Assembly: GCA_016792805.1 (NCBI GenBank)
Contig: JAEUHX010000042.1
Coordinates: 62,001-126,000, forward strand
Source of the DNA: Planctomycetota bacterium
Lineage (GTDB): Bacteria; Planctomycetota; UBA1135; JACQFD01
Direction of reading: 5' to 3'
DNA: 64,000 nucleotides
Under the pieces are notes generated by a model that saw only the letters and a program-made list of their open reading frames with translations, was not told where the DNA came from and did not search any database. Below, piece after piece: positions 1 to 64,000 of the stretch. Position numbers and translations under genes: made by a program. Numbering within the stretch: position 1 is the stretch's first letter; each line of letters opens with the position of its first letter.

Positions 1-944
1 TCGCGATCGACGAAAGTCCGAATGGGGATCGTCGATTCAGAACCACTCGGCCGCGACTCAGGTCGGGCCGGATCCGATGGCATCGGATTCGAGGGAGGAT
101 TTGCCGAGGAGTCCGAAGCCAGCGGCACGACCGCAATGAGCTTGGGAACTCCTGAGCCGATCCATCGCCAGATTTCCGTCCGCAGGAGCGCCACCGAGGT
201 GGATCCCGGTAATTGTCGGAGGTTTCCCGGGTCGTCGGCCCAGGCGATGCGAACGCCATCGTCGGCGGCTTGAGCCACGACTCCCATGGGAGGCAAAAGC
301 TCCGGCTCGCCGGCGTTTCGCGGACTGGCTTGAATGCCGCCCGGAAGATTGGTCGGAAGTACCGCACCGGGAGCGCTGCCCGTGGGGGCGCCACCGGTCG
401 GGCCGGTGGCTCCGTCGGTCGCCGAAGGACTTGTGACTTCGGGGCCCACCGAAACTCCGGAGCCGTTCTCCGGTTGAGCAGCCGAGGCGCGAGCGAAAGC
501 TACTGCTTGATCGATCTCGTACTTGGAAAAGAACCGGACCGGAATCGCCGTTTCTCCCAAAGATCCGCGCGACAGAGCTTCCTCAAATCGCTCTCGCAAG
601 TCGGAGCGAACCATCTCTTGCGCACCTTCGCGATTCGAAGCCGTAAGGGCTGAAGGCGAGGGATCTGGCGCAAAAGTGATCGCCGACTTGGGATCGCCGG
701 GCGTCGTAGGAACACCAGGCGAACCCGCCGGGGATGGCGGAGACGACTTGGAAGGAACGGAAGCAATGCTGTCGCCGGAGCCAGGGGTCTCCGTCGATAC
801 CAGCCTCGCTCGGAGCTGCTCTGCCAATGCGTGTGTGGCATTCGCGTCGAGCAGCCGTCGGGCAAGAAGGGCGGGGACGATAGCGGCAGCCCCCAAAAGG
901 GTCAAGGCAACGAGCCGGGCGCGGCGCTCAAAAAACGTCGTCAT
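1..944 (-). CDS. Pilus/secretion operon protein, truncated at window edge
   Basis: The reading frame is open from an ATG at 944 to the left edge of the window, so the C-terminus is missing. The start overlaps the stop of the PilO-like gene by four bases (ATGA), which marks it as the next gene of that operon. The protein begins MTTFFERRARLVALTLLG, giving a short cytoplasmic start and one N-terminal membrane segment. A long Pro/Ser/Gly/Thr-rich linker follows, with a more ordered part near residues 130-165. The position after PilM-PilN and PilO is where PilP-like or GspC-like periplasmic linkers normally sit, but I see no diagnostic PilP motif in the visible part. A role as an inner-membrane-anchored periplasmic assembly protein is therefore inferred from context only. 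Confidence 0.6.
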   Translation of the reverse strand, partial: MTTFFERRARLVALTLLGAAAIVPALLARRLLDANATHALAEQLRARLVSTETPGSGDSIASVPSKSSPPSPAGSPGVPTTPGDPKSAITFAPDPSPSALTASNREGAQEMVRSDLRERFEEALSRGSLGETAIPVRFFSKYEIDQAVAFARASAAQPENGSGVSVGPEVTSPSATDGATGPTGGAPTGSAPGAVLPTNLPGGIQASPRNAGEPELLPPMGVVAQAADDGVRIAWADDPGNLRQLPGSTSVALLRTEIWRWIGSGVPKLIAVVPLASDSSANPPSNPMPSDPARPESRPSGSESTIPIRTFVDR

Positions 945-1729
945 CGGCTCTCTCCCGGTGTCGGTCGAATGCGGCGAAGCGTCACGGTCGCCACGACGGA
1001 CTGGTCCAAGTCGGCCGCACTCTTGGCGGTTACGATCGGGTCGCGCAGCGACGGCGTCGCCGGGCGCACGAGGACCTCCTCGAGCACATAAAAGGGCCCA
1101 CGGTCTCGCCTCCGGAGCAGGCCGAGTAGGAAGCTCCGATGACCTTCATATCCGGCTTCGTACTCGAATCGAACTAATCGGGTGGGCAGCCATCGCCCAT
1201 ACCGCACGGCGTCCTCCGGATCTTCCTCGACCGGAAACCGGAAGAACACCATGTCGATCGCGCCGGCGGCGATCGCCGCGCGGGAAAGATCACGAATCGT
1301 CGTCAGCCGGAACGCCGACTCCTCGGGATCGAGGGCTCCCTGGGGAAGAAGGGCTTCGATCGTCGGCCGCGACTTTCCCGTCTCTTGGGTGAGATCCTCC
1401 ACGAGCCGAGCCCGGTCAGCCGCCGTGCCACCACCGAGCAGAGGCTCGCGGCTCAGAAGCGACTGCGCCACGCTGCGGGCGATTTGTTGCGCATGAGCCG
1501 CTTTTTGTAGCTCCTCCCGAAGTCCGACGCCGCCGGCCGCGAAACCCTGGGCGACCTGGGACTTCTCCCGAATGCCCGCGCGAATGCGTTCCGCGTCGGT
1601 TCGCACGGTCGCCTCCTTGAGACCCGCCGCATGGGCGCGTGGCGCGACCCAAGCAACGAGCGCACCGAGAGAGCCGCCAGCCAGGAGTGCGACTCCAGCG
1701 AGCACGAGGCTCGAGCGGGCGTCGCTCAT
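941..1729 (-). CDS. pilO: PilO-like pilus/type II secretion assembly protein
   Basis: A 262-residue protein with a single N-terminal membrane anchor (about residues 8-30, LVLAGVALLAGGSLGALVAW). An Ala-rich amphipathic stretch likely to form a coiled coil (about 45-110) follows, then a globular periplasmic domain. This architecture, directly downstream of a PilM-PilN protein, matches PilO/GspM-type components of the inner-membrane alignment platform, which pair with PilN and connect to the outer-membrane channel. The start overlaps the PilM-PilN stop by four bases and the stop overlaps the next start by four bases, so the three genes are translationally coupled. Sequence similarity to characterised PilO is weak by eye, so the name rests mainly on architecture and order. 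Confidence 0.6.
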   Translation of the reverse strand: MSDARSSLVLAGVALLAGGSLGALVAWVAPRAHAAGLKEATVRTDAERIRAGIREKSQVAQGFAAGGVGLREELQKAAHAQQIARSVAQSLLSREPLLGGGTAADRARLVEDLTQETGKSRPTIEALLPQGALDPEESAFRLTTIRDLSRAAIAAGAIDMVFFRFPVEEDPEDAVRYGRWLPTRLVRFEYEAGYEGHRSFLLGLLRRRDRGPFYVLEEVLVRPATPSLRDPIVTAKSAADLDQSVVATVTLRRIRPTPGESR

Positions 1730-3384
1730 CGCTCCCCTTCGCCCGTTGGCTCGGAAGCGGTTGGAGCGAGCGCGCTGAACTCAAACCACTCGAAACGCGG
1801 CACTCCGGCGGCCTCCTGCGGCACGACGGTCGCCACTTCGACGGCACGGTGCCGCTGAAGCCGCACGCGCGTGAAGCCCGCCTTGATCAGGGGAAGCTCC
1901 ACGGAGTCCTGAAAGGAGGCAGCCTGTGCCGGGTGGTTCCGTGCTTCGTCGGCCAAGCGCGGGACTGCAATGATCGCTTGAAGTTCGATTCCCGAGTCGC
2001 GGCGCACCCATCGAGCCGAGAGCACTGCGGTATCTCCCGCAAGCGTCTCAAGCCCTTGCGTCAGCGCACGGTCCCAAGCGCTCCACTCCGCCGGAAGAGT
2101 AAGAATTCGCTCTGCTTCGGAGCGGCGATTGGTTTCCTGCAGGCGCAGGCGCTCGAGATCCATGCGGGCGCCGAGGAGGAATTGTGATTCCGCAACGACG
2201 TTCGCGCTCTCTTCGATCGACTGTTCCGCTTGGCTCACAATGCGCTCGCCCGCGAAGACCCCCGACGCAAGCGCCAATGAGCAGGCCGCGACGAGCGGGA
2301 GTGCCCGCGCCGATTCGCGGCGGCGGTTCACCGGCACGAAGGAGAGCGCGGTCGAGGAGGCTCCGGCAGCGTCCAGCGCGGCGCCCACGGCGACAGCAAG
2401 TGTGGGAATCTCGACGGCGAGCGCATGGGCGAAAAGTGGCTTCGCAATGGCGACGCGATTCCACTTTCTGTGGACTTCAACGGGGAGCTTCAAGCGATTC
2501 TGCAGCTCTGTGACAACCGCGTCGATGCGGCCGCCCTCGCCTGCGATCAGTAATCTCGTCGGCGAAAAATTGGGATTCCTTGCCCGTGCGAGGTCGCGCA
2601 CCGATTCGAATCGGTCGGCGATGCGCCGTGCGAAATCTGTAACCACAGATCGCACCCGCGGATCGGGGGAGCCGTTCTCGATGGCGCGCCGCTCCGCCTC
2701 GGCTTCTTGGGCGCCGAGGCCCAGACGATCTTGGAGCGCGCGGCGCATCCAGAGCGTCCCTTCGGGTTCGGTGCGCACGATGGGGCCCCCGCGCAACCCG
2801 ACGACGATGTCGGTGACGCCGACGCCAATTCGGGCGGCCATGGTGTCGTGGGTTTCGACGCCATCGGCACGCAGCGCATCGGTGAAGGCGAGCGGCGCGA
2901 GCGTGACGCGGTCGGGCGAGATCCCGGCCGAGCGGAGAATGTCGAGGTAGCCGCCGAGGATGCCGATCGAGCCCGAAGCGACGAGCACGCGCCGCTCGTT
3001 CACGCTCATGGAGGGAAGCTCGCGGTAAGCGAAGGCCACCTCGGAGGCGGCGGCGCCGGCGCGAGCGCGCACTTCGTACTCGACGAGGTTGTCGACGCGT
3101 CCGCGCGCGACGGGGGGCAGATCGATCAGCGCCGTTTCGAATCCGAGCCCTGGGAGCGCCACTCCTACGCGGTCGCGGGCCCCGATCCGGTGATTCACCG
3201 CGAAGATGGAGAGCGCCTTGCGGAGCGCCGCGTCCATCTCCTCGGCGGTCGAAGCCGTCGGGTCGCGATAGGTATCAATCCGATCGACGGCGACGATCTC
3301 GAAGCCGAGGCCGCGGCGCGCGAGGCGTACGACGCGCACCGCAGTGCTTCCGAAATCGAGACCCCAGATCGGCTCGTCAAACAT
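1726..3384 (-). CDS. PilM-PilN fusion, pilus/secretion assembly ATPase-fold protein
   Basis: A 552-residue protein that joins two normally separate subunits. Residues 1-345 are an actin-like PilM/GspL cytoplasmic domain: the phosphate-1 loop reads GLDFGSTAVRVV (8-19), and a second nucleotide-site glycine segment, LLIAGEGGRID, lies near 278-288. Residues 350-360 (FVPVNRRRES) resemble the PilN motif that docks onto PilM, followed by one membrane span (about 361-378), a coiled segment and a periplasmic ferredoxin-like domain to residue 540. In most type IV pilus systems PilM and PilN are separate; GspL of type II secretion has this joined layout, so it may equally be called GspL-like. It heads the visible operon and is followed by the PilO-like gene with a four-base overlap. 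Confidence 0.75.
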   Translation of the reverse strand: MFDEPIWGLDFGSTAVRVVRLARRGLGFEIVAVDRIDTYRDPTASTAEEMDAALRKALSIFAVNHRIGARDRVGVALPGLGFETALIDLPPVARGRVDNLVEYEVRARAGAAASEVAFAYRELPSMSVNERRVLVASGSIGILGGYLDILRSAGISPDRVTLAPLAFTDALRADGVETHDTMAARIGVGVTDIVVGLRGGPIVRTEPEGTLWMRRALQDRLGLGAQEAEAERRAIENGSPDPRVRSVVTDFARRIADRFESVRDLARARNPNFSPTRLLIAGEGGRIDAVVTELQNRLKLPVEVHRKWNRVAIAKPLFAHALAVEIPTLAVAVGAALDAAGASSTALSFVPVNRRRESARALPLVAACSLALASGVFAGERIVSQAEQSIEESANVVAESQFLLGARMDLERLRLQETNRRSEAERILTLPAEWSAWDRALTQGLETLAGDTAVLSARWVRRDSGIELQAIIAVPRLADEARNHPAQAASFQDSVELPLIKAGFTRVRLQRHRAVEVATVVPQEAAGVPRFEWFEFSALAPTASEPTGEGER

Positions 3385-3530
3385 GGGAATTGGGAAGGGG
3401 CGACCGCCGGCGGGCGGGACTCTACCAGCCTCGCCTCGAAACCGGGTGAGGTTGAGTTGGCGTCGAGCCGCGGGTCGTCAACGCCCCCTAGTCGCCTCGC
3501 GTTGCGTTGAAACGAAGGAGAGGTGGCCGC
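3385..3530. other. Intergenic leader of the pilus operon
   Basis: A 146-base non-coding stretch between the glycosylase stop and the PilM-PilN start, both on the minus strand. It must hold the promoter of the pilus operon unless that operon is read through from the glycosylase gene. A TAGAGT hexamer about 36 bases before the ATG on the minus strand is a possible -10 element, but no matching -35 is convincing. Confidence 0.3.
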
Positions 3531-4433
3531 TCAGCTCGGGGGCTTCTTAGGATCAGGAAGCGGGAGACCGAGCTCCTTCATCGCGAGCTGGATGTCGTGC
3601 CATGCCTTCGGTTTCTCCTCGGGGCTCCGCAGGAGGTAGGCCGGGTGAAATGTGGGAATCACGGCGCGCCCGTGGCGGCGGAAGATCTGGCCGCGCACGC
3701 GAGTGATGCCCTCCCGTTCACCGGTTCCGGCGAGCACGCGCATGGAGTGGCGACCGAGGGGAATAATGACTTCCGGATCGATGATCTCGATCTGTTTTAA
3801 CAGATAGGGCGTGCAGGCGGCGGCCTCGTCGGGCGCGGGATCGCGGTTCTCCGGCGGTCGACACTTGACCACGTTGGCGATGAAGACGTCGGCGCGACGG
3901 AGCTGCATGCCGGATTCGATGATGCGCGTGAGGAGCTGGCCCGCGGCGCCGACGAAGGGGCGCCCCTGCGCATCCTCGGTGGCACCGGGGCCCTCGCCGA
4001 CGAACATCACGCGGGTTGTCGGGGAGCCTTCGCCGGGAACGGCGTTGCGGCGTGCTTCGCACAGTCGGCAGAGCCGGCAAGCGCGGACGGCGTCGGCCAG
4101 CGCGGCGAGGTCGTTGGCCTTTTGCTCGGCGGATCGGTGCACGGAGCCGCGCTCCGAGACAAAGGAGGCGCGCCAAGGCGAGGCATCGGCGGCGGGACTC
4201 GGCGCGGGAGCGGGAGCCGGGCGCGTCGGTGCTTTGGAAGAGTCGTCACGCTCTGTGGCGACCGGCTGAGGAGCTGCGGCCGGCGGGATGCGGGGAGGCG
4301 GCGACGCGAGTTCGGGGGCCGAGCCGAATCCGCCGATGGCCCCTTCCTCGCGAAGCAGTTCGACGTGCCGTCGAGCGCCCGCGACCAGCTCCCGCAGCTC
4401 CTGCTGCGAATCGATGGGAGGGTCGCTGGTCAT
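3531..4433 (-). CDS. Family 4 uracil-DNA glycosylase (4Fe-4S)
   Basis: This enzyme excises uracil from DNA, starting base-excision repair of deaminated cytosine. The 300-residue protein has an unusual Pro/Ala-rich, probably disordered N-terminus of about 110 residues, then the conserved catalytic domain. Visible signatures are the Cys pair CRLCRLC, the water-activating motif GEGPGATED (family 4 has GExPGxxED), VKCRPPENRDP, a later Cys in AAACTPYLL and the DNA-binding HPAYLLR. The Cys pair plus the two later Cys supply the four ligands expected for the iron-sulfur cluster. I chose the ATG at 4433 because a TANNNT-type hexamer (TAGGAT, 4446-4441) lies seven bases upstream, as in leaderless transcripts; an in-frame ATG at 4442 is the alternative. 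It is divergent from the membrane-TPR gene. Confidence 0.9.
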   Translation of the reverse strand: MTSDPPIDSQQELRELVAGARRHVELLREEGAIGGFGSAPELASPPPRIPPAAAPQPVATERDDSSKAPTRPAPAPAPSPAADASPWRASFVSERGSVHRSAEQKANDLAALADAVRACRLCRLCEARRNAVPGEGSPTTRVMFVGEGPGATEDAQGRPFVGAAGQLLTRIIESGMQLRRADVFIANVVKCRPPENRDPAPDEAAACTPYLLKQIEIIDPEVIIPLGRHSMRVLAGTGEREGITRVRGQIFRRHGRAVIPTFHPAYLLRSPEEKPKAWHDIQLAMKELGLPLPDPKKPPS

Positions 4434-4440
4434 GGAGGCC

Positions 4441-4446
4441 ATCCTA
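4441..4446 (-). promoter_or_regulatory. Putative -10 hexamer placing start of uracil-DNA glycosylase at or near +1
   Basis: TAGGAT on the minus strand is followed by seven bases and then ATG at 4433. This spacing would start transcription at about the A of the start codon, giving a leaderless message. No Shine-Dalgarno sequence precedes that ATG, which fits. Confidence 0.4.
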
Positions 4447-4487
4447 TTCGCTGCTAGCGCAGAGGTCTTGGCAAGCGCCGCATCGCC

Positions 4488-7082
4488 GTGGTCCTCTTCG
4501 CGCCCTTGCGCTGGCTTCCCACCGACGTTCTGCACGACCTCGCCGAGTGGCTCGGCACATCGCACTCCGCCCGCTCGACGGTGTGGCTGCTGGCGGCTGT
4601 GGCGGCCTACGGCGCCGCGCGGGCGCTCGACCGATCGCGGCTTGCCGCGGCCGGGGCGGCGCTCTTTGTGGCCTTGCACCCCGCCTTCTCCGGTGCGGAT
4701 CCCTTCGGCGCCGCTTCGATTCTCGTCTCGTCGGCGGCCGGACTCGCACTGGCGGCTTGCGTGCGGCTGCCGTGGATCGCACAAATTCCAGCGATGGGGA
4801 TTTGTGGGTTTCTAACGGCTGGCGGGGAATCGGCTGCGCCCTTTGGGCTCGCGGCTGTGGCCCTTGCAGCGCACCCTGATCCGGGGACGCAGCGGGAGCC
4901 CGCGCTGCGCCAGCGTGTGCGATGGGTGATGATTGGGCTCGCCGCCGGTCTCTTCGCTTGGCGATTCTTGAGCTTGGCTGGCTGGGGGACGCAGATTGCG
5001 GCGGCGCTCCTCGGCGCAGGCGGTTCCCTGATTCCGGTGCAGCCGCACCCCGATGCGATCGCCATGGCTGACCCGGTGGACACCATTCGCACGCCGATGC
5101 CTGCACTCAATCGGGTGCTGCAATTGGCGGCGCTCGCCGGGCTCTTGGCGCCGCTCTGGCGTCCGCTGCGGCGCTGCGCGATGCCGTTTTCTGTGGGAAT
5201 CGTATTCTTGGCATTCCTCACCCCGGAGTCGGCATTCCTTCACGACCGCGCCGCACTCTCGATGGTCCCGGCCGCTGCACTGCTGGGCGCCGGATTCCTC
5301 GACGCGCTTCGGGAGCGGTTTGGCGCGGGCTGGACGCGACGGCAGATGGCGATTGGATTTGTGGTAGCTGCGGCGACCCTCGCCGGGCTCTCGTGGAAGC
5401 GCTGGAAGCACTCCCACAGATCGGATTATTTAGAGGTTGCGCGGGAGAAGGCGCCCGCTTCGGCGGTGATTCGGGAGGCGTGCGGCCAGCTTCTCGTCGC
5501 GCGCGCGCAGGATCCGCAGACCGCGGCCAAGGACCGTCCCGATCTGTGGCGTCGCGCGCTCGCGGAGTTCGACGAGGCGGCGAAGGCCGCGCGAAACCCC
5601 GATCGGGCCTTCCGCGAGAAGCTCCTGGCTGCCGGTGCGGCGGATCATGCTGTGTCATTCGACGATGCGAAGCGCCGGCTCATCGATTTATTGCAATCGG
5701 AGAAGGGGGGATCGCGCCGAGCGGAGACGATACTTTCGCTCGTGAGGCTCCATCGAAGGCACGAGGACGCAGCCGGCGCAGATCAGTGGCTCGCCGATCC
5801 GACGACGAAGGAGATCGCCGTCGGGCATCCGGATTTGTTGCAGGAGATCTTGCGATCGGAAGGGGCGGGATTCGCCGCGAAAGCCTCAACCGGCGACGAT
5901 CCGCAGAAGCTCCTTCCCGAGCTGCAGCGCTGGTATGAGAACTGGGAGGGCAGCCTCCGCAACTCTGCGCCGAGCACAAAGGCTGTTTTGTTGGCTTCGC
6001 GGGGCCGCGCGGAAACTGCGCTGGGCAAGCCCATCGACGCGCAGCGGAGCTTTCAAGCGGCCAAGGTCGCTGATCCGAGGTGCGCCGACGCCTACCTCGG
6101 CGCGGCGGAAGCGTACTTATCGGCAGGCGTGCTCCAGGGCGCGGCAAAGGAGCTGCAGGCGGGGATCGAAATCACAGCGCCCACGCCTCCGGCGGAGCTC
6201 TTGGTTTCCTTGGCGGCGGTGCAGCTCCAAGGAGGCGCCGATCCCGAGCAGGTCGTGAAGCTCGTCGAGGCGGCGCGTGCGACCGATCCGTCTATGCCAC
6301 AATTGAGACGGACACTGGCGTCGGCGCTGACGGCCCTCGCCGAGGAACGCCTGCGCAAAGGAAATGTGGCAGCGGCCGAGGCGGCGGCGGTGCGCGCCGT
6401 TGCGGAGGCGCCCGAGCGCGCGCGTCCTTTCGATGCGCTGGGCCGCGTGCGCGAGGAGCAGAAGCGTCACCCCGAGGCGCTCGCAGCCTTCGAGAGAGCC
6501 TATGAGCTCGAGCGCAACGAGGAGCGGCGCGATTTGTATGCAGGCGCGCTCAAGCGGCAGGCTCTCGGCCTCGTGCTCGAAGGCAAGCGACGCGAAGCTC
6601 TCGACGCATTTATGAAAGTGCGCGAGCTGGCATCGCCGCGGGTGGAGCTCGGCAGCGGCATCGACTTCCTCGAAGGCGAGGCGCAGCGAGAGATCGACGC
6701 GGCGAATGCCGCTCTCGAGCAAAAGAACGCCGCCGGAGCGCAGCAGGCCCTCGAGCGGGCGCTGCGCTACGTGCCCGAGCATCCCGCGGCGCTCTCCTCC
6801 CTCGGAATTCTGTTCGCCGAGAAGGGAGATGATGCACGGGCCGTCGATTTGTGGTCTCGCGCCGCTGCCGGCGCCAAAGCCCGCGGCGCCGACCTGCGAA
6901 GAAGCTCCCTGTTGCTCAACCTCGCGAATGCCTTGCGCCGCCTCTCTCGCTACGACGAGTCGCGCAAGGCAGCGCAGGAGTACTTACAGCTCGGCGACGG
7001 ACCCCACCGCGCCCAGCTCGAAGCGCTCCTCGAAGTGTTGGATCTTCTGGAGAAGCGCCCAAAGCCGCCAGTGGACAAGTAG
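4488..7082 (+). CDS. Multi-pass membrane protein with TPR C-terminal half
   Basis: An 864-residue protein of unknown function starting at GTG 4488; the frame is closed just upstream by a TAG at 4455. Roughly the first 300 residues hold about seven hydrophobic segments (for example WLLAAVAAYGAARAL, MIGLAAGLFAWRFLSLAG and QMAIGFVVAAATLAGLSW), laid out as in multi-pass membrane proteins with extracytoplasmic loops. The rest, from about residue 310, is helical with TPR-like repeats, clearest at about 560-860 (for example PFDALGRVREEQKRHPEALAA and ALSSLGILFAEKGDDARAVD). This resembles planctomycete TPR membrane proteins and, loosely, TPR-bearing O-glycosyltransferase-like membrane proteins, but I see no catalytic motif and assign no reaction. 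It is divergent from the glycosylase and convergent with the secreted-protein gene 47 bases downstream. Confidence 0.7.
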   Translation: MVLFAPLRWLPTDVLHDLAEWLGTSHSARSTVWLLAAVAAYGAARALDRSRLAAAGAALFVALHPAFSGADPFGAASILVSSAAGLALAACVRLPWIAQIPAMGICGFLTAGGESAAPFGLAAVALAAHPDPGTQREPALRQRVRWVMIGLAAGLFAWRFLSLAGWGTQIAAALLGAGGSLIPVQPHPDAIAMADPVDTIRTPMPALNRVLQLAALAGLLAPLWRPLRRCAMPFSVGIVFLAFLTPESAFLHDRAALSMVPAAALLGAGFLDALRERFGAGWTRRQMAIGFVVAAATLAGLSWKRWKHSHRSDYLEVAREKAPASAVIREACGQLLVARAQDPQTAAKDRPDLWRRALAEFDEAAKAARNPDRAFREKLLAAGAADHAVSFDDAKRRLIDLLQSEKGGSRRAETILSLVRLHRRHEDAAGADQWLADPTTKEIAVGHPDLLQEILRSEGAGFAAKASTGDDPQKLLPELQRWYENWEGSLRNSAPSTKAVLLASRGRAETALGKPIDAQRSFQAAKVADPRCADAYLGAAEAYLSAGVLQGAAKELQAGIEITAPTPPAELLVSLAAVQLQGGADPEQVVKLVEAARATDPSMPQLRRTLASALTALAEERLRKGNVAAAEAAAVRAVAEAPERARPFDALGRVREEQKRHPEALAAFERAYELERNEERRDLYAGALKRQALGLVLEGKRREALDAFMKVRELASPRVELGSGIDFLEGEAQREIDAANAALEQKNAAGAQQALERALRYVPEHPAALSSLGILFAEKGDDARAVDLWSRAAAGAKARGADLRRSSLLLNLANALRRLSRYDESRKAAQEYLQLGDGPHRAQLEALLEVLDLLEKRPKPPVDK

Positions 7083-7129
7083 GGCGCGCGCCGACCCCAC
7101 AGCAGTACTCGCAATCGCTCGCGCAGTCG

Positions 7130-9541
7130 CTACTGAAGCAGCGTCCAAGCAGCGGCGCCCGACGTGCCTCCAAAGGGGCCCATCGCGATCGGAACCACGG
7201 CCACGCCGTCGAAGTCGAAGCTCGGAAGTGTGAACTCCGTCAACGCGCCGGCCAGCAGGCTGCCGAGTACCGAACCTACCTGCTGGATCCCCTGTCCGAG
7301 AGCCAACAGATCCACCGAAGGAAGCCCAGAAAGAAGTGTTGCGTTCACCGTCAGCGACTGCACGCCCACGGCGAGCGCGCTCGTCGCCGGATTGAGATTC
7401 GTCGTCAGCTGCCCTTGCACGTCCAGCATCAGTGAGAGAATCGGCACGTCCGTCAGCGATCCCGGAACCGTCGTGCGGAACTCGAAGCGCACTCCGGGGA
7501 ACTCTGCGTGCAGCAGCGCCGGCCCCGACGAGTTTACAGAAACCACGGGGGCGACCGTAGGTGTGAGCTTCACTCGCACAAGCTGCGTCGGCGGCAGCAG
7601 CTCGAATCCGGCGCTCGGCAGGATTTGCGCGAGCTCCTGCGCCTGGAACGGAGTCTCGCCGAACCCGAGCGCATAGGCCGATGCGATCGTGTCGAGGTGC
7701 TGGTTGGCGAGCCCGGAAGAGGCAAGCCGCGACAGGAAGAGATTCAAGGCGTCCACCCGCGCGCCCGTGCCGACGTGGTACGCGGCGCCGCCCGGAGCCG
7801 TCGTCCCGAAGGTCGGAAGCGGAGCGCCAGAACTTACAAAAACCGGTAGCGACGGCCCCGTCGGCGGCAGCAGCGAGGCGAGGTAGCCGTTGGCCGTCGC
7901 CGAGACGCCGGAAGTCGTGTGCGTCACCGACTCGAATCGAAGCTGCAGGGAGTACAGCTTGTTGAGGAGGCCGAATTGTGTATCCGTGAAGTCGATCGCG
8001 AAGCCCGAGCCGAGAACCTCCGACAGCATCGGCTGGATCGCCGAGTTGAGCGCCGAGAGAGCCGCGTCGTAGACCGTACCGGTGAAAGCCTGATCGATGT
8101 CGAAGGGAATCCCCGACACGTCGTAGGAGAAGCCCGAGATCGAAATCTGCGCGGGCGACAGCGACACCGTCAAGGCGCCGTTCACAATCGGAAAAGTGGC
8201 GTTCGTCTTGATCGTCACGAGGTCTGCGCGCAGATACCCCGTCGACGACCATCCGATTCCGAAGAGCGTTCCCCAGAACGACATGGGGATATACAGATTG
8301 GAAATCGTGATTGTGATGCCGATGTTTGACGTTGTCGGCGTGAACGTCACGCCGTAGGGTCCGTGGGACGCACCCGTCGGCTTCGCGTACGCCGTCGCGA
8401 TGAAGATGTCGGCAATCTCCTGCGCGGGCACAGACGAAGTTACAATTTGAGAGAGGTTCAGCGCGTTGAGCTCCCCGAGTACGAGCGTCTCCACCTTGTC
8501 GAGCCCCTGCTGCGTCATCTGGACTCGCACGGATTGCGGCAGCGGCGTGGCCGTGCTCACGGCCGCACCGCGCAGCGCCGACATGCGCCGCGTGGCCACG
8601 GAGCCGTCGGAGGCGAGAATCTGATAGGTGATCGGCCGTGACGTTTGCCCCGGAATCCAGGGGATTCCCACAAAATTAGTGAAACTTCCGAGCGACGAAA
8701 GCACCGTCGGCACGCCGTCGATCGCAAAGGCGGCGATCTCGTCCTTCGGCTGGAGTTGCCCAAAGAGCGGGATCGTTGCGCCACTTAGGATCGCGCCGTC
8801 GAGCGGTGTCAGATAATTGAATGCGAAGGCGTGGATCGTCGTCTCGTCGGAGGAGAGTGGCACGCCATTTTTGTAGAGAGTGACTCGCGCAGTATAGTTG
8901 CCCGCGACGTCCGGAGTGAAATGCGGGAACTGTGTGTTCGTGTTCGCAAGATTCGATGCACTTCCAGCAGGCTTCGCGATCAGCTGCCATGCCAGGATCT
9001 CGCCCGGCGCCATGAGCCCGCCGCTCGCCGCATTGGCGCTTCCGTCAAGGACAACCTGATCTCCCACAAATGCCGAGAGATTGGGGCCCGCCGAAGCGAC
9101 CTTCTGCACCAGCAACGAGGCGCCGTTCGAGAACACAATTCCGTTGGGGTCCGACGCGTCGACCGCAAAAGCCACAAAATGAAAAGTCCGGCCGAGGAGA
9201 GCCGGGTCGGGCGGAACGATCGTCGACACGACGAGCGATCCCGACGGGGGAATCGTGAGTGGGCCTGCGAGAACCGACGTCGCAGCGGTGAATCCGAGCG
9301 GTACGAGCTCCCCGAGGAAGCTGAAGGGGCCCGCGCTCTCATCGAAGAGGATCCCGCCGGGCTTTCCGGCGGGTAGCTTGCCGTTCGCAATCAACCCGGC
9401 TCCGGGCGGCAGCGTGATCGCAGTAGCGCCATTCAGCTCAAGGGTCGCCTGGGGGGCGGCGGCCGAAGCGGATGGGGCCGTGAGAAGCGCGGTGAGGGCA
9501 GCCGCGCAAGCGAGTGCCTGCGAGCGGGGGTCGAGGTGCAT
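7130..9541 (-). CDS. Secreted protein with PKD-like domain and possible BPI/TULIP fold
   Basis: An 803-residue exported protein. A signal peptide covers about residues 1-27 (charged start, hydrophobic core, ASA/AAP cleavage region). Residues about 150-230 read like a PKD domain: LDGSANAAS, LAWQLIAKPAGSASN and DVAGNYTARVTLYKNG. From about residue 330 to the end there are long alternating hydrophobic-polar strands with few charges, arranged as two similar halves, and repeated segments such as ISNLYIPMSFWGTLF and LNLFLSRLASSGL. That pattern recalls BPI-like lipid-binding (TULIP) proteins, but this is inference from pattern and no database match was possible. The divergent region upstream also carries the Hsp20 promoter. 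No Cys lipobox is present, so the protein is probably periplasmic or released. Confidence 0.7.
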   Translation of the reverse strand: MHLDPRSQALACAAALTALLTAPSASAAAPQATLELNGATAITLPPGAGLIANGKLPAGKPGGILFDESAGPFSFLGELVPLGFTAATSVLAGPLTIPPSGSLVVSTIVPPDPALLGRTFHFVAFAVDASDPNGIVFSNGASLLVQKVASAGPNLSAFVGDQVVLDGSANAASGGLMAPGEILAWQLIAKPAGSASNLANTNTQFPHFTPDVAGNYTARVTLYKNGVPLSSDETTIHAFAFNYLTPLDGAILSGATIPLFGQLQPKDEIAAFAIDGVPTVLSSLGSFTNFVGIPWIPGQTSRPITYQILASDGSVATRRMSALRGAAVSTATPLPQSVRVQMTQQGLDKVETLVLGELNALNLSQIVTSSVPAQEIADIFIATAYAKPTGASHGPYGVTFTPTTSNIGITITISNLYIPMSFWGTLFGIGWSSTGYLRADLVTIKTNATFPIVNGALTVSLSPAQISISGFSYDVSGIPFDIDQAFTGTVYDAALSALNSAIQPMLSEVLGSGFAIDFTDTQFGLLNKLYSLQLRFESVTHTTSGVSATANGYLASLLPPTGPSLPVFVSSGAPLPTFGTTAPGGAAYHVGTGARVDALNLFLSRLASSGLANQHLDTIASAYALGFGETPFQAQELAQILPSAGFELLPPTQLVRVKLTPTVAPVVSVNSSGPALLHAEFPGVRFEFRTTVPGSLTDVPILSLMLDVQGQLTTNLNPATSALAVGVQSLTVNATLLSGLPSVDLLALGQGIQQVGSVLGSLLAGALTEFTLPSFDFDGVAVVPIAMGPFGGTSGAAAWTLLQ

Positions 9542-9697
9542 GGATTGCCGCGGCCCGGCGGGGCCGCCTCCGGATGTGTGGCGACGCTACGGCGGGTCCG
9601 CCGGTGCGGCAAGCGCCGAGACGGCAGCAATCTTGTATCCGCCGGTGCCAACACGACAGCTTGAGACCGGGCAGGTCGGGCGAGGGCGGCTCCAAGT

Positions 9698-9710
9698 CTT
9701 GAATTTCAAG
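9698..9710. promoter_or_regulatory. Palindrome CTTGAATTTCAAG upstream of hsp20
   Basis: A perfect 6+1+6 inverted repeat, about 35 bases before the sigma-54 -24 element. CTTGAA is also the -35 word of sigma-32 promoters, but no CCCCAT-type -10 follows at 13-14 bases, so a dimeric regulator site is the simpler reading. Confidence 0.4.
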
Positions 9711-9743
9711 GCACGTACGACGGCAGCCTCGCGTGGCTCACTT

Positions 9744-9758
9744 TGGCACGGGCGTTGC
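9744..9758 (+). promoter_or_regulatory. Sigma-54 (RpoN) promoter for hsp20
   Basis: TGGCACG-GGCG-TTGC matches the RpoN consensus TGGCACG-N4-TTGC at every specified base, with the invariant GG (9745-9746) and GC (9757-9758) exactly ten bases apart. Transcription would start near 9770, leaving an untranslated leader of about 117 bases before the hsp20 ATG. Transcription from it would require an enhancer-binding ATPase encoded elsewhere. Confidence 0.75.
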
Positions 9759-9886
9759 CTCTTGGCCTTCTGTGTGTTTCGAGGACGCCCTAGGGTCTCC
9801 TCGACATGGCGACGGCCGCCACGGTGCCGGAGCTGTGCATTTCCAGATGTTGCTTGTCCCCGATTCTACTCCTCTGGGAGGAAACG

Positions 9887-10351
9887 ATGACTTCCATCAT
9901 TCCGCGTCGAGAGCTCGGCATCTTTGGAGCGCCTGTTCGCGATATCCATCGCGACGTGGAAGGGTTGTTCCGCTCCTTCTTCGATGATTTCGACCGCCTG
10001 CCGGCGCTGGCGCAGTCCACGGTCCCGATGCCCGCGTTCGATGTGACAGAAACGCCCGAGACGTTCGTGATCAAGGCTGAGGTTCCGGGCATGGAGGCCA
10101 AAGATGTGGATATTCACATCGAAGGCGATCTTCTGACGTTCTCCGGAGAAAAGAAGGAGGAAGTCAAGAAAGACAGCGCGAATGTGCACTTCACGGAGCG
10201 TCGCTTCGGGAAGTGGTCGAGGTCCTTCCGCCTGCCGACGTCGGCCGACACGTCGCGTGTCGAAGCGCGCATGGTGAACGGCGTCCTGGACGTCACAATT
10301 CCCAAGCGCGCCGAGTCGAAGCCGCAGGTCATCAAGATCAAGCCGACGTGA
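9887..10351 (+). CDS. Small heat shock protein, Hsp20/alpha-crystallin
   Basis: An ATP-independent holdase chaperone of the cytoplasm that binds unfolding proteins and hands them to DnaK-type refolding machines. The 154-residue length is typical. The alpha-crystallin domain runs from about residue 50 to 142: FDVTETPETFVIKAEVPGM at its start, then the GVL motif at 132-134 and a C-terminal I-x-I element (IKIKP, 149-153) that mediates oligomer assembly. The ATG at 9887 is preceded by GGGAGG six bases upstream, which decides the start over longer in-frame candidates. It is a single gene with a near-perfect sigma-54 promoter and a small hairpin after its stop. Confidence 0.95.
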   Translation: MTSIIPRRELGIFGAPVRDIHRDVEGLFRSFFDDFDRLPALAQSTVPMPAFDVTETPETFVIKAEVPGMEAKDVDIHIEGDLLTFSGEKKEEVKKDSANVHFTERRFGKWSRSFRLPTSADTSRVEARMVNGVLDVTIPKRAESKPQVIKIKPT

Positions 10352-10369
10352 TCGGCGAGTGAGCGCTGA

Positions 10370-10384
10370 GGGAAGCTACTTCCC
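10370..10384. terminator. Short hairpin between convergent hsp20 and TPR genes
   Basis: GGGAAG-CTA-CTTCCC is a perfect six-base-pair stem. Its loop contains the stop codon of the minus-strand TPR gene, and it lies 18 bases after the hsp20 stop. There is no T-run on either side, so it is at best a weak or factor-assisted terminator. Confidence 0.35.
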
Positions 10385-11458
10385 GAGCCTCCGCAAGATC
10401 TCCGCGACGCGGCGGGCGAGGTCTCCCTTGCCCGCCGCCTTCGCTTTCACCTCGATCTGTGACCCGAGTTCCCGAAGCGAGGGATCGCGAGAGAGAGCCG
10501 TCCCGGCCGCAAGGGCTTGCGCCCAGTGGCTCGCGGCGTCTTCGAGCTTGTCGAGATGGGTGAATGCCTCCGCAAGCCGCCGGTGGGCCGACGGCCCCGA
10601 AGGATCGGCCGCGAGCGCTTGAGTGGCAGCCTCCTGCGCCCTCTCCCAGTCGGAGCAGAGGAGCGCGGCGTCGCACCATTCCAACAGAAGCCCTCGGTCG
10701 CGCGAGCCGCGCGCAATCGGCTCCAGCAGCGGGAGGGCGAGCCGGCCAAGCCGGGCATGAAGATACAGTTGCCCAAGCGCACGCGCCGCCTTCACGTCGC
10801 CCGGACTCACGGCGAGCCGCTTGGCGAGTGCCGTTCGTTTTGTGGAGAAATCAAACTTCTCCTTGTAGAGGGCGCGCTGCGCCGCGGCGCCCGCGTCGTC
10901 GCCGACGCGTTGCGCGACGGCCGCGAGCGCATAGTGCGCCGACGCCGCGGAGTCGCTCCAGGGATCGGCCGCGAGCGCTTGGGAAAGCCACAGTTTTGTC
11001 TTGTTGTCGTCTCGGCGCCGATGGGCGAACTGACCCGCAGCGAAGAGGACGTCGGCTGAGGCGGGCGCCACGGCGAGCGCCTCCTGCAGCAGCGCCTGTG
11101 CTTCCTCGACCGAGCCGAGCATCTCCTTCGCTCGGGCGAGCGACACCAGCGTGACGGCGTCCTTCGGCTCCTCTTCCCGCGCCGAGCCCAACGCCTGTGC
11201 GGCCTCTGCGTAGCGGTGCTGCTCGATAAAGATGAGCCCTCGAAGCTGGCGTGCTTTAGTTCGCGTGCGCGAGTCAACAGATCCAGCGAGCAGAAGTTCC
11301 AGCCGCGCCAGCGCGTCGTCGAACCGCTCCATCGCGAAAAGTTGCACTGCCGAGGTGAGCTCCTCGGACGCAGGCTTGCTCTCCGCGCCCGGCTTCGAGG
11401 CCGTTTCCTGCGGCAGAAGCAGCGCTGCCGCCGCGGCGAACCAGGCGAGCGGGATCAC
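10376..11458 (-). CDS. Exported TPR protein
   Basis: A 360-residue protein with a short N-terminal hydrophobic segment (MIPLAWFAAAAALLLPQ), probably a signal peptide or anchor, then helical TPR-like repeats through to the end. Typical repeat fragments are AEAAQALGSAREEEPKDAVT, SADVLFAAGQFAHRRRDDN and GPSAHRRLAEAFTHLDKLED. TPR arrays act as protein-interaction scaffolds; no enzyme motif is visible. Its start overlaps the stop of the RlmI-like gene by four bases, so it is the last gene of a three-gene operon. The function is unknown, and co-transcription with an rRNA methyltransferase does not by itself suggest one. Confidence 0.75.
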   Translation of the reverse strand: MIPLAWFAAAAALLLPQETASKPGAESKPASEELTSAVQLFAMERFDDALARLELLLAGSVDSRTRTKARQLRGLIFIEQHRYAEAAQALGSAREEEPKDAVTLVSLARAKEMLGSVEEAQALLQEALAVAPASADVLFAAGQFAHRRRDDNKTKLWLSQALAADPWSDSAASAHYALAAVAQRVGDDAGAAAQRALYKEKFDFSTKRTALAKRLAVSPGDVKAARALGQLYLHARLGRLALPLLEPIARGSRDRGLLLEWCDAALLCSDWERAQEAATQALAADPSGPSAHRRLAEAFTHLDKLEDAASHWAQALAAGTALSRDPSLRELGSQIEVKAKAAGKGDLARRVAEILRRLGK

Positions 11459-12642
11459 AATTCCTCCACGGACGCGAGCACGGCTTTCAGGTAGCGCCCT
11501 TCGGGGAAGTGGGGGGCCACCGGATGGTCAGGCGCGGCGCCGCGAATCCCAAGAATCCGCATGCGCTTGCCGGCGCGCGCCGCCGCTTTGCGCAGAAGCC
11601 CGAGGAACATCTCCTCGGAGACAAGCCCCGAGCAGGAGCAAGTGAACAGAAGGCCGTGATTCTTGAGCGCCTTCATCCCGAGCTCGTTCAGATCCGTGTA
11701 CTTTGCAGCGGCTCTCGGAAGCTCGCCCATGGAAGGCGCGAGCTTCGGCGGGTCGAGCACGACGACGTCGTAGCGCCGCTTTCCTGTCTGCACTTCACGC
11801 AAGTAGTCGAAGGCGTCGGCATGCACAAATTCGAGCCGCGGCGCCTGGTGGAGCTTCGCATTGCGTTTCGCCAGCTCGATCGCCTCTTCGTCGAGATCGA
11901 CGCCCGTCACGCGTCCGGCTTTCCCAAGCACGGAGGCGGCGATCGCGAATCCGCCCTGATATGTGCAGCAATCGAGTACGTCGCGGCTCTCAACGAATTG
12001 TGCAAGCCACTGGCGGTTGTCGCGCTGGTCGAGGAACGCGCCGGTTTTATGGCCTTTCGAGAAGTCTACATGAAAGCGAAGCCCGCGCTCGCGGATCACG
12101 GCGGCCGCGCCTTCGTCCTGCGGGCGCGCCGCGACGCGAATTCCCTCGGCGACGGCCGCTTTTTCGGAGACGTGCACCACGACGCGCGACACCGGCAGCT
12201 CCTCGCGAAGCACGCTCTCGACGAGCTCAAGGCGCTCATACCACGCGAGCGCGTTGATCTCGACGCTCGCGACGTCGGCGTAGCGGTCGACGATGAGGCC
12301 CGAGAGCTCGTCACCTTCGGAGTTCACAACTCGGTAGGCGTCGGTCACGGCATCGAGCGAAAGCACTTTTCGGCGCAGATACACCGCGTCGCGAATGCGC
12401 CGTCGGAGAAATGCCTCGTCGACGGGGTCGGCGCCCCAGCGCAGCACGCGAACACCGATCTGCGATCGCGAGCTATAGAAACCGTGACCCACGATGGCGC
12501 CGTCGCGGCTCTCGAGCGCGACGAGCGAGCCGTCGGGAATCTCCCGCGACCGCTCGACCATTTTGCGATAGACCCAGGGCCGCAGCCCCGTGGCCGCAGT
12601 CTTGAGCTTGATCTTCGGGGGCGAAGCGATCGTCTCGCTCAT
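11455..12642 (-). CDS. rlmI: RlmI-like 23S rRNA cytosine-C5 methyltransferase
   Basis: A class I SAM-dependent rRNA methyltransferase of the RlmI family, which in E. coli makes m5C1962 of 23S rRNA. The 395-residue protein has an N-terminal PUA RNA-binding domain (about 5-85, with the GLRPWVYRKMV and GHGFYSSRSQIGVRVL segments), then the Rossmann domain. Motif I is DVLDCCTYQGGFAIAA, motif IV is VVLDPPKLA, and the catalytic Cys lies in FTCSCSG. The FSKGHKTGAFLDQRDNR segment is the family-typical substrate motif. It overlaps by four bases with genes on both sides. The exact target base in this organism is inferred from family membership. Confidence 0.9.
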   Translation of the reverse strand: MSETIASPPKIKLKTAATGLRPWVYRKMVERSREIPDGSLVALESRDGAIVGHGFYSSRSQIGVRVLRWGADPVDEAFLRRRIRDAVYLRRKVLSLDAVTDAYRVVNSEGDELSGLIVDRYADVASVEINALAWYERLELVESVLREELPVSRVVVHVSEKAAVAEGIRVAARPQDEGAAAVIRERGLRFHVDFSKGHKTGAFLDQRDNRQWLAQFVESRDVLDCCTYQGGFAIAASVLGKAGRVTGVDLDEEAIELAKRNAKLHQAPRLEFVHADAFDYLREVQTGKRRYDVVVLDPPKLAPSMGELPRAAAKYTDLNELGMKALKNHGLLFTCSCSGLVSEEMFLGLLRKAAARAGKRMRILGIRGAAPDHPVAPHFPEGRYLKAVLASVEEL

Positions 12643-14477
12643 TTGTTCGAACCGCCCTCCGAGAGCGGAGTGGAGCTCACAGAAACGGGTTTTCCTTGCA
12701 CGATGCGGACGGCACGCCCGGCGAGGCCGCTTCCCGGGACGACGTCGCGCGTGCCGTCGGGCCAGCGGATCTCAATCTGTTGGATCTCCGGAGAGTTCCC
12801 GAGTCCGAAGCAGATCCGCGGATCCCGCGACGACGCGTAGGAGCCGCTGCGGCGCACCTCGCGCACTTGCTTTCCCGAAGGAGTTGTGATGATCACTTGT
12901 GCTCCCAGTGCGTCGCGCGGCGCAAGCCCGGGCTCGCGCGGCGGCAGAAGGCACTCGATGCGGACCCGATGCGCGCCGCCCGAAGCAGGCGTCGCCGTCC
13001 CGTTGCGCAGCAGAGCTGCCGGCCCATCGACCGGCACTAACAAGAAATCCTCGTCGCCGTCGTCGTCGAGGTCGAGGGCCACCAGGATCCGATGGGATCG
13101 CCGCTCTAAGAGCGGAGAGCCGCTCGGCGGCACCAGCTCCTCGAACTTGCCTGCGCCGGCATTCACAAAAACTTGGTTCCGCTGCGCGTAGCTCGTGCCG
13201 GTGCCCTTGGCGTCGGCTTGCGGATACACATGGCCGTTCATGACAAATATATCGAGGTCGCCGTCAAGGTCGAGATCCTCGAGTTCCACTCCCCATTTCA
13301 GCGTCGCGAGCGTCGCTCTCCCGATGCCGCTCGTCCAGGTGGCCGTATCATACAAAACAGGCTTCTTCGGCACGCCGTAGCTCGAGGCGCGGCTCGTGTA
13401 GAGGCTCACGGGCTCGTCGCTGAAGTTCGTCACGACGAGATCGGGCAGGCCGTCGCCGTTCACGTCACCTGCCGCGACCCCCATGCCCGCATAGGTGGAC
13501 CCGTCCTCGCCGAGGCCCACGCCGGTCTCGAAGGCGCACTCCACAAATCCTTCTGGGTCGTGCCGCCAGAGGAAGTTCTGCTTGCTGTCATTTGCAATAT
13601 ATAGATCGAGATCGCCATCAGCGTCGAAGTCGACGGGGCAGATCCCAAGCCCATAAGAGGCGGGCGCCCCCGAGAACCCCGCCTCGAGAGTCGCCTCAGT
13701 AAACTTCCCGCCCTGATTCTTGAAGTAACGATCGGGCGTCGGCACGAGCCCCTTCGGCCCGCAATAGACCTCTTGACCGCGCCACGTGCATGGCACCTTC
13801 AGCGACCCGGCCACTTTGCGCGGCGGACGCTTCCGGTCGAGTTCCAGGTAGCGCACAAGGTACAAATCCTGATCGCCGTCTCCGTCGCCATCGAAGAAGC
13901 AGGCGTTGCTCACCCATCCTCGTTCGTCGATTCCCATCTCGCGCGCCCGATCGGCGAGCTGCACTTGCCGGCCTTGCGCGTGGGAGTTCACAAGAAACGC
14001 GGACTTCAAATATCCCCCGAGGAAGACGTCGGGGATGCCGTCGCCGTCGGGGTCGCCGACGGTGACGCAGGTCCACCACCCTTTCAGGTTCGCGGCTCCT
14101 TCGCCGCGCAGCCCGACCTCGGCGCTCGAATCCACAAATCGCCCGCCGTCGTTTCTCCAATAGGAGGGGTGCGCGCCGCCGCCGGCGTTCAGCTCCTCGA
14201 GGGTCGACCCTTGAGCAAGGAAAAGGTCGAGGTCGCCGTCGAGGTCGGCGTCGAGCACGCCCGCGCCGACTCCATTGGCCTCCACGATGTCGAGCTTCTC
14301 CGGGGTGCCGCAGCGCGCGGAGAACGCGAGCCCGTACTCGGCCGTCGCGTCGGAAAAGACAATCGGCGCCGCCGCCGGCTGCGAGGCGGGTGCCTGAGGG
14401 GATGGCGGGCTCCACGCAGCTGTGAGAAGTGGGGCGAAGAGCGCGACGCGCATTCCTCGCGATTGTACGGGCCCCAC
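12639..14477 (-). CDS. CRTAC1/FG-GAP beta-propeller protein with ASPIC/UnbV tail
   Basis: A 612-residue exported protein. An N-terminal signal-like segment follows the GTG start at 14477. That start is preceded by AAAGGAAG on the minus strand at good spacing; an internal ATG at 14453 is the alternative. Seven or so FG-GAP/VCBS-type calcium-binding repeats are visible as D-x-D-x-D-G-D loops (for example DADLDGDLDLF, DPDGDGIPDV, DGDGDGDQDLY and DVNGDGLPDLV), expected to form an integrin-alpha-like propeller. The C-terminal 90 residues match the ASPIC/UnbV domain, with RIEC, SGSYASSRDPRICFGLG and IEIRWPDG. Such proteins are common in Planctomycetota and are thought to act at the cell surface; no reaction is known. 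First gene of the operon with the methyltransferase and TPR genes. Confidence 0.85.
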   Translation of the reverse strand: MGPVQSRGMRVALFAPLLTAAWSPPSPQAPASQPAAAPIVFSDATAEYGLAFSARCGTPEKLDIVEANGVGAGVLDADLDGDLDLFLAQGSTLEELNAGGGAHPSYWRNDGGRFVDSSAEVGLRGEGAANLKGWWTCVTVGDPDGDGIPDVFLGGYLKSAFLVNSHAQGRQVQLADRAREMGIDERGWVSNACFFDGDGDGDQDLYLVRYLELDRKRPPRKVAGSLKVPCTWRGQEVYCGPKGLVPTPDRYFKNQGGKFTEATLEAGFSGAPASYGLGICPVDFDADGDLDLYIANDSKQNFLWRHDPEGFVECAFETGVGLGEDGSTYAGMGVAAGDVNGDGLPDLVVTNFSDEPVSLYTSRASSYGVPKKPVLYDTATWTSGIGRATLATLKWGVELEDLDLDGDLDIFVMNGHVYPQADAKGTGTSYAQRNQVFVNAGAGKFEELVPPSGSPLLERRSHRILVALDLDDDGDEDFLLVPVDGPAALLRNGTATPASGGAHRVRIECLLPPREPGLAPRDALGAQVIITTPSGKQVREVRRSGSYASSRDPRICFGLGNSPEIQQIEIRWPDGTRDVVPGSGLAGRAVRIVQGKPVSVSSTPLSEGGSNK

Positions 14478-14603
14478 CGCGGCGGCTTCCTTTCGACAAC
14501 GGCGCGGGACATTACTACTCTCCCGTTCCTCCCCTCATATCCCGTGGCGGGGAGTTCACCTCGCGGCTTCGCTACTCACCTCAGCTCCAACAGGCGGTTT
14601 CCC

Positions 14604-15596
14604 ATGGGGCGCCCGGCACCGGATCTTCTCTCGCTCCTTCTTCGCCAGCAGAAGGGCTCCGCTGTCGGCAAAGCTGCGGAAGGGGAGGCGGCAGCAGCCG
14701 CTCAGTCTGGATTAGGCCCCCAGGAGCGAACCAAGGCGGAGGCGGGGAGACAGGAGCCGAATCTGCGAGCTTCCGGTGAGCCTGCGCCGACGAACGCCCA
14801 CGCGAAGGTCGCAAATACTCCGATTCCAGAGCACGCGCGGGCGTCGGCTCACGGAGCCCGCGGCGGGCGGGGCGCGCCTGTCCCGGAGCGCCCCCACAAG
14901 CAAGTGGTGCTACCCGACACCCCGCGGCGCCCCGTAACCGAGCCGCTTCGCGAGACCGATGGCTCGGCGGAGCGCTCGCTGCCGCTGCCTCCTGCGGTAC
15001 TGCGCAGCGTCGGCTATCCGTTGCTTCTCCTGGTCCTCTTGGGAGTTGGCTATTTCGCGGCGGGGAGGCTCGGTTGGCTCAGCTCGAACGCCGAGGGGCG
15101 ACCCGCCGGCGATCCCGGTGGCTCACCGCCGAGCCTCGGGAATCTTGTCCCGGGTCCGGGAGGCTCGGCCGAGGGCGTGGACCGCGGCATCGGCGCGTCG
15201 CCGCAGGCGAGCCCGTCGGGCGAGATCGCGAAGCCCAAGCCCGCCGGCACCCATGCGGTCCGCGCCATCTCCTTCTCCGACTCGGAGAGCGGCCGGACGA
15301 AGGCGCAAGAGGCGGTGGCGGCGCTCGCCGCGCGTGGATTCACGGACGCCCGTTTCGAGCGCGTGCCGGTCGCCGGTTCCTCAAGGGGGGAGATTGTGGT
15401 CTTCGTCGGCAGCGGCGAGTCGGCTCGCGATCCGGGGCTCCTCGAACTGCGAGAGCGCGTCTCCGCGGTGCCGCCCTACCACGCGGGCGAGAAAAAGCCC
15501 CCCTTTTCCGACAGCTTCGTTTCACGCGTGCCGTCCACTCCCGCGGGCTCTCCGTCAGAAGGCACCCCGAAGACAAGCGACGGTGGCGCCCGCTAA
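14604..15596 (+). CDS. Membrane-anchored protein with SPOR-like C-terminal domain
   Basis: A 330-residue protein with a cytoplasmic, Ala/Gln/Glu/Pro-rich and probably disordered N-terminal 135 residues. One membrane span follows (about 140-160, YPLLLLVLLGVGYFAAGRL), then a Gly/Pro linker and a small folded domain of about 90 residues. That domain (RAISFSDSESG, ARGFTDARFERVPVAGSSRG, IVVFVGSGES) resembles a SPOR-type peptidoglycan-binding fold in its alternation of strand and helix, but the match is loose. I chose the ATG at 14604 because upstream codons lie opposite the divergent CRTAC1 gene. Not recognised beyond that; a cell-envelope role is inferred. Confidence 0.65.
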   Translation: MGRPAPDLLSLLLRQQKGSAVGKAAEGEAAAAAQSGLGPQERTKAEAGRQEPNLRASGEPAPTNAHAKVANTPIPEHARASAHGARGGRGAPVPERPHKQVVLPDTPRRPVTEPLRETDGSAERSLPLPPAVLRSVGYPLLLLVLLGVGYFAAGRLGWLSSNAEGRPAGDPGGSPPSLGNLVPGPGGSAEGVDRGIGASPQASPSGEIAKPKPAGTHAVRAISFSDSESGRTKAQEAVAALAARGFTDARFERVPVAGSSRGEIVVFVGSGESARDPGLLELRERVSAVPPYHAGEKKPPFSDSFVSRVPSTPAGSPSEGTPKTSDGGAR

Positions 15597-15672
15597 GATC
15601 CGGGCTTCCCATGGCTCCGAGCGATCCGCGTGGAGCCCTCGACCTTCTGCTGAAACGTCCCGTCGCCTCCCC

Positions 15673-15975
15673 ATGTCTATTCATCGAAGCCTGGCTGCCC
15701 GGAGCGCGCTGAAGCGCTCGCGCAACGTTCTGACCCGCAAGGAGCGCATTGATTCGCTCAAGGCTGCGGGCAAGGCCAACGACGAGACGTCGATCTTCGG
15801 AATGCCGAAGGTTCGCACGCAGTTCAAGACGGCGAAGAAGAAGGCCGCCAAGAAGGAAGCCGCGGAAGGGGCCGCTCCGGCTGCTGGTGCCGCGCCGGCC
15901 GCGGGTGCGAAGGGGGGAGCCGCAGCGCCCGCAGCGAAGGCTGCAGCCCCGGCCGCGAAGGCCGCCAAGAAGTAA
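15673..15975 (+). CDS. PVC-type small basic protein (TIGR04137-like)
   Basis: A 100-residue, strongly basic protein starting MSIHRSLAARSALKRSRNVL, then TRKERIDSLKAAGK, a short FGMPKVRTQFKTAKKK segment and a low-complexity Ala/Pro/Lys tail. This layout is what I know of the small basic protein family found in Planctomycetes, Verrucomicrobia and Chlamydiae, suspected to be ribosome-associated but not assigned a role. The Lys/Ala-rich tail is typical and variable in length. It serves as the best taxonomic marker in the window. It stands alone, with a strong nested hairpin directly after its stop. Confidence 0.85.
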   Translation: MSIHRSLAARSALKRSRNVLTRKERIDSLKAAGKANDETSIFGMPKVRTQFKTAKKKAAKKEAAEGAAPAAGAAPAAGAKGGAAAPAAKAAAPAAKAAKK

Positions 15976-15993
15976 CGTTCACGAATCCTCGCC

Positions 15994-16037
15994 GCGCGGG
16001 CGTCGAGTGCACAGATGGATCTGTGCGCGGCCCGCGC
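15994..16037. terminator. Nested perfect hairpin between small basic protein gene and queE
   Basis: The outer stem GCGCGGGC (15994-16001) pairs with GCCCGCGC (16030-16037). Inside it GCACAGAT pairs with ATCTGTGC (16009-16016 with 16019-16026) around a two-base loop. Sixteen perfect base pairs make a stable RNA structure starting 18 bases after the small basic protein stop. There is no T-run, so it may be a 3' stabiliser, a factor-dependent terminator or a leader element of queE. Confidence 0.55.
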
Positions 16038-16083
16038 TTCGAGGAGCCGCGCGGTCGGCAGATTCGCGCGACGAGTTCCTGCC

Positions 16084-16836
16084 ATGCGCCGTGCTCCCCT
16101 CGTCGAAGTGTTTGCTTCGATCCAGGGCGAGGGCGCGTACGTCGGCCAGCCGCAGACCTTTCTCCGGCTGGCCGGCTGTCCATTCCGGTGCCGTTATTGT
16201 GACAGCGAGCCGACGTGGGAGGCGGAGGAGCACTGGCGCCTGGCGCTGCCCGACGGCGATCGCCGCGAGCGCAATCCGGTGACGGTAGCGCAGGCGCTTG
16301 GAGCCATTGAGGAGGTTGAGCGGGCGGCCGGGCTCACGCCGCAGACGGTATCTGTTACGGGCGGCGAGCCGCTGGTCCACTGGGAGTTCTTAGAGGAACT
16401 CTGCCCGGCGTTGCGCGCACAGGGGCGGCGCGTCCATCTGGAGACGGCGGGAGTTCACTTTTCTGCAGTGGAGCCGCTGCTCGCGCACGTCGATCACGTG
16501 AGCGCCGATCTGAAGCTCGACTCGACGATGGAGACGGGGGCATTCGGCGAGGCGCACAGGCGTTTTTATGAGCTTTGCGCGACCCGGGCCGCCGACTGGT
16601 GCGTGAAATGTGTGCTTACGCCGTCGGTGTCGCCTGCGGAGCTCGATGCCGCGCTGGCGGCGCTGCAGGCGCTGGCGCCCGGGGCGGCACTCTTCTTACA
16701 GCCGGTGACGCCGATGCGCCTCGAGCAAAAAGGGCTGACGGCTGCGGCGTTGGCGGCCCTGACGGAACTCGCGCGCCGGCGGTTTCCGGGGGTCCGGGTG
16801 ATCCCGCAGACGCACCGGGCGCTTGGGTTGCGGTAG
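16084..16836 (+). CDS. queE: 7-carboxy-7-deazaguanine synthase (QueE), radical SAM
   Basis: A radical-SAM enzyme that converts 6-carboxy-tetrahydropterin to 7-carboxy-7-deazaguanine, the ring-contraction step on the way to queuosine tRNA and 7-deazapurine DNA. The 250-residue length fits the family. The cluster motif C-x3-C-x2-C is at residues 32, 36 and 39 (GCPFRCRYCD), preceded by the substrate-binding SIQGEGAYVGQPQTFLRL. The SAM-binding TGGEPL motif follows (VSVTGGEPLVHWEF). The ATG at 16084 sits exactly where family proteins begin; the same frame runs upstream into the hairpin region and is unlikely to be translated there. No other queuosine genes are nearby. Confidence 0.93.
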   Translation: MRRAPLVEVFASIQGEGAYVGQPQTFLRLAGCPFRCRYCDSEPTWEAEEHWRLALPDGDRRERNPVTVAQALGAIEEVERAAGLTPQTVSVTGGEPLVHWEFLEELCPALRAQGRRVHLETAGVHFSAVEPLLAHVDHVSADLKLDSTMETGAFGEAHRRFYELCATRAADWCVKCVLTPSVSPAELDAALAALQALAPGAALFLQPVTPMRLEQKGLTAAALAALTELARRRFPGVRVIPQTHRALGLR

Positions 16837-17260
16837 TGTGATGACTCAGGATCCACTTCCTGAAACGCTGACGGCGACCATGCACATTTGTTGAAGAAGG
16901 ACGCGGGCGTTGGAGGAAGTTTCAAAAGTCAACCGAGCTGCGCGCGCGCCACGACCGACCCGCGCCCCATTCCAGGCCGTCACTCATCTGTGAAGTTGAG
17001 CGCATGCGTGGCCCGGCGTCCGGGCAATCCCCGAGTTCGCCAGCGTCTGCCGCAGCGTCGTGCGACGCACCCAAGTACGCGATGAAGCGCGATGCGAGAA
17101 CTCTGTGGCGAGCGTCGTCCGAGCTGCGGCCGAGGGAGCGCTTGACAGAAGGTGCCGGGGAACGTGGAATCTCCTCTGCCGCCTGCCGTCCATCGGCCGG
17201 CGGAGGCAATCGGCGATGGGATGGGTATGAATAAATTGTGGTTCTTACTGGAGCGGCTGC
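16837..17260. other. 424-base intergenic region
   Basis: No convincing gene on either strand. It carries a short word shared with the region upstream of the 61494 gene (16925-16946) and a sigma-70-like promoter match at 17142-17170. The minus strand shows a faint helix-turn-helix-like run around 17000-17110 that needs a frameshift to read, so any protein remnant here is speculative. Confidence 0.5.
17142..17170 (+). promoter_or_regulatory. Sigma-70-like promoter upstream of the 17261 gene
   Basis: TTGACA (17142-17147), a 17-base spacer and TGGAAT (17165-17170). The -35 is perfect; the -10 matches TATAAT at four of six positions. It would give a leader of about 85 bases. Confidence 0.45.
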
Positions 17261-18622
17261 ATGCACATCAAGCGAATCCATGATTTGCGGAAGGCGAAGG
17301 CTGGGATCATTGGGCTGATCGTTCTTCTTCTCGCAAGCGCAGGTCTGTATCGCATTTGGGGCCTAAGCCGACCTGACGGGGACGCCGTTTCGTCTCGGAC
17401 GGCGCCGGACAGTCCGGCGACGAGTTCGTCGGTGGGGCAGCATGAGGAAAGTGTTCGTTCCGTGGTTTCGTTCGAGGCGACCGGTGCTCGCCGCGTGAGT
17501 CCGTCGGCCCTGAGCAGACTTGAGGCAGATCAGATCCTCGGAAAAGTGGTTGCGGAGGACGGCGCACCGCTTGGCGGATGGATCGTGACGGCAAAGCTCG
17601 TGGAGAACCGCAACTCCACACCTCGCGGCGCGATGACTGGGTCCGCAGGGGAGTTCTGTATCGAAAAGTGCATAGCGGGGCGCACCTACCTGCTGGAGGC
17701 GGCGGAGCAGGTCACCCTTGCGCGCACTCCCGCTGCGACCTGCCTCGCCGTGCCCGGCAGCGAGGAGTGCACGATTCAGGTTCCGATTCGCATGCTCTCG
17801 AATTGTTGGATCCAGGGCGTGCTGCATAACGAGGTCGGCGCTACACCCGCAGGTGCGCGGATCGTGGTCTCCGACACACCACAATTCGAGCTACCGATTT
17901 CCGTGGATCCGAAGACGGGGGCATTCCGCGGCGGTCCTTTTCGGCCAGGCCCGATGGAAATTTTCGCAGAAGCGACCGGCTACCTCCGCGAGGATCTCGG
18001 CGACCGAACGTTGATATCCGGCGAAACCCTCGACCTCGGCGAGATCGTGCTCCCGAATGCCGCAATGGCGGCTGGTAACATTGAGTTGTCCTTTCGGCAC
18101 GCCGAGGGGGAGCCGTTGGAGCAGGTCTCTGTGGAATTGATGCGGGCAGCCGAAGCTCAAGACCCAAAACCCACGTTTCTGCGACGAGATCTTTGCGGCG
18201 GCAGCCTCTGGCGTTCCGGCGAACTTGCTCCAGGCGACTACCTCGCAATTGTTGGATCCGCATCGAGCAGAGTGGGGAACGTCTCGCAGCTTGTGAGCGT
18301 GCACCCTGAAGAGACTACTCGTGCTCAGGTGGTGCTCTCTCCGGCGCGGCCGACGTGGCTTCGGATTCAGGCCAGCGATAGCTCACCACACCCGGAGACA
18401 TTTGGAAATGTGTGCATTCGCATCCGTGATGCGCTCGGTCGCATAGTCCTCTGTATCGATCCGGCGCCCTCGGTCGGAATCCCTTACGACTTCAGCCCTT
18501 ATTTGACGCCCGAGATGTACCGAATCGAAGTAGTCCATGCCTCGGGCTCCCTGTTTTCACAGGCCTTCGAAGCTCAGAGAGCAGAGCGGAGGGACCCGCT
18601 GCTGATCTCATGGGCGCCGTGA
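17261..18622 (+). CDS. Membrane-anchored protein with carboxypeptidase-regulatory-like domains
   Basis: A 453-residue protein with a short basic N-terminus and one membrane span (about 14-34, AGIIGLIVLLLASAGLYRIW), then a Ser/Thr-rich linker and several beta-sandwich domains. Segments such as ILGKVVAEDGAPLGGWIVTA, TGSAGEFCIEKCIAGRTYLLE and AGARIVVSDTP are typical of CarboxypepD_reg/CNA-B-like surface domains, which are structural rather than catalytic. GGAG precedes the ATG by eight bases. Cys residues in the first domain could form a disulfide. It is a shorter relative in architecture of the 61494-63965 protein, and both have a similar short upstream element. The role is unknown, probably at the cell surface. 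Convergent with the kinase gene, four bases apart. Confidence 0.7.
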   Translation: MHIKRIHDLRKAKAGIIGLIVLLLASAGLYRIWGLSRPDGDAVSSRTAPDSPATSSSVGQHEESVRSVVSFEATGARRVSPSALSRLEADQILGKVVAEDGAPLGGWIVTAKLVENRNSTPRGAMTGSAGEFCIEKCIAGRTYLLEAAEQVTLARTPAATCLAVPGSEECTIQVPIRMLSNCWIQGVLHNEVGATPAGARIVVSDTPQFELPISVDPKTGAFRGGPFRPGPMEIFAEATGYLREDLGDRTLISGETLDLGEIVLPNAAMAAGNIELSFRHAEGEPLEQVSVELMRAAEAQDPKPTFLRRDLCGGSLWRSGELAPGDYLAIVGSASSRVGNVSQLVSVHPEETTRAQVVLSPARPTWLRIQASDSSPHPETFGNVCIRIRDALGRIVLCIDPAPSVGIPYDFSPYLTPEMYRIEVVHASGSLFSQAFEAQRAERRDPLLISWAP

Positions 18623-18626
18623 GAAA

Positions 18627-21464
18627 TCACTTCTTTTCCACGTCGGAGGGCGCAGCCTTCTTGGGCTTTTGCGCGTTGAGCCGATCCTTCCACAGTTCAA
18701 GCTGGGGGCTGTGGCCGCCCTCCGGCTCGGCAGCATTCCACGCTGTATACAGATCGACTAGCCCCTGCACGCAGTCGACCGTGTCCTTGTGGCCTGCGCC
18801 TCGCGTTTTTATGAAGAGGGCATGAGCTTCCGCGAGGTGGCTTTCGGCGAGCCGGAATCGCTCGGCGTCGTACGCCAGCCTCACCTGCGCTCGGCCCAGC
18901 GTGAGAAGAAAGCTCGCGAGCCACGGCGCATTCCCGGCGCTGAACGCTCTGCGAGTCGCAGTTTCCGAAGGGGTGAGGATCTCGACGGCTTCTTGATACT
19001 TGCCTTGTTGGGAGACGATGACGCCCAGATTAATGAGGTAGACCAGTGAATCGAGATGCTCCTTGCCGAGAATGCGGCTGCTTTTCTCCCACGCCTCGCG
19101 GCTACAGATCTCGGCCTCCGCGAGCTTGCCCTGGTTCCGCAAAAGTGACCCCAGATTATTGAGCGATTTCAGCGTGCTCGCGTGCTCATTTCCCGAGACG
19201 CGACGACGTTTCTCGAGCGCCTCCCGATAGAAGGGCTCTGCTTCGGCCAGCTTGCCCTGCGCCAAAAGGAGCGAGCCGATATTATTGATCGCGATGAGTG
19301 TGTTGGGATGCTCCTCCCCAAGCAGTCGTCGGCACTTCTCGAGCGCCTCGCGAGTATATGGCTCCGCTTTGGAGAGCTTGCTCTGCGCCCTTAGCACTGA
19401 GCCGAGGTTCTGAATGGAAATCAGCGTGTCCGGGTGATCCTCCGGCAGCACGCGTCGGCGTTTCTCGAGAGCTTCACTATAGTAAGGTTCGGCCTCGGAG
19501 AACTTGCCTTGGGACTGAAACATGAAGCCCATGTTGTTCACCGCGGTGAGCGTGTCGGGGTGATCCTGTCCGAGAACTCTGCGACTTTTCTCGAGCGTCT
19601 CGCGGATGTAGGGCTCCGACTCGGCCAGTTTTCCTTGGGCACGAAGGAGCACGCCCATATTTGAAATCGACGTGATCGTATCCGGGTGGTCCTCTCCGAG
19701 GATGCGGCGCCGACCCTCCAGCGCCTTCCGGACATACGGCTCCGCCTCCGCGAGTTTCCCCTGCGATAGGAGCAGGAAACCCATATTACTGATCGACTGA
19801 AGCGTGTCTTGATGCTCCTCTCCGAGCACGCGCTGGCGCGTCGCCAGCGCCGATTCTTGCAATGCGAAAGCGGCTCCGTCGAGCCCGATCGTTGTGTAAA
19901 GGACCACCAGCGAATGGCGAAGCTGTGCGTCGACCAGCGGCTGGTTTTGGAATTGTCTCTCAATCGTCTCCACGGCGGGTTTCAAAATGTTGCGATCGAT
20001 CATCGCGGCCGCCGTATCGGTTGCATTTACCTGAGAGAGTTCCTCCAGGAACGCTGCTTCTCGAGCCGCCCGACCCGACTCCGGCACTCCCGCCTTCTCC
20101 AGCGCCACGGCATAGCGCTCACGGATGTCCTTCATCAATCCAATGCCGGCTGCCGTCGTGTCGATCTGCCGCAGCATTTGCGATTGAAAATCGGAAACCT
20201 GCTTGAGCTGCTGTGCGCGCTCCCTCTCGGCTTTTTCTGCCTTCTCCGCCGCGACGGCGCGCTCATCCGCTCGGGCCCGCTCCTTCGATTCTCTCTGGCC
20301 CGCGAGGATCGCCTCATCGCGCTCGTTGGACGCCACGTCGGCTTGCCATAGCGCGGTGCCGAAGCCCGCGATCAAAGAAGCAGTCACCGCGCCGAGCGCG
20401 ATCGCCTGCCCTCGGTATCGCCTTAGCAGCTTTTTTGTGCGATACCACGCACCCGGCGGGCCGGCGAGCAGCGGCTCATGGTCGAGATAACGTTGCAATT
20501 CCGCGGCGAGCGCCGCCGGGGAGTCGTAGCGCCGATTGCGGTCCTTCTCGAGCGCCTTCAGCACGACCCAGTCGAGGTCGGTCTGCAGCGTGCGCCGGAG
20601 CGCCGCGGAAGACATCCTCCGATCGCCACAGACCTTGGTGGTCGCCGGCCCCATGCTCGACAGCTTCTGGCTCGGCCGAAGCGGCTCCTCCTCGCGCAGC
20701 ACTCGAAGGACTCCCATGAAACCTCCGCGCCAGAGATGATCATTACTGAAAGGAGGCTCACCCACCAACAATTTGTAGAGGATCACACCGAGCGAGTAGA
20801 CGTCCGCCCGCGTGTCGACGTCGACATTCGTGGGATCGGCCTGCTCGGGCGCCATATATCCGGGCGTTCCGAGAATCTGCCCAGCTTCGGTGAACAGTGA
20901 GGCCTCGGTGAGCTTCGGTCCCATGGCCTTGGCGAGACCGAAGTCGATCACTTTCACGCGGGGCACGCCGCCCTCTTCGCTCACGAGCACATTGCTCGGC
21001 TTCAGATCGCGGTGCACGACGCCTTTCTGGTGCGCGTGAGTCACAGCTGCGCAGATCTGCTGCATCAAGCTAATGCGCTGCTCGATCCCTAGTTTATGAC
21101 TATCACAATACGTATCGATCGGAACTCCTTTCACCAGCTCCATCACAAAATAGGGCTGGCCGCGCTCGGTCGTTCCGACGTCGAAGACCTTGGCGATGCT
21201 GTCGTGCGACATCAGCGCGAGCGCCTGCTGCTCCTGCCGGAAGCGCGCCACGACTTCGTGGCTATCCATCCCGAGCTTGATGAGCTTCAGAGCCACGCGC
21301 CGCTTCACCGGCTCCGTCTGCTCGGCGACGTAGACCTCGCCCATGCCGCCCGCGCCGAGCCGATCGAGGATGCGGTAGGGCCCGATCTGTAAGGGCACGG
21401 GCGGCTGCCCGCCCATCGACTCGCTGCGTGCTTCGTCGTCGGCCGACGGGGTGGAATCCGACAT
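18627..21464 (-). CDS. Ser/Thr protein kinase with C-terminal kinesin-light-chain-like TPRs
   Basis: A 945-residue transmembrane Hanks-type kinase. The kinase domain covers about residues 28-320: glycine loop GAGGMGEV (37-44), catalytic lysine K60 in VALK, HRDLKPSN (151-158) and DFG (174-176), all intact. Residues about 230-250 include the family-typical LGVILYKLLVGEPPF. A membrane span (about 365-385, AIALGAVTASLIAGFGTAL) is followed by a charged coiled coil. About eight consecutive 42-residue TPRs with the signature KLAEAEPYYREALEKRRRVLGEDHPDTL come after it, split here as the repeat varies. This PknB-plus-TPR layout is characteristic of Planctomycetota. The start at 21464 avoids an Arg-rich extension; an ATG at 21500 is possible. 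Substrates are unknown. Confidence 0.9.
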   Translation of the reverse strand: MSDSTPSADDEARSESMGGQPPVPLQIGPYRILDRLGAGGMGEVYVAEQTEPVKRRVALKLIKLGMDSHEVVARFRQEQQALALMSHDSIAKVFDVGTTERGQPYFVMELVKGVPIDTYCDSHKLGIEQRISLMQQICAAVTHAHQKGVVHRDLKPSNVLVSEEGGVPRVKVIDFGLAKAMGPKLTEASLFTEAGQILGTPGYMAPEQADPTNVDVDTRADVYSLGVILYKLLVGEPPFSNDHLWRGGFMGVLRVLREEEPLRPSQKLSSMGPATTKVCGDRRMSSAALRRTLQTDLDWVVLKALEKDRNRRYDSPAALAAELQRYLDHEPLLAGPPGAWYRTKKLLRRYRGQAIALGAVTASLIAGFGTALWQADVASNERDEAILAGQRESKERARADERAVAAEKAEKAERERAQQLKQVSDFQSQMLRQIDTTAAGIGLMKDIRERYAVALEKAGVPESGRAAREAAFLEELSQVNATDTAAAMIDRNILKPAVETIERQFQNQPLVDAQLRHSLVVLYTTIGLDGAAFALQESALATRQRVLGEEHQDTLQSISNMGFLLLSQGKLAEAEPYVRKALEGRRRILGEDHPDTITSISNMGVLLRAQGKLAESEPYIRETLEKSRRVLGQDHPDTLTAVNNMGFMFQSQGKFSEAEPYYSEALEKRRRVLPEDHPDTLISIQNLGSVLRAQSKLSKAEPYTREALEKCRRLLGEEHPNTLIAINNIGSLLLAQGKLAEAEPFYREALEKRRRVSGNEHASTLKSLNNLGSLLRNQGKLAEAEICSREAWEKSSRILGKEHLDSLVYLINLGVIVSQQGKYQEAVEILTPSETATRRAFSAGNAPWLASFLLTLGRAQVRLAYDAERFRLAESHLAEAHALFIKTRGAGHKDTVDCVQGLVDLYTAWNAAEPEGGHSPQLELWKDRLNAQKPKKAAPSDVEKK
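18960..19885 (-). repeat. Tandem 126-base coding repeats (TPR array)
   Basis: Eight in-frame units of 42 codons inside the kinase gene, recognisable in DNA by recurring words for GKLAEAEP and LGEDHPDTL about every 126 bases. Limits are approximate. The units have diverged by substitutions but keep constant length. Confidence 0.8.
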
Positions 21465-21573
21465 GGAACGAAGTCTTGGAAGCCGGCGCTGGCTGCGCAA
21501 GGGGGATCGGCTCCAAGCTGATCTGCCCCCGGTTCCACGCCCCAGCGCCCCGAGCGTCTATCCTGTTCGCCCC
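21465..21573. promoter_or_regulatory. Divergent promoter region, kinase / der
   Basis: A 109-base gap between divergent starts. TATCCT (21559-21564) lies nine bases before the der ATG and could be a -10 element giving a leader of only two or three bases. No Shine-Dalgarno precedes either start. Confidence 0.35.
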
Positions 21574-22983
21574 ATGACGCTCCCTGAGATCGCCATCGTC
21601 GGCCGGCCCAACGTCGGCAAGTCGACGCTCCTCAATGCGTTCGCAGGGCGGCGCGTTTCGATTGTCGACGCCACTGCCGGTACCACCCGCGACCGCGTCG
21701 CCGTGCGCATCCAGGTCGGCAAGCGCGCCTTCGAGGCCGTCGACACCGGCGGCATCGGCATCGTCGACGAGCACGACCTCGCCATGCACGTGGAAGAGCA
21801 GATCGCGCTTGCCATCGAACGCGCGCGAAAGATCTGCTTCGTGGTCGATGCCGCCGAAGGGCTCACGCCGCTCGACCTCGAGGTGGCCAAGCGCCTTCGC
21901 AAGAGCAAGCGCGAGATCGTGCTGGTCGCCAACAAGTGCGAGGGCAAGGCGGCCCAGCTCAACCTCCCCGATTTCTACAAACTTGGATTCAAGGATCCCA
22001 TCGCCGTCTCCGCGAAGGACGGCAAGGGGGTGCCGACTCTCCTCGACGAGCTCGCCCATGGGCTGCCGATTGCCGAGTCGGAAGGGGAGGCGCCGCTGCG
22101 CATCGCCATCGTCGGCAAGCGCAACGCCGGCAAGAGCACTTTCGTCAACGCGCTCTGCCGCGAAGAGCGCGTGATCGTGAGCGACATCCCCGGCACGACG
22201 CGCGACGCGGTCGACGTGCCGTTTGAGTTCCGCGGACGCCGATATGTTGCCATCGACACGGCCGGCCTGCGCCGCAAGAAGTCGCTCCAGAGCGGAATTG
22301 AATACTTCTCCATGAAGCGCGCCGAAGCGGCCATCGAGCGCGCAGACGTGGTTTTATTGGTTTTCGACTGCTCGAGCGACCTCTCGATCGTCGACAAGGA
22401 CCTCGCCCGCTTCTGCGTCGAGACTTGCAAGCCCACGATTATTCTTGCAAATAAGTGGGATCTCGCTCAGCAAAAGCAGCTGGCCCTCGGCGATTACCGC
22501 AAATACCTCGAGGAGCGCCTTCCCAATCTGTCATTCTGTCCCGTCGTCGCCGTGAGCGCGAAGAAGGGTGAGCGCGTCTTCGAGGCCCTCGACATCGCCC
22601 AGGAACTCCATCGCCAGAATGGCGTGCGCGTCCCAACGGCGGTCTTCAACCGCACGCTGGAGGCGGCCATCGAAAAGCAGTTTCCGTCCCACGGGCTGCT
22701 CGCCAAGGTCTACTACGGCACGCAGGTGGCGGCCTATCCGCCCACGTTCGTGCTGTTCGTCAACGAGACCAAGCTCTTCAGCGACCAGTACGAGCGCTAC
22801 CTGGCAAATCGGTTCCGCGAGTCGTTCGACTGCCGCGAGATCCCGATCCGCATCAAGTTCCGCCGCCGCGAGAAGGTCGACCTGCCCGGCACCGAGCAGC
22901 AGGTGCACCGCAAGCAGCTCCTCACGCCCAAGTCCCCGCCCCGCAAGAAACGGGTTTCCAGCAGCCGAAAAGGAGGCCGCTAG
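21574..22983 (+). CDS. der: Ribosome biogenesis GTPase Der (EngA)
   Basis: An essential double GTPase that assists maturation of the 50S ribosomal subunit. In this 469-residue protein the first G domain has GRPNVGKSTLLN and DTGG, with its G4 motif written NKCE rather than NKxD. The second has GKRNAGKSTFVN, DTAGL and a standard NKWD. The C-terminal third is the KH-like domain (TRTLEAAIEKQ region, then FVLFVNETKLF and IRIKFRRREK), ending in a basic Lys/Arg tail. The ATG at 21574 (MTLPEIAIVGRPNVGKST) matches the usual start; the frame extends upstream without support. First gene of a chain that continues into the exporter genes. Confidence 0.95.
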   Translation: MTLPEIAIVGRPNVGKSTLLNAFAGRRVSIVDATAGTTRDRVAVRIQVGKRAFEAVDTGGIGIVDEHDLAMHVEEQIALAIERARKICFVVDAAEGLTPLDLEVAKRLRKSKREIVLVANKCEGKAAQLNLPDFYKLGFKDPIAVSAKDGKGVPTLLDELAHGLPIAESEGEAPLRIAIVGKRNAGKSTFVNALCREERVIVSDIPGTTRDAVDVPFEFRGRRYVAIDTAGLRRKKSLQSGIEYFSMKRAEAAIERADVVLLVFDCSSDLSIVDKDLARFCVETCKPTIILANKWDLAQQKQLALGDYRKYLEERLPNLSFCPVVAVSAKKGERVFEALDIAQELHRQNGVRVPTAVFNRTLEAAIEKQFPSHGLLAKVYYGTQVAAYPPTFVLFVNETKLFSDQYERYLANRFRESFDCREIPIRIKFRRREKVDLPGTEQQVHRKQLLTPKSPPRKKRVSSSRKGGR

Positions 22984-22987
22984 CTCC

Positions 22988-23560
22988 ATGCCTCGCCGAA
23001 CCCTCCCTGTTCGCATGCTCGTCGCTGGGGTGCTCCTGCTCCTCGCGGGGTGGTGCCCTTCCTGCGCGTCGACGCCCGAGCCCAAGTGGGTCGAGCTCCC
23101 CGTGCGCGTCGCCGCGCCGGAGAACCTGCACGAAGCCTGCTTGAACGCCGTGCAGCATGCGAGCATGCGCGTCGCTGAAAGCAACCTCGTCGATGGAAAA
23201 GTAACATCTGCCTGGAGCGAAGATTTGTTCGCTTTCCGGCGCCCAAATTCCGACGGCGGCACGCGCCGACGCGCTTGGATCGAGGTGATGCCCCACTCCG
23301 ACGCCGACGCTCCCAACGACGGGCGGGTTGGGCGGCTCGTGCGCGTCCGCGTCGAGCGGGAACGCAACAAAGCGCTGCGCCATCCGGACAAATCGGCCGA
23401 AGCCGAGTGGGACCCCGTCGGCGACGACGTGGAATTCGCGCGTCGCATCGCGTTCACCATTCAGGCGCAAGTGGGCGCCGATTTCCGGCCGTCCGACGAT
23501 TTCTATCGTCGCATGGGCACCGACGCGGGCTCGCCGTCCGGCGAAAAGAAGAATCCGTGA
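22988..23560 (+). CDS. Small exported protein, possible lipoprotein
   Basis: A 190-residue protein of unknown function. The N-terminus MPRRTLPVRMLVAGVLLLLAG is a good signal sequence. It is followed by WCPSCAS, where the second Cys could be lipidated, though the preceding residues (C-P-S) are a poor lipobox. The mature part is mixed alpha/beta and charged. Segments such as LHEACLNAVQHASMRVAES and FARRIAFTIQAQVGADF resemble small planctomycete lipoproteins that I cannot name. A perfect AAAGGAGG ribosome site lies 11 bases before the ATG, inside the end of der. Its stop overlaps the exporter permease start by four bases (GTGA), tying it to the exporter operon. Confidence 0.7.
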   Translation: MPRRTLPVRMLVAGVLLLLAGWCPSCASTPEPKWVELPVRVAAPENLHEACLNAVQHASMRVAESNLVDGKVTSAWSEDLFAFRRPNSDGGTRRRAWIEVMPHSDADAPNDGRVGRLVRVRVERERNKALRHPDKSAEAEWDPVGDDVEFARRIAFTIQAQVGADFRPSDDFYRRMGTDAGSPSGEKKNP

Positions 23561-24546
23561 GCGGCGTGGCGAGCGCGAATTCGAGCGCTACCGGCAGCGA
23601 GCGTCCCACGGGCGGCAAGGAGACGATCCGCGAAGCGCGCCCGCCGGCAGGCAAGAGCCTGCGAGAAGGGCTGATCGCCCTCGTGTCCTATCCGCGAATG
23701 GTCGTCGCGCAACGCGAGATTCTCTCGAACTTCTACCAGCGGGAGCTGCGCGCACGCTTCCGGGGCACGGTACTGGGCTTTGTATGGCCTTTCGTGCTGC
23801 CGCTGGTTTTGTTCCTTGTGTACTACTTCGTCTTCGCTGAGCTGCTCGGGGCGAAGTTCGGCCGCGCGGGGCTGGCAGACGCTGCGCAGAAACAGCTATT
23901 CACCGTCTATCTGTTTGTAGGCGTCGTAGTTTGGAGCGGTTTCGCGGAGTCGGTCACGCGCAACGCTTCGGTGATTCTTGAGAATAGTAATCTCATCAAG
24001 AAGATCTCGTTCCCGAGCGAGATTCTCCCGCTCAATACCGTTCTGGCGTCGGTCACGATTCAGGCGCTGGCACTGATCGCCTATCTCATCGTGGCTCCGC
24101 AGCTCGGCTGGAATCCGTGGGGCTGGCGCATGCTTGCGCTTCCGGTGCTCTTCGCCGTGCAGGTCGCCTTCTCGCTTGGGCTGTCGCTCGGGTTCTCGGC
24201 GATGAACGTATTTGTGCGCGACACGCAGCCGCTGCTCGGAATCGCCATGACCTTCTGGCAGTTCCTGACGCCGGTGTTCTGGGCGCGCGACCAGGTTCCG
24301 GGCATCGAGAAGTACTCCTACGTGCTCACATGGAACCCGATGCATCATCTGCTGGAAGGTTATAGAAAGGTGCTCGTGAATCCGGGGACGCCGCAATACC
24401 GCGACCTCGATGCGAAGGCTGGCTTCCCCGACTTCGAATGGCCCTGGGCGGAGTGTGCTAACGTTGCGGCCGCGTCGGTGGTGGTCTTCGTACTCGGGTA
24501 CTCGCTATTCTTGGCTTCGAAACGGAAGTTCGCCGACGAGCTGTAA
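23557..24546 (+). CDS. wzm: O-antigen/polysaccharide ABC exporter permease (Wzm-like)
   Basis: The membrane half of an ABC-2 type exporter that moves lipid-linked polysaccharide across the inner membrane. The 329-residue protein begins at GTG 23557, which overlaps the previous stop. A 45-residue polar N-terminus is followed by a family-typical amphipathic entry (REILSNFYQRELRARFRGTVLGFVW, split across residues 53-77). About six membrane segments follow, including FVLPLVLFLVYYFVFAELL, ALALIAYLIVAPQLG and VVVFVLGYSLFLASKRKFADEL. FVRDTQPLLGIAMTFWQFLTPVFW is the conserved region near the last pair of helices. It lies just upstream of its Wzt partner. Confidence 0.92.
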   Translation: MSGVASANSSATGSERPTGGKETIREARPPAGKSLREGLIALVSYPRMVVAQREILSNFYQRELRARFRGTVLGFVWPFVLPLVLFLVYYFVFAELLGAKFGRAGLADAAQKQLFTVYLFVGVVVWSGFAESVTRNASVILENSNLIKKISFPSEILPLNTVLASVTIQALALIAYLIVAPQLGWNPWGWRMLALPVLFAVQVAFSLGLSLGFSAMNVFVRDTQPLLGIAMTFWQFLTPVFWARDQVPGIEKYSYVLTWNPMHHLLEGYRKVLVNPGTPQYRDLDAKAGFPDFEWPWAECANVAAASVVVFVLGYSLFLASKRKFADEL

Positions 24547-24553
24547 CATTCCA

Positions 24554-25819
24554 ATGGCTTTCGGAGATCCCAAGAATGCGATCGAGGCGGAGGGCCTCGG
24601 CAAGGCCTATCGCCTCCACGGCTCGCCCATCGGGCGCGTGCTCGGAGCGCTCAGCTTCGGAAGCTACCGCTCCTACCGCGAGCACAATGCGCTGCAGGAT
24701 GTGACTTTCACCGTCGGGCGCGGCGAAGCGCTCGGTGTCGTGGGGGCGAACGGCGCCGGGAAGTCGACCTTACTGAAGATCCTCTCCGGCACAACCGACC
24801 CGACGGCGGGGCGGTTCCGTGTCGCTGGACATGTGGCTTCCTTGCTGGAGCTCGGCGCTGGCTTCCATCCGGAGTTCTCCGGGCGTGAGAATATTTACCT
24901 CAACGGCGCGCTGCTCGGCTACAGCCGCAAGGAGCTCGACCGGCTCTTCCCCGTGATGCTCGAGTTCTCCGAACTCGGGGAGTTCATCGATCGGCCGCTG
25001 CGCACCTATTCGAGCGGTATGGCGATGAGGCTCGGCTTCTCCGTGGCGGTGCACCTCGATCCCGAGGTGCTCATCATCGACGAAGTCTTTGCCGTCGGCG
25101 ATATGCACTTCGCGAAGAAGTGTGCTGACAAAGTGTATGACTTCCGCCGGCGCGGCAAGACGATCCTGTTCTGCTCGCATTCGCTCTACGACGTCCGTCA
25201 ATTATGCGATCGAGCCATCTGGCTCGACCACGGGAAAGTGCGTCTTCTCGACGACGCGGTGACCGTCACCAACGAGTACGCCGCATTTTCCAAATCGCTC
25301 GACGCAAACCAGGCGCGCCCGGGCGAGTGGTACGTCGCGCCGCCCAAGCGCGAGACCATGCCGAGCATCGACGCAGTGCGCATCATGCGGATGGGCACCG
25401 ACGAGCAGATTTATGATGTTGCGCCCGGCGATGCGATCGACGTGCGCATCTGGTACCGCAACCCCGATCCCTACAATACCAAGATTCATATCGCCGTCGG
25501 ATTCCAGCGCAACGATTCGACGCTGGTGACGGCCGATACGACGGAGTTCGCACGCATCGAGGTGCCGGGTGGCGCCGGATGTGTGACCTACCGCTGTCCG
25601 CGGCTCATTCTGCTGTCGGGCTCGTTCACCGTCTTTGGCGTTTGTCTCGACGAGCCGGGGCTTCATCGCTTCGACACGGTGATGGCGCCTTCAAATCTCA
25701 ACGTTCGAAGTCGCACAAAAGACGTCGGTCTCGTGCTGCAAGATCACAGCTGGATCGTGGAGCCCGGCCACTGCATTCCAACGCCCGCGGCAGCGCCCTC
25801 CAGCGCAGGCGAACCGTGA
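24554..25819 (+). CDS. wzt: Polysaccharide ABC exporter ATPase with substrate-binding tail (Wzt-like)
   Basis: The ATPase partner of the permease upstream. In this 421-residue protein, Walker A is GANGAGKST (64-72), the Q-loop/signature region reads YSSGMAMRLGFSVAVHLDP and Walker B is VLIIDEVFAVGD, the usual Wzt form. Residues about 275-400 form the C-terminal beta-sandwich (Wzt_C: IYDVAPGDAIDVRIWYRN, HIAVGFQRNDSTLV, TYRCPRLILLSGSFTV), which in O9a-type systems recognises the capped end of the glycan. Presence of this domain implies export of a chain with a modified non-reducing end. Followed by two glycosyltransferases with four-base overlaps. Confidence 0.93.
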   Translation: MAFGDPKNAIEAEGLGKAYRLHGSPIGRVLGALSFGSYRSYREHNALQDVTFTVGRGEALGVVGANGAGKSTLLKILSGTTDPTAGRFRVAGHVASLLELGAGFHPEFSGRENIYLNGALLGYSRKELDRLFPVMLEFSELGEFIDRPLRTYSSGMAMRLGFSVAVHLDPEVLIIDEVFAVGDMHFAKKCADKVYDFRRRGKTILFCSHSLYDVRQLCDRAIWLDHGKVRLLDDAVTVTNEYAAFSKSLDANQARPGEWYVAPPKRETMPSIDAVRIMRMGTDEQIYDVAPGDAIDVRIWYRNPDPYNTKIHIAVGFQRNDSTLVTADTTEFARIEVPGGAGCVTYRCPRLILLSGSFTVFGVCLDEPGLHRFDTVMAPSNLNVRSRTKDVGLVLQDHSWIVEPGHCIPTPAAAPSSAGEP

Positions 25820-27003
25820 GTTCCGGCAAGCCGATCGTTGAACGGCGCGCGCCGCGTCTTGCGGCGCTTTTTGTGAATTACAACACGGGCGAGTACGCCC
25901 GGCGGGCCGTCACGTCGCTTTGGGCGCAGCGGGTCTACGGCCATCCGCTCGAGACCGAGGTGGTGGTGGTCGACAACTGCTCGCCGCTGCGGGAGCGCGA
26001 CCGGCCCTTCCTCGAGTGGCTTCGTGACGAGCATGGCGTGAAGGTGATTTGGAACGACCGCAATGCGGGCTACTCGGCCGGCATGAATCTGGCCTTGGCC
26101 CACACAAGCGCGTCCCATGTCCTCGTGGTGAACCCCGATGTGTTCTTCCAGGAGGGATGCGTCGAGGCGATGCTCGATGTATTGCATTCCAGCGACGACG
26201 TCGGCTGCGTTGGGCCATTCGACTTCCTGGACGAGGCGCTCGACCTCCATCTGCCGATCCACCCGCTTCCGACGCTCGAGGATGAGGTTGCCAAATATCG
26301 CGGCCGCTTCCGGCGCTCGGCCTCGCTCACCTACTCGATCTCGCGCGCAAAGGAAGCCCACCGAGTTCATCACTCCACGGCGCCTGTCGAAGTGGGGATG
26401 ATCTCCGGGGCCTGCATGCTGTTTCGCCGGTCGACGATCGAACAGATCGGATTCTTCGACGAGCGGTATCCGCTTTATTACGAAGACAGCGATTTGTGCC
26501 GACGCGTCTGGGCCGCCGGGCTTCGCGTCGTGCAGGTGCCCTCGGCGCGCATGACGCATTTCGTGTCGCGCGCCGTCTCGACTGCGACGAGCCAGGATTC
26601 GCCGATGAAGCGCTGGTACACGGCGCGGCTTCGTTACTTCCGGAAATGGTATGGCCCGCTCGGCGAAGAGCTCGTGCGCAGGATCGAGGAGGAGATTCCG
26701 AAGCGCTGGCGGTTTGCTGGAAAGCCTGCGACGCCATGTGAGGATCTGGGCACTCTGATCGACGCGCCGACCATCCACTTTTCGCGGGAAGTGCCGCTCG
26801 CGCTCGTCGAAGTGGCGCTCGACTCCGGGTTCTATCTCACCGCCACGACCTACGCGCGCGGCTCGAGCTGGACATTCCCACCGGCGGCGTGGCGCATCTT
26901 CTTCACCGGCGTAAAGGTATTTGTCCGCATCCTCGACGTGCGCGACTTCTCCGTTGTGGGAACGTGGATGTTCGCGACGCGGCCCGACGGGGGCGGGGCA
27001 TGA
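25816..27003 (+). CDS. Family 2 glycosyltransferase
   Basis: A 395-residue GT-A fold enzyme that transfers a sugar from a nucleotide donor, probably during assembly of the exported glycan. The nucleotide-binding start is ALFVNYNTGEYARRAVTSLW, then VVVVDNCSP, NAGYSAGMNLALAH and the metal-binding region HVLVVNPDV. GMISGACMLFRRSTIE and FFDERYPLYYEDSDLCRRV are the standard acceptor-site region of rhamnosyl-like GT2 enzymes. Start at GTG 25816 overlaps the Wzt stop by four bases. The last 90 residues are an extra beta-rich module of unknown role. Donor and acceptor cannot be told from sequence. Confidence 0.9.
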   Translation: MSSGKPIVERRAPRLAALFVNYNTGEYARRAVTSLWAQRVYGHPLETEVVVVDNCSPLRERDRPFLEWLRDEHGVKVIWNDRNAGYSAGMNLALAHTSASHVLVVNPDVFFQEGCVEAMLDVLHSSDDVGCVGPFDFLDEALDLHLPIHPLPTLEDEVAKYRGRFRRSASLTYSISRAKEAHRVHHSTAPVEVGMISGACMLFRRSTIEQIGFFDERYPLYYEDSDLCRRVWAAGLRVVQVPSARMTHFVSRAVSTATSQDSPMKRWYTARLRYFRKWYGPLGEELVRRIEEEIPKRWRFAGKPATPCEDLGTLIDAPTIHFSREVPLALVEVALDSGFYLTATTYARGSSWTFPPAAWRIFFTGVKVFVRILDVRDFSVVGTWMFATRPDGGGA

Positions 27004-28001
27004 GCGCGGGAGCCACAAAACCGACGGCCGTCCGACCCGATCTGTCGGTTGTGATCCTCTCGTGGAATACCAAGGATCTTCTCCTCCGGTGCCTTGAGAC
27101 GGTCGCCGCCGCCGAGCAGCCGCCGACCCGCGAGACGATCGTTGTCGACAACGCTTCCTCCGACGGGAGCGCCGACGCCGCCGACGCACGCTTTCCCGGC
27201 GTGCACTTGATTCGCAATCCGCGCAACGACGGGTACGCCCGAGGCAACAACATCGGGATCCGTGCGTCGCGCGGCCGCCATGTGCTTTTGTTGAACTCGG
27301 ACACCGAGGTGGCGCCCGGTGCTTTCCGCGCATTGGTGAACTTCCTCGACGCGAATCCGAACTACGGCGCCGTCGGTGCGCGGCTCTGGAACGTTGACGG
27401 CACGATACAGCGCGCATGCATGCGTTTTCCGACACTCGCCACAGCACTCTTTCACGACGCGGCGCCGGGGCGCTGGTGGCCCGACAACGCCGTGATCCGC
27501 CGGCATTTCTATAAGGATTTCGACCACGTGGCTTCGCGCGACGTGGAGCAGCCGCCCGGTGCGGCGCTCTGCGTGCGACGCGAAGTATTCGAGAAGGTGG
27601 GGCTGCTGGACGAGGAGCTGTTCCTTTTCTTCAACGACGTGGATTTTTGTAGGCGCGTCCTTCGCGCCGGCTGGCGCATTCGATATCTGGCCGATGCGAA
27701 TATGGTGCACCACGGCGGCGCGTCGACTTCGCGTTACCCGGCATTTGCCGCGGAGTACTTTCGCAACAAGATTGCTTACTACCGGATCCACCACGGCGCG
27801 CTCGGCGAGGCGCTGATGCGATTTGTAACGCGCTGGCGCGGCCGCGAGGAGAAGGCCAAGCTCCTCGCGTCGATGAAGCCGCCGGAGCTCGACGCGGCGC
27901 TTCGCGGGGTGAGCGACGCGCTGCGCACCGCGCTCACACGCGACCCGCGCGGCCGTGGCGTGATCGCGGAACTGGCGGACCCGACGATCCGCGTTTCCTA
28001 A
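27000..28001 (+). CDS. Family 2 glycosyltransferase (rhamnosyltransferase-like)
   Basis: A 333-residue GT-A enzyme, last gene of the exporter chain, starting at an ATG that overlaps the previous stop (ATGA). Motifs: SVVILSWNTKDLLLRCLETV, IVVDNASSDGSAD, NDGYARGNNIGIRAS and VLLLNSDTEVAPGAF (metal site). PPGAALCVRREVFEKVG and DEELFLFFNDVDFCRRVL form the acceptor region. This set matches the WbbL/rhamnosyltransferase branch of GT2, though the donor is not proved. No membrane segment. A poorly coded gap of about 880 bases follows. Confidence 0.9.
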   Translation: MSAGATKPTAVRPDLSVVILSWNTKDLLLRCLETVAAAEQPPTRETIVVDNASSDGSADAADARFPGVHLIRNPRNDGYARGNNIGIRASRGRHVLLLNSDTEVAPGAFRALVNFLDANPNYGAVGARLWNVDGTIQRACMRFPTLATALFHDAAPGRWWPDNAVIRRHFYKDFDHVASRDVEQPPGAALCVRREVFEKVGLLDEELFLFFNDVDFCRRVLRAGWRIRYLADANMVHHGGASTSRYPAFAAEYFRNKIAYYRIHHGALGEALMRFVTRWRGREEKAKLLASMKPPELDAALRGVSDALRTALTRDPRGRGVIAELADPTIRVS

Positions 28002-28162
28002 TAGCTGTTGCGATTTCTGTGGGGTGATTGGCACGCGACGTCTCGCATCTGCGAAATTCGCCGCGCCAAGACCGGCCGGCGCACCCATCGAATCGGGCAA
28101 CGGATTCTGTGGGATCCCTGACTCTGGCAGAGGTGCTCCGCGGAGCAATCGCGAGGGATTGT

Positions 28163-28259
28163 TGCCCAGCGCAAGGAGGCTCGACACAGGCGTAGCCAAG
28201 GAGTTCCGTAAAGAGCGAGGTGACGCCGCGATGGGCGATGAGACCCGCGCGCAGCTTGG
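28163..28259 (-). repeat. 97-base dispersed repeat, copy A
   Basis: Read on the minus strand, this aligns without gaps to 61226-61322 at about 82% identity (17 mismatches by my count), including the identical 20-mer GAACTCCTTGGCTACGCCTG. Mismatches fall on all codon positions, so coding constraint is not evident. Confidence 0.7.
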
Positions 28260-28839
28260 ATGACGTTGTTACGGCCCGATAGCGCGCTTGCGGATAGGTC
28301 TCGGCAATGACATAAAAGTATCCTTTCCCGCGACACACCACGCGGAGTTCGTTGGCAATGGTCCGATGTGCGGGCCGCCAGCAGCGCTCGTCAGTGATGC
28401 GGAGGCTCGCCCGCGAGAAGATCACTTTCAGCGGCCAGCTTTCCTCAGCTTCCACAATCTGCTGGACATGAGGGTTGGAACAGCGCTCAGAAGTTTCTGC
28501 TTTCAGAGTTCGCTGCCCCGGGGCAGCTCGGCCGTGCAGTCTTCCGGCGGAGAGTGATGTGGGGACTGAACTCGAACCCGCTAAGAAGGCGCCGAAATCA
28601 GGCGGCGCTCTGGGGGTTGAAACAGAACTTCCGCGGCGCCATAGTCGCTTTCAGCTCGACTTCCGAGAAAGCATCAGCCGGTGGCAGTCGTGGTTCGACA
28701 CCGCGCCGAGCTTTTCTGGCACGGGGAACGTCCGAGGATTCAAAAAAAAGGCCCCGCCTCCGAGTGATCTCGTCCAGCGCTTGGAGGGCGCTCCTTCCAC
28801 CCCTGTCGCGTCCCTCGAGGGTGGGTTGGAGCGTTCTGT

Positions 28840-28857
28840 GGTGCACGGCCGTGCACC
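28840..28857. promoter_or_regulatory. 18-base perfect palindrome upstream of hybrid kinase
   Basis: GGTGCACGGCCGTGCACC ends 27 bases before the kinase ATG and is bracketed by GGAGC (28828-28832) and GCTCC (28861-28865). Placement suits an operator or a leader hairpin. Confidence 0.45.
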
Positions 28858-28884
28858 GAAGCTCCACTCGCCATAGACATCTGT

Positions 28885-31800
28885 ATGGAAGCCTCGAATC
28901 GGCATCTTCCGTGGGCATCTATTGTGGCCTGGCTCGCCATGGCAACGGGATTCACAGTTCTCGTCGGCTGGGCGCTCCACCTGACCCCGATCCAATCGAT
29001 TGCATCCGGCTGGGCGCCGATGGCTCCGATCACGGCGCTGAGCTTTCTTCTTCTGGGAGCTTCGCTGGCGCTTGCCTCCTGGGAGCCGCGCACCCAAGAA
29101 CCCCAAAGCTTCGGCCATATCATGCGGACTTCGGGGTCGCTCATCTGTGCAGCAATCGTTGCATTCTTGGCGGCGATCCGCCTCGCCGATTACATCGCGT
29201 CGAGCATCCTTGGTGAAGAGGGCTCGATCTTGCAGGGGCTCCTCGATGCAAAGGACCCCTACGCCCGAATGGCGCCCGCCTCGGCGGCCTGTTTTCTGTT
29301 ACTTTCTGCGGGTCGATTCCTGGCGAGCAACCGGCGGCATTCGCCCACGCTCCAGGTGTTCGGAGTGAGCTCAGGTCTGCTGGCTTGGTTCGGTCTCTCC
29401 CATTACTTGTTCGGCGGCGAGCCGGTCTTCCCCGTCAAGGGCATGGCGGCGCACACATGCGTCATGCTTGCCGTGCTCTCATCAGGATTATTAGCACTCC
29501 AGCCGCGCTCCGGCCTCATCGCGCTTCTCATGTCCAAGACAGCCGCTGGCGTCTTCGCGAGGCGGCTCGTGCCCGGGCTTCTGTTGCTGCCCCTGCTCTT
29601 CGGATGGCTTGACCTCAGGGGAATGAGATTCTTGCTTTTCGGCGTCGAAGGCGGCCTCTCGCTCCTCAACCTTGCCAATATTCTCGTTTTCGGAACCCTC
29701 ATCTGGACGAGCGCGGCCACACTTGAGAAGGAGGAGATTGCGCGGCGCGCCGCCGAAGGGTCTGCCACCACGCAGCAGCGGCTCATCGAGGCGCTCACGG
29801 AGTCGGTTCCCGCCATGGTCTGGGTCAAGGACGGCTACGGCCGCTATCTGTTGGCCAACCGGCGCACACGAGAGATGCTCGGATTTGATCCGATCGGGCA
29901 TGCCGAGTTCGACAGCTCCCGTGAATCGGCTTCATCGAGAGCGCTCGACGACCGGTGCCGGGCCACAGGTGCTTCGGTCGAAGCGGAGGAGAGCTACCTG
30001 GTGGGAGACACCGTTCGCACCTATCTCTCGATCCGTACACCAATCAAGTTTGCAGACAGCGGACTCGGTGCGATTTGTTGCTTCGCAAAGGACATTACGG
30101 AGCGCAAGCAGTCGGAGCGTGCGGTGCGGGAAAGCGAGGAGCGGCTCCGGACCGTGGTTGAGAATCTCACAGAAGGGTTCGTGCTCGCCGATGAGACGGG
30201 AAATTGTATTCTCTGGAACCGGGCGGCGATTGCCATGCACGGCTTCATGGACGAGACCGAGTGGAAGCTGAATCTCAATCAATTCGGCGACCGCTTCGAG
30301 GTTCAGGACGGCCATGAACGCATCCTGCCCGTGGAACGCTGGCCGCTCGCGCGGATCCTGAAAGGGGAGGTTCTCGCCGGAGTGCTCATCAAAGTTCGCC
30401 GCAAGGACTTTCATTGGGAGCGCTACTTCAGCTGCGGGGGCACCACGTTCCGAGACGCCAGCGGTCGTCGCCTAGGATTCGTGACACTGCTCGATGTAAC
30501 CGACCGTATCCATCACGAGGACCGTTTGAACGCCCAGCTCGCGCGGCTCGATCTGCTTCGGAAGGCGACCAAGGAGATCGCGGAGAATCACGATCTGCGC
30601 GGAGTATTCCATACTGTTGCGCACCTTCTTGAGGCGCAAGCACCTCTCGATTTTTGTGCAGTGGCGAGCTACGACTCGACGGCCCGGCGCCTCACGATCG
30701 AAGCGCTCGGCAAGCGCACGGTCTCGATAGCTGAGATGTTGGAGCTCACGGAGAGAGCTCACATTCAAGTCAAGGAAAACGGCCTGGCTCGGTGTGTCCA
30801 AGGTCATCTCGTCTACGAGCCTGATCTCGCCACAATCCGCTTCCCATTCCCGCAGCTCCTGCTGCGCGGCGGTCTGCGCTCCTTTGTCGCGGCGCCGATC
30901 GCGGTCGACCGAGAAGTGCAGGGAGTTCTCCTCGCCGCGCGCCGCCTTCCGAATTCCTTCAGCAGCGTGGATTGTGAGTTTCTTCGCCAAGTCGGCGAGC
31001 ACGCAGCCTTCGCGGCACACCACGCAGAGATCTACGAGGCGTTGCAGCGAGCCTACGACGATTTGCGCGTCTCCCATCAGGCTGCGATGGAAAGTGAGAG
31101 GCTCCGGGCGCTCGGTCAAATGGCCAGCGGTATTGGCCATGATATCAATAATGCTCTCACGCCGATCCAATCGTATGTGGAGAGCGTGCTCGCCCATGAG
31201 CCCGGCCTTTCGCCCGATGGGCGCCGGCAGCTCGAGATTGCACTTCGGGCGGCGGGCGATATCGCCAGCACCGTCGAGAGGATGCGGGAGTTCTATAGGA
31301 GGCGAAGTTCAACGATCGAGATGGTGGCCGTCGATTTGAATCGCGTCGCGCGCGAGGTCATTGAGCTTACAAAAGCTCGATGGAGCGACATGGCCCAGGA
31401 GCGCGGTGTGCAGATCGAGGTCCAGCTCGATCTGGCCGCCGAGCTCCCTACGCCGCTCGGCATCGAGAGCGAGCTGCGCGAGGCGCTAATCAACCTCGTT
31501 CTGAACGCGGTCGATGCGATGCCGTCGGGCGGAAAGCTGCGGCTCAGCACGCGATGCGAGCTTGAGTCACCTCAGAGCATTCGCCGCGTGTGGATCGAAG
31601 TTTGTGACACTGGAATCGGCATGGATGAGAACACTCGGCTGCGGTGCCTTGAGCCGTTCTTCTCGACGAAGGGCGACCGCGGCAGCGGCCTTGGCCTCTC
31701 GATGGTGTATGGAATTGTGCAGAGGCACGGCGCCGACCTCGAGATCGACAGCAGTCAGGGCACGGGCACATGTGTGCGAATTGTGATTCCGATTGCCGAC

Positions 31801-32256
31801 GAGGCGACGCCGCCGGCTGCGGCTTCCTCTGCAGCGGAGCTCCCCGCGCGCGCCCTGCGAATTCTTCTCGTCGACGACGATCCGATCGTTCTTCGAACGC
31901 TCGAGGACCTGCTCGCCGCCGAAGGGCACGAGGTGGAGGCTGCACCGGGCGGAGAAGAGGGGGTGGAGCGGTTCGATACGTTGCACAAATCGGCGCTCCT
32001 GCCCGACCTCGTGCTGACGGACCTCGGCATGCCGCGAATTGACGGGCGGAAGATGGCGGCAGCCGTGAAAGGGCGTTCGCCGGAAACTCCAGTGCTGCTG
32101 CTGACCGGATGGGGGCAGCGTCTCGATGGGTCCGACGAGCCGATTCCGCACGTGGATCGCGTGCTCGGGAAGCCGGTGAAGCTCGCCGACCTGCGCATCG
32201 CGATTGCCGCTCTCACTCTCGGAACGCGCACGAAGGCGACGCCGGGAAACGCGTGA
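28885..32256 (+). CDS. Membrane-bound hybrid histidine kinase (PAS-PAS-GAF-HK-REC)
   Basis: A 1123-residue sensor kinase. Residues 1-270 hold about eight membrane segments, similar in layout to MASE-type sensor modules. Two PAS domains (about 300-420, with VPAMVWVKDGYGRYLLANRR, and 420-545, with VLADETGNCILWNRAA) and a GAF domain (about 560-715) follow. In the HisKA dimerisation helix the phospho-acceptor His is in ASGIGHDINNALTPIQSYV. The HATPase domain shows N-box LINLVLNAVDAM, DTGIGMDENT and GSGLGLSMVYGIV. The receiver domain (about 990-1105) has LLVDDD and the phospho-Asp in VLTDLGMPRIDG, with the conserved Lys in LGKPVKLADL. All catalytic residues look intact. No separate response regulator is adjacent, so its output partner is unknown. 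Confidence 0.92.
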   Translation: MEASNRHLPWASIVAWLAMATGFTVLVGWALHLTPIQSIASGWAPMAPITALSFLLLGASLALASWEPRTQEPQSFGHIMRTSGSLICAAIVAFLAAIRLADYIASSILGEEGSILQGLLDAKDPYARMAPASAACFLLLSAGRFLASNRRHSPTLQVFGVSSGLLAWFGLSHYLFGGEPVFPVKGMAAHTCVMLAVLSSGLLALQPRSGLIALLMSKTAAGVFARRLVPGLLLLPLLFGWLDLRGMRFLLFGVEGGLSLLNLANILVFGTLIWTSAATLEKEEIARRAAEGSATTQQRLIEALTESVPAMVWVKDGYGRYLLANRRTREMLGFDPIGHAEFDSSRESASSRALDDRCRATGASVEAEESYLVGDTVRTYLSIRTPIKFADSGLGAICCFAKDITERKQSERAVRESEERLRTVVENLTEGFVLADETGNCILWNRAAIAMHGFMDETEWKLNLNQFGDRFEVQDGHERILPVERWPLARILKGEVLAGVLIKVRRKDFHWERYFSCGGTTFRDASGRRLGFVTLLDVTDRIHHEDRLNAQLARLDLLRKATKEIAENHDLRGVFHTVAHLLEAQAPLDFCAVASYDSTARRLTIEALGKRTVSIAEMLELTERAHIQVKENGLARCVQGHLVYEPDLATIRFPFPQLLLRGGLRSFVAAPIAVDREVQGVLLAARRLPNSFSSVDCEFLRQVGEHAAFAAHHAEIYEALQRAYDDLRVSHQAAMESERLRALGQMASGIGHDINNALTPIQSYVESVLAHEPGLSPDGRRQLEIALRAAGDIASTVERMREFYRRRSSTIEMVAVDLNRVAREVIELTKARWSDMAQERGVQIEVQLDLAAELPTPLGIESELREALINLVLNAVDAMPSGGKLRLSTRCELESPQSIRRVWIEVCDTGIGMDENTRLRCLEPFFSTKGDRGSGLGLSMVYGIVQRHGADLEIDSSQGTGTCVRIVIPIADEATPPAAASSAAELPARALRILLVDDDPIVLRTLEDLLAAEGHEVEAAPGGEEGVERFDTLHKSALLPDLVLTDLGMPRIDGRKMAAAVKGRSPETPVLLLTGWGQRLDGSDEPIPHVDRVLGKPVKLADLRIAIAALTLGTRTKATPGNA

Positions 32257-32274
32257 CTCGCGCTCGGGCGCCGT

Positions 32275-32280
32275 TAGTGT
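32275..32280 (+). promoter_or_regulatory. TANNNT -10 hexamer at leaderless-type distance from PIG-L gene
   Basis: TAGTGT is followed by exactly six bases and the GTG start at 32287, the spacing seen in leaderless promoters. No ribosome site is present between the kinase stop and this start. Confidence 0.4.
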
Positions 32281-32286
32281 GGCGTC

Positions 32287-33012
32287 GTGTCCGACGCTCC
32301 GCGCATGGTGCCTGAATCGTTTCCGGCGCAGCTCCCCGTGCCGGTTGCGCTCGCGCGGCCACCCCGCGGAAAAGTGGCAGTGCTCGCGCCCCATCCCGAC
32401 GACGAGGTCGTGGGGCCGGGCGGGTGTGTCGCAATCCACCGCGCGCTCGGCGATCCGGTGCGCACGCTCATCGTGACCGATGGGCGGGCTGGGAATGTGA
32501 GCGGCGGCGATTGGCGCGAGCACGTCGCCGCCCGGCGCGCCGAGTCGCGTGCGGCCGCCGAGCTCCTCGGCGGGTATCCCATCACATTCTGGGATTTCCC
32601 CGATAATTGCGTCATCACAGAAGACGCCGTCTCCGAAGTAACTCATCGTGCCGTCGAGTGGCTTCGTGCCGATCCGCCCGACGTCGTCTACGCGCCAGCG
32701 CCGATGGACGCCCACAGCGACCACGCCGCCATCGCCGAGATCGCCCGCCGGGCACTCGAGCACATTGGGTTCAAAGGTGTTCATTACGGATATGAAGTGT
32801 GGGGAATGGCGCCGGTCGACACCGTGGTGGCCATCGACGACGTCGCGGAGCGCAAGCTCGCGGCGATGCGCTGCTTTCCTTCACAGCTTGCCTACACCTC
32901 CTTTGATCATTTCGTCATGGGCATGAATGCGGCGCGCGCGCTCTTTCTTCCCAAAGGAGGCCGTTACGCTGAGGGATTTGTTACCTTGCGCACAGGCGGA
33001 AGTTGTCCATGA
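32287..33012 (+). CDS. PIG-L family N-acetylglucosaminyl deacetylase
   Basis: A zinc-dependent deacetylase of the LmbE/PIG-L family, which removes N-acetyl groups from GlcNAc-containing lipids, glycans or small thiol precursors. The 241-residue protein has the metal motif APHPDDEV near residue 37 and the second histidine pair in AHSDHAAIAE. A few weakly conserved residues precede the fold, starting at GTG 32287. The stop overlaps the GHMP kinase start by four bases, so it is coupled to sugar-kinase and glycosyltransferase genes. That makes a surface-glycan substrate more likely than a thiol one (inference). Confidence 0.9.
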   Translation: MSDAPRMVPESFPAQLPVPVALARPPRGKVAVLAPHPDDEVVGPGGCVAIHRALGDPVRTLIVTDGRAGNVSGGDWREHVAARRAESRAAAELLGGYPITFWDFPDNCVITEDAVSEVTHRAVEWLRADPPDVVYAPAPMDAHSDHAAIAEIARRALEHIGFKGVHYGYEVWGMAPVDTVVAIDDVAERKLAAMRCFPSQLAYTSFDHFVMGMNAARALFLPKGGRYAEGFVTLRTGGSCP

Positions 33013-34103
33013 CGCGAGCTGCCGATCCGATGCCGGCGGGATTCCTCGCAGCCGCTCGCGCGCCGCTGCGCATCGATCTCGCGGGCGGGTTCACCGATGT
33101 GCCGCCTTTTTGTGAGCGCGCTGGCGGATTTGTGGTGAATCTCGCGATCTCGCTCGAAGCGGCGGCTCTCGTGCTCGAGCTCGGCCGCAGGGAGCGCAGC
33201 CGCCATCCGTGGCCCTGCGCAGTCTCGCTGGCGTTGCGTGGGCGGCGGCTGTTGTCGGGCATTGAGCGCGGACGCGACCGCATCGACCCCGCCGATCCCC
33301 TGGCTCCTTTTCGCGCGGCGCTGCGCGACGCGAGGGCGGAGGGCCTGGCGTTGGCCGTCGCTTGCGAAGGGCCCGCCGCCTCGGGGCTCGGTAGCAGTGG
33401 GACCATGCTCGTGGCGGCGCTCGCCGCCCTCGACGCCGCCCGCGGCACGAAGCGCACACCGGCCGAACTCGCTCGCCGGGCGCGCGAACTGGAGGTCGAG
33501 GAGCTCGGACTCCTGGGAGGTGGGCAGGATCCGATCGCCGCAGCCTTCGGCGGACTCCAGGCCATCGAGTTCGGCCCTGGACGCGGCGCACGCGGTCGCA
33601 ATGGACGCCCGCGAGCACTTCAGCCCACGGAGGCCTTCCGCGCCTGGCTCACGCGAGCGCTCGTGTTGGCCGACCTGCGCACGCCTCGGGCCAGCAGCGT
33701 GCGGATCGAGCGCGTCGTCGATCGCATCCGCCGCGCGGAGTCCCACGCGGTCGCCACGCTGCTTGTGATGCGTGATCACGCGCGCAGTCTCGCCGATGCC
33801 ATCGAGCGCTCCGACCGCGCCGCATTTGGGAAGAGCTTCGCGGCCCATGGGCGCGCTCTGGCGCGTCTTGAACCGACCCTGTTGGAAGGTGGTGTCGCAG
33901 AAGCCCTCGCCGCCGCCGAGGAGGCTGGCGCCCTCGGCGCTAAGCCGTGCGGCGCCGGCGGCGGCGGGTGCGTCGTCGCGCTCGCGCCGCCCGCCCGCCG
34001 CGGGGCGGTCGAGCGGGCGCTCGTGCGGCGCGGCGCGAAGATCCTCCAAGTTCAGTTCTCTGAACGCGGCGTGAGCGCCTGGAGCCACACCACAAATCCA
34101 TGA
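33009..34103 (+). CDS. GHMP sugar kinase (HddA-like heptose kinase)
   Basis: A 364-residue GHMP-superfamily kinase. The opening RAPLRIDLAGGFTDVPPFCER corresponds to the substrate-binding RISFGGGGTD-type segment of D-glycero-D-manno-heptose 7-phosphate kinases and of fucokinase-like enzymes. The ATP-binding motif is AASGLGSSGTMLVAAL, and the C-terminal motif GAKPCGAGGGGCVVAL completes the active site. If HddA-like, it would phosphorylate heptose 7-phosphate at C1 on the way to GDP-heptose. The other GDP-heptose genes are not in view, so the substrate is uncertain. ATG 33009 overlaps the previous stop, and the next gene overlaps this one likewise. Confidence 0.85.
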   Translation: MTRAADPMPAGFLAAARAPLRIDLAGGFTDVPPFCERAGGFVVNLAISLEAAALVLELGRRERSRHPWPCAVSLALRGRRLLSGIERGRDRIDPADPLAPFRAALRDARAEGLALAVACEGPAASGLGSSGTMLVAALAALDAARGTKRTPAELARRARELEVEELGLLGGGQDPIAAAFGGLQAIEFGPGRGARGRNGRPRALQPTEAFRAWLTRALVLADLRTPRASSVRIERVVDRIRRAESHAVATLLVMRDHARSLADAIERSDRAAFGKSFAAHGRALARLEPTLLEGGVAEALAAAEEAGALGAKPCGAGGGGCVVALAPPARRGAVERALVRRGAKILQVQFSERGVSAWSHTTNP

Positions 34104-35329
34104 AGCGACTGGTCCTCTCTCCCCACGACCCCGCCGAATTCCTTGGCGGCACGGAGCGCGTCGTGCAGGCCATGGTGGCCGCACGGCTGCGCCGAGGCGA
34201 GGAGATTGCACTTTTCTGCGGCACCGAGCGGTACGAAGGCGACGGGCTGACCGAGCAGCGCGCGGAGCCCGGGCTCTCCGTGATCCGCATCGTCCGTGGC
34301 GCGCGCGAGACGGGGGAGATTTTCCTTCGTCCCCGCGTGCGGCGCGAGCTGGAGCGCGTGATCGACGCCGTGAACCCCGACGTCGTCGAGTGGCACCACG
34401 GAGCGACGCTCTCCCTCGATCTCGTGCAGGCGGCAGCCGCGCGCGGCGCAAAAGTGATCATGTTTCTCCACGATTTGTGGACAAGCTGCCCGCGATTCTT
34501 TCGCATGGCGCCGGGCGGTCTCGCGTGTCCTACGGGGGGCGACCGCGACGCATGCGTTCCTTGTGTGAACTTGGATCTGCCGTGGGAACGCTCGCGCCTC
34601 GTCGGCTGGGTGCAGGCCTTCGCCGAGTGCGCGCGCGAGGAGCTGCGCGCCGCGTCCCTGCGGATCGCGCCGTCGCAGTCGCATGCGCGAGCGCTCGAGT
34701 CGTACTTCCCCGAGCTGGCGCTCGACCTGAAGGCCGTTCCCCACGGGCTGCTCGATACGGAGATTACAGTTCCACCGCCCCGTCCCGAGGCGCGCGAGGC
34801 GGGGCTTTTGAGGGTTGCACATTTCGGCAATCTCGTCCCCGAGAAGGGGCTTGAGGATCTCGCGAACGGGCTCGCGCAGCTGGCGCAGCCCGCTCGTGTC
34901 GCCGTCGATTTGTGGGGCGCTGAGCTCGCTCCTGGATTTGTGAGTAAGCTCCAGGCGGTGTGCCCCATGGTCCGCTGGACGTGGCACGGGCCCTACTCGA
35001 GCTACCGCTCCATCTGTGCGGACGTGGCCCAGTGTGATATTGCTGCATTCCCGAGCCGCGCGCCGGAGAGCTACGGGCTCGTCGTTGACGAGGCGATGGC
35101 GGCGCGGCTTCCTGTGCTCGCCAGTAACCGCGGGGCGCTCCCCGAGCGCATCGGCAAGGCGGGCGTCGTCCTTCCCGCGGAGCGCGCTTCGCCATGGAGA
35201 GAGATCGTGCAGTCGCTCTTGGACCATCCGGCGCGGCTTGCGGCGCTGCGCGCCGCGGTCCAGCCGGCTGCCCGCACGATCGAGAACGCCATCGACGAGA
35301 TCGACGAGTACGCCGCGCAGCTCGGGTGA
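34100..35329 (+). CDS. Family 4 glycosyltransferase
   Basis: A 409-residue GT-B fold enzyme. The N-terminal donor/acceptor half starts MKRLVLSPHDPAEFLGGTER, where the GG-T-E-R loop is usual in GT4. The C-terminal half has LRVAHFGNLVPEKGLEDLANG and the E-x7-E motif region FPSRAPESYGLVVDEAMAARLPVLAS, which binds the nucleotide sugar. FLHDLWTSCPRFFRM is a pattern shared with the other GT4 enzymes at 55714-61147 and suggests common ancestry. Cys residues around 138-155 (CPRFF, ACVPCVN) match the Cys-rich insert seen in those proteins. Coupled by overlap to the GHMP kinase. Confidence 0.9.
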   Translation: MKRLVLSPHDPAEFLGGTERVVQAMVAARLRRGEEIALFCGTERYEGDGLTEQRAEPGLSVIRIVRGARETGEIFLRPRVRRELERVIDAVNPDVVEWHHGATLSLDLVQAAAARGAKVIMFLHDLWTSCPRFFRMAPGGLACPTGGDRDACVPCVNLDLPWERSRLVGWVQAFAECAREELRAASLRIAPSQSHARALESYFPELALDLKAVPHGLLDTEITVPPPRPEAREAGLLRVAHFGNLVPEKGLEDLANGLAQLAQPARVAVDLWGAELAPGFVSKLQAVCPMVRWTWHGPYSSYRSICADVAQCDIAAFPSRAPESYGLVVDEAMAARLPVLASNRGALPERIGKAGVVLPAERASPWREIVQSLLDHPARLAALRAAVQPAARTIENAIDEIDEYAAQLG

Positions 35330-35378
35330 GCGGTGCAGCCGCCTCCAGGCCCGAAGATTGCTGTCGTTGGAGCCATCC

Positions 35379-36050
35379 ATGATTGAGCTTCGCGACGCGC
35401 GCAAAGTCTATGAGCAGGGCGGCCGCGAGGTCGTTGCACTCGACGGCGTGTCGCTGACGGTCGGCGATGGGGAGTTCCTCGCGGTGATCGGGCGCTCGGG
35501 CTCGGGAAAATCCACACTTCTTCATCTCGCCGGGGGCGTCGATTTGCCTTCCTCGGGAAGCGTGCGCGTCGACGGCAAGCTCACGTCGGAACGCACTGAT
35601 GACGAACTCACACTTCTGCGCCGACGGCGCATCGGATTTGTATTTCAGTTCTTCAACCTTCTGCCGACGCTCACCGTGCTCGAGAACGTCGCGATGCCGC
35701 TGCTGCTCGACGGCGCGAGGGCGTCGGTGGCGGAGAAGCCGGCGCTGGCGCTGCTGGAGCGGGTCGGGCTCGGCCATCGCGCGCAGCACCGCCCTGCGGA
35801 ACTCTCCGGTGGCGAGATGCAGCGCACCGCGATTGCGCGCGCCCTCGTCATGCGTCCTGTGATCGTGCTCGCCGACGAGCCGACCGGAAACCTCGACTCG
35901 CAGACCGGAATGGGCGTATTGAAGCTGCTGCGCGAGCTGACCTCGGAGCGCCGCTGCACCGTGGTGATGGTGACGCACGACCGCATTGCTGCGGCGACGG
36001 CCGACCGCACGGTCGAACTCGCCGACGGCCGCCTTCTCACGAATTCTTGA
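35379..36050 (+). CDS. ABC transporter ATPase, LolD/MacB type
   Basis: A 223-residue ATPase of the lipoprotein-release/macrolide-efflux branch. Walker A is GRSGSGKST (38-46), the Q-loop lies in FVFQFFNLLPTLTVLENV, the signature is LSGGEMQRTAIARALV and Walker B is VIVLADEPTGNLD, which is diagnostic of the MacB/LolD group. The H-loop is VMVTHD. GGAG lies about eight bases before ATG 35379, after a 49-base gap from the glycosyltransferase. It pairs with the FtsX-like permease 22 bases downstream; such pairs act by mechanotransmission on a periplasmic or membrane substrate rather than by classical transport. Confidence 0.93.
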   Translation: MIELRDARKVYEQGGREVVALDGVSLTVGDGEFLAVIGRSGSGKSTLLHLAGGVDLPSSGSVRVDGKLTSERTDDELTLLRRRRIGFVFQFFNLLPTLTVLENVAMPLLLDGARASVAEKPALALLERVGLGHRAQHRPAELSGGEMQRTAIARALVMRPVIVLADEPTGNLDSQTGMGVLKLLRELTSERRCTVVMVTHDRIAAATADRTVELADGRLLTNS

Positions 36051-36072
36051 CGCTGAGACGGCGCCGCGGCCC

Positions 36073-38658
36073 ATGGGTGCGCTCCTTCGATTTCTGTGCG
36101 CACGGCATGCGGGGAAGCATCGGCTTCGAACCGTTCTGTGCATCCTTACCATTGCTCTCGGTGTCGCGCTGTATGTCTCCATGGAGACCGCGCAGGCATC
36201 GACGCTCCATGCATTCGAGCAGGCTCATAAGAAGCTGACCGGCAAGGCGGAGTGGACCATCACGCGGGGCCGCGGGCTCGGCGTCGAAGACGAGGTGCTC
36301 GAGATCCTCGAGGACATGTCCGGCCTGCGCGCGGCGCCCGTGCTGGAGCAGTCGGCGGCGCTCCCCGATTTGCCGGAGGAGGGACGGCTTTTTGTGATGG
36401 GCGTCGATTTCCGCGCGGAGGCGAAGCTGCGCGGCCTCGATGCGGGAACTCAGAGCGTCGATTTCCATCCGCTCACATTTCTGGCTGCTCCCGATTCGAT
36501 CGTGATCGCTGCCGCGTTTGCGCGGCGGTGCGGACTGCGCGCAGGCTCGTCGCTTCGACTTGCGACGCCGACGGGGGTGCGCGCACTTCGCGTCGCGGCG
36601 GTGCTCGAGGACCGCGGCGCCGCGTCGCTGCTCGGCGGGCGCATTGCGTTCCTTCGGTATGAGCGCGCGCAGGAGATGTTCGCGCGCGGGCGCCGTCTCG
36701 ACCGGATCGACGTGATCTCCACGTCGGGAGACGACCCAAGCCTCGGGTCACGCATCCAGTCGCAGCTCGGCGCAGGCTATTCCGTAGAGCGGGTGAAGCC
36801 GACGAACAAGACACTCCATAATCTCATCAATAACATGCGCTCGCTCGTGGTGCTGAGCGTCATTGGGCTGATGGTGGGATTGTTTATTGTCTACCTTTCC
36901 GTGTCGATCGGCGTCGTGGAGCGGGCTAGAACCGTGGGGATTCTCCGCGCCGTCGGAGCGACGCGGCGGCAGATCCTCACGGTGTTTCTCCTGGAAGCGG
37001 CGATCCTCGGCGCGGCCGGCTCGGCGCTCGGCGTCGCCCTCGGATACGCGCTCGCGCACGCGACGCTGAGCGCGGTTTCGAAGACCATGAATCTCCTCCT
37101 GTCGCTGGTGGAGCTAGAAGAAGTGATCTTGCCGGGGGAGGCGGCCGTGGGCGCATTCATCGCGGGGACAGCGACCGCGATTCTTGCAGGTTTCTTGCCG
37201 GCGCGGCGGGCGGCGACGATCTCGCCGCTCTCCGCGCTTCGGCCCGCAATGCTCGGTGCGGGGTCGCTGCCGAGCTACGGGCGGGCGGCGGCGGCAGGCC
37301 TCGCCCTATTTATTACAGCATTCGTTTTGGTGGTCTTGCCGCCGTCGCTTGTCCCGGCGCGCGTCAGTCTCGGAGGGACCGCTGCGCTGTTCCTCGGCGT
37401 GGCTCTGATGATGCCGCAGGTCACCATTCTGGCGTCGCGGGCGCTGCGCGCACCGCTGCGGGCGGCTTTCTCGGCGCGCGGATTCCTCGCGGCCGACAAC
37501 GTGCTGCGCTATCCGCAGCGCTCGTCTCTCACGGCGGTCGCATTCGGCGGGGCGCTTGCGGTATTGGTGACTTCGACGGCAGTGATCGGCGCATTACAGA
37601 AACAGACCGATGTGTGGCTTCGAAGGTCGCTGCCATTCGATTTGAGCGTTCAGCCCGCTCAGCTCTCCTCCACCGTCTACAGCAATGCGGCGCTGCCGGA
37701 AGCGCTCCCGGCGAAGATCGCCGCGCTGCCTGAGACCCAGGTTGTCTATGGCGTGAAGCTCCAGATTCAGGAGTGGCGCGACCACGATGTGATGCTTCTG
37801 GCGCTCGATTGGGAGGGCTACGAGGCGACCGTGCGCCACCGAGGCTTCGAGCTTGGCGAGATGGGGGTTCGATCGGAGGGCGCGATGGGGGAGGCCATGG
37901 CGGCCTTGCGGCGTGGAGAGGCCTTCGCCGTGTCGAAGAATTTTGCGAATCTGTATGGAGTTCCCGTGGGGCAGTCGCTCACGATGAAGGCGCCCGGCGG
38001 CGACGTGACGATGCCGGTCGTGCTGGAGATCGAAGATTACTCGTGGCCCCAGGGCGTCGTCTTTCTGTCGCTTCCGCGGTACCGGGAACTCTGGGCGGAC
38101 CGAACTCTCACCTATGTCGACGTGCTGCTGCGGCCGGGCACCGAACTTCCGGCGGGGCGCCGCGCGATCTCCAGCGCCCTCGGTGATGAGTATGGATCGT
38201 TTCTCTACAGCGGCGATGAGATTCGGGAGTACGGGCAGGCGATGGTTGACCAGTCGTTCTCCATGCTGCACGCGCAGGTGATCGTCGCCATGGCGATTGG
38301 CTTTCTTGGAATTGTCAACACGCTTCTAATCTCGGTGCTGCAGCGGACTCGCGAGATCGGGCTCCTGCGCGTCGTCGGAATGACCCGTGGAGAACTCTCG
38401 CAGACGGTGGTCCTCGAGTCGCTTTTTGTGGCGCTGGTGGGTGGTCTCTTCGGCATTGCGGCGGGCCTCTTCGCCGCCGAATTCTCGGGCGCGAGCCACA
38501 TGATGCGGCTCACGGGACACGAGCTCCCGTTCCACATTCCGTGGGGATCGATCGGATTTGTGGGTCTCGCGTCGGTGGTGCTCGGCCTCGTGGCGTCGGT
38601 CCTTCCTGCGCGCCGCGCCGCCGGACAGAACGTCCTCGAGGCGATCGGCTACGAGTGA
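36073..38658 (+). CDS. FtsX-like ABC permease with two MacB-type modules
   Basis: An 861-residue permease. It has an N-terminal helix (RTVLCILTIALGVALYVSM), a large periplasmic MacB-PCD-like domain (about 45-265) and three membrane helices with RAVGATRRQILTVFLLEAAILG. A middle pair of hydrophobic segments and a second periplasmic domain (about 500-690) come next, then a final FtsX block with RVVGMTRGELSQTVVLESLFV and ending LPARRAAGQNVLEAIGYE. The two FtsX blocks make a duplicated ten-helix architecture, as in larger LolCE-like single-chain permeases. With the ATPase upstream it forms a complete transporter. No periplasmic adaptor gene is adjacent, so tripartite efflux is not supported here. 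Confidence 0.9.
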   Translation: MGALLRFLCARHAGKHRLRTVLCILTIALGVALYVSMETAQASTLHAFEQAHKKLTGKAEWTITRGRGLGVEDEVLEILEDMSGLRAAPVLEQSAALPDLPEEGRLFVMGVDFRAEAKLRGLDAGTQSVDFHPLTFLAAPDSIVIAAAFARRCGLRAGSSLRLATPTGVRALRVAAVLEDRGAASLLGGRIAFLRYERAQEMFARGRRLDRIDVISTSGDDPSLGSRIQSQLGAGYSVERVKPTNKTLHNLINNMRSLVVLSVIGLMVGLFIVYLSVSIGVVERARTVGILRAVGATRRQILTVFLLEAAILGAAGSALGVALGYALAHATLSAVSKTMNLLLSLVELEEVILPGEAAVGAFIAGTATAILAGFLPARRAATISPLSALRPAMLGAGSLPSYGRAAAAGLALFITAFVLVVLPPSLVPARVSLGGTAALFLGVALMMPQVTILASRALRAPLRAAFSARGFLAADNVLRYPQRSSLTAVAFGGALAVLVTSTAVIGALQKQTDVWLRRSLPFDLSVQPAQLSSTVYSNAALPEALPAKIAALPETQVVYGVKLQIQEWRDHDVMLLALDWEGYEATVRHRGFELGEMGVRSEGAMGEAMAALRRGEAFAVSKNFANLYGVPVGQSLTMKAPGGDVTMPVVLEIEDYSWPQGVVFLSLPRYRELWADRTLTYVDVLLRPGTELPAGRRAISSALGDEYGSFLYSGDEIREYGQAMVDQSFSMLHAQVIVAMAIGFLGIVNTLLISVLQRTREIGLLRVVGMTRGELSQTVVLESLFVALVGGLFGIAAGLFAAEFSGASHMMRLTGHELPFHIPWGSIGFVGLASVVLGLVASVLPARRAAGQNVLEAIGYE

Positions 38659-38661
38659 AGA

Positions 38662-40083
38662 TCACTTGCCGTAGCCGAGTCCTCGGAGTTGCTCGAGGGC
38701 CTGCTCGTCGAGCGGGGCGGTATTGGCAGGCGGGTTGAAGCGGCCGCGGAGCGCTTCCCAGAGCGTCAGCGTGCGCGCCAGCTCCACCATGAGCCGCTTC
38801 GAATCCTCGGAGCCGATTTTCTGTGGATCCTTCTCCTCGGGATCGGCGGCGAGGTCGTAGGCCTCCGGCGCTCCCGAAGTGCCTGGAGCCGGCGCAATCA
38901 CCTTCGATCTTGGACTGCGGACGGCGGTGCCGACCCACGCCTCACTGTGGTAGTTCACACAATGGGCAGCATCGGTGGGGGCGCCTCGGCTGCCGGCCAG
39001 ATCGGACGCCAAGGAGTAACCTTCAAGATTCTCCGGAGGTGCAATCCCGAGCAGGTCGAGGAGCGTTGGTGCGAGAGAGATCGCCGGAAAAACCACATCT
39101 CGGCGGGATCCGGCGTGCAGCGCCCCCGGCAGGCGCACGAGTAGCGGCACGCGCGCCACGGGGTCGAAGACCGTCTGGTGCTGCCAAGAGCCGTGCTCCT
39201 TGAACTCCTCGCCATGGTCCGAAGTCACGACCCATACAGTTTTGTCGAGGAGGCCGCGCTCGGAGAGCTGCGCATGGAGCGCGCCGACGGCGGCGTCGGC
39301 CTCGCGCACCTTCGACGCATAGACGGCGCGCAGGAACGCGATGTCCTCGGGCCTGAAGTGAAACGCATCCTCGAACAAATCGCCGTGGTTCTCCGCGTCG
39401 GCTTCCTCATTGCGCAGGATTCGACGGAGAACACGCGGCGCGATGTGTGCATCGCGGAACCTGGCCGAGAGGCGGTCGAGCTCCTCCTCCGTGGGAAGGT
39501 AGGGGGCATGGGTCTCGTACGTGTGAAGAAACACAAATCCAGGCTTCCCCGGAGGAAGCGACTCGAGAAAGCGGATCGCGCCATCGATCTTCGGCCGCAG
39601 CCCGGTCTGCTCCTCCCTCCAAGTATCGAACCCGCGGTCAAACCCGAACGCCTTGCTTACATATCCGCGGTCGCTGTCGCCGTAGGTCGCGTAGCCTGCG
39701 GCGCGCAGCCGGTCTGCGAGCGTCGGCAGCTCCGGCGGAATCGGCCGCGGGCTTGATTTGTGGGTATTCAATACTCCGTGGACGCGCGGAGATGCCCCCG
39801 TCAGCATCGTGGCGTGGGAGGGTGCGGTGTAATTCGACGCGGCGATCGCCTGCTCGACGACGACCCCATCGGCCGCGAGCCTCGCGAGGGCCGGCGTGGC
39901 CGAGGGCGGCGCGCCGTAGCTCGTGAGCGCGTCGCGGCGCAGCGTGTCGATCGAGAGGAGGATCGCGTGGGCGCCCGGGAAGCGCGGTGAGTTGGCGCGC
40001 CGGCCCATGGCGAACCAAAGGCCGGCGCCAGCCGCCGCCGCGAGGAGCGCGAGCGAGGCGAGGCGAAGCGGCGAGCGTGCCAT
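38662..40083 (-). CDS. Sulfatase-fold (alkaline phosphatase superfamily) enzyme with Thr nucleophile position
   Basis: A 473-residue membrane-anchored enzyme (hydrophobic segment 8-27) with the sulfatase fold. Metal-site motifs are visible: LLSIDTLRRD (D46), HTYETHAPY and VTSDHGEEF. The catalytic segment reads NYTAPSHATMLTG, so the formylglycine Cys/Ser of true sulfatases (C/S-x-P-x-R) is replaced by Thr86 and the following Arg by His. This matches phosphoethanolamine/phosphoglycerol-transferase-like relatives that use Thr directly. A hydrolase or transferase acting on phosphodiesters of surface glycans or lipids is a better guess than a sulfatase. The start could instead be GTG 40122. It is divergent from a PIG-L gene. 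Confidence 0.85.
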   Translation of the reverse strand: MARSPLRLASLALLAAAAGAGLWFAMGRRANSPRFPGAHAILLSIDTLRRDALTSYGAPPSATPALARLAADGVVVEQAIAASNYTAPSHATMLTGASPRVHGVLNTHKSSPRPIPPELPTLADRLRAAGYATYGDSDRGYVSKAFGFDRGFDTWREEQTGLRPKIDGAIRFLESLPPGKPGFVFLHTYETHAPYLPTEEELDRLSARFRDAHIAPRVLRRILRNEEADAENHGDLFEDAFHFRPEDIAFLRAVYASKVREADAAVGALHAQLSERGLLDKTVWVVTSDHGEEFKEHGSWQHQTVFDPVARVPLLVRLPGALHAGSRRDVVFPAISLAPTLLDLLGIAPPENLEGYSLASDLAGSRGAPTDAAHCVNYHSEAWVGTAVRSPRSKVIAPAPGTSGAPEAYDLAADPEEKDPQKIGSEDSKRLMVELARTLTLWEALRGRFNPPANTAPLDEQALEQLRGLGYGK

Positions 40084-40189
40084 GGCGGCGAGATGATCGG
40101 CGCTGGAGCGGCGCCGCCTCACCCCTTTTCGCCGCGAGGGAGGCCGGGGCGGCTCGGGCTTGGGATACAGTTGGCGGCAGCCCTCCGCC

Positions 40190-40912
40190 GTGCCGCACCT
40201 CTTTCCCGCCCTCGCCGACCCGCGCGCGCTTCCGCGGCGCGTCGTCGTGCTGGCTCCCCATCCCGACGACGAGATCCTCGGTTGCGGCGGGATGCTGGCA
40301 TTCCATGCGGAGCGCGGGGACGACCCGCTGGTGGTCTTCCTCTCGGACGGCGCCGCCGGCGACCCGACCGGTCAGGCGCGAGATCTGGCGGCGGTGAGAC
40401 GGGGCGAAGCAGCGAAGGCGCTGGCGGAGCTCGGCGTGCGGCGAGCTGAACATTGGCATTTCCCTGACGGGCGCCTTGAGGAGTGCCACGAGCTGAGCGG
40501 GCGGATCCTGGGGCTGATCGAGCACGAGCGCGCTGAGCTTGTGTACGCGCCGAGCCTGCTCGAGTGTCACACCGATCACATCGCGGCGGCCGAGGCAGCG
40601 ACGCTGGCGCTCGCGGCGGTGCCGCACGTGCGTGTGCATCTGTATGGAGTGAACACGGCGGTGCCGGCGAATGTGCTCTTCGATGTGTCGCGCTTTCGCG
40701 CGCGCAAGGACGCGGCCTTCGAGCGATACGCGAGCCAGATGGCGGTGATGGATCTGCGGCGTGCTTCGCGCGCCATGGATGCTGCAAGAACCGTCAATAT
40801 TCCGGATGCCACGATTACCGATTGCGAAGGCTACGCGGCGCTGACCGCGGCGGAGCTTCGCGACCATGCGGCCCGATTCCGGGCGCTCCGGGAGCTTCTA
40901 TACCCGCAATGA
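40190..40912 (+). CDS. PIG-L family deacetylase (second copy)
   Basis: A 240-residue zinc deacetylase of the LmbE/PIG-L family with the metal motif APHPDDEILGCGG near residue 24 and LECHTDHIAAAEA carrying the second metal histidines. RRGEAAKALAELGV and HWHFPDGRLEE are family-typical. It is only distantly similar to the copy at 32287, so not a recent duplicate. The start is uncertain: GTG 40190 gives a compact family-like N-terminus, and TTG 40160 is in frame. A glycosyltransferase follows after about 30 bases with its own ribosome site, suggesting a two-gene unit that deacetylates and extends a GlcNAc-bearing glycan (inference). Confidence 0.9.
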   Translation: MPHLFPALADPRALPRRVVVLAPHPDDEILGCGGMLAFHAERGDDPLVVFLSDGAAGDPTGQARDLAAVRRGEAAKALAELGVRRAEHWHFPDGRLEECHELSGRILGLIEHERAELVYAPSLLECHTDHIAAAEAATLALAAVPHVRVHLYGVNTAVPANVLFDVSRFRARKDAAFERYASQMAVMDLRRASRAMDAARTVNIPDATITDCEGYAALTAAELRDHAARFRALRELLYPQ

Positions 40913-40943
40913 GTGAGTGGACACAAAAGGAGCTGGGCCGGCC

Positions 40944-41894
40944 GTGACCGAGGCTTCGAAGGCGTCCGTGCCGCCGCTGCTGCCGGGCGCCACAGCGGTG
41001 CTGACTTCGTGGAACCGCCGGGAGATCGTGCGGGCGAACCTGCTGTCGCTGCGCGCTCAAACGGTGAAGTTCCACAAAATTGTGGTAGTGGACAATCACT
41101 CGACGGACGGCACGGCGGAGATGCTCGCGCGCGACTTTCCGGACGTGACGTCGATCATCATGCCGCACGCCGAGTACGGAGCGTGCGAGACATTCAATAT
41201 TGGCTTCGCAAGTGTGCCGACGGAGTTCACAGCGATTCTGGACGACGATATCGAGCTGCCGCCCGATTGGCTGGAGAAGCTGCTGGCCAAGTTCGCCGCG
41301 GAGCCGCCGACGACGGCGATGCTGTCGACGAAAGTGGTGGAGCCGGGAATGCCCGATTGGCTCGTGAATTCGTCCGAGGTGAACCGCGAGCGGTTCATGG
41401 CGACATTCCGCGGCTGCGGCACGCTGGCGCGCACAGAAGTGCTGGCGCGGGCCGGCTACTACGACGAGCGGCTGTTTATTTATGGAAACGAGCGCGACCT
41501 CGCATCGCGGATTCTGGCGCTCGGTTTCCGCGTGAAGCAGTATCCGGAGGTGGTGACTTTCCACAAAACTCCGTGGGGGCAGCGAAAGGGAAAGCGCTCG
41601 CTCTATTTTCACACGCGCAACTTCTGGATGTATGCGCTGAAATATTTGCCTTGGTCGGTGATCTTCGGCTTCCCGTTCCGTTTCCTCGCGAAGCAGAAGC
41701 ATCAGAAGAAGACGGGTGAGTTCTCCGCCGACGCAACGGGCACGATCGGCGCCCTGGACAACATCCGCGCGACGCCGGGCGGCTGGTGGATCATCGCGAA
41801 GGCGACGCTCGCCGCCTGGACGGTGCACTTCCCGCACTGCATGCGGAACCGCCAAAAAGTAAACTCTCCGGATTTCGAGCTGCCGCTGAAGTAG
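40944..41894 (+). CDS. Family 2 glycosyltransferase
   Basis: A 316-residue GT-A enzyme. TAVLTSWNRREIVRANLLSL and KIVVVDNHSTDGTAEML form the nucleotide site. FTAILDDDIELPPDWLEK is a clear DxD-type metal motif, and FRGCGTLARTEVLARAG with LFIYGNERDLASRILALG covers the acceptor side. A short hydrophobic stretch near residue 245 (YLPWSVIFGFPFRFLAK) may touch the membrane. I start at GTG 40944 because AAAGGAG lies 11 bases upstream; an in-frame GTG at 40917 has no such site. Donor and acceptor are unknown. Confidence 0.9.
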   Translation: MTEASKASVPPLLPGATAVLTSWNRREIVRANLLSLRAQTVKFHKIVVVDNHSTDGTAEMLARDFPDVTSIIMPHAEYGACETFNIGFASVPTEFTAILDDDIELPPDWLEKLLAKFAAEPPTTAMLSTKVVEPGMPDWLVNSSEVNRERFMATFRGCGTLARTEVLARAGYYDERLFIYGNERDLASRILALGFRVKQYPEVVTFHKTPWGQRKGKRSLYFHTRNFWMYALKYLPWSVIFGFPFRFLAKQKHQKKTGEFSADATGTIGALDNIRATPGGWWIIAKATLAAWTVHFPHCMRNRQKVNSPDFELPLK

Positions 41895-42089
41895 GGCGCG
41901 GGCAGAGGACTTTGCGCGCGCAAGCGGCTTGCTGTGAACCGCGCCGCGTGCTGTCTCGGCCTCCTCTCGGCGGTATTGGCCCGACGTCCTGTTCGGTCTG
42001 CGCCTGTCGCACGCTCTCCAACGGTGCAGGCTCGTAGGACCGCCCCGAAGCAGCGGCTATGATCCGCTCAGCCCCTCTATCCCAACGCC

Positions 42090-42611
42090 ATGAATCACGA
42101 CGTCTCGCTCTGGAGATCCCAATGGCTCGGTCGCTGCGTCGAAGTGCGCGAGCAAGGGGGTCGGCGCATTGCGGACCTTCGGGCCCTCCAGGATGCGGGC
42201 GGCGCCGATTCGAATGTGGCGGAACCGATCGAGGCCGAGATCCTCGACCAAGCGCATCCGACGCCAGGCGATCGCGTACTTGTGATGACGACGGAGGCTG
42301 GAGCCTCCTTCGTCGTCGGTACCTTCGGTGCGCACGACGGCCGGCGCCCGCATCTCTCGTCGGGCTTCTCCGTCGAGTGCGAAGGCTCGGCGGTTCGCCT
42401 GGTGGACGGCACGGGGCGAGTCGCCCTTGAGATCGAGACCTCGACAGGCGTGCCGCAGGTGAAGCCGATGGAGAGCGACCTCGCGATCGACCTCGTCGGA
42501 AAGCTCTCCGTGGCGGCCCATTCGATTGAGCTGCGCTCCAAGCTCGGAAATGTGGTGATTCACGCGAACGACGACACGATCGTGCGCGGCGAGCGAATCC
42601 GGCTGAATTGA
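42090..42611 (+). CDS. DUF3540-like T6SS accessory protein
   Basis: A 173-residue protein that I place near DUF3540, a family found beside DUF2169 and DUF4150 genes in type VI secretion (T6SS) effector cassettes. Visible traits are a small beta-barrel-like central part (GDRVLVMTTEAGASFVVGTF), then regularly repeating short strands ending IELRSKLGNVVIHANDDTIVRGERIRLN. That resembles the needle-like beta-helix of VgrG C-termini. The assignment leans on the neighbours as much as on the sequence. The stop is three bases before the DUF2169 start. The roughly 195 bases upstream hold a TATGAT hexamer (42058-42063) that could be a -10 element. Confidence 0.6.
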   Translation: MNHDVSLWRSQWLGRCVEVREQGGRRIADLRALQDAGGADSNVAEPIEAEILDQAHPTPGDRVLVMTTEAGASFVVGTFGAHDGRRPHLSSGFSVECEGSAVRLVDGTGRVALEIETSTGVPQVKPMESDLAIDLVGKLSVAAHSIELRSKLGNVVIHANDDTIVRGERIRLN

Positions 42612-42614
42612 GCG

Positions 42615-43766
42615 ATGGATTTTTATAATAATACGCCTCTCGCCGCCGGCATCGCGCGCTCGGAGCTTCTGTATAAAGATCTGCTCCTCGCCACGGTGGC
42701 GATCAAGGGAACGTGGGAGGCGGACCCGTCGAAAGGAGAGCTGCGGCTCCTCGAGGAACAGCCGGAGGTTGTGGAGGCCGACGCCGAGACGCCGTTCGGG
42801 CCGCTCGACCTCGACCTCATGCCGATCAAGTCGGCCTGCGATTTTGCGATTTATGGCAATGCCCATGCGCCTTCGAGCCGGAGAACTGTGGATTCGATGC
42901 GGGTCGGGATTCGCATCGGGAGCTTTCAGCGTTCGATCGCCGTGTTCGGCGAGCGCATTTGGGAGAAGCGCGGCGGAGCGCTCGCGATCTCCCACCCGAA
43001 GCCCTTCTCGAAGATGCCGATCACTTGGGAGAACTCCTTCGGCGGTGCAGCACTCGACGAGGGAGGCAATGCGGTGAGCTATGCCGATAATCCGGACGGG
43101 AAGGGATTTGTCACTATCGAGGAGAATGTTCCCGGAACTCCGCTCCCCAATATTGAGGAAGCCGATCAGCTGATTACGGATTGGCGCCAGCACCCGATGC
43201 CCGCTGCGCTCACCGCCGTGAAGCGCACTTCAGCGCTCCGCGGGACGCGCGGGATCCACGCCGACCTCGAGCAGCAGCGCACCAGCCTCGATCCGTCAGC
43301 GTTCACATTTTCACATCCCCGCATGATGCTGCCGCGCTACCCGAGCGGCGAGCGCGTGGAGCTCGACGGCATGACGGCGGCTGGGCGATGGGAGGTGCAG
43401 CTTCCGCGCATCGATGCGAGCATCGTCGTGGTTCTCGGAGACGCAAGTTATGTATTGCCTCTCGTTCCGGACACCGTAGTTCTCTATCCCGAGGATCGGC
43501 GTATCTGTGTGATTGCCCGGAGAGCGATCGTGTATGAATTCGCGCCGGAGCGGCTGCGCTCGATCCGCGTTGTTCAGGGCGATACTCCGGGCGGCCACCG
43601 CCGCACGACGACGATCACAGAGCAGAAGAATGCGCAGGCACCCGTCGTGTTGCTCGGCCCTGCGTGCGACCCCGAGGTGCTCCCGATCCCGTTCTCTGTG
43701 ATTCTGGAGCACTATCCGCTGACTACGATTCTCGAAGGGCTTCCGCTCTGTCCCTCGGGGCGTTAG
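42615..43766 (+). CDS. DUF2169 domain protein
   Basis: A 383-residue DUF2169-family protein, recognised by its opening NNTPLAAGIARSELLYKDLL, the central KPFSKMPITWENSFGGAA and DADAETP-type acidic loops. DUF2169 proteins are adaptor-like components encoded with PAAR-like DUF4150 proteins and effectors in type VI secretion islands of Proteobacteria; their molecular role is thought to be effector loading. No signal peptide or membrane span is present, so it is cytoplasmic. It is the second gene of the cassette, three bases after the DUF3540-like gene. Confidence 0.85.
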   Translation: MDFYNNTPLAAGIARSELLYKDLLLATVAIKGTWEADPSKGELRLLEEQPEVVEADAETPFGPLDLDLMPIKSACDFAIYGNAHAPSSRRTVDSMRVGIRIGSFQRSIAVFGERIWEKRGGALAISHPKPFSKMPITWENSFGGAALDEGGNAVSYADNPDGKGFVTIEENVPGTPLPNIEEADQLITDWRQHPMPAALTAVKRTSALRGTRGIHADLEQQRTSLDPSAFTFSHPRMMLPRYPSGERVELDGMTAAGRWEVQLPRIDASIVVVLGDASYVLPLVPDTVVLYPEDRRICVIARRAIVYEFAPERLRSIRVVQGDTPGGHRRTTTITEQKNAQAPVVLLGPACDPEVLPIPFSVILEHYPLTTILEGLPLCPSGR

Positions 43767-43782
43767 AGGATCACATCGAAAT

Positions 43783-44628
43783 ATGAGTATTCCCTGCCCT
43801 GGCCTCAGCGCCGGATTCATGCAGATCGGAATCTCGGCATTCACGATGCACGATCAGGCGTTGCCGCCGCCCGTGCCGCTGAAGTGCATCCCGGGGCTCA
43901 TCGAAGGCCCCGCATTCATGGGTTGGCCTCCGGGAAAGCTCACTCATAAGGCAGGCACAAAGACACAGTTTGATGGCAACTTCGCTATTCAGTACGGCCA
44001 TGACATCGGATTCGTGATTCCGCACTTCGCGATCCCGATGAATGCGCTTTGCGCAATTCACACGGCGTTCTCGAAGCACAAGGTCTCGTTCCCGATCAGC
44101 AACGTACTTATTGAAGGCAAGCCGCTCGGCACGTACTCGCTTGCCTTTCTGGGAATCATCTGCGCCGCGCCGGTTTCTATGCCGACGGGGGTCGTGATCC
44201 TGCTGAAGTGCACGGTTGTGACTTCGATGGGAGTCGCCGACTTCTTGCTCGGGCTTCTGACGATTGCGATCGACGTCGTCTTTGACCTCGCTTGGAACAA
44301 GATCAAAGGCAAGTTTCCAAAGTGGGGCGACAATCTTGCGAAGGCCGCAGGGCAGCAGGCGATCTCGCAGATCATCCTCGGCGGAGGTGCAGCGCTTGCC
44401 GGCAAATATGTGCTCGCGAAGCTCGGCGAGAAGGGAATCCAGTGGGTTGTGAAAAACTGGGTCCTCTCTCCGGCCGTGAAGTGGTTCCCACTCTGGGGAA
44501 TCGGACAAATCCCCGGCACGCCCGATTGGATGGGCGAGCAGCGCCCCGGACTCGGCTCGGGGAACTGGGGTCCAAAGTTCTTCAAGAGTGACCCGAACGA
44601 ACAGGGAGGCGGCTATGGCGTTACCTGA
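43783..44628 (+). CDS. DUF4150 PAAR-like protein with hydrophobic C-terminal extension
   Basis: A 281-residue protein. Residues about 25-150 match DUF4150, a PAAR-like spike-tip domain: PPVPLKCIPGLIEGPAFMGWPP, then SFPISNVLIEGKPLGTYSL and MPTGVVILLKCTVVTSMG. From residue about 150 to 240 there are hydrophobic, glycine-rich helices (FLLGLLTIAIDVVFDLAW, AISQIILGGGAALAGKYVLA) that could be a membrane-active or effector extension. Two 60-base samples inside the gene had 53-55% G+C, lower than the surroundings. The last 14 bases overlap the following DUF2169 gene. Confidence 0.75.
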   Translation: MSIPCPGLSAGFMQIGISAFTMHDQALPPPVPLKCIPGLIEGPAFMGWPPGKLTHKAGTKTQFDGNFAIQYGHDIGFVIPHFAIPMNALCAIHTAFSKHKVSFPISNVLIEGKPLGTYSLAFLGIICAAPVSMPTGVVILLKCTVVTSMGVADFLLGLLTIAIDVVFDLAWNKIKGKFPKWGDNLAKAAGQQAISQIILGGGAALAGKYVLAKLGEKGIQWVVKNWVLSPAVKWFPLWGIGQIPGTPDWMGEQRPGLGSGNWGPKFFKSDPNEQGGGYGVT

Positions 44629-45799
44629 GCCGAGCCCTGCTCCCGCCGGAGACGGCCCGCACCGCCTTGCCTTCCTCGCTGCGGCGCGAGACGGGAGCGA
44701 CTTTGTATCGATCCACAGCAAGGTCTCGCTGGCGATCAAGCCGAACGGCGATTGCCGTCCCGCGGATGAGCCTTCGCCATTCCTCACGCCGGAGAGCGGC
44801 ATCGACGACTCCGATGTGATCCCTTACAAAACTGCCACCGATCTCATCGTGATGGCGAGCGCCTACGGTTCGGGCGGCCGTCCCGCATCCGAATTCGAGG
44901 CGAGCATTGAAGTCGGTAAGATTCGGCGCGTTTATCGTCTGAATGGTGAGCGGCGCGTACTTTACAGAGGGCGCGGCTCCATACAGTTTTCGAAGCCGAC
45001 CCTCGTCGAATGTGTGCCGCTCACTTATGCACGCGCCTACGGCGGCTATGACGCCCTCGAGCCTATGCCGGAAGGGGCGCTCCGTGCTCGGGCGCTCGGT
45101 TTCCATCCGGGGCTCTACCCGCGCAACCCGATCGGGCTCGGCTATGTCGTGCGCGAGGAGAAGGAGCGGCTCGACGGTCTGGAACTCCCCAATGTCGAGC
45201 ATCCCGAATATTTGTTGACACCACAGAATCTCGTCGTGGGGGACGCGTCCCAGTGGTGGCGTCAGCCGATTCCGTGGAGCTGCGATTGGTTTGGCAAGAC
45301 CTGGTTCCCGCGCGTGGCATTCTTCGGCGGCGTTCCTGACGATTTCCCCGACGATGATCGGGAGACCGCCGAGGTGAAGCTCGGCTGGCTGGATCCTTAT
45401 TGTAAGAAGCGGGCCGTCGAATGCTCTCTCGATCAGATGCTCGACGACCGCATGGGAAACGCGGCATCGCCTGGCCTTGTGCTGCCGTTCCTGAAAGGAA
45501 ACGAATCGATCGCGCTTCGGGGTATGCGCCCGCAGGGCGACCTTGTGGTGAACTTGCCGCTGAAGCCGCCGAAGATGGAAGTCGTCTTCTCCGGCAAGAC
45601 CTATGAGGTGACGCCAGTTCCTCACCGCATCCTGATCAGTGTGATGGAGATGGGCGCCTACATCGTGTGGCACGGCGCCTGGAAGCCGCCGAAGGCGCTG
45701 CCCTATCGCCTCCCCGAGGAGGCTGGGCCTCGCATGCTCGCGCGGCACGGTATTCAGGTGCGCGTCGACGGCGACGCTATCGTTCCGACCGAGTCTTGA
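44615..45799 (+). CDS. DUF2169 domain protein (second copy)
   Basis: A 394-residue DUF2169-family protein, diverged from the copy at 42615 but with the same landmarks: SKVSLAIKPNG at the start, RVLYRGRGSIQFSKPTLVE, ARAYGGYDALEP and GLYPRNPIGLGYV in the middle and KPPKMEVVFSGKTYEVTP near the end. The ATG at 44615 lies inside the end of the DUF4150 gene and is preceded by GGGAGG at seven bases, so translation is independent or coupled. Two DUF2169 paralogues flanking one DUF4150 protein suggests a dedicated loading pair. Its end faces the HEAT-like gene five bases away. Confidence 0.82.
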   Translation: MALPEPSPAPAGDGPHRLAFLAAARDGSDFVSIHSKVSLAIKPNGDCRPADEPSPFLTPESGIDDSDVIPYKTATDLIVMASAYGSGGRPASEFEASIEVGKIRRVYRLNGERRVLYRGRGSIQFSKPTLVECVPLTYARAYGGYDALEPMPEGALRARALGFHPGLYPRNPIGLGYVVREEKERLDGLELPNVEHPEYLLTPQNLVVGDASQWWRQPIPWSCDWFGKTWFPRVAFFGGVPDDFPDDDRETAEVKLGWLDPYCKKRAVECSLDQMLDDRMGNAASPGLVLPFLKGNESIALRGMRPQGDLVVNLPLKPPKMEVVFSGKTYEVTPVPHRILISVMEMGAYIVWHGAWKPPKALPYRLPEEAGPRMLARHGIQVRVDGDAIVPTES

Positions 45800-45804
45800 G
45801 ATCG

Positions 45805-46863
45805 TCAACGATCGCTCTCGGGCTCCGAGAGGCGCCCCTGAGGGCCGGGCTCGTCGAACGTGAGGCGACCTCTCTCACCCTCGGCGAGCGCGGAAAGACG
45901 TGCTGCTGCGCGGCGCGATGCGGCGTCCGTCGACGGCAAAGCGTCGAGCAGCGCGCGCTTGTCCGAGACGCGCGTGAGGATGTTTTCGATTTGTGAGTTC
46001 TCGAGCCGCGCCATCAGCGCCCGCAGCGCACGCACCCGGCGCGGGAGTGCCACCATGGCGTCCGCGACGGCTGATTCGAGGTGGCGCTCCTCTGCGGGCT
46101 GCACGAAGAGCGCTGCTTCCGCGCGGAGATCGGGACTTGCGTCGCTGAGCGCTTTTGTTGCGACCGTGTGCGTCGCCAGCTCTTTCGGGAATTGCGCACA
46201 GAGCGCCTCGAAGCTTGCCAGGCGCAGGTCGGCCGACTCCTCCTCTGTGGCGTTCCGTGCGAGCGCGCGCGCAGGCTCGAGGCTTCGAACCGAGATCTCG
46301 CGTGCCACGGAAGCAGCCGATCGCAACAGAAACTCAAGGGCCTCGAGGTCCGAGGCAACTTCGTCCGCTCGAACTCTCACTTTTCCTGCTGATACCACAG
46401 CTCCGATGCGCGCGATCGTGCGCCGGACCGAAGGCCCCAGGATGGCCCGGCAGATCACGGCGTCTCCCTGGACTCGGAATCGCTCGTCGAATTCCCGATC
46501 GCCCGTCGTGCAGATCTCGCCGATCCAAGTCGCCACGGCCTTTGTCGCGCCCGATTTTTGTGCCACCTTGAACGCGGGATCCCACCGAGCTGTCATCGGC
46601 GGCGCGGGTGCCGCCTCGATATAAGTGATATAATCGCTCGAGTCGTCAGTCTGATCGACCGCAAGGCGCAGCTGCACACCCTCAAAATTCCCCTCGAGCC
46701 GCGGCGACGCAATTAAGCCGCCGCGAAAGAACCGCAGCCCGAGCCGTTGCGCCAGGCCAGCCCAGCCCTGGACGCGGCGCCTTCGCCGCGCGTTCTCCCA
46801 GGACATCAAAATTGCGACGCCCGAGAAGGCCGCAACGACGAGGGCGATGTCCCACGGGCCCAT
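45805..46863 (-). CDS. Membrane-anchored protein with HEAT-like helical C-terminus
   Basis: A 352-residue protein of unknown function. One N-terminal membrane span (about 5-22, DIALVVAAFSGVAILMSW) is followed by a basic stretch, a beta-rich middle part (residues about 45-165, FFRGGLIASPRLEGNFEGVQL) and an Ala/Leu/Arg-rich helical region (about 190-330) reminiscent of HEAT or similar repeats. It converges on the DUF2169 cassette with a five-base gap. Transcription away from it argues against being part of that operon, though an immunity-type role cannot be excluded. No homologue recognised. Confidence 0.6.
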   Translation of the reverse strand: MGPWDIALVVAAFSGVAILMSWENARRRRRVQGWAGLAQRLGLRFFRGGLIASPRLEGNFEGVQLRLAVDQTDDSSDYITYIEAAPAPPMTARWDPAFKVAQKSGATKAVATWIGEICTTGDREFDERFRVQGDAVICRAILGPSVRRTIARIGAVVSAGKVRVRADEVASDLEALEFLLRSAASVAREISVRSLEPARALARNATEEESADLRLASFEALCAQFPKELATHTVATKALSDASPDLRAEAALFVQPAEERHLESAVADAMVALPRRVRALRALMARLENSQIENILTRVSDKRALLDALPSTDAASRRAAARLSALAEGERGRLTFDEPGPQGRLSEPESDR

Positions 46864-46897
46864 TTTCGTCGCTCACCCCGTTGGAGCCCAACGAAGG

Positions 46898-49117
46898 TTA
46901 CTTTTCAGCACGGCTCACGGCTCCCGTGATCGATGCAATGACGTCTCCGGCGTAAGCCGAGCGCGTCCACTCGCTCAGCGGCTGCGGCAGCCTTCCGCAC
47001 CAATTGGGATACTCCGACAGCGTTCCAGGGGCGTTGCGCTGCTCCTCAACTCCTAATAAATCGTCCAGGCTCACGAGCTGGAGACGCGAGCGCGTCTGGC
47101 GCAGCCAACGGTGGAACCCGCGGATCACCATCGGCAGGTCGGCCCTGCTCGGAATCGCCGCCTCGAGCCCCGCCGCCTCGCACCCTTCCCGTTCCAGTGC
47201 CTCGAGCATGCGCAGCCGCTCGCGCACGCGCGCGACCGGCGCCTCCTCCGCTTCCTTGGAACTCCGGAATTGTTGTAACCGGCGGCGCAGCTCCAGGTCG
47301 CGCCCAAGCCAGAAGCCCGCAAGCGTCGGCAGGTCGTGCGTTCCCCACGACGCGACGCTGAGGGGGGCGTAGCTCTCCGGCGTTGTCCAGCGTCCCTCGC
47401 CATCGCGTTCGAACATCACCACTCGGCAGCCGAAGATGCGCTCCTCGGCGAGCCGCTCGCGCACGCCGGGCGGCACCGTGCCGAGATCTTCGCCGACGAG
47501 CATGGCGCGGTGCCGAAGGCTCTCGAGCGCGAGGATCGCGAGCAGCTCCTCGGCCGGATAGCGCACATAGGCGCCCTCGGTGGCGCTGGCGCCGCGCGGC
47601 ACCCACCAGAGCCGGAAGAGACCCATCACATGGTCGATCCGCAGCGCTCCGCCGTGGCGCAGCGCGGCGCGCAGCAGCTCGATCCACGGCTCGTAGCGCG
47701 CTTCTCGAAGCGCCACCGGGTCGAGCGGGAGCACTCCCCACATTTGGCCGTTCTTCTGGAACGCGTCGGGCGGCGCGCCGACCTCCGCGCCGGAAACGTA
47801 CAGATTCGAATGCGCCCACGCGTCGTAGCCGGAGGCGGCGCTTCCGACGGCGAGATCGTGATAGAGACCGATCTCCATGCCCGCCTCGCGCGCGACGCGC
47901 TGGGCGTCGGCGAGCTGCCGCTCCACACACCACTGCACAAATGCGTGGAAGAGAATCCGTCCGGCGAGCTCGCGTGCGATCGGCGAAGTGAGCGCGCGCT
48001 CGGGGCTGCGTAGCTCCGCCGGCCAATCCTTCCAATGAAAGAGCGGCGGCGTTTGTTGTGAGTAATGTTCACGAATCGCCTCGAAAAGCGCGAAGCGCTG
48101 CAGCTCCTCGCCGCGGGACGATCGCCACAAATCGAATGCACGCGCACGCGCGGTCCGCAGCGGCACGTCGCGTTCGGCGAAATCGCGGAAAGCGGCGTCG
48201 AGGATGCGCCGCTGCACGCCCGCCACCGCCTCGTAGCGCACGGTGGCCGACGCGCGCAGCTCGGCAATCTCGGCGCGCAGCGCCGACGATTCGAGGAGAA
48301 GCTGCGCGCGCGGCGAATCGGCTACCTCGGGGAGCGACGCCACCTCGAGGTAGATTGAATTGTAATGAGCTCGGGTGATGGGACAGTAGGGGCTGTGGTC
48401 GTGGGGACCTCGATTCGGGACGGCGTGCAGCGGCGGCAGCCCGAGGCACTGCGCGTCGAAGGTGCGTGCCGCCCAGGCGGCGAGCTGGGCCGCACCCGCG
48501 AGCGAGCCGATGCCGAAGTCGTCATCGGTGCGTAAACTGTAAAGATTCACAGAAAGGCCGACGAGCGGGCGCCCCGCGGCGATTGACGCCGGCAGGTAGG
48601 CCTGCGTCGGCGCAACGATGAGCAATCCGCTACTCACCTCGTGGCGTTCGCCGCACCAGACCGCCTCCACGTCGTAATATCCGAGCATGAGGGGCGGCAG
48701 CTCGACGAGCCACGTCGTGCGCGTGACAGCGCTGGAGTCGACGCGAGCGCTTTCCGAGAGCGCTGCCTGCTCGCACGAAGCGACGTGAAGAGCGCCCGAC
48801 TCGGCGCGCAGGCGAAGCAGGAGCCGCCCGGGGAGGAGCGCGCTCGCAGGCGCGGGCACTCGCACGGCGAGGCGCGCGCGTCCGGCGCCGCGGAACACCG
48901 AAATCACCGGCACGAGGCGCTCGTGCTCCCGGCGGCGCTCGCGCTCGATCGCGGCGGCGGCCGCAGCCGGCGTGCGCGCGTCGATTCCCAGTGCCGCGAG
49001 GATGGCGAGGCGCGTGCTGTCGCGTGTCTCGTGGACGGCGCCGTCCACGTCGACATAGTGCGGCTCGATGCCTCGCAGCGCGGCAAGCTCCTGGAGCGGG
49101 GAGGTGGGCTGGGTCAT
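46898..49117 (-). CDS. malQ: 4-alpha-glucanotransferase (amylomaltase, GH77)
   Basis: A disproportionating enzyme that moves alpha-1,4-glucan segments between chains in glycogen/maltodextrin metabolism. The 739-residue protein has the bacterial MalQ layout: N-terminal accessory domains (about 1-165), then the GH77 barrel. The catalytic nucleophile Asp lies in LRIDHVMGLFRLWWVPRG, the acid/base Glu in LVGEDLGTVPPGVRE and the transition-state Asp in WGTHDLPTLAGFWLGRDL. LGLPPLHAVPNRGPHDHSPY is the family-typical substrate loop. TATGCT, 11 bases before the ATG at 49117 on the minus strand, is a possible -10. It stands alone; no glycogen genes are adjacent. Confidence 0.95.
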   Translation of the reverse strand: MTQPTSPLQELAALRGIEPHYVDVDGAVHETRDSTRLAILAALGIDARTPAAAAAAIERERRREHERLVPVISVFRGAGRARLAVRVPAPASALLPGRLLLRLRAESGALHVASCEQAALSESARVDSSAVTRTTWLVELPPLMLGYYDVEAVWCGERHEVSSGLLIVAPTQAYLPASIAAGRPLVGLSVNLYSLRTDDDFGIGSLAGAAQLAAWAARTFDAQCLGLPPLHAVPNRGPHDHSPYCPITRAHYNSIYLEVASLPEVADSPRAQLLLESSALRAEIAELRASATVRYEAVAGVQRRILDAAFRDFAERDVPLRTARARAFDLWRSSRGEELQRFALFEAIREHYSQQTPPLFHWKDWPAELRSPERALTSPIARELAGRILFHAFVQWCVERQLADAQRVAREAGMEIGLYHDLAVGSAASGYDAWAHSNLYVSGAEVGAPPDAFQKNGQMWGVLPLDPVALREARYEPWIELLRAALRHGGALRIDHVMGLFRLWWVPRGASATEGAYVRYPAEELLAILALESLRHRAMLVGEDLGTVPPGVRERLAEERIFGCRVVMFERDGEGRWTTPESYAPLSVASWGTHDLPTLAGFWLGRDLELRRRLQQFRSSKEAEEAPVARVRERLRMLEALEREGCEAAGLEAAIPSRADLPMVIRGFHRWLRQTRSRLQLVSLDDLLGVEEQRNAPGTLSEYPNWCGRLPQPLSEWTRSAYAGDVIASITGAVSRAEK

Positions 49118-49245
49118 GGCGCGGCGCCAGCATACGGTGGCCGGTGCGAAGGCCGTTGCTCCGGACGCCGTTGGATGAGGGAGCCTCCGGCTCGTAGGCT
49201 CCGTCCATCGCCAGCGAATCGCAAAGCAGGCCGCCCGCGGCAGCC
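49118..49245. other. Divergent promoter region, malQ / glycosyltransferase
   Basis: A short gap carrying TATGCT toward malQ. TAGGCT (49195-49200) points toward the glycosyltransferase and is followed by six bases and an in-frame ATC at 49207, so the plus-strand protein might begin earlier than the GTG at 49246. Confidence 0.3.
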
Positions 49246-50316
49246 GTGAGCGTCGTCGTTTGTAACTATAACGGCGAGCGCTATCTCGGTGATTTATTGC
49301 GTTCGGTGGCGGCGCAAACGGTGGCGCCTGCGGAGATTTTGGTGGTCGACAATCGCTCGACCGACGGGAGCGTGGCGCTGCTTCGCCGGGACTGGCCCGC
49401 AGTGCGCGTCGTTGAGATGGAGCGCAACGCGGGGCCCTGCCCGGCGCGCAACCGCGGGATGGAGGAGGCGCGCCATGGGCTTGTGCTGGCGCTCGACTGT
49501 GATCTGATTCTTGAGCCCGATTGTTTGGAAAAATGCCTTTGCGCGCTCGAGGCCGATCCGGGGCTCGCAGCGGTGGAGCCGCGCGCCGTCGACGAGGCGG
49601 ATCGCGCGCTCGTGCAATACGACGGCGCGTGGTTCCACTACGTCGGGCTTTTGTGCTTACGCAACTTCTATGTGCCGGCGCAGCAGGCGAATGGGTCCGG
49701 CGTCGTACCGGTCGATGCCTTCGTGTCGCTGGCGCTCCTTGCGCGGCGCGAGAAGCTGCTGGAGGCAGGAGGCTACGATCCGGCGTTCTTTATCCTTTTC
49801 GAGGATAGCGACCTCTCCTACCGGCTGCGGTCGGCGGGGGAGCGGATCGCGTGCATCGAGGATGCGCTGGTGGTCCATCGCGGGGGCACGGCGGGAACGT
49901 CGTTTCGTCAAGGGCTCTACCCGGCGCGGCGCGTATTTCTGCATTCGCGCAATCGTTGGCTTTTCTTAGTGAAGAGCTACCAAAAGCGGACGCTCCTGCG
50001 CGGCCTGCCCGGCCTGCTTTTGTATGAGCTCGTGGCGATCGCATTCGCCTGCGCCAAGCTCGCGCCCCACGCCTATGTCCACGGGAAGCTCTCCTTTCTG
50101 TGGCATCTCCCGGGGGCCCTGGCCGCGCGCCGCCTCACGCGCCGACGCCGCCGCGTCCCCGACCGCGAACTCGTCCGCGGTGGCCCGCTCACGCTCTGGC
50201 CGCCGCTGACCGCCGGCCCCGTGGCCGCCACCTTCGGCCGCGTGCTCGATGCCCTGTTGCGGGGATGGTGGCGGCTTCTAGGGGGAGTATCTCCGCCTCA
50301 GGAGCACCTGCAGTAG
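49246..50316 (+). CDS. Family 2 glycosyltransferase
   Basis: A 356-residue GT-A enzyme: SVVVCNYNGERYLGDLLRSV, ILVVDNRSTDGSVALL, NAGPCPARNRGMEEA and LVLALDCDLILEPDCLEK (metal site). Its acceptor region reads VDAFVSLALLARREKLLEAG and FFILFEDSDLSYRLRSAG. A hydrophobic segment near 258-275 (LLLYELVAIAFACAKLAP) followed by an Arg-rich tail suggests membrane association. The frame stays open upstream to at least 49207, so the N-terminus is not certain. Single gene, divergent from malQ. Confidence 0.87.
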   Translation: MSVVVCNYNGERYLGDLLRSVAAQTVAPAEILVVDNRSTDGSVALLRRDWPAVRVVEMERNAGPCPARNRGMEEARHGLVLALDCDLILEPDCLEKCLCALEADPGLAAVEPRAVDEADRALVQYDGAWFHYVGLLCLRNFYVPAQQANGSGVVPVDAFVSLALLARREKLLEAGGYDPAFFILFEDSDLSYRLRSAGERIACIEDALVVHRGGTAGTSFRQGLYPARRVFLHSRNRWLFLVKSYQKRTLLRGLPGLLLYELVAIAFACAKLAPHAYVHGKLSFLWHLPGALAARRLTRRRRRVPDRELVRGGPLTLWPPLTAGPVAATFGRVLDALLRGWWRLLGGVSPPQEHLQ

Positions 50317-50327
50317 TATGTTCGGCG

Positions 50328-50352
50328 GCCCTAGCAGGCTGCTTGGGGCTTT
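50328..50352 (+). terminator. Imperfect hairpin after the glycosyltransferase
   Basis: GCCC(T)AGCA...TGCT(T)GGGGC forms an imperfect stem 11 bases after the stop at 50316, followed by TTTC. Weak candidate that would insulate the island downstream. Confidence 0.3.
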
Positions 50353-50536
50353 CGATGTTCGGGGCCAATTATCGCTCGAGCTACTCCGCAGGATTCTGAA
50401 GCGTCCGTCCTCTTCGCTCTGACTTGATCACGCATGCGCCATTTCTGTCTCACCGCCGATCGGGTGTTCAAGTCAATCCTCTTCGCGATCCGTCGCTTTG
50501 CTAGGCTCTGCGAAGCGAGTCAAGCTGGAGGCCAGT

Positions 50537-50553
50537 GTGTCTAGCGGACACAT
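50537..50553. promoter_or_regulatory. Inverted repeat TGTGTC-N5-GACACA upstream of DUF5131 gene
   Basis: A perfect six-base inverted repeat with a five-base centre (TAGCG), about 70 bases before the DUF5131 ATG. Spacing of half-sites (one helical turn) fits a dimeric repressor or activator; as RNA it would be a small hairpin. Confidence 0.4.
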
Positions 50554-50622
50554 TCGCGCGGGGTAGTCGGCGCGGTGGGCTTGATCTCGAACGAACCAAT
50601 TACTCATATTCCCAGAAGACCA

Positions 50623-51363
50623 ATGAGCGAAGTTTCCAAAATTGAGTGGACGGACGCCACCTGGAACCCCGTGCGGGGCTGCTCAAAGGTCAGCCCGGGG
50701 TGCCTCCATTGCTACGCTGAGACCTTCTCCGAGAGATTTCGTGGTGTTCCAGGCCATCCCTTCGAGGCTGGATTTGATCTTCGCCTCGTTCCGGAGAAGC
50801 TCCAAGAGCCCCTTCATTGGACGAAGCCGAAGAAGATATTTGTCAACTCAATGAGCGATCTCTTTCATGAACGGATCCCCGATGACTATATTGATCGTGT
50901 TTGTAGGGTGATGCTCCAAGCAGATTGGCATATTTTCCAGGTACTGACGAAGCGAGCCGATCGAATGGCCGCATTATTACAGGGTAAGCTTCGGGCCGCA
51001 GCTGATGCGGGCCATATCTGGTGGGGAGTAAGCGTGGAAAACCGAAAACACGGAATCCCGCGCATTGATAAGTTGCGGAACGCGAGGCCGACTGTCGCAT
51101 TTCTTTCGATTGAACCCCTGCTTGAAGACCTGGGGTATGTGAGTTTTCACGGCATCGAGTGGGTGATTGTGGGGGGGGAGAGTGGTCCCCGCGCACGCGC
51201 CATGCGTCCCGAGTGGGTGAGGAATATTCGCAACTTATGCCAATCGCAGAAGGTTGCCTTCTTCTTCAAGCAATGGGGTGGCGTACGGAAGCGTAGCACT
51301 GGGCGAAGTCTAGATGGCCGAACCTACGATGAGTTTCCGACTCTTGAGAAGCTGGAAGCATGA
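50623..51363 (+). CDS. DUF5131 / phage Gp37-Gp68 family three-Cys protein
   Basis: A 246-residue protein of the DUF5131 (phage Gp37/Gp68) family. It opens SKIEWTDATWNPVRGCSKVS and carries the family's three-Cys motif C-x6-C-x2-C at residues 20, 27 and 30 (GCSKVSPGCLHCYAE), like a radical-SAM cluster loop with altered spacing. Later landmarks are FVNSMSDLFHERIPDDYID, FQVLTKRADRM, WWGVSVENRKHGIPRID and WVIVGGESGPRARAM, all conserved in the family. The motif suggests an iron-sulfur, possibly SAM-dependent, enzyme, but I know of no established reaction. The ATG at 50623 fits family starts; GTG 50575 is in frame. It is followed after 67 bases by its usual partner TcmP. Confidence 0.9.
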   Translation: MSEVSKIEWTDATWNPVRGCSKVSPGCLHCYAETFSERFRGVPGHPFEAGFDLRLVPEKLQEPLHWTKPKKIFVNSMSDLFHERIPDDYIDRVCRVMLQADWHIFQVLTKRADRMAALLQGKLRAAADAGHIWWGVSVENRKHGIPRIDKLRNARPTVAFLSIEPLLEDLGYVSFHGIEWVIVGGESGPRARAMRPEWVRNIRNLCQSQKVAFFFKQWGGVRKRSTGRSLDGRTYDEFPTLEKLEA

Positions 51364-51430
51364 GAGGCGCATGAGTGCGAGAGTGATTCCTACATATTGT
51401 AAACATCCTTGATGACGTGAGGGGAGCTGG

Positions 51431-52582
51431 ATGGACATGGAGACTGAGAATCTCTACGACGGGCGAGAACAAACACTCGCGAAGCACTACATACTTCGCA
51501 GGTATCTTCTTCGATTGGCCTTGATCGTCGGTAAATGGCGGCGAACGATTAACTATGTTGATTGTTTCTCCGGACCATGGAACGTCCGCGGGGAAGAATA
51601 CGAGGACAGCTCTTTCGCAATCGCGGTGCACGAGTTGTTGAGTGCAAAGAAGAAGCTTGCGGAGAGCTCATCGCCACCCAATATTCGTTGCTTCTTCCTA
51701 GAAGAGAATGTAGAAGCGTTTGCGAAGCTTCACGAGTATTCGAAGACAGTACAGGGTGTAGCCGTCGAGGCCAGGAACAACAGGCTAGAGGATGCGATTG
51801 AAGATATTATTCGCTTCTGTGCCCAGGGCCAGAAGGCCTTTTCCTTTGTATTTATCGACCCAACCGGGTGGAAGGGGTTTCCCCTGAAGACCATTCGACC
51901 TCTGCTCCAGCTGAGTCCCGGCGAGGTGCTTATTAATTTTATGACATCGCATGCGAGGCGTTTCATCACTCTAGATCAGGAGAAGGAGAACTTCGATGCG
52001 CTGTATGGAGATCCCGAATGGCGAACTGAACTCAGTCCACTTTCTGGAGATGAACGTGACGACGCCATGGTCCGCTTGTACGCGCAGAGAATTCGAGCAG
52101 CAGGAGGTTTTCAATTTGTCAACTACACACCAATATTTCATCGAGCCGAGGACCGGACACATTTTCATTTAATCTACGTGTCCCGACATCAAAAGGGTGT
52201 TGAGGTATTCAAGGATGTCGAGCGAGGCGCTGTTGAGGTGATGGAGAAGATGCGCGCCCAGGTGAAGCACAAGAAGCTAATCTCTGGTGGGCAAGCCCTT
52301 CTCTTTGGTGCCGAGGAGATGCACGACTCGTCTTATTACTCGAGACTTAGAACATACTATCTCACGCGCGCGAAAAATGAGTTGTGCCTGCTGCTCCAGC
52401 GCTGCCAGCCGCTGGAGTACGATCAATCATGGGAGCTGGCAGTCAGTTACCCGCTCGTATGGGAAATGGACCTTCGAGAATGGATCACGCGCTGGAGGCA
52501 AGAGGGTCGAGTAGAGGTGTGCATGCCCCCAGGAACGAAGGTCCTAAAGCGAGGAACCGGGGCACTGCTGCGATGGAAATGA
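51431..52582 (+). CDS. tcmP: Three-Cys-motif partner protein TcmP
   Basis: A 383-residue protein of the TcmP family (TIGR04474), named for its association with the three-Cys DUF5131 protein. YDGREQTLAKHYILRRYL at the start is family-typical. INYVDCFSGPW (40-50) looks like motif I of a Rossmann methyltransferase (VDxFAGPG form), FFLEEN (88-93) sits where the ribose-binding acid is found, and FVFIDPTGWKG (139-149) resembles motif IV. SAM binding is therefore plausible; substrate and reaction are unknown. GGGGAG precedes the ATG by six bases. Codon use is AT-richer than neighbours (60-base samples in the island had 42-48% G+C against about 75% in a flanking sample). A strong hairpin begins in its stop codon. 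Confidence 0.88.
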   Translation: MDMETENLYDGREQTLAKHYILRRYLLRLALIVGKWRRTINYVDCFSGPWNVRGEEYEDSSFAIAVHELLSAKKKLAESSSPPNIRCFFLEENVEAFAKLHEYSKTVQGVAVEARNNRLEDAIEDIIRFCAQGQKAFSFVFIDPTGWKGFPLKTIRPLLQLSPGEVLINFMTSHARRFITLDQEKENFDALYGDPEWRTELSPLSGDERDDAMVRLYAQRIRAAGGFQFVNYTPIFHRAEDRTHFHLIYVSRHQKGVEVFKDVERGAVEVMEKMRAQVKHKKLISGGQALLFGAEEMHDSSYYSRLRTYYLTRAKNELCLLLQRCQPLEYDQSWELAVSYPLVWEMDLREWITRWRQEGRVEVCMPPGTKVLKRGTGALLRWK

Positions 52583-52609
52583 TCTGGGGCCATGGTCGAT
52601 GGCCAGATC
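52581..52609 (+). terminator. Hairpin at the end of tcmP
   Basis: GATCTGG (52581-52587) pairs with CCAGATC (52603-52609), and inside, after a two-base bulge, CCAT pairs with ATGG around a five-base loop. It starts within the tcmP stop codon. There is no T-run, so termination strength is uncertain. Confidence 0.5.
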
Positions 52610-52713
52610 CCACTGTCTCGAGTTGAGCGCTTCTCCTCGCATATCCGCACACGCTCACGAGCCAACGAGCCGCCGCGAAGTCTCGCGGTATCGTGATGGC
52701 GATCCTCCTGCAG

Positions 52714-54423
52714 CTACGGCTGAATTATAATCTTCAAGCCGACCGACGAGGCGAGACCGTAGGTCGACGGGGTGCACTCCGTCGGCTGCCAGAGCCAGAG
52801 GAACTGCGTGAAGTAGGTCTTGCCGATCAGGCCCGCATGGTTGGGGATCGAGGCCGCCAGCAGGCCGATGCCCTGAGGATTGCTCGGCACATCGAAGGAG
52901 AGCACCTCCGTCGCCGAGAGCAGATCCACATGCAACAGAATGCCGAGTCCGAAGGGATCGGTACCGCCGGCCGATCCGGCGTCCGCCATGAGCGCGAGTC
53001 CTGTTGACAGATTCGGTGCCTTAGTGGTGCGGATCACAAAAAGCGGAGTGCCGATCGCAGGCTCGGGGAACGGCTGGAGATACTCCGTCCCCTTGCAGCC
53101 GGGCGTCCCCGGTCCGAGCTCGGAGAGCCCAGCGCGCGTGGCGTAGACATGGGCGCTCCCGATGACGCTCGAGTGGGTCACTCGTCCGAGCGCGGCCGAC
53201 TCGGGGATGCCGTCGCTGTCGATGTCTCCAAGGGCACTCACTCGACTGCCGAGTCCCGTGTCGGACGAAGCGGGGAAGAGGCCGCGCTTCTCGAACAGTA
53301 AGGAGTGCGCCGAGCCCGAGAACCAGCGGAGTACACCGATGCCGCCACCGATTCCCGGCTCCGTCGGCGCGCCCACGAGGAGGTCTCCGCTTCCGTCGCC
53401 ATCGAGATCGCCAACGCCCGCCATCGACGCGCCGAAGCTGCTACCGACAGCGGCGCCCGGCAGCGAATGCAGCAGAGCTGCTCCGGCACCGGAGTGAATC
53501 TTCACAGATCCAGTCCCCGCAGAGGGCGCTCCCAGCGCGAAATCGGGGATTCCGTCTCCCGACACGTCGCCAAGGGCAGCCGCCGACGCGCCAAGCCGTG
53601 CCCCAACGGTCGTTCCGAGGATCACGCGCAGCACAGCGCCATCGGAGCCGCTGCTGACCGACGCAGCGCCCGCCGAAGCGCCTAAGCCGACGATCGCCGT
53701 GCCTGGAGCGCCGAAGACGATCTCGGTGGCGCCGTCGCCGCTCAGGTCTCCGACGGACGCCATCGCCGCACCGAACTGCGTGGCACCTGGAAACTGTTGG
53801 AACGTATGCAGGAGCTGTCCATTTGCTCCCGAGAACGCGAAAACATTGTAGGGATTCGTGGCGAGCACGAGGTAGTCGGGCACGCCGTCAAAATTGATGT
53901 CGCCAGGGCCAGACGCGCCCATGCCGAAGCGATTCTGTGAGTTTCCGAAGCCGGTGCCGCCTACGACCTTCAGCGCCGCGCCCGTGCCACCGGCGAACAC
54001 AATGGCATAGCCCGGATCGGGAAAGTCCGGATGTACCTCGGGTGCGCCGACGATGAAATCATCGATACCGTCCGAATTCACATCTCCAAGGCCCGCAGCC
54101 GATGCGCCGGCCAAGAAGATCACAATGGAGGGAGTCCCTGGAGGCAGCGGACCCGCGGTTGCCGTGCTGAAAAGCCGCGTGCCGTTGCTCCCCGAGAAGA
54201 TCTCTGCGGCACCGCCGCCGATGAGAAATTGATAACGGCTCGCGATGAGATCAGGGACTCCGTCGGAATTGTAATCTCCCACGGGCGCGAGCGCGGCATT
54301 GAATCCCTCGAACTGGGCGCTCTGGGGCGCCAGCGTCCGTGTCGTCGTCTGCGCCAGGGTCGGCGAGGTGCCGAGTCCGAACAGAAGCAGAGAGAGCCAA
54401 GCGGGGGAGCGCTCGTAGCGCAT
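52714..54423 (-). CDS. Secreted FG-GAP (integrin-alpha-like) propeller protein
   Basis: A 569-residue exported protein. The signal peptide is about residues 1-25 (SPAWLSLLLFGLGTSPTLAQ). At least seven FG-GAP repeats follow, with D-x-N/D-x-D-G loops: VGDYNSDGVPDL, LGDVNSDGIDDFIVGAP, PGDINFDGVPDYL, VGDLSGDGATEIVFGAP, LGDVSGDGIPDFALGAP, VGDLDGDGSGDLLVGAP and LGDIDSDGIPESA. This is the classic calcium-binding seven-blade propeller. The last 130 residues (GPGTPGCKG onward) are the C-terminal module common to secreted planctomycete proteins, with a Cys pair. CAGGAG lies seven bases before ATG 54423. Surface adhesion or matrix binding is likely but unproved. Confidence 0.88.
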   Translation of the reverse strand: MRYERSPAWLSLLLFGLGTSPTLAQTTTRTLAPQSAQFEGFNAALAPVGDYNSDGVPDLIASRYQFLIGGGAAEIFSGSNGTRLFSTATAGPLPPGTPSIVIFLAGASAAGLGDVNSDGIDDFIVGAPEVHPDFPDPGYAIVFAGGTGAALKVVGGTGFGNSQNRFGMGASGPGDINFDGVPDYLVLATNPYNVFAFSGANGQLLHTFQQFPGATQFGAAMASVGDLSGDGATEIVFGAPGTAIVGLGASAGAASVSSGSDGAVLRVILGTTVGARLGASAAALGDVSGDGIPDFALGAPSAGTGSVKIHSGAGAALLHSLPGAAVGSSFGASMAGVGDLDGDGSGDLLVGAPTEPGIGGGIGVLRWFSGSAHSLLFEKRGLFPASSDTGLGSRVSALGDIDSDGIPESAALGRVTHSSVIGSAHVYATRAGLSELGPGTPGCKGTEYLQPFPEPAIGTPLFVIRTTKAPNLSTGLALMADAGSAGGTDPFGLGILLHVDLLSATEVLSFDVPSNPQGIGLLAASIPNHAGLIGKTYFTQFLWLWQPTECTPSTYGLASSVGLKIIIQP

Positions 54424-54781
54424 CGGGGACTCCTGGACACCCGTTGCGAGTGCCTTCTGGCACCGAGCAGCGGACTCCGAGCGGCAAAGGAACGGGGAAT
54501 GCCGCGGGATGGCGGCGAGCGCGAACAGTGCGCCGAATGGCCGAGTCATCGGACCTCCTTTCCCGTTCTTCGGCAAGGGGAGATTCCGGCGCGCGCATGG
54601 ACGTCGTCGAGCGGAGCCTTGGAGCGCTCGGCAGGGGTGCCAAAGGTTCTTCTTACCACCGGGAGAATCGTTCCGCTGAGGCTGCTACCCTCGGAGGCTA
54701 ACCCTGCCTGCCGTTGACCGAAGCCCTCCGAAGACAAGTGCCCCGCATGGAGCCGACTCAGCGCACGCTCAGGACCGCGCC
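54424..54781. other. 358-base divergent region
   Basis: Separates the FG-GAP gene (minus) from the glycosyltransferase run (plus). The minus-strand frame continues upstream but has no support as an extension beyond the ribosome site at the ATG. I see no convincing promoter hexamers. Confidence 0.4.
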
Positions 54782-55717
54782 GTGAGGGTTTTCGCGGTCG
54801 TGCTGAACTGGAACGACCTCGAGTCGACTCGGCGATGCCTGCGCTCGCTACGGGATTCGCGCAGCGCCGTCGCCGTCGTGGTTGTCGACAACGGCTCGAC
54901 CGACGGCTCGCCCGCGGCGATTGCCCGGGAGTTCCCAGAGGTCGAACTGCTGGCGCTCTCTGAGAACCGCGGTTTTTGTGGAGGTTGCAATGCGGGCGCT
55001 GCGCGGGCGCTCGAGCGCGGAGCGGAGGCGCTCTTCTTCCTCAATAATGACGCCTGGGTCGATCCTCACTTTTTGGCGCCGCTCGTCCGGGAGCTCGAAC
55101 GCGACGCGACCATCGGCGCCGTCGGCTCGCTTGTGCTTTTCGCCAGCGACCCGGCGCGCGTCTGGTGCCTCGGCGGGCGCCTTCGCTTTCGCGAGAACGT
55201 CTCGGAGCTCGGCAGCTTCGGCCGTCCCGCGTCGGAACTCGGATCGGCCCCGATCGATTGTGACTATTTGCCGGGGTGCGCGCTCCTCGTGCGGGCGGAG
55301 CTCTTCCGCGGGCTTCGCGGCTTCGACGAAAGTTACTTTGCATACATGGAAGATGTGGATTTCGGCGTTCGCGCGCGCGCCGCGGGCGCGCGGCTGCGCG
55401 CCGTGCCGGCGTCGAAAGTCTTCCACGCGCCGTCTTCGGCCACCGGCGGCGGCTACTCGCGAGGCCGCAAATATGCAAACGCCCTCAACAGCGTCCGATT
55501 TCTCCGCCGCCACGGAAGCGCCCTGCGCTGGCTCGCTTTTATGATTTTCGACGTGCTGGCGCTCCCAATTGTGTGGGCGGCGGCGGCGCTGCGCGGTGGC
55601 GATCCGGGGGCTGTCGCTGCGAAAGCGCGCGGCCTCTGGGACGGCCTGCGCGGCCGGCAGCTCGACGGCGCCGCCCTCGCCCGCTGGCGCGGCGGCGCGG
55701 AGGAGAAGCCAGGTTGA
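54782..55717 (+). CDS. Family 2 glycosyltransferase
   Basis: A 311-residue GT-A enzyme beginning at GTG 54782. Motifs: FAVVLNWNDLESTRRCLRSL, VVVVDNGSTDGSPAAI, NRGFCGGCNAGAARAL and ALFFLNNDAWVDPHFL (metal site). LPGCALLVRAELFRGLRG and FAYMEDVDFGVRARAAG form the acceptor region, as in rhamnosyltransferase-like GT2 enzymes. A C-terminal hydrophobic segment (about 255-275, MIFDVLALPIVWAAAAL) suggests membrane association. First of four overlapping glycosyltransferase genes; its stop overlaps the next TTG start (TTGA). Confidence 0.9.
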   Translation: MRVFAVVLNWNDLESTRRCLRSLRDSRSAVAVVVVDNGSTDGSPAAIAREFPEVELLALSENRGFCGGCNAGAARALERGAEALFFLNNDAWVDPHFLAPLVRELERDATIGAVGSLVLFASDPARVWCLGGRLRFRENVSELGSFGRPASELGSAPIDCDYLPGCALLVRAELFRGLRGFDESYFAYMEDVDFGVRARAAGARLRAVPASKVFHAPSSATGGGYSRGRKYANALNSVRFLRRHGSALRWLAFMIFDVLALPIVWAAAALRGGDPGAVAAKARGLWDGLRGRQLDGAALARWRGGAEEKPG

Positions 55718-57102
55718 GAATTGCACTCCTCGTTCATGCTTATCCGCCGGGCCGCCTCGGCGGCACCGAGCTCTACGCCGAGGGCTACGCGCGGGCGCTC
55801 GTGCGCGCGGGGCATGAGGTTTTTGTCTTCACGGCATTGAAGAATGTCGACCGCGAGGACCTCTCGGTCCGCCGCGAGACGCGCCACGGCGTCCATATTT
55901 GCTGGGTTACCAACAATCTTTTTCTTGAGGATTTCCGCGCCACCTACGACCGCCCCGCCGTGGAGCCGGCGTTCGCGGAGTTCCTGCGGGAGGCCAAGCC
56001 CGATCTCGTGCATGCGATGCACGTGGCCGACCTCAGCGCCACGCTGCTGAAGATTGCAAAGGCCGCGGGCATCCCGGTCGGCATGACGCTCCACGATTAT
56101 TGGTTCACCTGTCCGCGCTGGGGTCAGCGGTTCCACCCCGACCTCACGATTTGTGAGACCATCGAACCTCGCAAATGCGCCGAGTGCGTGACGCGCATGC
56201 CGTGGCGCCAGCCGAAGGGGGCCTCGTCGGCGGCGCGCCTGCTGCGCGGGCTCAAATCGACCGTTGGGATTGATCTGACGACCGTGGCGAAATCGACCCT
56301 GCGTCGCATGCGCCGGCGGAGCACAGCGGTCCCCAAGGCGCCCGCCGCCGAGCTGCGCCGGCTGGAGGAGCTCCTGGTGGAGCGCCCGCAGTTCCTGCGG
56401 CGCGAGCTCGTTCCCCACGTCGATCTCTTCCTCGCGCCGTCGCGATTCCTCGCGACCGAGATGGCGCGATTCGGGATCCCCAAGGAGCGGCTCGCGGTGT
56501 CGCGACTTGGCATCGACGCCGCCGACCTGCGGGGGCTCGAGCGCACGCCGTCGCCGCAGATTCGCGTGGCCTTCCACGGCTCGGTGATGCGCTCGAAAGC
56601 GCCGCATCTGCTCTTGGAGGCCTGGGGAAAGCTCCCCGTTGCGGCGCGCCGACGCGGCACGCTCACGATTCGCGGCGCCCAACGCGACCCCGTCTACGGC
56701 GAGGAGATTGGACGGCTGGCGCGCGCGTGTGGCGCCACCGTCGAGCCCGAGTTCGGACGCGCCGCGCTGCCAGCGAAGCTTCGGCAGACCGATCTGCTTG
56801 TCGTGCCGTCGATCTGGTGGGAGAACTCGCCGCTCGCGATCCTCGAAGCGCTGGCGGCCCGAGTGCCGCTGCTGGTTTCCGAACTCGGTGGGATGGCGGA
56901 GTTGGTCGAGGAGGGGGCCGGCGGCTACCGTTTCCGCCCCGCCGATTCCGACGACCTCGCTCGCTGGCTGGCGCGCTTCCTCGAGGATCGCGCGCTGCTC
57001 GACGCGTGCGTCGCGAAGCCGATCCCCGTGCGGTCGGTCGACGAGGACGCGCGGGAGCTCCCCAACCTTATCCTCCACGCCCTCTCGCCCCGCCCTCGGT
57101 GA
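55714..57102 (+). CDS. Family 4 glycosyltransferase
   Basis: A 462-residue GT-B enzyme starting at TTG 55714 inside the previous stop. N-terminal half: IALLVHAYPPGRLGGTELYAE, PDLVHAMHVADLSATLLKIA and GMTLHDYWFTCPRWGQRF. A Cys cluster follows (ICETIEPRKCAECVTRM), shared with the other GT4 proteins here. C-terminal half: VAFHGSVMRSKAPHLLLEAWG and the nucleotide-sugar site VVPSIWWENSPLAILEALAARVPLLVSELGG, whose E-x7-E motif is ENSPLAILE. The Cys residues could bind a metal or form disulfides. Coupled by overlap to the next gene. Confidence 0.9.
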   Translation: MRIALLVHAYPPGRLGGTELYAEGYARALVRAGHEVFVFTALKNVDREDLSVRRETRHGVHICWVTNNLFLEDFRATYDRPAVEPAFAEFLREAKPDLVHAMHVADLSATLLKIAKAAGIPVGMTLHDYWFTCPRWGQRFHPDLTICETIEPRKCAECVTRMPWRQPKGASSAARLLRGLKSTVGIDLTTVAKSTLRRMRRRSTAVPKAPAAELRRLEELLVERPQFLRRELVPHVDLFLAPSRFLATEMARFGIPKERLAVSRLGIDAADLRGLERTPSPQIRVAFHGSVMRSKAPHLLLEAWGKLPVAARRRGTLTIRGAQRDPVYGEEIGRLARACGATVEPEFGRAALPAKLRQTDLLVVPSIWWENSPLAILEALAARVPLLVSELGGMAELVEEGAGGYRFRPADSDDLARWLARFLEDRALLDACVAKPIPVRSVDEDARELPNLILHALSPRPR

Positions 57103-58571
57103 AGATCCTCTTCGCGGTCCACGGCTACCCGCCGGAATGCGGCGGCGGCACCGAGCTGTATGTTCGGCGCTTGGCGGAGACGCTACAAAAACGCGGGCAC
57201 GCGATCTCCGTCGCGGCGGGCTCGCTGCAGTGGTTTCACACCGACCGCATCAGCGAAGAGCGCATCGAAGGAGTCTCGGTCACGAAGATCCACCGCAGCG
57301 ATCCGTTCCATGATCGGTGGGACAAGTCGTTCTGTCCGCCGGCGGCGGCGCTCTTCGACCGCATTCTTACAAAAGTGAAGCCGGATTTAGTGCATGTGCA
57401 CCATTGGATGCGGCTCTCGCGGGATTTGGTGGAGATCGCGCGGCGGCGGAGGATTCCGGCGGTGGTAACGCTCCATGATCTGTGGACCACATGCCTGCGG
57501 CTCGACCGGCTGCTCGAGGGCGAGGCTTTTTGTACGCGGCTGCTGGAGCCCGGCGCCTGCGCGGCGTGCGTCGGCGGCGCCCGGCCGTGGACGGGACGCG
57601 GCGAGCTGCGCGAGGCGGCGAAGCTCTTCCTCGACGACGTGCGCAATGAGCTGCGCTGCGCGAAGCGGCGAATTGTGCCGACGCGCTCCCACGGCGATCG
57701 GATCGCAGCCGCCCTTGAGATGGACCCGGCTGATTTCGCCGTGATGGCAAACGGCTCAATTGCACAATTGCCGAAGGCGCAGCGGCGTCGGCGTCCGATG
57801 TCCGACGGGCTGCTTCGTATCGGCCATTGGGGAGCGCTCTATCATACAAAAGGCGTCCATGTGCTGTTGGAGGCGGTGCACCGCGCGCGCCACAAGGAGC
57901 GTATGGAAGTTCACTTGTGGGGCGGCACGCCTGACGAGGGCTATGGCGAGAAGCTGAAGCAGCTCGCGGAGGGGATTCGTGTGAGCTTCCACGGGCAGTT
58001 CCGCGCCCACGAACTCTCCCATGCGGAGTTTGATGTGGTCGTGCTGCCGAGCCTCGCGGCCGAATCGTACTCATTCGCCCTCGACGAGGCGCTGGCGCTC
58101 GGACATCCGCTCGTGGTCTCCGACTTCGGCGCTCTCGGCGACCGCGTCGGCGAGGGCGCGCGCCGATTCCCGCGCGGCGACCGCGACGCCTTGGCGGCGA
58201 TTCTCGATGATCTTGTGGAGCGGCCGTCGGCTCTCGCCAAGATGGATCCGACGGCGGTGCCTTCGACTCTCGCAGAGAATGCGGAGCAGCTCGAGAAATT
58301 GTATGAAGAGGTCGTGAAGGAGGGAAAGCCGTCGGCGCAGTCGGCCTTCGACGACCGCGCGCATCTCATTTTTGAGTTTCAGCGGTCGGAGAGCCGGCTG
58401 CGGCACGCCCTCCGTTATGAGTCGCTGGCGCAGTTCTCGCGCAATGTCGTCGAGGACCGCGAGAATCGGGTGAAGATGATTGAATTCCTGCAGGCGGAGC
58501 GCGAACGGCTCGAGAAGCGAGTCGATGAGCTCACCCGCAAGATCGCCGATTCGAACCACCGACATTCGTGA
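57099..58571 (+). CDS. Family 4 glycosyltransferase with C-terminal coiled coil
   Basis: A 490-residue GT-B enzyme starting at GTG 57099, overlapping the previous stop. Motifs: KILFAVHGYPPECGGGTELYV, PDLVHVHHWMRLSRDLVEIA, TLHDLWTTCLRLDRLL and a Cys pair in GACAACVGG. The second half has LLRIGHWGALYHTKGVHVLLE and VVLPSLAAESYSFALDEALALGHPLVVSDFG. After the catalytic fold, residues about 430-490 form a charged helix (SRNVVEDRENRVKMIEFLQ, then AERERLEKRVDELTRKI), a likely coiled coil for pairing with another protein. In O-antigen systems such tails measure chain length, but that is analogy. Its stop overlaps the next gene. Confidence 0.9.
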   Translation: MKILFAVHGYPPECGGGTELYVRRLAETLQKRGHAISVAAGSLQWFHTDRISEERIEGVSVTKIHRSDPFHDRWDKSFCPPAAALFDRILTKVKPDLVHVHHWMRLSRDLVEIARRRRIPAVVTLHDLWTTCLRLDRLLEGEAFCTRLLEPGACAACVGGARPWTGRGELREAAKLFLDDVRNELRCAKRRIVPTRSHGDRIAAALEMDPADFAVMANGSIAQLPKAQRRRRPMSDGLLRIGHWGALYHTKGVHVLLEAVHRARHKERMEVHLWGGTPDEGYGEKLKQLAEGIRVSFHGQFRAHELSHAEFDVVVLPSLAAESYSFALDEALALGHPLVVSDFGALGDRVGEGARRFPRGDRDALAAILDDLVERPSALAKMDPTAVPSTLAENAEQLEKLYEEVVKEGKPSAQSAFDDRAHLIFEFQRSESRLRHALRYESLAQFSRNVVEDRENRVKMIEFLQAERERLEKRVDELTRKIADSNHRHS

Positions 58572-61147
58572 AAATCCTCGCCGTCGTCCATCAGTTTCTG
58601 CCGCGCCACCGCGCAGGGACGGAGATCCACACCGATCAGCTCGCCCGCGCACTCAAGGCGCGGGGACATGACATCACAGTTCTCGCGTGCGAGCACACGG
58701 GAGACCGGCCGCAATACTCGCTGGCGCGCCGCGACTACGCCGGGATTCCGGTGATCGAGGTCGCCTGGGCGCATGGGATCGACGACTTCGAGCGGACGTA
58801 TGCAAATCCGGAGATGAACCGGGTCGCTGCGCGGGTGGTCCGGGAGGTGAATCCCGATCTAGTGCATTTCCAGCACACGATGTTTTTTGGGTTCGACATC
58901 GTGCGCGCGGTGGCGGACGTCGGGAAGCCGATGGTGGCAACGCTGCATGAGTATTATTTGGCGTGCCACCGCGGAACGTTCCTGCTGGAGAATCTACAGA
59001 TCTGCGAGAAGGGTCCGCGCCCCGATCTGTGCGCCGAGTGCGCGCACAAGGTGCCGCTCGTGCCGCAGCGCTACGGGCGCGACGACCGTGCGCTCGCCCT
59101 TCCGCTCGCCATGGAGCGGCGTGCCGCGACGATCATCGACCGCGCGCGCCATGTCGATCTGTTTCTTTCGCCGTCGCGGTTCCTGCGGGAGCGGATGATT
59201 CGCGCAGGAATTGTGGAGCCTCACCGCATCGCGGTGGTGGAGCACGGGCTTCCGATGGTGCCGCCGTTCCCGCACCGCGCGCGCGCGGAAGGGGAACCGC
59301 TGCGTATCGCATACGTCGGCACCGTGGCGGATTACAAAGGGCTTGAGGTGCTGATTCGCGCGGCCAATCGGCTGACCGATCTGCCCAACGAGATACAGAT
59401 CCACGGCGCGCTGGACTGGTTTCCACAATTCGTCGAGCGCATGAAGCAGATTTGCACGAATCCGCGCGTGCGCTGGATGGGTGGATTCCCCGCGGAGCGC
59501 GGGCCTGAGGTGCTGGCGGGGCTCGAGCTGCTGGTAGTGCCCTCGCTCTGGTTCGAGAATGCGCCGGTCACCATTCTCGAAGCGTTCCGCGCGGGGGTGC
59601 CGGTGCTGGCGACGGACCTCGGCGGGATGCGGGAGTCGCTGTCGCGCGGAGGCGGTGTGGTCTTCGGCCGCGACGACGACGAGGCGCTCGCGCGTGCGAT
59701 CCGCACCTACGCGACCGACGAAGACGCGTATCACGAATTGTGCCTTTCCGTTCCGAAGGTCCGCACCGACGCCGAGATGGCGGTAGAGACGGAGACCTAC
59801 TTCGAGCGCGTGCTGGAGGCCCACGAGCGCCGGCAGCAGGTGGACCGCGTGCGCGCGCACGCTGCGCGGTTGGGGGCCGCTGTGGCGGCGTTGCCGCGCA
59901 GCGGCAAGAAAGTGCTTTTTGTGAATCCGTTCACGCTGCCGGAGAGCGTGGGTGGCGTGCAAATGCACATGGCGCTTGTGTCACGCGAGCTGCGCAAGCG
60001 CGGTCATGAGCCGGTCGTTTTCCGAAGCGACTCGAGCGATCCGACCGCGCCGGAGTTCGCGATTCGGACGGCCGAGTTTGAGGGAACGCGCCTGTATGGT
60101 GTTAATTATCGCTGGAGCGACTTCGACGACGGATTCGAGCGCATCCTCACGAATCCGTCGATCGATCGCTCCTTCTGTGAGATTCTCGAGAAAGAACGGC
60201 CCGACGTGGTGCACGCGCACGGACTCACCTGCCTCTCGAGCACGGTGCTGGAGGAGGCGAAGCGCCGCGGAGTGCGCGTTGGCATCACGCTCCACGATTT
60301 CTGGATGGGCTGCCCGCGCGGGCAACGCATCACGCGCGACCTCGAATTGTGCACCACGATCGACCGACGGCGCTGCGTGCCCTGCCTCGGCGCTCTCTGG
60401 CCGCAACATTTCCCGGACGAAGCGCGCGGGCTTGCGGCGCTCGAGGATTACGACCGCAGAATTCGCCGATCGCTTGAGCTCGCGGATTTCTTGGTGACTC
60501 CGAGCGAGTACCACCGGCGCATGTACATCCGCGAATGGGGCATTCCGGAGAAGAAGATCCATGCCGTTGCTCCTGGGCTCGATCCGGCGCCGTACGAAGG
60601 GCTGAAGCGGACGCCATCGTCGAAGTTCCGAGTGGGGTTTATTGGAAGTGTGATCCCGAGCAAGGGAGTTCACACGTTGATCGACGCAGTGAATCGGCTG
60701 CCGGCAGAGGCGTGCGTGCTGCGCATCCATGGGGAGGCGTTCCCGTGGCATGACATCCGCAATTATGAGGAGCAGCTCAAGTCGCGCGTGAAGCGAAGCC
60801 ATCCCGTCGAATTCTGCGGACGTTATAAGAACGAGGATCTGCCGAAGATCCTCGGCGCTCTCGATGTGCTGGTGGTCCCGTCCCTTTGGTATGAAAGCTA
60901 CTGCATGACGATTCGCGAGGGGTTCCTCGCGGGCGTCCCGGTCATCTGCTCGCGCCTAGGCCCCATGGCGGACGCGGTCGAGGACGGCGTGACGGGGCTT
61001 TTGTATGAACCGGGCAACGTCGACGATCTGACGCGCTGCCTGCGCCGACTCCTCGACGACGCGCGCTTGCGCAACGACCTCTCTCGCGCGCCGAAGGCCG
61101 TACCGTCGGCGAGCGAAGTGACCGACCAGCTACTGGCGATTTATTGA
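58568..61147 (+). CDS. Tandem double family 4 glycosyltransferase
   Basis: An 859-residue fusion of two complete GT4 enzymes. Module 1 is about residues 1-430: ILAVVHQFLPRHRAGTEIHT, TLHEYYLACHRGTFLLENL, LRIAYVGTVADYKGLEVLIR and VVPSLWFENAPVTILEAFRAGVPVLA. Module 2 is about 455-859: KVLFVNPFTLPESVGGVQMHM, TLHDFWMGCPRGQRITRDL, FRVGFIGSVIPSKGVHTLID and VVPSLWYESYCMTIREGFLAGVPV. Each has its own HDxW/HEYY region, Cys cluster and E-x7-E nucleotide site, so both could be active and add two successive sugars. A basic linker joins them. Starts at GTG 58568 within the previous stop; last gene of the run. Confidence 0.92.
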   Translation: MKILAVVHQFLPRHRAGTEIHTDQLARALKARGHDITVLACEHTGDRPQYSLARRDYAGIPVIEVAWAHGIDDFERTYANPEMNRVAARVVREVNPDLVHFQHTMFFGFDIVRAVADVGKPMVATLHEYYLACHRGTFLLENLQICEKGPRPDLCAECAHKVPLVPQRYGRDDRALALPLAMERRAATIIDRARHVDLFLSPSRFLRERMIRAGIVEPHRIAVVEHGLPMVPPFPHRARAEGEPLRIAYVGTVADYKGLEVLIRAANRLTDLPNEIQIHGALDWFPQFVERMKQICTNPRVRWMGGFPAERGPEVLAGLELLVVPSLWFENAPVTILEAFRAGVPVLATDLGGMRESLSRGGGVVFGRDDDEALARAIRTYATDEDAYHELCLSVPKVRTDAEMAVETETYFERVLEAHERRQQVDRVRAHAARLGAAVAALPRSGKKVLFVNPFTLPESVGGVQMHMALVSRELRKRGHEPVVFRSDSSDPTAPEFAIRTAEFEGTRLYGVNYRWSDFDDGFERILTNPSIDRSFCEILEKERPDVVHAHGLTCLSSTVLEEAKRRGVRVGITLHDFWMGCPRGQRITRDLELCTTIDRRRCVPCLGALWPQHFPDEARGLAALEDYDRRIRRSLELADFLVTPSEYHRRMYIREWGIPEKKIHAVAPGLDPAPYEGLKRTPSSKFRVGFIGSVIPSKGVHTLIDAVNRLPAEACVLRIHGEAFPWHDIRNYEEQLKSRVKRSHPVEFCGRYKNEDLPKILGALDVLVVPSLWYESYCMTIREGFLAGVPVICSRLGPMADAVEDGVTGLLYEPGNVDDLTRCLRRLLDDARLRNDLSRAPKAVPSASEVTDQLLAIY

Positions 61148-61493
61148 GATTCGGCCGGAGGGTGCCTCCTCCGATCTGTTGGATCACGTTCATTCGGGAT
61201 GCCCCTGAGGGCGTTTGAAAGTCCTCCGAGCTGCGCGCGGGCCTCGTGGTCCATCGCTGCGTCGCCTCGTCCTCGACCGAACTCCTTGGCTACGCCTGCG
61301 GCGAGGCTCCTTGCCCTGGGCGCACCACGAAGAGTGTGCTCGCGCTCTCGCGCCACCGATGGGGAGATGAATCCGAGGCACCGCCAGTCGGCCGCCCGAC
61401 GGAAGCGCACATCTTTGACCTGCGCCGTCGCGCCGAGGCGTCTCGCGGGCGGCTTATGGACTCCGGAGGACAGGCCCTCGACAATCTTCCGCG
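61148..61493. other. 346-base intergenic region with repeat copy B
   Basis: No supported gene. It contains the second copy of the 97-base dispersed repeat and lies upstream of a large surface-protein gene. The frames in it have no ribosome site or recognisable motif. Confidence 0.55.
61226..61322 (+). repeat. 97-base dispersed repeat, copy B
   Basis: Aligns to the complement of 28163-28259 at about 82% identity without gaps. Its first bases, with the eight before it (61218-61239), also match 16925-16946 at 20 of 22 positions. It ends about 170 bases before the start of the 61494 gene. Confidence 0.7.
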
Positions 61494-63965
61494 ATGAGGA
61501 ATCGCCGCTGGATTGGAGTTGCATTCGCCGCCGTCGCGGCAGGTGGGGCGCTTCTGTGGCATCTCACGGCCCAGGGAGCGGAGGAGGAGGGGTTGCGGGA
61601 TCCGAGGCGCGCACCGACGTCTCGGGAGTCTGCGGCGTCTCGCGGCGCGCCCATGCCGTCCTCGGTTTCCGCGGATCACGCGCGGTCCAGCGTTTCGAAC
61701 TCGGACTCCACGGCGACGGCCGACCGAGCACGGCTTCGGGTTCTCTTGGCGGGAGGGGCGCCCGCCCTCGGAGCGCGCGTGATTCTGTACGATGGCATCC
61801 AATTTCTCGAGAAGCAGAATTGTGATGGCCTTGGAGAAGTGGCATTCGCGTCGGTGCCTCCAACTGCACTGATCTTGGTCGAACGACCCAACGCCACGCC
61901 GTCGCAAGCGGCATGGGCGGAGCTGCCCCTGGAAGGGGACGGAGGGCAAGCCGCGCGCACTCTGAGGCTCCCTCGCGGTGCCCATCTCTCCGGAGTTCTG
62001 ACGGTGGATGGCGCGGCACCCGGGGAGCCGATTCGAATCGGGTTCGTGCCCAACCGTGCGCTGCCGGAGCTGGAGCTCATTCCCTCCCAGGTGCTTGTCG
62101 CGGCGGGCACTTGGGTCGGAGGGCGCCGTCCGCTCGAAACAGCAACGACACCTGAAGGCTTTTTTGAGTTCCTCGATCTTCCCGAGAATTGTTCGGGCCT
62201 TCTGCAGATTCCCCATTGCTACACGTTCGCCGGCTTGGACGGAGAAACGCGGTCGACTCATGTGGAGCGCCCGCAGGAGGGAATGCGGCTCGCGTTGGAG
62301 CGCTTGCCGGTGCTTGCGGGGCGTCTCGTCGAGGAGGGGACAGGGCGACCCGTCCGTGATACATTACAAATCGATATTCGCGGACCTGGCGGTCGAACGC
62401 TCTCTGGGTCCTCCTCGGAGGACGGGACCTTTCAATTCTGTGTCCCCAAGCTCAGCGCTCCGGCGGGTGCAGGCTCCGCGCCGCCGAATGCTACGTATTC
62501 ATTGCAGGTCAGCGCAGATCGGTCAGCAAAGAAAGTCCTCCTCGATCGCGAAGTCGAGGTGAAAGGAATTGTGAATCTCGGGGACATCCTCGTCCCGGCA
62601 ATGCGCCAGATCGAGGTCGAGGTCCTCGACCGAGCGGGCGCGGCCATCCCCGGCGCATTTGTACGCATCGACCGCGAGCTGGGGGGTCCTACGGACGCGA
62701 ACGGGCTCGCTCGAATCACCTGCAGTGCAGCGTCCGGCGAAGCGATCGTCGGAGCGGTCGGCTATCGGCGAGCGCGCCTTTCGATCGCGAACGCGGTGAG
62801 CGGCCCCATTCGAGCGGTGCTCGACGCTTCGACGGTGTTCAAGGTGATGGTCGAATCGGCCACCGATTCGCCGCTCAACGATTTGAGGCTTCGGCTCTCC
62901 GCAAAGGCGCCGCTTTTCGAAGGGGGCGCAACTCGCCATGACGATGCCGAGGTCCGGGCCGGCGCCGCGCTGCAGGGAACATCCGCGTTGTTGGAGGGCG
63001 GCTGCTGGGTCGATACGCCGGTTGCTGTGGCACGAGAAGTGATCTTCAATGGACTTCAGCCGGGGCTCCTCATCGAACTTGAGTTGTGGACAGCCATGGG
63101 GGAGCCGGTGGCACGAGGCGAGGTGACTTTGCGCGTCGAGGAGAGAAAGTCGGAGAGGCTCCGCGTTGAGGGGAGATCCGTAACTCTTCGGGGAGTTGTC
63201 CTCGATGAGCGGGGCGATCCGATCCCGCGCGCACAAGTGAGAGCGAAGCGGTCGCAGGAAGATCATGAATCTCTTTGGTTCACCGCCGACCTGAAGGGGC
63301 GATTTTCCTTGGGGCCGTTCTTTGGGACCGAGGCGAAGCTGCTCGTCCGGAAGGACGGGTACGCGGGAGCGCTGGCGCATGTCCCGTTGGATGCTGCCCG
63401 CTCTGAAGAAGTGAGAATCACACTTCACAAGGGGCGCGAGATTGTGCTGAAACTTGTCGAGGAAGATGGCACCCCCGTCAAGTCCGATAGCGCAGTACTC
63501 ATGCTCGAAGGATCGCCCGCGATCCCAGCCTCACGGCGAGGCGAGCATCTCGTCTTCGTCGGAGTTGGGCCAGGCCGTGGGCTCATACACGTGAATTATG
63601 CCGGAGCCCCTCTCATATCGAACGTGGAGCCGCTCCAGAGCGAGTGTCAGATCGTGGTCCCCAAGACGGGAAAAGTGGACATTCGGTGGCGCGCATCGGT
63701 AACGAAGGAGAGCACTCTTCAGATTCGCCTTCATCGCAAGGACGCCGATCCGCCCGCGTTGATCCTCTTGCATGTTCCCGAAGCAGACCTGGCTTCGGGC
63801 TCTGGGGCGATGGCCACTCAGCGCATCGTACAGGGGCGATACGCGGTTACTCTTGTGAATATCGTGCCCGCGCTAGGTTCGGGCTTTCACGAGAATGTGA
63901 TCGCGCAAGCGGAGATCGAGGTTCTAGCGGCCAAGACAAATACGCTTGAGCTTTCGAGCCGCTAG
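61494..63965 (+). CDS. Large exported protein with carboxypeptidase-regulatory-like domains
   Basis: An 823-residue protein with an N-terminal signal anchor (about 6-26, WIGVAFAAVAAGGALLWHL), a Ser/Ala-rich disordered linker to about residue 80, then a string of beta-sandwich domains. Recurrent segments are LRVLLAGGAPALGARVILYDG, LSGVLTVDGAAPGEPIRIG, GRLVEEGTGRPVRDTLQI, VEVLDRAGAAIPGAFVRID and LRGVVLDERGDPIPRAQVRA. All of these are typical of CarboxypepD_reg/SdrD-B-like structural domains, about seven in series. No catalytic motif. It is a longer architectural relative of the 17261 protein. Probably a surface or periplasmic stalk protein; the role is unknown. The gene is complete, ending 35 bases before the window edge. 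Confidence 0.75.
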   Translation: MRNRRWIGVAFAAVAAGGALLWHLTAQGAEEEGLRDPRRAPTSRESAASRGAPMPSSVSADHARSSVSNSDSTATADRARLRVLLAGGAPALGARVILYDGIQFLEKQNCDGLGEVAFASVPPTALILVERPNATPSQAAWAELPLEGDGGQAARTLRLPRGAHLSGVLTVDGAAPGEPIRIGFVPNRALPELELIPSQVLVAAGTWVGGRRPLETATTPEGFFEFLDLPENCSGLLQIPHCYTFAGLDGETRSTHVERPQEGMRLALERLPVLAGRLVEEGTGRPVRDTLQIDIRGPGGRTLSGSSSEDGTFQFCVPKLSAPAGAGSAPPNATYSLQVSADRSAKKVLLDREVEVKGIVNLGDILVPAMRQIEVEVLDRAGAAIPGAFVRIDRELGGPTDANGLARITCSAASGEAIVGAVGYRRARLSIANAVSGPIRAVLDASTVFKVMVESATDSPLNDLRLRLSAKAPLFEGGATRHDDAEVRAGAALQGTSALLEGGCWVDTPVAVAREVIFNGLQPGLLIELELWTAMGEPVARGEVTLRVEERKSERLRVEGRSVTLRGVVLDERGDPIPRAQVRAKRSQEDHESLWFTADLKGRFSLGPFFGTEAKLLVRKDGYAGALAHVPLDAARSEEVRITLHKGREIVLKLVEEDGTPVKSDSAVLMLEGSPAIPASRRGEHLVFVGVGPGRGLIHVNYAGAPLISNVEPLQSECQIVVPKTGKVDIRWRASVTKESTLQIRLHRKDADPPALILLHVPEADLASGSGAMATQRIVQGRYAVTLVNIVPALGSGFHENVIAQAEIEVLAAKTNTLELSSR

Positions 63966-64000
63966 CCTTGATGGCTGCTTGCGGCGCGCCAAGGAATTAT

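Follow-up and report, generated by a model that had tools for sequence, protein, structure and literature searches.

A predicted sigma-54 chaperone regulon in Planctomycetota: a conserved enhancer-like dyad at hsp20, clpB and dnaK and a candidate activator encoded upstream of dnaK

The hsp20 locus and its -24/-12 element

The window (the whole stretch of DNA that was analysed, 64,000 nucleotides) belongs to a planctomycete genome of 5.74 Mb in 89 contigs, which is 91% complete. It carries hsp20, whose product contains the alpha-crystallin domain characteristic of small heat-shock proteins and is the single PF00011 match in this genome assembly. A gap of 345 bases, also described in an earlier note on this DNA, lies between the start of a divergent minus-strand open reading frame (ORF) at 9541 and the hsp20 ATG at 9887. 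Coordinates of the features are given in Table 1. No good sigma-54 site faces the divergent ORF, the best minus-strand score in the gap being 13.5.

Table 1. Features of the hsp20 locus (positions in the window; EBP, enhancer-binding protein)
Feature	Position	Strand	Evidence
hsp20 (small heat-shock protein, 154 aa)	9887..10351	+	Pfam HSP20 PF00011, 1e-22
Sigma-54 (-24/-12) promoter element TGGCACGGGCGTTGCC	9744..9759	+	score 17.2 of 17.7; top site in the 9542-9886 gap
Main predicted enhancer (EBP site) CGGTGCCAACACGACAGCT, core TGCCA-N3-CGACA	9643..9661	+	15.4 bits, full matrix
Second, weaker predicted enhancer site AAGCGCCGAGACGGCAGCA	9611..9629	+	11.5 bits, full matrix; <6, hold-out matrix
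Possible third enhancer site GTCCGCCGGTGCGGCAAGC, weak	9596..9614	+	8.4 bits, full matrix; <6, hold-out matrix
Palindrome CTTGAATTTCAAG, not the conserved enhancer	9698..9710	.	present, rare by chance, unconserved before hsp20 (118 loci)
Presumed transcription start, about 12 bases past the -12 GC	9770	+	standard sigma-54 promoter geometry
Ribosome-binding site GGGAGGAA, precedes the hsp20 ATG	9876..9883	+	sequence
Divergent 803-aa ORF, N-terminus resembling a signal peptide	7130..9541	-	ORF reading

The earlier note had described a complete sigma-54 promoter with GG-N10-GC spacing before hsp20, expected by chance less than 0.1 times in the window. Indeed, TGGCACGGGCGTTGC at 9744-9758 on the plus strand has this spacing and all conserved bases, with exact TGGCAC and TTGC, and the exact string TGGCACN5TTGC occurs once in the window against 0.08 expected from shuffles. 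When one mismatch is allowed there is still 1 site, against 3.78 expected. By a hand-made weighting of the consensus, which is the sigma-54 score used throughout, the element at 9744-9759 is the only site in the whole window, on either strand, to reach at least 16. Genome-wide, the exact string has 8 matches against 10 for a reversed control, and because it is not enriched, the string alone is weak evidence. The case for the promoter is carried by its conservation and context.

Homologs of hsp20 are present in 27 of 41 genomes, this genome counted, and TGGCACGGCCGTTGC lies ahead of the hsp20 of a family mate (59% identical). Among 118 evaluable Planctomycetota loci, a -24/-12 element scoring at least 15 is found upstream of hsp20 in 69 (shuffles 3.6%, reversed sequence 2/118), one of at least 16 in 43 (0.4% and 0/118) and one of at least 17 in 14 (0.05% and 0/118); 49 of the 118 have none of at least 15. 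These loci are what was scored of 120 gathered, two being too short, and L069 was kept despite a stop just past its short match. Those from the wider phylum (30, plus 60 chosen one per genome) were the top ones by HSP20 score among the matches listed. Most of a further 78 evaluable named loci come from other phyla; a score of 16 is reached by 7 of the 78, three in Poribacteria and one each in Victivallaceae, Lentisphaerae, Planctomycetota and a deltaproteobacterial MAG. The trait looks lineage-bound, but of the five named loci there that belong to Planctomycetota/Brocadiaceae (L087, L098, L107, L110, L112) a single one attains this score.

Could the element be a chance match, with hsp20 expressed from a housekeeping or other heat-shock promoter or controlled by an RNA thermometer? 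The lack of genome-wide enrichment would allow it, and the hsp20 start codon could take part in local base pairing, in a possible small hairpin at 9880-9905 (GGAAACGAUG...CAUCAUUCC). This explanation is nevertheless extremely improbable, as the -24/-12 element is conserved ahead of hsp20 and clpB across relatives, the hsp20 leader folds no better than its shuffles (z -0.56), and the thermometer families of Rfam, ROSE included, have no match at E up to 1 in 9500-10400. A match to sR38 inside hsp20 (24.7 bits, against a cut-off of 50) was taken as chance.

The genome was also searched for rpoN and enhancer-binding proteins (EBPs), a check that the earlier note had proposed, and both were found. 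The two rpoN genes, on contigs 89 (C89; L001/L003) and 70 (C70; L002/L004), each encode both Pfam domains; they are divergent from one another, and their RpoN boxes read ARRTVTKYRK and ARRTVAKYRA. PF00158 has 29 matches, 21 of which are strong EBPs (at least 152 bits). Some EBPs lie in very long open frames on contigs 86, 34 and 20 (L018, L023, L025; 1879, 1755 and 1570 aa), which suggests large N-terminal sensor regions.

A palindrome and a conserved dyad upstream of the promoter

About 35 bases upstream of the promoter, the earlier note had placed a 13-base palindrome as a possible activator site. The palindrome is there: CTTGAATTTCAAG is a perfect 13-base dyad, 33 bases upstream of the promoter within the gap, and would seldom arise by chance (0.06 expected with one mismatch or none). 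These properties would suit an activator site or a heat-shock repressor operator. Its distribution argues against both: of the 118 loci, only that of the window has CTTGAANTTCAAG with no more than one mismatch in the 450 bases ahead of hsp20, one more has it at 2 mismatches, and a genome-wide search for further copies, as the note had advised, gave two exact places in total. The palindrome was also not recovered in an unbiased dyad search of 67 promoters (described below). The HspR/HAIR operator is CTTGAGT-N7-ACTCAAG; the palindrome has 3 bases, not about 11, between CTTGA and TCAAG. Either role is thus very improbable for it, and it was discarded as the enhancer. The conserved candidate for an activator site is a different dyad of the type TGYCA-N3-TGRCA, whose best copy in the window, at 9643-9661, falls outside the region that the earlier note had covered.

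This dyad emerged from the search of stretches upstream of -24/-12 sites, in which all 5-base arms with gaps of 0-12 were scored on 69 promoters cut to 67 non-redundant ones. One element dominates, CTGYCA-N3-TGRCAG, often in tandem. Its TGCCA-N3 form is found in 27 of the 67 promoters and its TGTCA-N3 form in 16, where 0.17 would be expected for either; the former has a z of 51, and the highest z in five null runs was 8.4. The matrix was refined to CTG[CT]CA-WWW-TG[AG]CAG, and 12 of the 67 hsp20 promoters have no site of at least 8 bits. For a hold-out, a matrix was built from the 47 loci outside the order of this genome; it finds sites of at least 8 bits in 17 of the 20 order loci (shuffles 2.8%). 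The seed for this matrix had been taken from the dyad search, in which the order loci were included. With a matrix trained without order members, the window's site at 9643-9661 scores 11.9 bits (shuffle P 0.0023). The full matrix finds three sites in the gap (Table 1), one moderate and two weak, and other loci provide cleaner examples than the window.

The arrangement of the dyad is that of EBP enhancers (upstream activating sequences): it is often tandem, lies upstream of the promoter, and is common to candidate co-regulated genes. At least two sites are found in 36 of 86 hsp20 and clpB promoters, against 0.07% in the null, and 24 of 44 tandem spacings fall within 18-23 bp. The sites are most frequent at 80-100 bases ahead of the -24 element, and the centre of the window's main site is 92 bases upstream of it. 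Alternatively, the dyad could be the operator of a repressor, with sigma-54 activated through another site. Palindromic operators are common at heat-shock genes, and a few copies of the dyad are no more than 40 bases away from the -24 element. However, the peak position and the tandem spacing are those usual for EBP enhancers, and many dnaK loci have an EBP gene upstream, which speaks against an operator; we regard this alternative as improbable and keep the reading of the dyad as an enhancer.

Outside Planctomycetota, hsp20 genes with -24/-12 elements and dyads of the TGYCA-N3-TGRCA type were observed at L104, L130 and L139 (Poribacteria) and L096 (KSB1). With the hold-out matrix, the scores of the three Poribacteria loci are 17.1, 17.1 and 11.2. 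A genome-wide search of this genome with a combined enhancer and promoter pattern returned no match; the gap allowed was 80 whereas that at hsp20 is 86, and the clpB site mismatches the last base, so that the empty result is a technical miss and not a negative. One of the exact -24/-12 strings of the genome (G000:C58:168510-168524, L041) precedes an ORF resembling a universal stress protein, and this locus has no enhancer of at least 13.5 bits. As a predicted enhancer of sigma-54 chaperone promoters, CTGYCA-N3-TGRCAG appears to be newly recognised.

Predicted target genes and a candidate activator beside dnaK

The single promoter of the earlier note thus appears to be part of a predicted sigma-54 chaperone regulon. 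In this genome, clpB (Pfam Clp_N and AAA) has a -24/-12 element 55 bases ahead of its ATG (MQLDKLTTRAQQ..., one of the 8 exact strings) and an enhancer that precedes the -24 by 72 bases. Among relatives, 30 loci were collected for clpB, 7 of which were classed as ClpC-like by eye from identity and N-termini. A -24/-12 score of at least 15 is found in 19 of the 23 clpB. An enhancer of at least 12 bits, by the hsp20-trained matrix, precedes 19 of the 23 clpB (0.5% null) and none of the 7 ClpC, and the full enhancer and sigma-54 pair is present at 17/23 and 0/7, respectively. Because the matrix was made from hsp20 promoters only, clpB is an independent test.

For dnaK, 9 of 16 starts reach a -24/-12 score of 15 and 8 of 16 have an enhancer too at a strict cut; the -12 element is often degenerate. 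The dnaK of this genome has two enhancer sites (15.3 and 13.8 bits) and a weak -24/-12-like candidate, TGGCATCGGATTTGAC, 67 bases ahead of the ATG, whose score of 13.0 is exceeded by that of an unrelated string further upstream (14.0). In the corresponding position the family mate's dnaK has TGGCACTCGATTTGTC, together with an enhancer scoring 15.7.

In the case of groEL, none of 30 loci has the pair within about 500 bases. To place groEL outside the regulon would be wrong for many relatives, since a scan of 1500 bases found the pair (sigma-54 at least 14.5, enhancer at least 12) at groESL in 14 of the 30, mostly before a receiver-domain gene ahead of groES-groEL. A small receiver-domain gene in this position was observed, with the pair before it, in L289, L291, L293, L294, L296, L298, L299, L303, L304 and others, and its product could provide feedback on the EBP. 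No pair was found at the three groEL stretches examined in this genome, nor at the one of the family mate, despite a receiver gene there.

When 2.52 Mb of gathered loci were scanned, 95 pairs were obtained: 51 at hsp20, 16 at clpB, 15 linked to groEL, 7 at dnaK and 6 others (one DnaJ-like ORF, one Lon-like ORF and 4 elsewhere). This tally is no measure of enrichment, since the loci overlap, were mostly chosen for hsp20, clpB, groEL or an EBP, and were sorted by eye; dnaK is the class for which loci had not been chosen. The DnaJ/CbpA-like ORF lies in L274 (G026) and the Lon-like ORF in L184 (G229), both named by eye.

A candidate for the activator is encoded on contig 25 of this genome. This EBP combines a receiver (REC) domain, Sigma54_activat with GAFTGA, and HTH_8, and is of the NtrC type. 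EBPs that share its recognition helix, ERTLYRK, were drawn from the best EBP matches in the order, and in 20 of 28 loci their gene precedes dnaK in the same orientation. These 28 loci consist of 24 of 30 EBP loci, with two private EBPs (see below) and four of other types excluded, and 4 further regions; they represent 27 genes, one gene of this genome being present twice, as L328 and as L356. No dnaK was counted in 8 of the loci; these include the duplicate L328, L337 with 131 downstream bases, and L347, whose dnaK has another start codon, and five loci of relatives with at least 1100 bases downstream of the EBP have no dnaK. Neither an ERTLYRK-type EBP nor dnaK was found in L358, L359, L361, L362 and L364-L366, and L367 repeats L352. 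The distance from EBP to dnaK is 3.9 kb in this genome and 167 bases in the family mate.

Of the 20 dnaK genes linked to such an EBP, 19 have an enhancer of at least 12 bits within 400 bases of the ATG, against 0.9% in shuffled 400-base stretches of 7 loci, which are not shuffled promoters. For 20 ERTLYRK-type EBPs of relatives, the best match in the comparison set is the contig-25 EBP (418-557 bits, the next being 315-365). Judged by this synteny, the contig-25 EBP may well bind the enhancer, and it is a strong candidate for the activator of the predicted chaperone regulon. A kinase would phosphorylate it, with heat or another protein-damaging stress as the signal.

A rewired case, known systems and the proposed circuit

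There are more complicated cases in two relatives, which belong to different families, both other than that of this genome. In G002 (L317, 2058-7226) the order of genes is clpB-EBP-hsp20-hsp20, and in G003 (L318, 114-5568) it is EBP-hsp20-hsp20-clpB; the two private EBPs are 49% identical to each other. A search of 151 order genomes for such EBPs, with up to 10 candidates scored in each genome, gave 962 and 899 bits for these two and 333 for the next, and the cluster EBP was on this ground rejected as a general regulator. In both genomes hsp20 and clpB lack the common enhancer, and the dnaK-linked EBP type is retained. In G003, two strong enhancer sites (18.8 and 17.3) precede dnaK; in G002, a strong site (17.9) lies close to where the EBP gene is estimated to start, and none lies upstream of dnaK. 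The two cases fit a natural rewiring in which some genes of the regulon have passed to another activator.

They also bear on the question of which EBP acts in this genome. Another EBP could serve this sigma-54 promoter and enhancer, the dnaK-linked one being there for some other reason: the genome encodes 20 other strong EBPs, and the two relatives indicate that chaperone genes can be served by different EBPs. On the other hand, the contig-25 type lies upstream of dnaK in most of its loci, with the enhancer at nearly all of these dnaK genes, and the relatives with private EBPs have lost the enhancer at hsp20 and clpB while keeping both the dnaK-linked EBP and a strong enhancer site in its locus. 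Another activator is therefore unlikely, although it deserves more weight than the alternatives considered above.

Probably, then, hsp20 is run by its sigma-54 promoter and the NtrC-type EBP of contig 25 acting via CTGYCA-N3-TGRCAG, and clpB and dnaK likewise. At the level of sequence comparison, the predicted promoter, the conserved putative enhancer, the shared targets and the linkage of EBP and dnaK are established; counting against the proposal are the pairing of EBP and enhancer by synteny, the other strong EBPs and the presence of two rpoN genes. The earlier note's suggestion of ATPase-activated RpoN control of hsp20 is strongly supported on comparative grounds, namely by the conserved -24/-12 element, the rpoN genes, the EBPs and the conserved enhancer. 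In the proposed mechanism, RNA polymerase with sigma-54 would wait at 9744-9759 as a closed complex. The response regulator, whose gene lies upstream of dnaK, would bind the dyad at 9643-9661, perhaps helped by the weaker sites at 9611-9629 and 9596-9614, and would loop to the promoter and open it with ATP. The same activator would most likely switch on clpB and dnaK in this genome, so that holdase, disaggregase and Hsp70 would rise together under protein-damaging stress. DnaK, encoded beside its own activator, could close a feedback loop.

Escherichia coli ibpB is a small heat-shock gene with a sigma-54-dependent promoter in addition to sigma-32 control, and is in this respect like hsp20 here. 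Unlike the case of ibpB, the same enhancer-promoter pair is found here at hsp20, clpB, dnaK and the groESL of relatives. With NtrC-family (group I) EBPs, the present system shares the receiver, the AAA+ domain with GAFTGA, the Fis-type HTH and tandem dyads about 100 bases upstream, whereas the EBP is linked to dnaK and predicted to act on chaperone rather than nitrogen genes.

Enrichment of sigma-54 promoters at chaperone genes of Planctomycetota is already a published prediction. The passages of PMC12316311 (PLoS One 2025) at hand predict enrichment at genes for IbpA (COG0071), GroEL/ES, DnaK/J, GrpE and COG0542, and a chaperone sigma-54 regulon for Planctomycetota and Bacteroidota, in the former mostly in Planctomycetia and less in Phycisphaerae. 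Its authors state there that EBP specificity was not available for all studied organisms, and these passages give no enhancer motif, dedicated activator or promoter anatomy for the chaperone genes. Compared with them, the enhancer, the candidate EBP, its dnaK linkage and the rewired case are added here. No description of this enhancer, of the EBP or of its linkage to dnaK was found in the open-access literature, and the consulted passages of PMC4641369 and PMC8762339 contain nothing on an enhancer or activator.

In Rhodopirellula baltica, according to the portions of PMC2754498 at hand, heat induces ClpB, Hsp20, DnaK, GroEL, GrpE and DnaJ, and no change of the rpoN transcript was seen under heat, which is compatible with control through an activator. 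In these portions no master regulator is named, and the authors suggest a response cascade different from that of E. coli. An established master regulator of the planctomycete heat-shock response was likewise not found in the open-access literature.

A broader proposal, for which we see the chances as evenly balanced, is that in much of Planctomycetota, and perhaps in Poribacteria, the core heat-shock response depends not on a heat-shock sigma factor or a titrated repressor but on sigma-54, one dnaK-adjacent response-regulator EBP and a common CTGYCA-N3-TGRCAG enhancer, with hsp20 and clpB of some lineages under a second, private EBP. With a named enhancer, a candidate activator and a defined set of targets, heat-shock regulation in planctomycetes becomes directly testable. 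If true, this would be a bacterial heat-shock circuit in which a response regulator and the ATP-driven opening of promoters gate induction.
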